From positions 1 through 7,548 of the forward strand of contig JAUWOI010000199.1 of NCBI GenBank assembly GCA_030612185.1: 7,548 bases of DNA, read 5' to 3'. The DNA is from Anaerolineae bacterium. GTDB lineage: Bacteria; Chloroflexota; Anaerolineae; B4-G1. Position 1 is the stretch's first letter, and each line of letters begins with the position of its first letter. The notes beneath the pieces are model-generated. The model had not been told where the DNA came from and did not search any database. It was given only the letters and a program-made list of their open reading frames with translations. Shown piece after piece: positions 1 through 7,548 of the stretch. A program made the position numbers and the translations under genes.

Positions 1-1
1 G

Positions 2-901
2 GCCGTTAACTGGCGTCAGGCGCGGGGCGTGGAGCGCGCCTGCGGGTCCGACGCGCTGTGGGCCTTGAGGTCGCACCTGCCGCCCGGACTGCGCCTCAGG
101 TTGGCCCTGCACCGCTCCCCGCGTGCGCTGCGCCGCGTGGCGCTGCCACTGGCTGGCACGTTGGTGGGAGCCTCGATTATTGCCCTGATCGTCGGGGGGC
201 CGCGCTGGCTGACGCCCAAGCCAGAGGTCGAATGGGTGGACGTGCCCGCCGGCGAGTTCCAGATGGGCAGCGACGAAGGCTACAGTGACGAACAGCCGGT
301 ACACCGGGTGGCGCTGGACCCCTACCGCATCAGCAAGTACGAGATCACCCACGCCGAGTACGCTCAGTGCATGCGCGCCACGGTCTGTGATGAGCCAGAG
401 GGGCTTCAGGCCTATTCTGACCCGGACTACGCCGATCACCCGGTCGTCTACGTCTCCTGGTACGACGCGCAAGATTTCTGCCAGTGGAGCGGAGGTAGGC
501 TGCCGACGGAGGCGGAGTGGGAGTACGCGGCGCGAGGGACCGATGGCCGGATATATCCCTGGGGTAACGATTCACCCATGCCTGAACTATGCAACTATGC
601 CAACAGCCTCAGTGACACCACGCCGGTGGGCCGGTATTCGCCCCAAGGCGATAGCCCCTATGGCTGTGCGGACATGGCGGGCAACGTCTGGGAGTGGGTA
701 GCTGATTGGGACGGCAACTACCCTTCCCAGGCGCAGACGAATCCTACTGGCCCGGAGACGGGAAACTACAAGGTGTTGCGTGGCAGCTCGTTCAACTACC
801 ATGTGACGTTCATCCGCGCGGCCTACCGGCTCAGCTACTCACCCGGCTCTCGCGTCTCCTACGTCGGTTTTCGGTGTGGTGCTGTTCTGCCAGGACAGTG
901 A
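2..901 (+). CDS. FGE-sulfatase/C-type-lectin-fold protein, DGR variable protein 1 (5' partial)
   Basis: The frame is open from the window edge, so the true start probably lies upstream; a GTG at 29 is the first possible start inside the window but has no convincing ribosome site. After an Arg-rich stretch comes one hydrophobic segment (137-199), likely membrane-spanning. From about 225 to the end lies an FGE-sulfatase (SUMF1-like) domain, recognised by VPAGEFQMGS, YVSWYDAQDFCQW, GGRLPTEAEWEYAARG, DMAGNVWEWVADW and the terminal GFRC. The last 41 residues before PGQ are variable repeat VR1. The domain lacks the cysteine pair that true formylglycine-generating enzymes carry near RGGSW, so it is probably a binding scaffold, not an enzyme. 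With a membrane segment before it, the lectin tail may face outward or sit near the membrane; topology cannot be decided. The missing N-terminus could carry a STAND, kinase or other signalling module as in gene 7/8. Confidence 0.85.
   Translation, partial: AVNWRQARGVERACGSDALWALRSHLPPGLRLRLALHRSPRALRRVALPLAGTLVGASIIALIVGGPRWLTPKPEVEWVDVPAGEFQMGSDEGYSDEQPVHRVALDPYRISKYEITHAEYAQCMRATVCDEPEGLQAYSDPDYADHPVVYVSWYDAQDFCQWSGGRLPTEAEWEYAARGTDGRIYPWGNDSPMPELCNYANSLSDTTPVGRYSPQGDSPYGCADMAGNVWEWVADWDGNYPSQAQTNPTGPETGNYKVLRGSSFNYHVTFIRAAYRLSYSPGSRVSYVGFRCGAVLPGQ
137..199 (+). other. Predicted transmembrane segment
   Basis: About 21 residues, rich in Ala, Leu, Ile, Val and Gly, follow an Arg-rich stretch and precede the FGE-type domain. 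By the positive-inside rule the Arg-rich side would be cytoplasmic and the FGE/VR1 domain would be outside the cytoplasm. This is judged by eye, not computed. Confidence 0.6.
770..892 (+). repeat. DGR variable repeat VR1
   Basis: Ungapped 123-nt match to the template repeat at 1413-1535. Nineteen of the 33 TR adenines are replaced here by T, C or G. Only one of the 90 non-adenine positions differs (785: A here, G in the TR). The changes concentrate in AAC/AAT codons of the TR, giving Tyr, Phe, Leu, Ser, Val, His and Gly, while the framework residues RGxSF, IRAA, SP and GFRCGAVLP are kept. The last 29 nt (864-892) are identical to the TR and correspond to the initiation-of-mutagenic-homing region at the 3' end of DGR repeats. 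It encodes the C-terminus of the first FGE-type protein. Confidence 0.95.
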
Positions 902-902
902 G

Positions 903-924
903 TTTCTGGATTTCTGGGTTCTGG
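903..924 (+). repeat. TTCTGG short tandem tract after VR1 gene
   Basis: Three imperfect TTTCTGG/TTCTGG units begin one base after the stop codon. A longer version occupies the same place after the VR2 gene (7078-7106). The tract therefore belongs to a 3' cassette shared by both variable genes. Confidence 0.6.
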
Positions 925-941
925 ACTACTGAAAGGGGGAT

Positions 942-995
942 CTGGGGGGAATCCCCCCAGGATTGAACTGCGCGTAGCGCAGTCGCGACCGGCGG
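942..995 (+). repeat. Double-hairpin cassette, copy 1 (downstream of VR1)
   Basis: Hairpin A is CTGGGGGG (942-949) paired with CCCCCCAG (953-960), a perfect 8-bp stem. Hairpin B is ACTGCGC (967-973), loop GTA, and GCGCAGT (977-983), a perfect 7-bp stem. CGCGACCGGCG (984-994) follows. Copy 2 at 7280-7335 keeps both stems, the GTA loop and the trailing block. Two base pairs of stem B differ by compensatory change on both arms. DGRs often carry a GC-rich hairpin or cruciform just downstream of the VR that aids retrohoming; here stem A begins 50 nt after the VR end. A transcription terminator (TTTTT follows at 996-1000) or a dispersed palindromic repeat are the alternatives. Confidence 0.7.
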
Positions 996-1015
996 TTTTT
1001 CCGAGTTTGCTTTTA

Positions 1016-1036
1016 TCACGCATCACGTTTCACGCT
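1016..1036 (+). repeat. Three tandem TCACGNN heptamers before the RT remnant
   Basis: TCACGCA, TCACGTT and TCACGCT lie end to end and abut the ATG at 1037. No Shine-Dalgarno sequence is visible ahead of that ATG. The function is unknown; they may be a simple intergenic repeat. Confidence 0.5.
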
Positions 1037-1447
1037 ATGAAAACCTACAAAAATCTCTACCCGCAAATCTATGATTTTGGCAACCTCTACACCGCCTATC
1101 GCAAGGCTCGTAAGGGCAAGCGCAGTCGCGCGGCCGTCGCCAGCTTTGAGTTTGACCTGGAGCACAATCTGTTGGCATTGCAAAATGAGCTGCGCGATCA
1201 GACCTACTATCCTGGCCCTTACCATAACTTTTACATCTATGAGCCTAAACAGCGGCTGGTGAGCGCTGCCCCTTTCCGCGACCGGGTGGTGCATCACGCG
1301 CTTTGTAAAATCATCAAGTACTTTCCCTCCATCGACCACCAGATTATGCGCAGCCTGCTCGCCCGCCGCATCGCTGACCCACAAGCAATGTGGTTGATCG
1401 ACCAAATTCTCAAAGGTGTTGCGTGGCGGCTCGTTCAACAACAATGA
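1037..1447 (+). pseudogene. DGR reverse transcriptase remnant (internally deleted, 3' truncated)
   Basis: The first ~93 residues match the N-terminus of DGR-type group II-like reverse transcriptases: MKTYKNLYPQIYDFGNLYTA, an AxxGKRxR-like segment, a PGPYHNFYIYEPKQRLVSAA region and FRDRVVHHALCKII. The sequence then jumps to KYFPSIDHQIM (residues 94-104). In intact relatives a stretch of roughly 45-50 residues containing the S/YACRxGKGTHRA-like motif and the first catalytic Asp (CDIxKYFPSID) stands between these blocks; it is missing here. After LIDQIL (residue 125) the homology stops and the frame enters the template repeat, ending in an artefactual [10 protein letters not shown] tail. The QGxPxGN, YxDD and thumb regions are all absent. 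The product cannot be an active polymerase. The total of 136 codons compares with about 300-400 for the family. The ATG at 1037 matches the usual N-terminus of the family. Confidence 0.85.
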
Positions 1448-1535
1448 GACGAACATCCGCGCGGCCAACCGGAACAACAACTCACCCGACAATCGCAACA
1501 ACAACATCGGTTTTCGGTGTGGTGCTGTTCTGCCA
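1413..1535 (+). repeat. DGR template repeat (TR)
   Basis: 123-nt template with 33 adenines, 30 of them in the central 24 codons, which are dominated by AAC/AAT codons when read in the VR frame (virtual residues [19 protein letters not shown] and onward). It aligns without gaps to VR1 and VR2, and almost all differences fall at its adenines. It is non-coding in the RT-remnant frame, which stops inside it at 1445-1447. In working DGRs this region is transcribed as an RNA and copied with random incorporation opposite adenine. Its 3' flank (AGAGAGTTCCTC) differs from the GGAC(A/G)GT that follows the VRs, as expected for TR versus VR ends. Its 5' boundary coincides with the end of RT homology, so the TR may have lost some 5' sequence. 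Confidence 0.93.
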
Positions 1536-1668
1536 AGAGAGTTCCTCAAAGGCCAGGTGCGCCTCGTTTAAGGACGCGGCGCTAGTGCCGAGAGAGAAAA
1601 AGTCCAATCTGAAATTTCGGACCTGTTCCCGGTTGGGCTTGCGGGATCGGCTCAACCAAAGATAAAGC
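1536..1668 (+). other. Spacer after TR, nothing firm
   Basis: No gene is supported here. A weak inverted repeat, GGTTGGGC (1631-1638) against GCTCAACC (1650-1657), could form a 7-of-8-bp stem. The 3' part of the DGR transcript may extend into this stretch. Confidence 0.4.
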
Positions 1669-1731
1669 GGCCCCGCCCTGTGTGGTAGGTCTTGAGCTTT
1701 GGGCAAGGGATTCGAAGCTCAGGGCGGGGCC
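1669..1731 (+). repeat. Perfect 12-bp inverted repeat upstream of the SIR2-caspase gene
   Basis: GGCCCCGCCCTG (1669-1680) pairs perfectly with CAGGGCGGGGCC (1720-1731). An inner GAGCTT (1694-1699) / AAGCTC (1715-1720) overlaps the outer arm by one base, so the two stems compete slightly. It ends 34 nt before the ATG at 1766. No T-run follows, so it is not a typical terminator. It may be a small palindromic repeat or a 5'-leader structure affecting expression of the operon. Confidence 0.55.
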
Positions 1732-1750
1732 ACCAATTGTGGGCAAACAC

Positions 1751-1756
1751 GAGGAG
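1751..1756 (+). promoter_or_regulatory. Ribosome binding site of the SIR2-caspase gene
   Basis: GAGGAG lies 9 nt before ATG 1766. It favours this start over the in-frame upstream starts near 1682, which lie inside the inverted repeat region and encode no recognisable domain. Confidence 0.65.
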
Positions 1757-1765
1757 CAAGACTCT

Positions 1766-3400
1766 ATGGCCGCATCCCATATCCCAGAACTGGCCGAAGC
1801 ACTACAACGTCGCACCCTGGCCCTTTTCATCGGCGCCGACCTCCCCCGCGAGGTCACCGGCCTGCCCAGCCGTGCCGACCTGGCCCGAGAACTGGCCCGC
1901 CGCAAAGGGCTGGATCACTCCCTCTCGCTGGCCGAGGTCGCCCAACGGGTGGCCCGGTCCGGCAACCGCTGGGAGTTCACCGCCGTCATCCGCGATGCTC
2001 TCGATACCGCCGGCAAGCCTCCGTTGCCCTTCCACCAGCGCATCGTCGAGCTGGTCAAGACGCACCAGATCAAAACCCTCATCACCACCACCTACGACAA
2101 CCTGCTCGAGCTGGCCTTCCGCGAAGCTGGCGTCCCCATAAACCGCGTCGCGCGCGGCAGCGACGTAAGCTTCATCAACCCCGACCGGCCCACGCTTATC
2201 CAACTCTACGGCGACGCCGGGCAGCCCGACACCCTCGTCGTCACCGAGGACGATCATTATGGCCTATGGCGCGACCGGGACAAGGAGGACCTGCTGGACG
2301 AAGTGCGCAACGTGCTGCGCAAGCAAACGATCCTGTTTCTGGGCTACAACCTCTCCGACCCCGATTTTAACCTGCTGTGGCGCGAGGTGCTGGACCGGGC
2401 GGGCCGCTTTGCCCGCACCGCCTACGCCGTCTGGCCTGACCTGCCGGAATCGGACGCTCAAGTGTGGCGCGACCGGGGCATCGTCATTCTGGACACCGAC
2501 CCCCTGGGAATCCTGGGCGAGAGCGCCCCGCAGCCCGTGCCGCTTGGCCGCCCGGAAGCGACAGTCCCGGTGTCCAAGGGTGAGGGCGAGCCATCCGGCC
2601 CACAGCCAACCTACGGCGCTGGCAACCGTTGGGCCGTGCTCGCCGGCGTGGACGAATACCAGGACGGGACCAACTATGGCAAGTTGCAGGTCTGCGTCAA
2701 GGACGTGGAAGCGGTCCACGAACAACTCGTCACCGGCGGCTTTGACCCGCCCCGCATCCGTCTGCTTCCCGACCACACCGCCGAACATCCCACCAAGGCC
2801 AACATCCTGGTCGCCCTCAAGGCCGTCGCCGACGCCACCGAGCCCGACGACCTGCTGCTCTTTTACTACAGCGGCCACGGCGACGAGCACGGCGGCGAGT
2901 CCTACCTGGTTGCCCAGGACGGTCGGCGGCTGGTGCTAAAGGACACCGCCGTGCCCCTCTCACGGGTGCGGGAGATCGTACAAGAGGCCCCCGCCCGCGC
3001 CAAGGTCATCGTCCTCGACGCCTGCCACTCTGGTGCCGACATCGGCGGCAAGGGGCCAAAAAAGATGTCCGCCGAGTTCGTCCGCCGTGTCTTTGAGGAG
3101 GCCGAGGGGTTGGCGGTGCTGGCCTCGTGCAAAAAGGGGCAACTGAGTTACGAGTGGCGCGATCCTGAGAAGGAGCGCAGCGTCTTTACCCACTTTCTCC
3201 TGGAGGCCCTCACCGGCGAGGCCGACCGGGATGACAAGGGATTCGTCACCGTGCAGGACGCCAGCCGCCACGTCACCGACGGTGTCAAGCTGTGGGCCAG
3301 CCAGCGTAACCTCAGCCAGACGCCCACCTTGCAATATACCGTGGCGGGTGATATTATTCTGGTTACCGTTCAAGGAGCACGAGAGACAAATGACGATTGA
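1766..3400 (+). CDS. SIR2-like domain / caspase-like (peptidase C14) fusion protein
   Basis: 544 residues. The N-terminal ~260 residues form a SIR2-like (SIR2_2 type) Rossmann domain: LFIGADLP (20-27), ITTTYDNLLE (from 106), LYGD (147-150) and GYNLSDPDF (from 193). The Asn and His used for NAD hydrolysis in defence SIR2 proteins (TNYD and HG motifs) are Thr109 and Tyr148 here, so NADase activity is doubtful. After a linker, about residues 290-540 form a caspase-like fold: WAVLAGVDEYQD at its start, FYYSGHG with catalytic His371, and LDACHSG with catalytic Cys420; both are intact. It is likely a cytoplasmic protease effector or processing enzyme. In bacterial conflict systems, caspase-like domains coupled to sensors cleave partner proteins or trigger cell death. 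It starts the unit 1766-7076 and overlaps the next gene by 11 nt. Its substrate is unknown. Confidence 0.92.
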   Translation: MAASHIPELAEALQRRTLALFIGADLPREVTGLPSRADLARELARRKGLDHSLSLAEVAQRVARSGNRWEFTAVIRDALDTAGKPPLPFHQRIVELVKTHQIKTLITTTYDNLLELAFREAGVPINRVARGSDVSFINPDRPTLIQLYGDAGQPDTLVVTEDDHYGLWRDRDKEDLLDEVRNVLRKQTILFLGYNLSDPDFNLLWREVLDRAGRFARTAYAVWPDLPESDAQVWRDRGIVILDTDPLGILGESAPQPVPLGRPEATVPVSKGEGEPSGPQPTYGAGNRWAVLAGVDEYQDGTNYGKLQVCVKDVEAVHEQLVTGGFDPPRIRLLPDHTAEHPTKANILVALKAVADATEPDDLLLFYYSGHGDEHGGESYLVAQDGRRLVLKDTAVPLSRVREIVQEAPARAKVIVLDACHSGADIGGKGPKKMSAEFVRRVFEEAEGLAVLASCKKGQLSYEWRDPEKERSVFTHFLLEALTGEADRDDKGFVTVQDASRHVTDGVKLWASQRNLSQTPTLQYTVAGDIILVTVQGARETNDD

Positions 3401-3794
3401 CGATTACGCTCAAGCACAGGCGTTGATGCGCGAGATGGAAGCCCAGTTACCCATCCCCGTCCGGGTGACTAAAGAATTTGTGCGCGTAATGAGGCCACAC
3501 GGCCTGCAAGTCAAGCGTGACCAGGCGCTATCTATCAAGAGTTTGTTTTATGCCGGTGACGAGGGTGGGATCACGTGTGATGTGACGCCGCCGGAGGCAC
3601 ACACGGCCATCGTCTGCTCGCTCACGCAGGTCAGGATCGCCCCCGACCACCCCCTGGCCGAGGAAATTCGGGCCTATCAAAAAGCGCGGAAAGAGGGAAT
3701 AGCCCAAGAGGGCCGCATATCAGGCTCTGCCTTTATCCCACCGAGCCAAAAAGCCGGACCGCGCAAGAAGAAACGCCGCAGACGGCGACGTTGA
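3390..3794 (+). CDS. Small protein of unknown function with basic C-terminal tail
   Basis: 134 residues, family not recognised. The start ATG lies inside the end of the SIR2-caspase gene (11-nt overlap), with AAGGAG at 3372-3377, which indicates translational coupling. The first ~110 residues look globular and mixed alpha/beta, with no signal peptide or membrane segment. The C-terminus is an extremely basic run of Lys and Arg (last ~12 residues nearly all K/R), suggesting nucleic-acid or acidic-partner binding. It sits between two SIR2-type signalling genes. It is not the DGR accessory protein Avd by appearance: there is no four-helix pattern and it is distant from TR/RT. A substrate or adaptor of the caspase-like enzyme is conceivable but unsupported. 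Confidence 0.75.
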   Translation: MTIDDYAQAQALMREMEAQLPIPVRVTKEFVRVMRPHGLQVKRDQALSIKSLFYAGDEGGITCDVTPPEAHTAIVCSLTQVRIAPDHPLAEEIRAYQKARKEGIAQEGRISGSAFIPPSQKAGPRKKKRRRRRR

Positions 3795-3838
3795 ACCGGC
3801 ACAAACACGGCGTTCGACGCATTGCTATTTACATTGTC

Positions 3839-3843
3839 GGAGG
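3839..3843 (+). promoter_or_regulatory. Ribosome binding site of the SIR2-nSTAND gene
   Basis: GGAGG lies 5 nt before ATG 3849. It decides for ATG 3849 over the in-frame TTG at 3822, which has no such site. Confidence 0.7.
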
Positions 3844-3848
3844 ACCCA

Positions 3849-5807
3849 ATGACCAAAAACACACAATCTCCCGGCCTCATCCCGGACCAACTGTTGAACA
3901 ACATCAAAAAGGGCGACTGCGTGCTCTTCCTGGGGGCCGACCTGCCCCTGGGCTACGAGGGCGCGCCCCTCAGCCGCCCCGAACTGGCCGCTGCTCTGGC
4001 CGCCAAGTACGACCTGCCGGAGAACAATCCCTGGCCCGAGACCGCACAGACATACCTGGGCAAGTACCCCAATGACCGCAACGGTCTAGTCCGCTTTCTC
4101 CTGGATAACGTAACGGGTCCAGACGCGCGCCCTGGGCCGCTGCACCAGGCCATCGCTCAGGCCGGGTTCCGTGCCATCGTCACCGCCTGGTACGATGAGC
4201 TGCTGGAACAGGCACTGCGTGATGCCGGGTATCGTGTCAACCGGGTGGTGCGTGATGCGCAGTTGCCCTACGCCCGCGAGGGAGAACGCGAGGCCATCGT
4301 GGTCAAGCTGTACGGTTGTCTCAGTGACCATGAATCACTGGCACTGGACACCTGGGACCATCAAGAGTTGATGGATCGGCTAAGCCGCAAGCTAGAACTG
4401 GTCACCGCCTTTTGCTCATTACGACCACCGCTTTTCGTTGGCTTTAACCTGTCCAGCGACACACCGAAACGCCTCTACGTGCGGGCCTCGACCAATATGG
4501 TCGCGCACATGCGGCGGGCCTATGCCGTGTGGCCTCACTCCCTCGACGCCGTACAGGCGGCCTGGCAGGGCAAGAACGTCGAGTTTGTCCGGGCCGACGC
4601 TGCAGCCTTTCTGGAGACACTGGCCGGACAGTTGCCGTCTGTGAGGCCCGCTGCCAGGGGAGCCGTCCACGTCAACCGTCCGCCCTACAAATTCCTCGAC
4701 TATTACGGTTCCCAGGACGCCGACATCTTTTGCGGGCGCGATATCGAGAGCCAGATCGTGGCCCGCCTGGTGCTCTCTCACCGCCTGCTGACGCTCTTTG
4801 GCCCCTCCGGCGCGGGCAAGACCTCCCTACTACTGGCGGGCGTGGTGCCGCGCCTGGCTGCCGAGGACTATCAGCACGTCTACGTCCGCGCCCTGGACGA
4901 CCCACTCCCCGCCCTGCGCAAGGCTATCGCCGCCCGTGCCGGCCGTGCCGACTGGGAATCCGGGGGTGATCTCTGTGCCTTTCTGTCATCCATCCTGGCG
5001 GAAAAGGACCGGCTGGTGGTCGTTTTGGACCAGTTCGAGGAACTCTTTCTGCGCGTGGGGAGCCGCCAGCGAGCGGCCTTTTTCGACGAACTGGCCGGGG
5101 CTTTGGCCCAACCCGAACGGGACGTGCGCTTTATCTTTAGCCTGCGCGAGGACTATTTGGCCCGCCTGGACGAGGCCCGCCCCTGCCTGCCCGACGTCTT
5201 TGCCAATAGCTTTCGGCTGGCGACGCTGGACCAGGCCAACGCGCGCGTGGCCATCACGGAACCGGCGGCCCGCGCCGGGGTCAAGGTCGATGCCGCCCTG
5301 GTAGCTGCCCTCGTCGGCGGCGAGGGCCGGGACCGAGGCGATCAGCGGGCCGGGGACCTGGTCGAAGCGGATGACCGCGTATCCTACGTGCCGCCCGCCG
5401 CGCTGCAGATCGTGCTCGACCGGCTGTACCGAGAAGCGCTGCCCCTGGACCATCCCCCGGACGGCCCGCCCCCGCCTGGCCTGGAACTGACGCTGGACGT
5501 CTACCGCGCCATCAGTCACCGGCTGGGCGAGAGGGCAGCGGTCGAGGACTCTGTCCTGCGCCCGTCGAAGGAACTGACTGGCGCCAAGGCCATTCTGGCC
5601 GGTTACGTGGGCGAGGGATTGAGGCGCTTGCCCGGCCTGACGCAAGCGGACGGCCGCACCCCGCTGGGCGCTGACCCGGCATTGGGCCGCGAGGTCCTCA
5701 AAGTGATGGTCACCAGCCAGGCGACCAAGGCGGCGCTGGCTCACACCGAGATATTGGAATGGCTGGACGAGGCCGGCGTCGTTCGAGCCGGTGACGAGGC
5801 GGATTGA
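3849..5807 (+). CDS. SIR2-like / nSTAND NTPase signalling protein (N-terminal part of a split gene)
   Basis: 652 residues. Residues ~10-270 form a second SIR2-like domain, clearly related to the one in 1766-3400: LFLGADLP (26-33), TAWYDELLE (around 112-120), KLYGC (to 157) and GFNLSSD (from 198). The NADase Asn and His positions are Trp114 and Tyr155, so it is probably not a hydrolase. From ~285 comes a novel-STAND (nSTAND1-type) P-loop NTPase: FCGRDIE entry motif, Walker A GPSGAGKTS (318-326), Walker B VVVLDQFEEL with Asp394 and Glu397/398, and SLREDYLARL (from 431). The C-terminal helical part stops at TGA 5805-5807 within the STAND accessory region. The same frame continues beyond with typical nSTAND sequence (RLLRGFER, YELAHDHLAAEI). 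The intact ancestor would be ~1075 residues, SIR2-STAND-HEAT-FGE/VR. The likely role is an ATP-dependent switch coupling the variable lectin sensor to an effector. Confidence 0.9.
   Translation: MTKNTQSPGLIPDQLLNNIKKGDCVLFLGADLPLGYEGAPLSRPELAAALAAKYDLPENNPWPETAQTYLGKYPNDRNGLVRFLLDNVTGPDARPGPLHQAIAQAGFRAIVTAWYDELLEQALRDAGYRVNRVVRDAQLPYAREGEREAIVVKLYGCLSDHESLALDTWDHQELMDRLSRKLELVTAFCSLRPPLFVGFNLSSDTPKRLYVRASTNMVAHMRRAYAVWPHSLDAVQAAWQGKNVEFVRADAAAFLETLAGQLPSVRPAARGAVHVNRPPYKFLDYYGSQDADIFCGRDIESQIVARLVLSHRLLTLFGPSGAGKTSLLLAGVVPRLAAEDYQHVYVRALDDPLPALRKAIAARAGRADWESGGDLCAFLSSILAEKDRLVVVLDQFEELFLRVGSRQRAAFFDELAGALAQPERDVRFIFSLREDYLARLDEARPCLPDVFANSFRLATLDQANARVAITEPAARAGVKVDAALVAALVGGEGRDRGDQRAGDLVEADDRVSYVPPAALQIVLDRLYREALPLDHPPDGPPPPGLELTLDVYRAISHRLGERAAVEDSVLRPSKELTGAKAILAGYVGEGLRRLPGLTQADGRTPLGADPALGREVLKVMVTSQATKAALAHTEILEWLDEAGVVRAGDEAD
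5805..5807 (+). other. In-frame TGA splitting the SIR2-STAND-HEAT-FGE gene
   Basis: Codons before (GDEAD) and after (ESIKNTRLGLER) are in one frame, and protein homology to nSTAND proteins continues across. A single C-to-T change of CGA (Arg) would create it. TGA is also the terminator of the genes ending at 901 and 3400, so a reassigned code is unlikely. No selenocysteine context is evident. A nonsense mutation, programmed readthrough or a sequencing error remain possible. Confidence 0.7.
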
Positions 5808-5843
5808 GAGTCGATAAAGAACACCCGCCTGGGCCTGGAGCGG

Positions 5844-7076
5844 GTGCGCTTGTTGCGCGGTTTTGAACGGGATAGCGTGGCTCTCTACGAACTGGCCCAC
5901 GACCACCTGGCGGCCGAGATCGCCACCTGGATCAGTGAGGAGGAGATGGGGGCCAAGCTGGCGCGTGAGTTATTGCGACGAGCGATGGACAACTGGCTTG
6001 GGGCCAAGTTACTTGTTCAGCCGGAGGTGCTGGCCCTGATCCACGAGCGGCGTGAAGAGTTAAAGCGGCTGGCGAGCGGTGAACTGGAACTCTTGTTCCG
6101 CTCCGCGTTGGGCGCGGGCTACGAGGCCGCCTACTGGACCCAACGCGCCCACGCGGGCGGCGTGCCGGTGGACGAGATATTGCTGGCAGGGTTAAAGGAC
6201 GATAATTTCCACACCCGCGCCGCCACCCTGAACGTCCTGGGCCAGTTGGGAGAGCGGCGATTCGTCGAGCCGAGCATAGAGAGGCTGGAGGACGATTATC
6301 CCCAGGTGCGTATGGCCGCCATCCGGGCATTGGAAAAGCTGCGCCCTGATGGAGAATGGCGAGAACGATTGGTGTACGAGTGCTACGTCCCGGCGGGGCC
6401 GTTCATTATGGGGGATGATAACGGCGAAAGCAGCGAGAAACCGGCTCACGAGGTAACCCTGGACGCCTTTTACACCGGCAAGTACCCGGTCACCAACGCT
6501 GAGTATAAACGGTATACGGATGACGCCGGGCGTCCATTCGAGATTCTAGAGGTGAAAGAGCGCCACCCGGTGGTCAACGTCTCCTGGTTCGACGCCTGCG
6601 ATTACGCGGCCTGGGCCGGGATGCGGTTGCTGACGGAGGCCGAGTGGGAAAAGGCGGCGAGTTGGGTCTCCCCCTCTTCCTCCCCCCCGCCGGGGGGGAT
6701 CGAGGGGGGGCAAAAGCGCAAGTATCCGTGGGGAGACAAGTTCGATAAGCACAAGTGCAACGCGAACGAGTCCGGCATTGGTACCACGACGCTGGTAGGC
6801 AAATATTCGCCGGGGGGAGACAGCCCGTATGGATGTGTGGATATGGCGGGCAACGTGTGGGAATGGGTGGCCGATTGGTATGACGGCGATTATTACGGTC
6901 GCTCGCCTTCTCAGAACCCCACAGGCCCGGAGACGGGACGCTTCAAGGTGTTGCGTGGCGGCTCGTTCTACTTCGGTGAGACAGACTTCCGCGCGGCCCT
7001 CCGGGGCCTCAACTCACCCGACCATCGCTACTGCAGCATCGGTTTTCGGTGTAGTGCTGTTCTGCCAGGACGGTAA
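5844..7076 (+). CDS. STAND C-terminal region / HEAT-like repeats / FGE-lectin domain, DGR variable protein 2 (C-terminal part of a split gene)
   Basis: 410 residues if started at GTG 5844; the frame is open from 5808, directly after the TGA. Residues 1-30 (RLLRGFER, YELAHDHLAAEIATW) are the typical end of an nSTAND module. Residues ~107-172 look like HEAT-type helical repeats (DEILLAGLKDDNFHTRAATL and RMAAIRALEKL). Residues ~177-410 form an FGE-sulfatase-type domain: VPAGPFIMGDD, VNVSWFDACDYAAW, LLTEAEWEKAA, KYPWGDKFD, DMAGNVWEWVADW, GFRC. The final part is VR2 (residues 368-408). The FGE active-site cysteine pair is absent. A short Pro/Ser/Gly-rich insert (from a G/C-run palindrome, 6670-6710) interrupts the domain after EKAASW. 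The GTG has only GGAG three bases upstream, so independent initiation is weak; the piece may need readthrough, reinitiation, or be a pseudogene half. Role inferred: hypervariable ligand-binding sensor of the STAND switch. Confidence 0.85.
   Translation: MRLLRGFERDSVALYELAHDHLAAEIATWISEEEMGAKLARELLRRAMDNWLGAKLLVQPEVLALIHERREELKRLASGELELLFRSALGAGYEAAYWTQRAHAGGVPVDEILLAGLKDDNFHTRAATLNVLGQLGERRFVEPSIERLEDDYPQVRMAAIRALEKLRPDGEWRERLVYECYVPAGPFIMGDDNGESSEKPAHEVTLDAFYTGKYPVTNAEYKRYTDDAGRPFEILEVKERHPVVNVSWFDACDYAAWAGMRLLTEAEWEKAASWVSPSSSPPPGGIEGGQKRKYPWGDKFDKHKCNANESGIGTTTLVGKYSPGGDSPYGCVDMAGNVWEWVADWYDGDYYGRSPSQNPTGPETGRFKVLRGGSFYFGETDFRAALRGLNSPDHRYCSIGFRCSAVLPGR
6670..6710 (+). repeat. G/C-run palindrome inserted in frame in the FGE domain
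   Basis: CCCCCCC (6682-6688), loop GCC, GGGGGGG (6692-6698), with an imperfect outer stem joining C-runs at 6670-6674 to G-runs at 6704-6710. It encodes low-complexity SPSSSPPPGGIEGG between conserved AASW and KRKYPWGDKF. It resembles in style, though not in sequence detail, the G/C-run hairpins at 942-960 and 7280-7300. It is probably a small palindromic repeat inserted without breaking the frame. Confidence 0.6.
6945..7067 (+). repeat. DGR variable repeat VR2
   Basis: Ungapped 123-nt match to the TR at 1413-1535. Eighteen of 33 TR adenines are substituted. Only two of 90 other positions differ (6983 and 7053, both A here and G in the TR). Variable codons partly differ from VR1 (for example Tyr-Phe-Gly here where VR1 has Asn-Tyr-His). 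It encodes the C-terminal end of the second FGE-type domain. The 3' constant block GGTTTTCGGTGT through CTGCCA carries one G-to-A change. Confidence 0.94.
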
Positions 7077-7077
7077 A

Positions 7078-7106
7078 TTTCTGGGCTTCTGGCTTCTGGG
7101 CTTCTG
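7078..7106 (+). repeat. TTCTGG short tandem tract after VR2 gene
   Basis: Four imperfect TTCTGG(G)C units begin two bases after the stop codon, the same position and unit as at 903-924 after the VR1 gene. Confidence 0.6.
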
Positions 7107-7117
7107 TTTCCCCTGGG

Positions 7118-7274
7118 CTACTAAAGGTACTGTTGGCTAACCCCTTCCGGTGGGGCAAGAATGCGGTTTTTCAGGTCATTTTGACTGTTCAGTGGGGAAT
7201 TACTTCACTAAAAGGGCGTTCTTGTGGGGTCTCATCCCTAGAAAACCGAGTTCGCCAACAGCATCTACTAAAGG
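7118..7274 (+). mobile_element. MITE-like element (7128-7264) with 10-bp flanking direct repeats
   Basis: CTACTAAAGG occurs at 7118-7127 and again at 7265-7274, enclosing 137 bp. The enclosed piece has terminal inverted repeats: CTGTTGGCTAAC (7130-7141) against GTTCGCCAACAG (7250-7261), 11 of 12 complementary. A subterminal CGGTTTT/AAAACCG pair is also present. The matching region after VR1 (926-942, CTACTGAAAGG...) has one uninterrupted copy, i.e. the empty site. No coding capacity is evident, so mobilisation would need a transposase elsewhere. Confidence 0.7.
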
Positions 7275-7279
7275 GGGGT

Positions 7280-7335
7280 CTGGGGGGAAAATCCCCCCAG
7301 GAGTGAAACCGTGCGTAGCACGGTCGCGACCGGCG
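7280..7335 (+). repeat. Double-hairpin cassette, copy 2 (downstream of VR2)
   Basis: Hairpin A is CTGGGGGG (7280-7287), loop AAAAT, CCCCCCAG (7293-7300). Hairpin B is ACCGTGC (7308-7314), loop GTA, GCACGGT (7318-7324). CGCGACCGGCG (7325-7335) follows. Relative to copy 1, a T-A pair became C-G and a C-G pair became T-A in stem B, so the pairing is conserved and the sequence is not. Here the cassette lies ~210 nt after the VR because of the MITE-like insertion. Confidence 0.7.
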
Positions 7336-7427
7336 AAATTCTAGAGGGTGTGTGTCAGACAGCTAGCCTCGGCAGGCAACCCGAAAAGGACTATTCGTTA
7401 GCCCTATACTAGGGTGGTGAAAATTGG
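7336..7427. other. Unassigned sequence after the cassette
   Basis: Similarity to the VR1 flank ends at 7335. Beyond it lies lower-GC sequence containing GAGGGTGTGTGTCAGACAG (from 7345), which could be an insertion-sequence end. No gene, RNA or clear terminator is visible. Confidence 0.3.
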
Positions 7428-7547
7428 TCAAACGGCTGCCCACGCTCGATCCCATTTTCGTTCCGATTTGCTATGGGAAGCAAAGACATCCCGTCTCTTT
7501 GCTTGAACAGAACGTCCCAACTCCTCCTTACACCAGGCTAAAACCTT
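7428..7547 (-). CDS. Possible C-terminal fragment of a minus-strand protein entering from the right edge
   Basis: Reading the complement from 7547, 39 codons are open to a TGA at 7428-7430. The peptide (KVLAWCKEELGRSVQAKRRD and onward, ending WDRAWAAV) has a believable soluble, basic composition. With the possible IS-like end at ~7345, it could be the tail of a transposase. An open stretch this short can occur by chance, and I do not recognise the family. Confidence 0.25.
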   Translation of the reverse strand, partial: KVLAWCKEELGRSVQAKRRDVFASHSKSERKWDRAWAAV

Positions 7548-7548
7548 C

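What the first reader, a model, noticed from the sequence alone, without database searches (positions are those of the whole stretch)
770..7067. Diversity-generating retroelement with one template and two variable repeats in FGE/lectin-type tails
Seen directly: TR 1413-1535 aligns without gaps to VR1 770-892 and VR2 6945-7067 (123 nt each). Of 20 TR/VR1 differences 19 are at TR adenines; of 20 TR/VR2 differences 18 are at TR adenines. Substitutions go to all three other bases. Known: adenine-specific divergence between a coding VR and a nearby AAC-rich TR is diagnostic of DGR retrohoming, and C-type-lectin-fold/FGE domains are standard targets. The two targets lie ~6 kb apart, one fused to a STAND signalling module.
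Basis: partly seen in the sequence, partly recalled or inferred. Interest (0 to 1): 0.95.

Follow-up and report, generated by a model that had tools for sequence, protein, structure and literature searches.

The report
Mutation-generator remnant that lost its engine
This contig, likely from a Chloroflexota bacterium, carries one template and two adenine-diversified copies in sensor-type (FGE) genes, but only a shortened piece of the reverse transcriptase and no helper gene, so its likely defence sensors are probably frozen unless a sister element elsewhere in the genome still rewrites them.

Summary
The TR/VR observation is correct: TR 1413-1535, VR1 770-892 and VR2 6945-7067 align without gaps; 19 of 20 and 18 of 20 differences lie at TR adenines. 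The reverse transcriptase before the TR (1037-1411) is a 125-aa remnant: 44 codons including the motif-A aspartate are missing, and at codon ~169 it runs straight into the TR, so the rest of RT and the bAvd-like gene that intact relatives carry between RT and TR are absent. The TR and its ~200-nt structured RNA are kept. Target 2 is interrupted by an in-frame TGA (5805-5807), so the STAND-FGE fusion is split here. VR/TR identity outside adenines is 98-99%, so homing was recent. Best reading: a recently decapitated DGR locus over a SIR2/caspase/nSTAND1-FGE island, frozen or served in trans, like published degenerate loci of Thiohalocapsa PB-PSB1. Side finding: an array of CTG every 7-8 nt follows both VRs and all 22 Chloroflexota VR flanks detected in fetched loci (window's two included); wider tests show it enriched but neither universal nor exclusive.

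The parts
2..901 (+). Target 1: 5'-truncated gene, hydrophobic segment plus FGE-sulfatase domain holding VR1
   Evidence: Pfam FGE-sulfatase 3.6e-59
770..892 (+). VR1
   Evidence: 19 of 20 differences at TR adenines
903..931 (+). CTG array after VR1 (TTTCTGG ATTTCTGG GTTCTGG ACTACTG)
942..982 (+). Two GC-rich hairpins after VR1 (942-960 and 968-982), candidate target-recognition elements
   Evidence: sequence; repeats D3/D8; role by analogy with PMC3240598
1037..1411 (+). Reverse-transcriptase remnant, 125 aa: residues corresponding to L001 RT 94-137 missing, then cut at codon ~169 into the TR
1413..1535 (+). Template repeat (TR), AAC-rich
1533..1735 (+). Structured RNA downstream of TR, conserved with L001 (2 copies), L002 and L082
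1766..3400 (+). SIR2-like (ThsA-like) plus caspase (Peptidase_C14) protein
   Evidence: searched as ORF 1682-3400
3390..3794 (+). Small 134-aa protein, no match in Pfam or PADLOC
3849..5807 (+). SIR2-like plus nSTAND1 protein, ends at in-frame TGA 5805-5807
   Evidence: searched as ORF 3822-5807
5808..7076 (+). Target 2: same frame continued after the TGA; HEAT repeats plus FGE domain holding VR2; possible own start near 5844-5850
6945..7067 (+). VR2
   Evidence: 18 of 20 differences at TR adenines
7078..7106 (+). CTG array after VR2
7118..7274 (+). MITE-like insert (7128-7264, 137 nt) flanked by CTACTAAAGG copies, with imperfect inverted ends, separating the VR2 array from its hairpins
7280..7323 (+). 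Two GC-rich hairpins downstream of VR2 (7280-7300 and 7309-7323), homologous to those after VR1
   Evidence: repeats D3/D8; sequence

Best explanation
The window holds one template repeat and two adenine-diversified variable repeats of a diversity-generating retroelement, together with only a truncated reverse transcriptase and no avd-like gene, so it is likely a recently inactivated (decapitated) DGR locus of a Chloroflexota bacterium. Shown: the A-specific TR/VR pattern, the RT remnant, the absence of an avd-like ORF between it and the TR, and the retained TR-downstream RNA. Inferred: the ancestor had the order VR gene - RT - avd - TR - RNA, as in seven intact relatives; RT-Avd copied the TR RNA with random bases at adenines and the cDNA replaced the end of both FGE genes, re-shaping the predicted sensor face. 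Two deletions, likely through short microhomology, then removed 44 RT codons and about 1.0 kb from RT codon ~169 to the TR start. Without RT and Avd the locus cannot diversify itself; the VRs are most likely frozen (about 60:40 against a sister RT-Avd acting in trans on the retained TR RNA). The targets and the SIR2/caspase/nSTAND1 genes between them are predicted to form a conflict (anti-phage type) system with FGE sensors.
For: TR/VR statistics. Alignment to intact RTs L001 and L002 shows the gap over the motif-A aspartate and nothing after QIL, so GLPIGNLTSQ and YMDD are missing. Of nine Chloroflexi-labelled loci with a full-length RT, seven (L001, L003, L004, L006, L007, L009, L010) gave a detectable VR upstream and TR downstream of RT; L002 (RT at the contig start) and L005 gave none in that scan. 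A bAvd-like ORF lies between RT and TR in all seven and in L082, the locus closest in TR/RNA. RT start to TR is 1,536 nt (L082), 1,490 (L001), 1,493 (L002) and 376 here. The downstream RNA is structured: 92.7% of cells paired against 89.3% in shuffles, 11 pairs with changes on both sides against 4.7 (5 sequences). Similar decay elsewhere: 3 of 12 Chloroflexi-labelled RT loci are broken (L011, L032, L034); P0249 and P0274 run from the RT 5' third into what reads as a translation of the downstream RNA; L001 holds a second RNA copy with only the 3' end of a TR. Domains.
Against: The genome is not held, so a sister RT-Avd cannot be excluded; 98-99% non-A identity, and a TR without private change, would also fit continuing homing in trans. 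The remnant keeps an open frame, so the loss is recent or the junctions are assembly faults. The remnant is seen only in this contig (P0241, 1 member). RNA support is from 5 related sequences, the count of further pair types did not exceed shuffles (107 of 500 as high) and the RNAalifold covariation term was slightly unfavourable (+0.28). The taxon is inferred from relatives.
Confidence: 0.8

Rival explanations
1. Degenerate but still active locus: a second DGR elsewhere in the genome supplies RT and Avd in trans, using this TR RNA (or its own matching TR) to keep rewriting VR1 and VR2.
For: TR and ~200-nt RNA are retained; VRs match the TR at 89/90 and 88/90 non-A sites. Trans activity is inferred for DGR 4 and 5 of Thiohalocapsa PB-PSB1 (PMC10907252, section 8 read). 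Targets on another plasmid work in the reconstituted BPP-1 system (PMC12875486 passages).
Against: P0001 carries the identical VR2 although other residues differ. The avd 3' end upstream of the TR, a motif of which terminates reverse transcription in BPP-1, is gone here. A MITE-like insert separates the VR2 array from its hairpins.
Confidence: 0.33
2. Assembly artefact: the contig joins pieces of an intact DGR, and RT and avd are present in the real genome.
For: The window is a whole 7,548-base contig, presumably metagenomic; one junction lies at the edge of a sequence present three times (TR/VR1/VR2).
Against: Only a few bases of possible homology at each junction, less than usual assembly k-mers (recalled); two separate junctions inside RT; other truncated RTs fused to the RNA exist in other contigs.
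Confidence: 0.12
3. The A-biased differences arose without a DGR, by ordinary divergence of duplicated FGE domains.
For: FGE domains are numerous in these genomes: 24, 19, 57 and 40 matches in the genomes.
Against: 37 of 40 differences fall on TR adenines while 177 of 180 non-A comparisons are identical; VR1/VR2 similarity outside the repeat is lower, 79% over the neighbouring 94 nt.
Confidence: 0.01

Closest known systems
Degenerate DGR loci of Thiohalocapsa sp. PB-PSB1 (PMC10907252: abstract, section 4 part 1 of 3, sections 8 and 12, and passages seen)
   Same: DGR targets with STAND (nSTAND1) and FGE/CLec domains near peptidase genes; loci where RT is missing or broken while VRs remain; MITE-like sequences at the loci.
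   Different: Here the TR and its RNA remain and RT plus avd are missing through deletions that end at the TR, in a likely Chloroflexota contig; no intact sister locus is known because the genome is not held.
BPP-1 type DGR (RT, Avd, TR, spacer RNA, VR with IMH and stem-loop; PMC3240598 and PMC12875486, passages seen)
   Same: A-specific TR/VR differences, structured RNA 3' of TR, GC-rich hairpins 3' of VR.
   Different: No RT, no Avd; TR lies after the RT remnant instead of between avd and RT; CTG array between VR and hairpins.
Intact Chloroflexota DGRs L082 (G064) and L001
   Same: FGE target with VR, same downstream RNA; L082 also has the G-rich element after the VR.
   Different: Full-length RT (first codons of L082 RT hidden in an N run) and a bAvd-like ORF between VR and TR.
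NTP-dependent conflict systems of multicellular prokaryotes (PMC7159879; search listing only)
   Same: By recall: effector, STAND-type and FGE domains combined in one island.
   Different: Membership of a named subtype not tested.

Membership tests
Diversity-generating retroelement | TR/VR pair with differences concentrated at TR adenines | tested here: met
Diversity-generating retroelement | DGR reverse transcriptase with catalytic motifs at the locus | tested here: not met
   motif-A Asp, GLPIGNLTSQ and YMDD absent
Diversity-generating retroelement | Accessory protein (Avd) at the locus | tested here: not met
   bAvd-like ORF present between RT and TR in 7 of 7 relatives, absent here (Avd named by recognition, no family search)
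Diversity-generating retroelement | Structured RNA 3' of TR | tested here: met
Diversity-generating retroelement | GC-rich hairpin 3' of VR | tested here: met
   sequence 942-982 and 7280-7323; function not tested
Diversity-generating retroelement | Ongoing variation of VR in a population | not testable with these tools
   no reads; one near-identical protein has the same VR2
Degenerate DGR locus as in PB-PSB1 | VR matches a TR at non-A sites while RT is missing or pseudogenized | tested here: met
   (89/90 and 88/90)
Degenerate DGR locus as in PB-PSB1 | Complete DGR of the same class elsewhere in the genome | not testable with these tools
   genome not held
FGE / C-type-lectin-fold target | FGE-sulfatase domain spanning the VR | tested here: met
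   3.6e-59 and 3.5e-51; VRs lie at its C-terminal end; fold itself not modelled

The most novel reading that the evidence does not exclude
The TR plus its structured RNA persists as a stand-alone donor served in trans by a sister RT-Avd, and a clade-specific address label, an array of CTG every 7-8 nt followed by GC-rich hairpins just 3' of the VR, is how Chloroflexota DGRs recognise dispersed target genes; the array would then reveal remote targets genome-wide.
Probability: 0.2. Interest if true: 0.7.

Novelty: new member of a known kind. Interest (0 to 1): 0.45.

Why it matters
It shows that a clean TR/VR signature is not proof of an active DGR: the copying machinery can be missing while template, RNA scaffold and both targets stay. 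It adds a likely Chloroflexota case to the degenerate DGR loci described in Thiohalocapsa and gives a direct test of whether RT-less loci are frozen or served in trans. The CTG array, if confirmed, would be a target-site feature that I did not see in the passages examined of three DGR papers nor in the titles and abstract starts listed by searches; full texts were not screened for it.

Tried and rejected
Ordinary FGE paralogue divergence: rejected by the A-only pattern. Rfam: one hit below its gathering score (Pab91, 27.8 bits against 71) on the GC-rich hairpin 6668-6713; treated as chance. Viral origin: 7 viral-contig relatives, best 61% over 94 residues; not pursued. Near-identical strain data: only P0001; one search aimed at a second copy of VR1 or of the RT remnant, and among the 120 listed only the window's own remnant was identical; no VR1 protein was listed, so VR1 strain variation is untested.

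CTG array as an exclusive or universal DGR mark: rejected. First set (G007, G008, G009; 35 of 43 FGE matches, the other 8 being TRs or partial domains): of 18 FGE genes with non-A identity to an own-genome TR of 0.69 or more, 14 have a run of 4 or more CTG; of 17 below, none (P 1.6e-6). The 0.69 cut was chosen after seeing these data, and some sequences used as TR are TR-like matches not verified by an RT beside them. Second set, same cuts, six further genomes picked by me among those with a TR match (51 of 97 FGE matches given; one, L193, dropped for a 47-nt flank; seven with a locus but no complete C-terminus left out; the rest had no locus or were TRs): 5 of 15 against 3 of 35 (P 0.04). Pooled 19 of 33 against 3 of 52 (P 1.5e-7). 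The simple pattern occurs in 135 of 396 genomes of the class of G001; by hand tally, in 44 of the 67 genomes with a TR/VR-like DNA match (some of these matches are under 45 nt) and 91 of the 329 others (P 1e-8). Some genomes without such a match hold dozens of copies, and the backward control pattern is also frequent in some genomes, so part of the arrays are generic heptad repeats. In one search, 45 pairs became 43 because identical flanks were merged; some of the 22 Chloroflexota flanks come from one genome. The first scan script found nothing, even in the window, and was replaced. The downstream RNA is not widespread by DNA similarity: 3 of 396 genomes, one of them weak.
Full report
OBSERVATION. 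TR against VR1 differs at 20 positions, 19 of them TR adenines; TR against VR2 at 20, 18 of them TR adenines; substitutions go to all three bases; hypergeometric P is 1.5e-12 and 8.4e-11. A blind ungapped scan of the window reports only these two pairs. Outside adenines the VRs match the TR at 89 of 90 and 88 of 90 sites and the TR has no private change, so the last homing into either gene was recent. In the VR frame only 1 of the 41 TR codons (the first, AAG) could become a stop by A>N.

GENES. VR1 ends a 5'-truncated gene with an FGE-sulfatase domain (3.6e-59). Between the VRs lie a SIR2-like/caspase protein, a 134-aa protein without a match in Pfam or PADLOC, and a SIR2-like/nSTAND1 protein; VR2 ends a HEAT/FGE reading frame. 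The nSTAND1 and HEAT/FGE parts are in one frame but separated by a TGA at 5805-5807. P0026 carries nSTAND1, HEAT and FGE in one protein and aligns to both pieces in order, so the gene is probably split in this lineage. P0001, from an ENA contig, also begins just after this point (408 aa), which suggests, without proving, that the split is not a private sequencing error.

MACHINERY. The ORF at 1037-1411 aligns to intact DGR RTs, 78% identical to L001 over aligned residues, with the columns for L001 residues 94-137 missing (including the GDI of motif A) and nothing after QIL at residue ~169. Among the proteins listed the closest longer RT over the first 90 residues is P0135, 91%. Of nine Chloroflexi-labelled loci with full-length RT, seven (L001, L003, L004, L006, L007, L009, L010) show VR just upstream of RT and TR downstream; L002 and L005 gave no pair in that scan. 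A bAvd-like ORF (SPIFVKTYDFLLWL...GQYEHAARL...; named by my recognition, not by a family search) lies between RT and TR in all seven and in L082. RT-start-to-TR is 1,536 nt in L082 (start placed from its eighth codon, the first ones being in an N run), 1,490 in L001, 1,493 in L002 and 376 here: about 1.1-1.2 kb is missing. Both junctions lie on a few matching bases (ATCATC against ATCGTC at the first; AAA, or more if the lost RT read ILKGG as L003 does, at the second), which fits microhomology deletion; this is inference.

RETAINED RNA. Directly after the TR, window 1533-1735 is conserved with L001 (two copies, one preceded only by the 3' end of a TR), L002 and L082. The consensus fold has 56 pairs; 92.7% of cells pair (shuffle mean 89.3, 0 of 500 as high), 11 pairs change on both sides (mean 4.7, 1 of 500), slid versions pair at 29-47%; the number of further pair types does not stand out (107 of 500 as high) and the RNAalifold covariation term is +0.28. 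A covariance model of the first 118 positions, searched over 75 loci, gives 26 rows up to E 1, including the sequences it was built from, duplicates and antisense hits; new ones lie right after the TRs of L004 (8.5e-6), L056 (0.009) and L053 (0.01) and after a TR-like match in L080 (2.3e-4). By plain DNA similarity the RNA occurs in 3 of 396 genomes of the class. In BPP-1 the spacer RNA after the TR recruits RT-Avd and primes cDNA synthesis (PMC12875486, passages); the same role is inferred here.

RECURRENT DECAY. Of 12 Chloroflexi-labelled RT loci read (L001-L007, L009-L011, L032, L034), three are broken (L011, L032, L034). Two metagenome proteins, P0249 and P0274, start as this RT and after about 102 residues continue with a sequence (ARCAGFTDAAL...) that matches the translation of the downstream RNA in L082; I infer that they lost RT end, avd and TR, but their DNA was not seen and they may share one event. 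Degenerate DGR loci are already described in Thiohalocapsa PB-PSB1, with trans activity inferred for DGR 4 and 5 and no variation seen at DGR 1 (PMC10907252). The present locus is therefore a new member of a known kind.

HOW IT LIKELY WORKS. When complete, RT-Avd would have copied the TR RNA with random bases opposite adenines, and the cDNA would have replaced the 3' end of both FGE genes, altering the exposed face of the FGE domain, a predicted sensor tied to SIR2, caspase and nSTAND1 effectors. In cis, copying is no longer possible. Whether a sister RT-Avd still serves the TR cannot be told without the genome. P0001 has the same VR2 while differing at three residues in the stretch coded by the GC-rich hairpin 6668-6713, plus the start residue: mildly in favour of a frozen state.

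TARGET-SITE FEATURES. After each VR stop codon stands an array of CTG at 7-8-nt spacing and, further on, two GC-rich hairpins (942-960, 968-982; 7280-7300, 7309-7323). In VR2 a 137-nt MITE-like insert between CTACTAAAGG copies separates array and hairpins. All 22 Chloroflexota VR flanks detected in fetched loci, the window's two included, have at least 4 CTG in 70 nt (mean 6.0; shuffled 1.45; TR flanks 1.2), against 1 of 21 flanks of other taxa (L036). The pattern search of six genomes gave 14 distinct places; 11 follow FGE C-termini, 3 do not; several of the 11 are VRs already known. Controls on FGE genes: 14 of 18 TR-like against 0 of 17 others in three genomes (cut chosen afterwards), but 5 of 15 against 3 of 35 in six more, and 135 of 396 genomes hold the pattern, 91 of them without a TR match. 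The array is thus enriched at DGR targets but neither universal nor exclusive; a role in homing is a hypothesis. Hairpins 3' of the VR are required for efficient homing in BPP-1 (PMC3240598, passages).

VERDICT. Observation confirmed; interpretation partly supported: DGR-derived, but lacking RT and Avd here, with one target gene split and one target site interrupted.

Noticed in passing
903-931 and 7078-7106: CTG every 7-8 nt just 3' of both VRs; at least 4 CTG in 70 nt after all 22 Chloroflexota VRs detected in fetched loci (window's two included); enriched at TR-like FGE genes, weaker on replication.
   Followed up: yes
7118-7274: MITE-like 137-nt insert with 10-bp direct repeats CTACTAAAGG and imperfect inverted ends, between the VR2 array and its hairpins.
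   Followed up: partly
5805-5807: In-frame TGA splits the nSTAND1 and HEAT/FGE parts of target 2; P0001 from another contig begins just after it.
   Followed up: partly
6668-6713: GC-rich palindrome inside the FGE coding region of target 2; the only place where P0001 differs apart from its start residue.
   Followed up: partly
L001:11036-11250: Second copy of the DGR RNA, 95% identical over 206 nt, with only the 3' end of a TR in front.
   Followed up: partly
P0249, P0274: RT 5' third followed by what reads as the translated DGR RNA: further RT truncations, possibly of one origin.
   Followed up: partly
L101 (G001:C32): FGE gene followed by a CTG array and a GC-rich hairpin, with a stop inside its VR-like region.
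   Followed up: no
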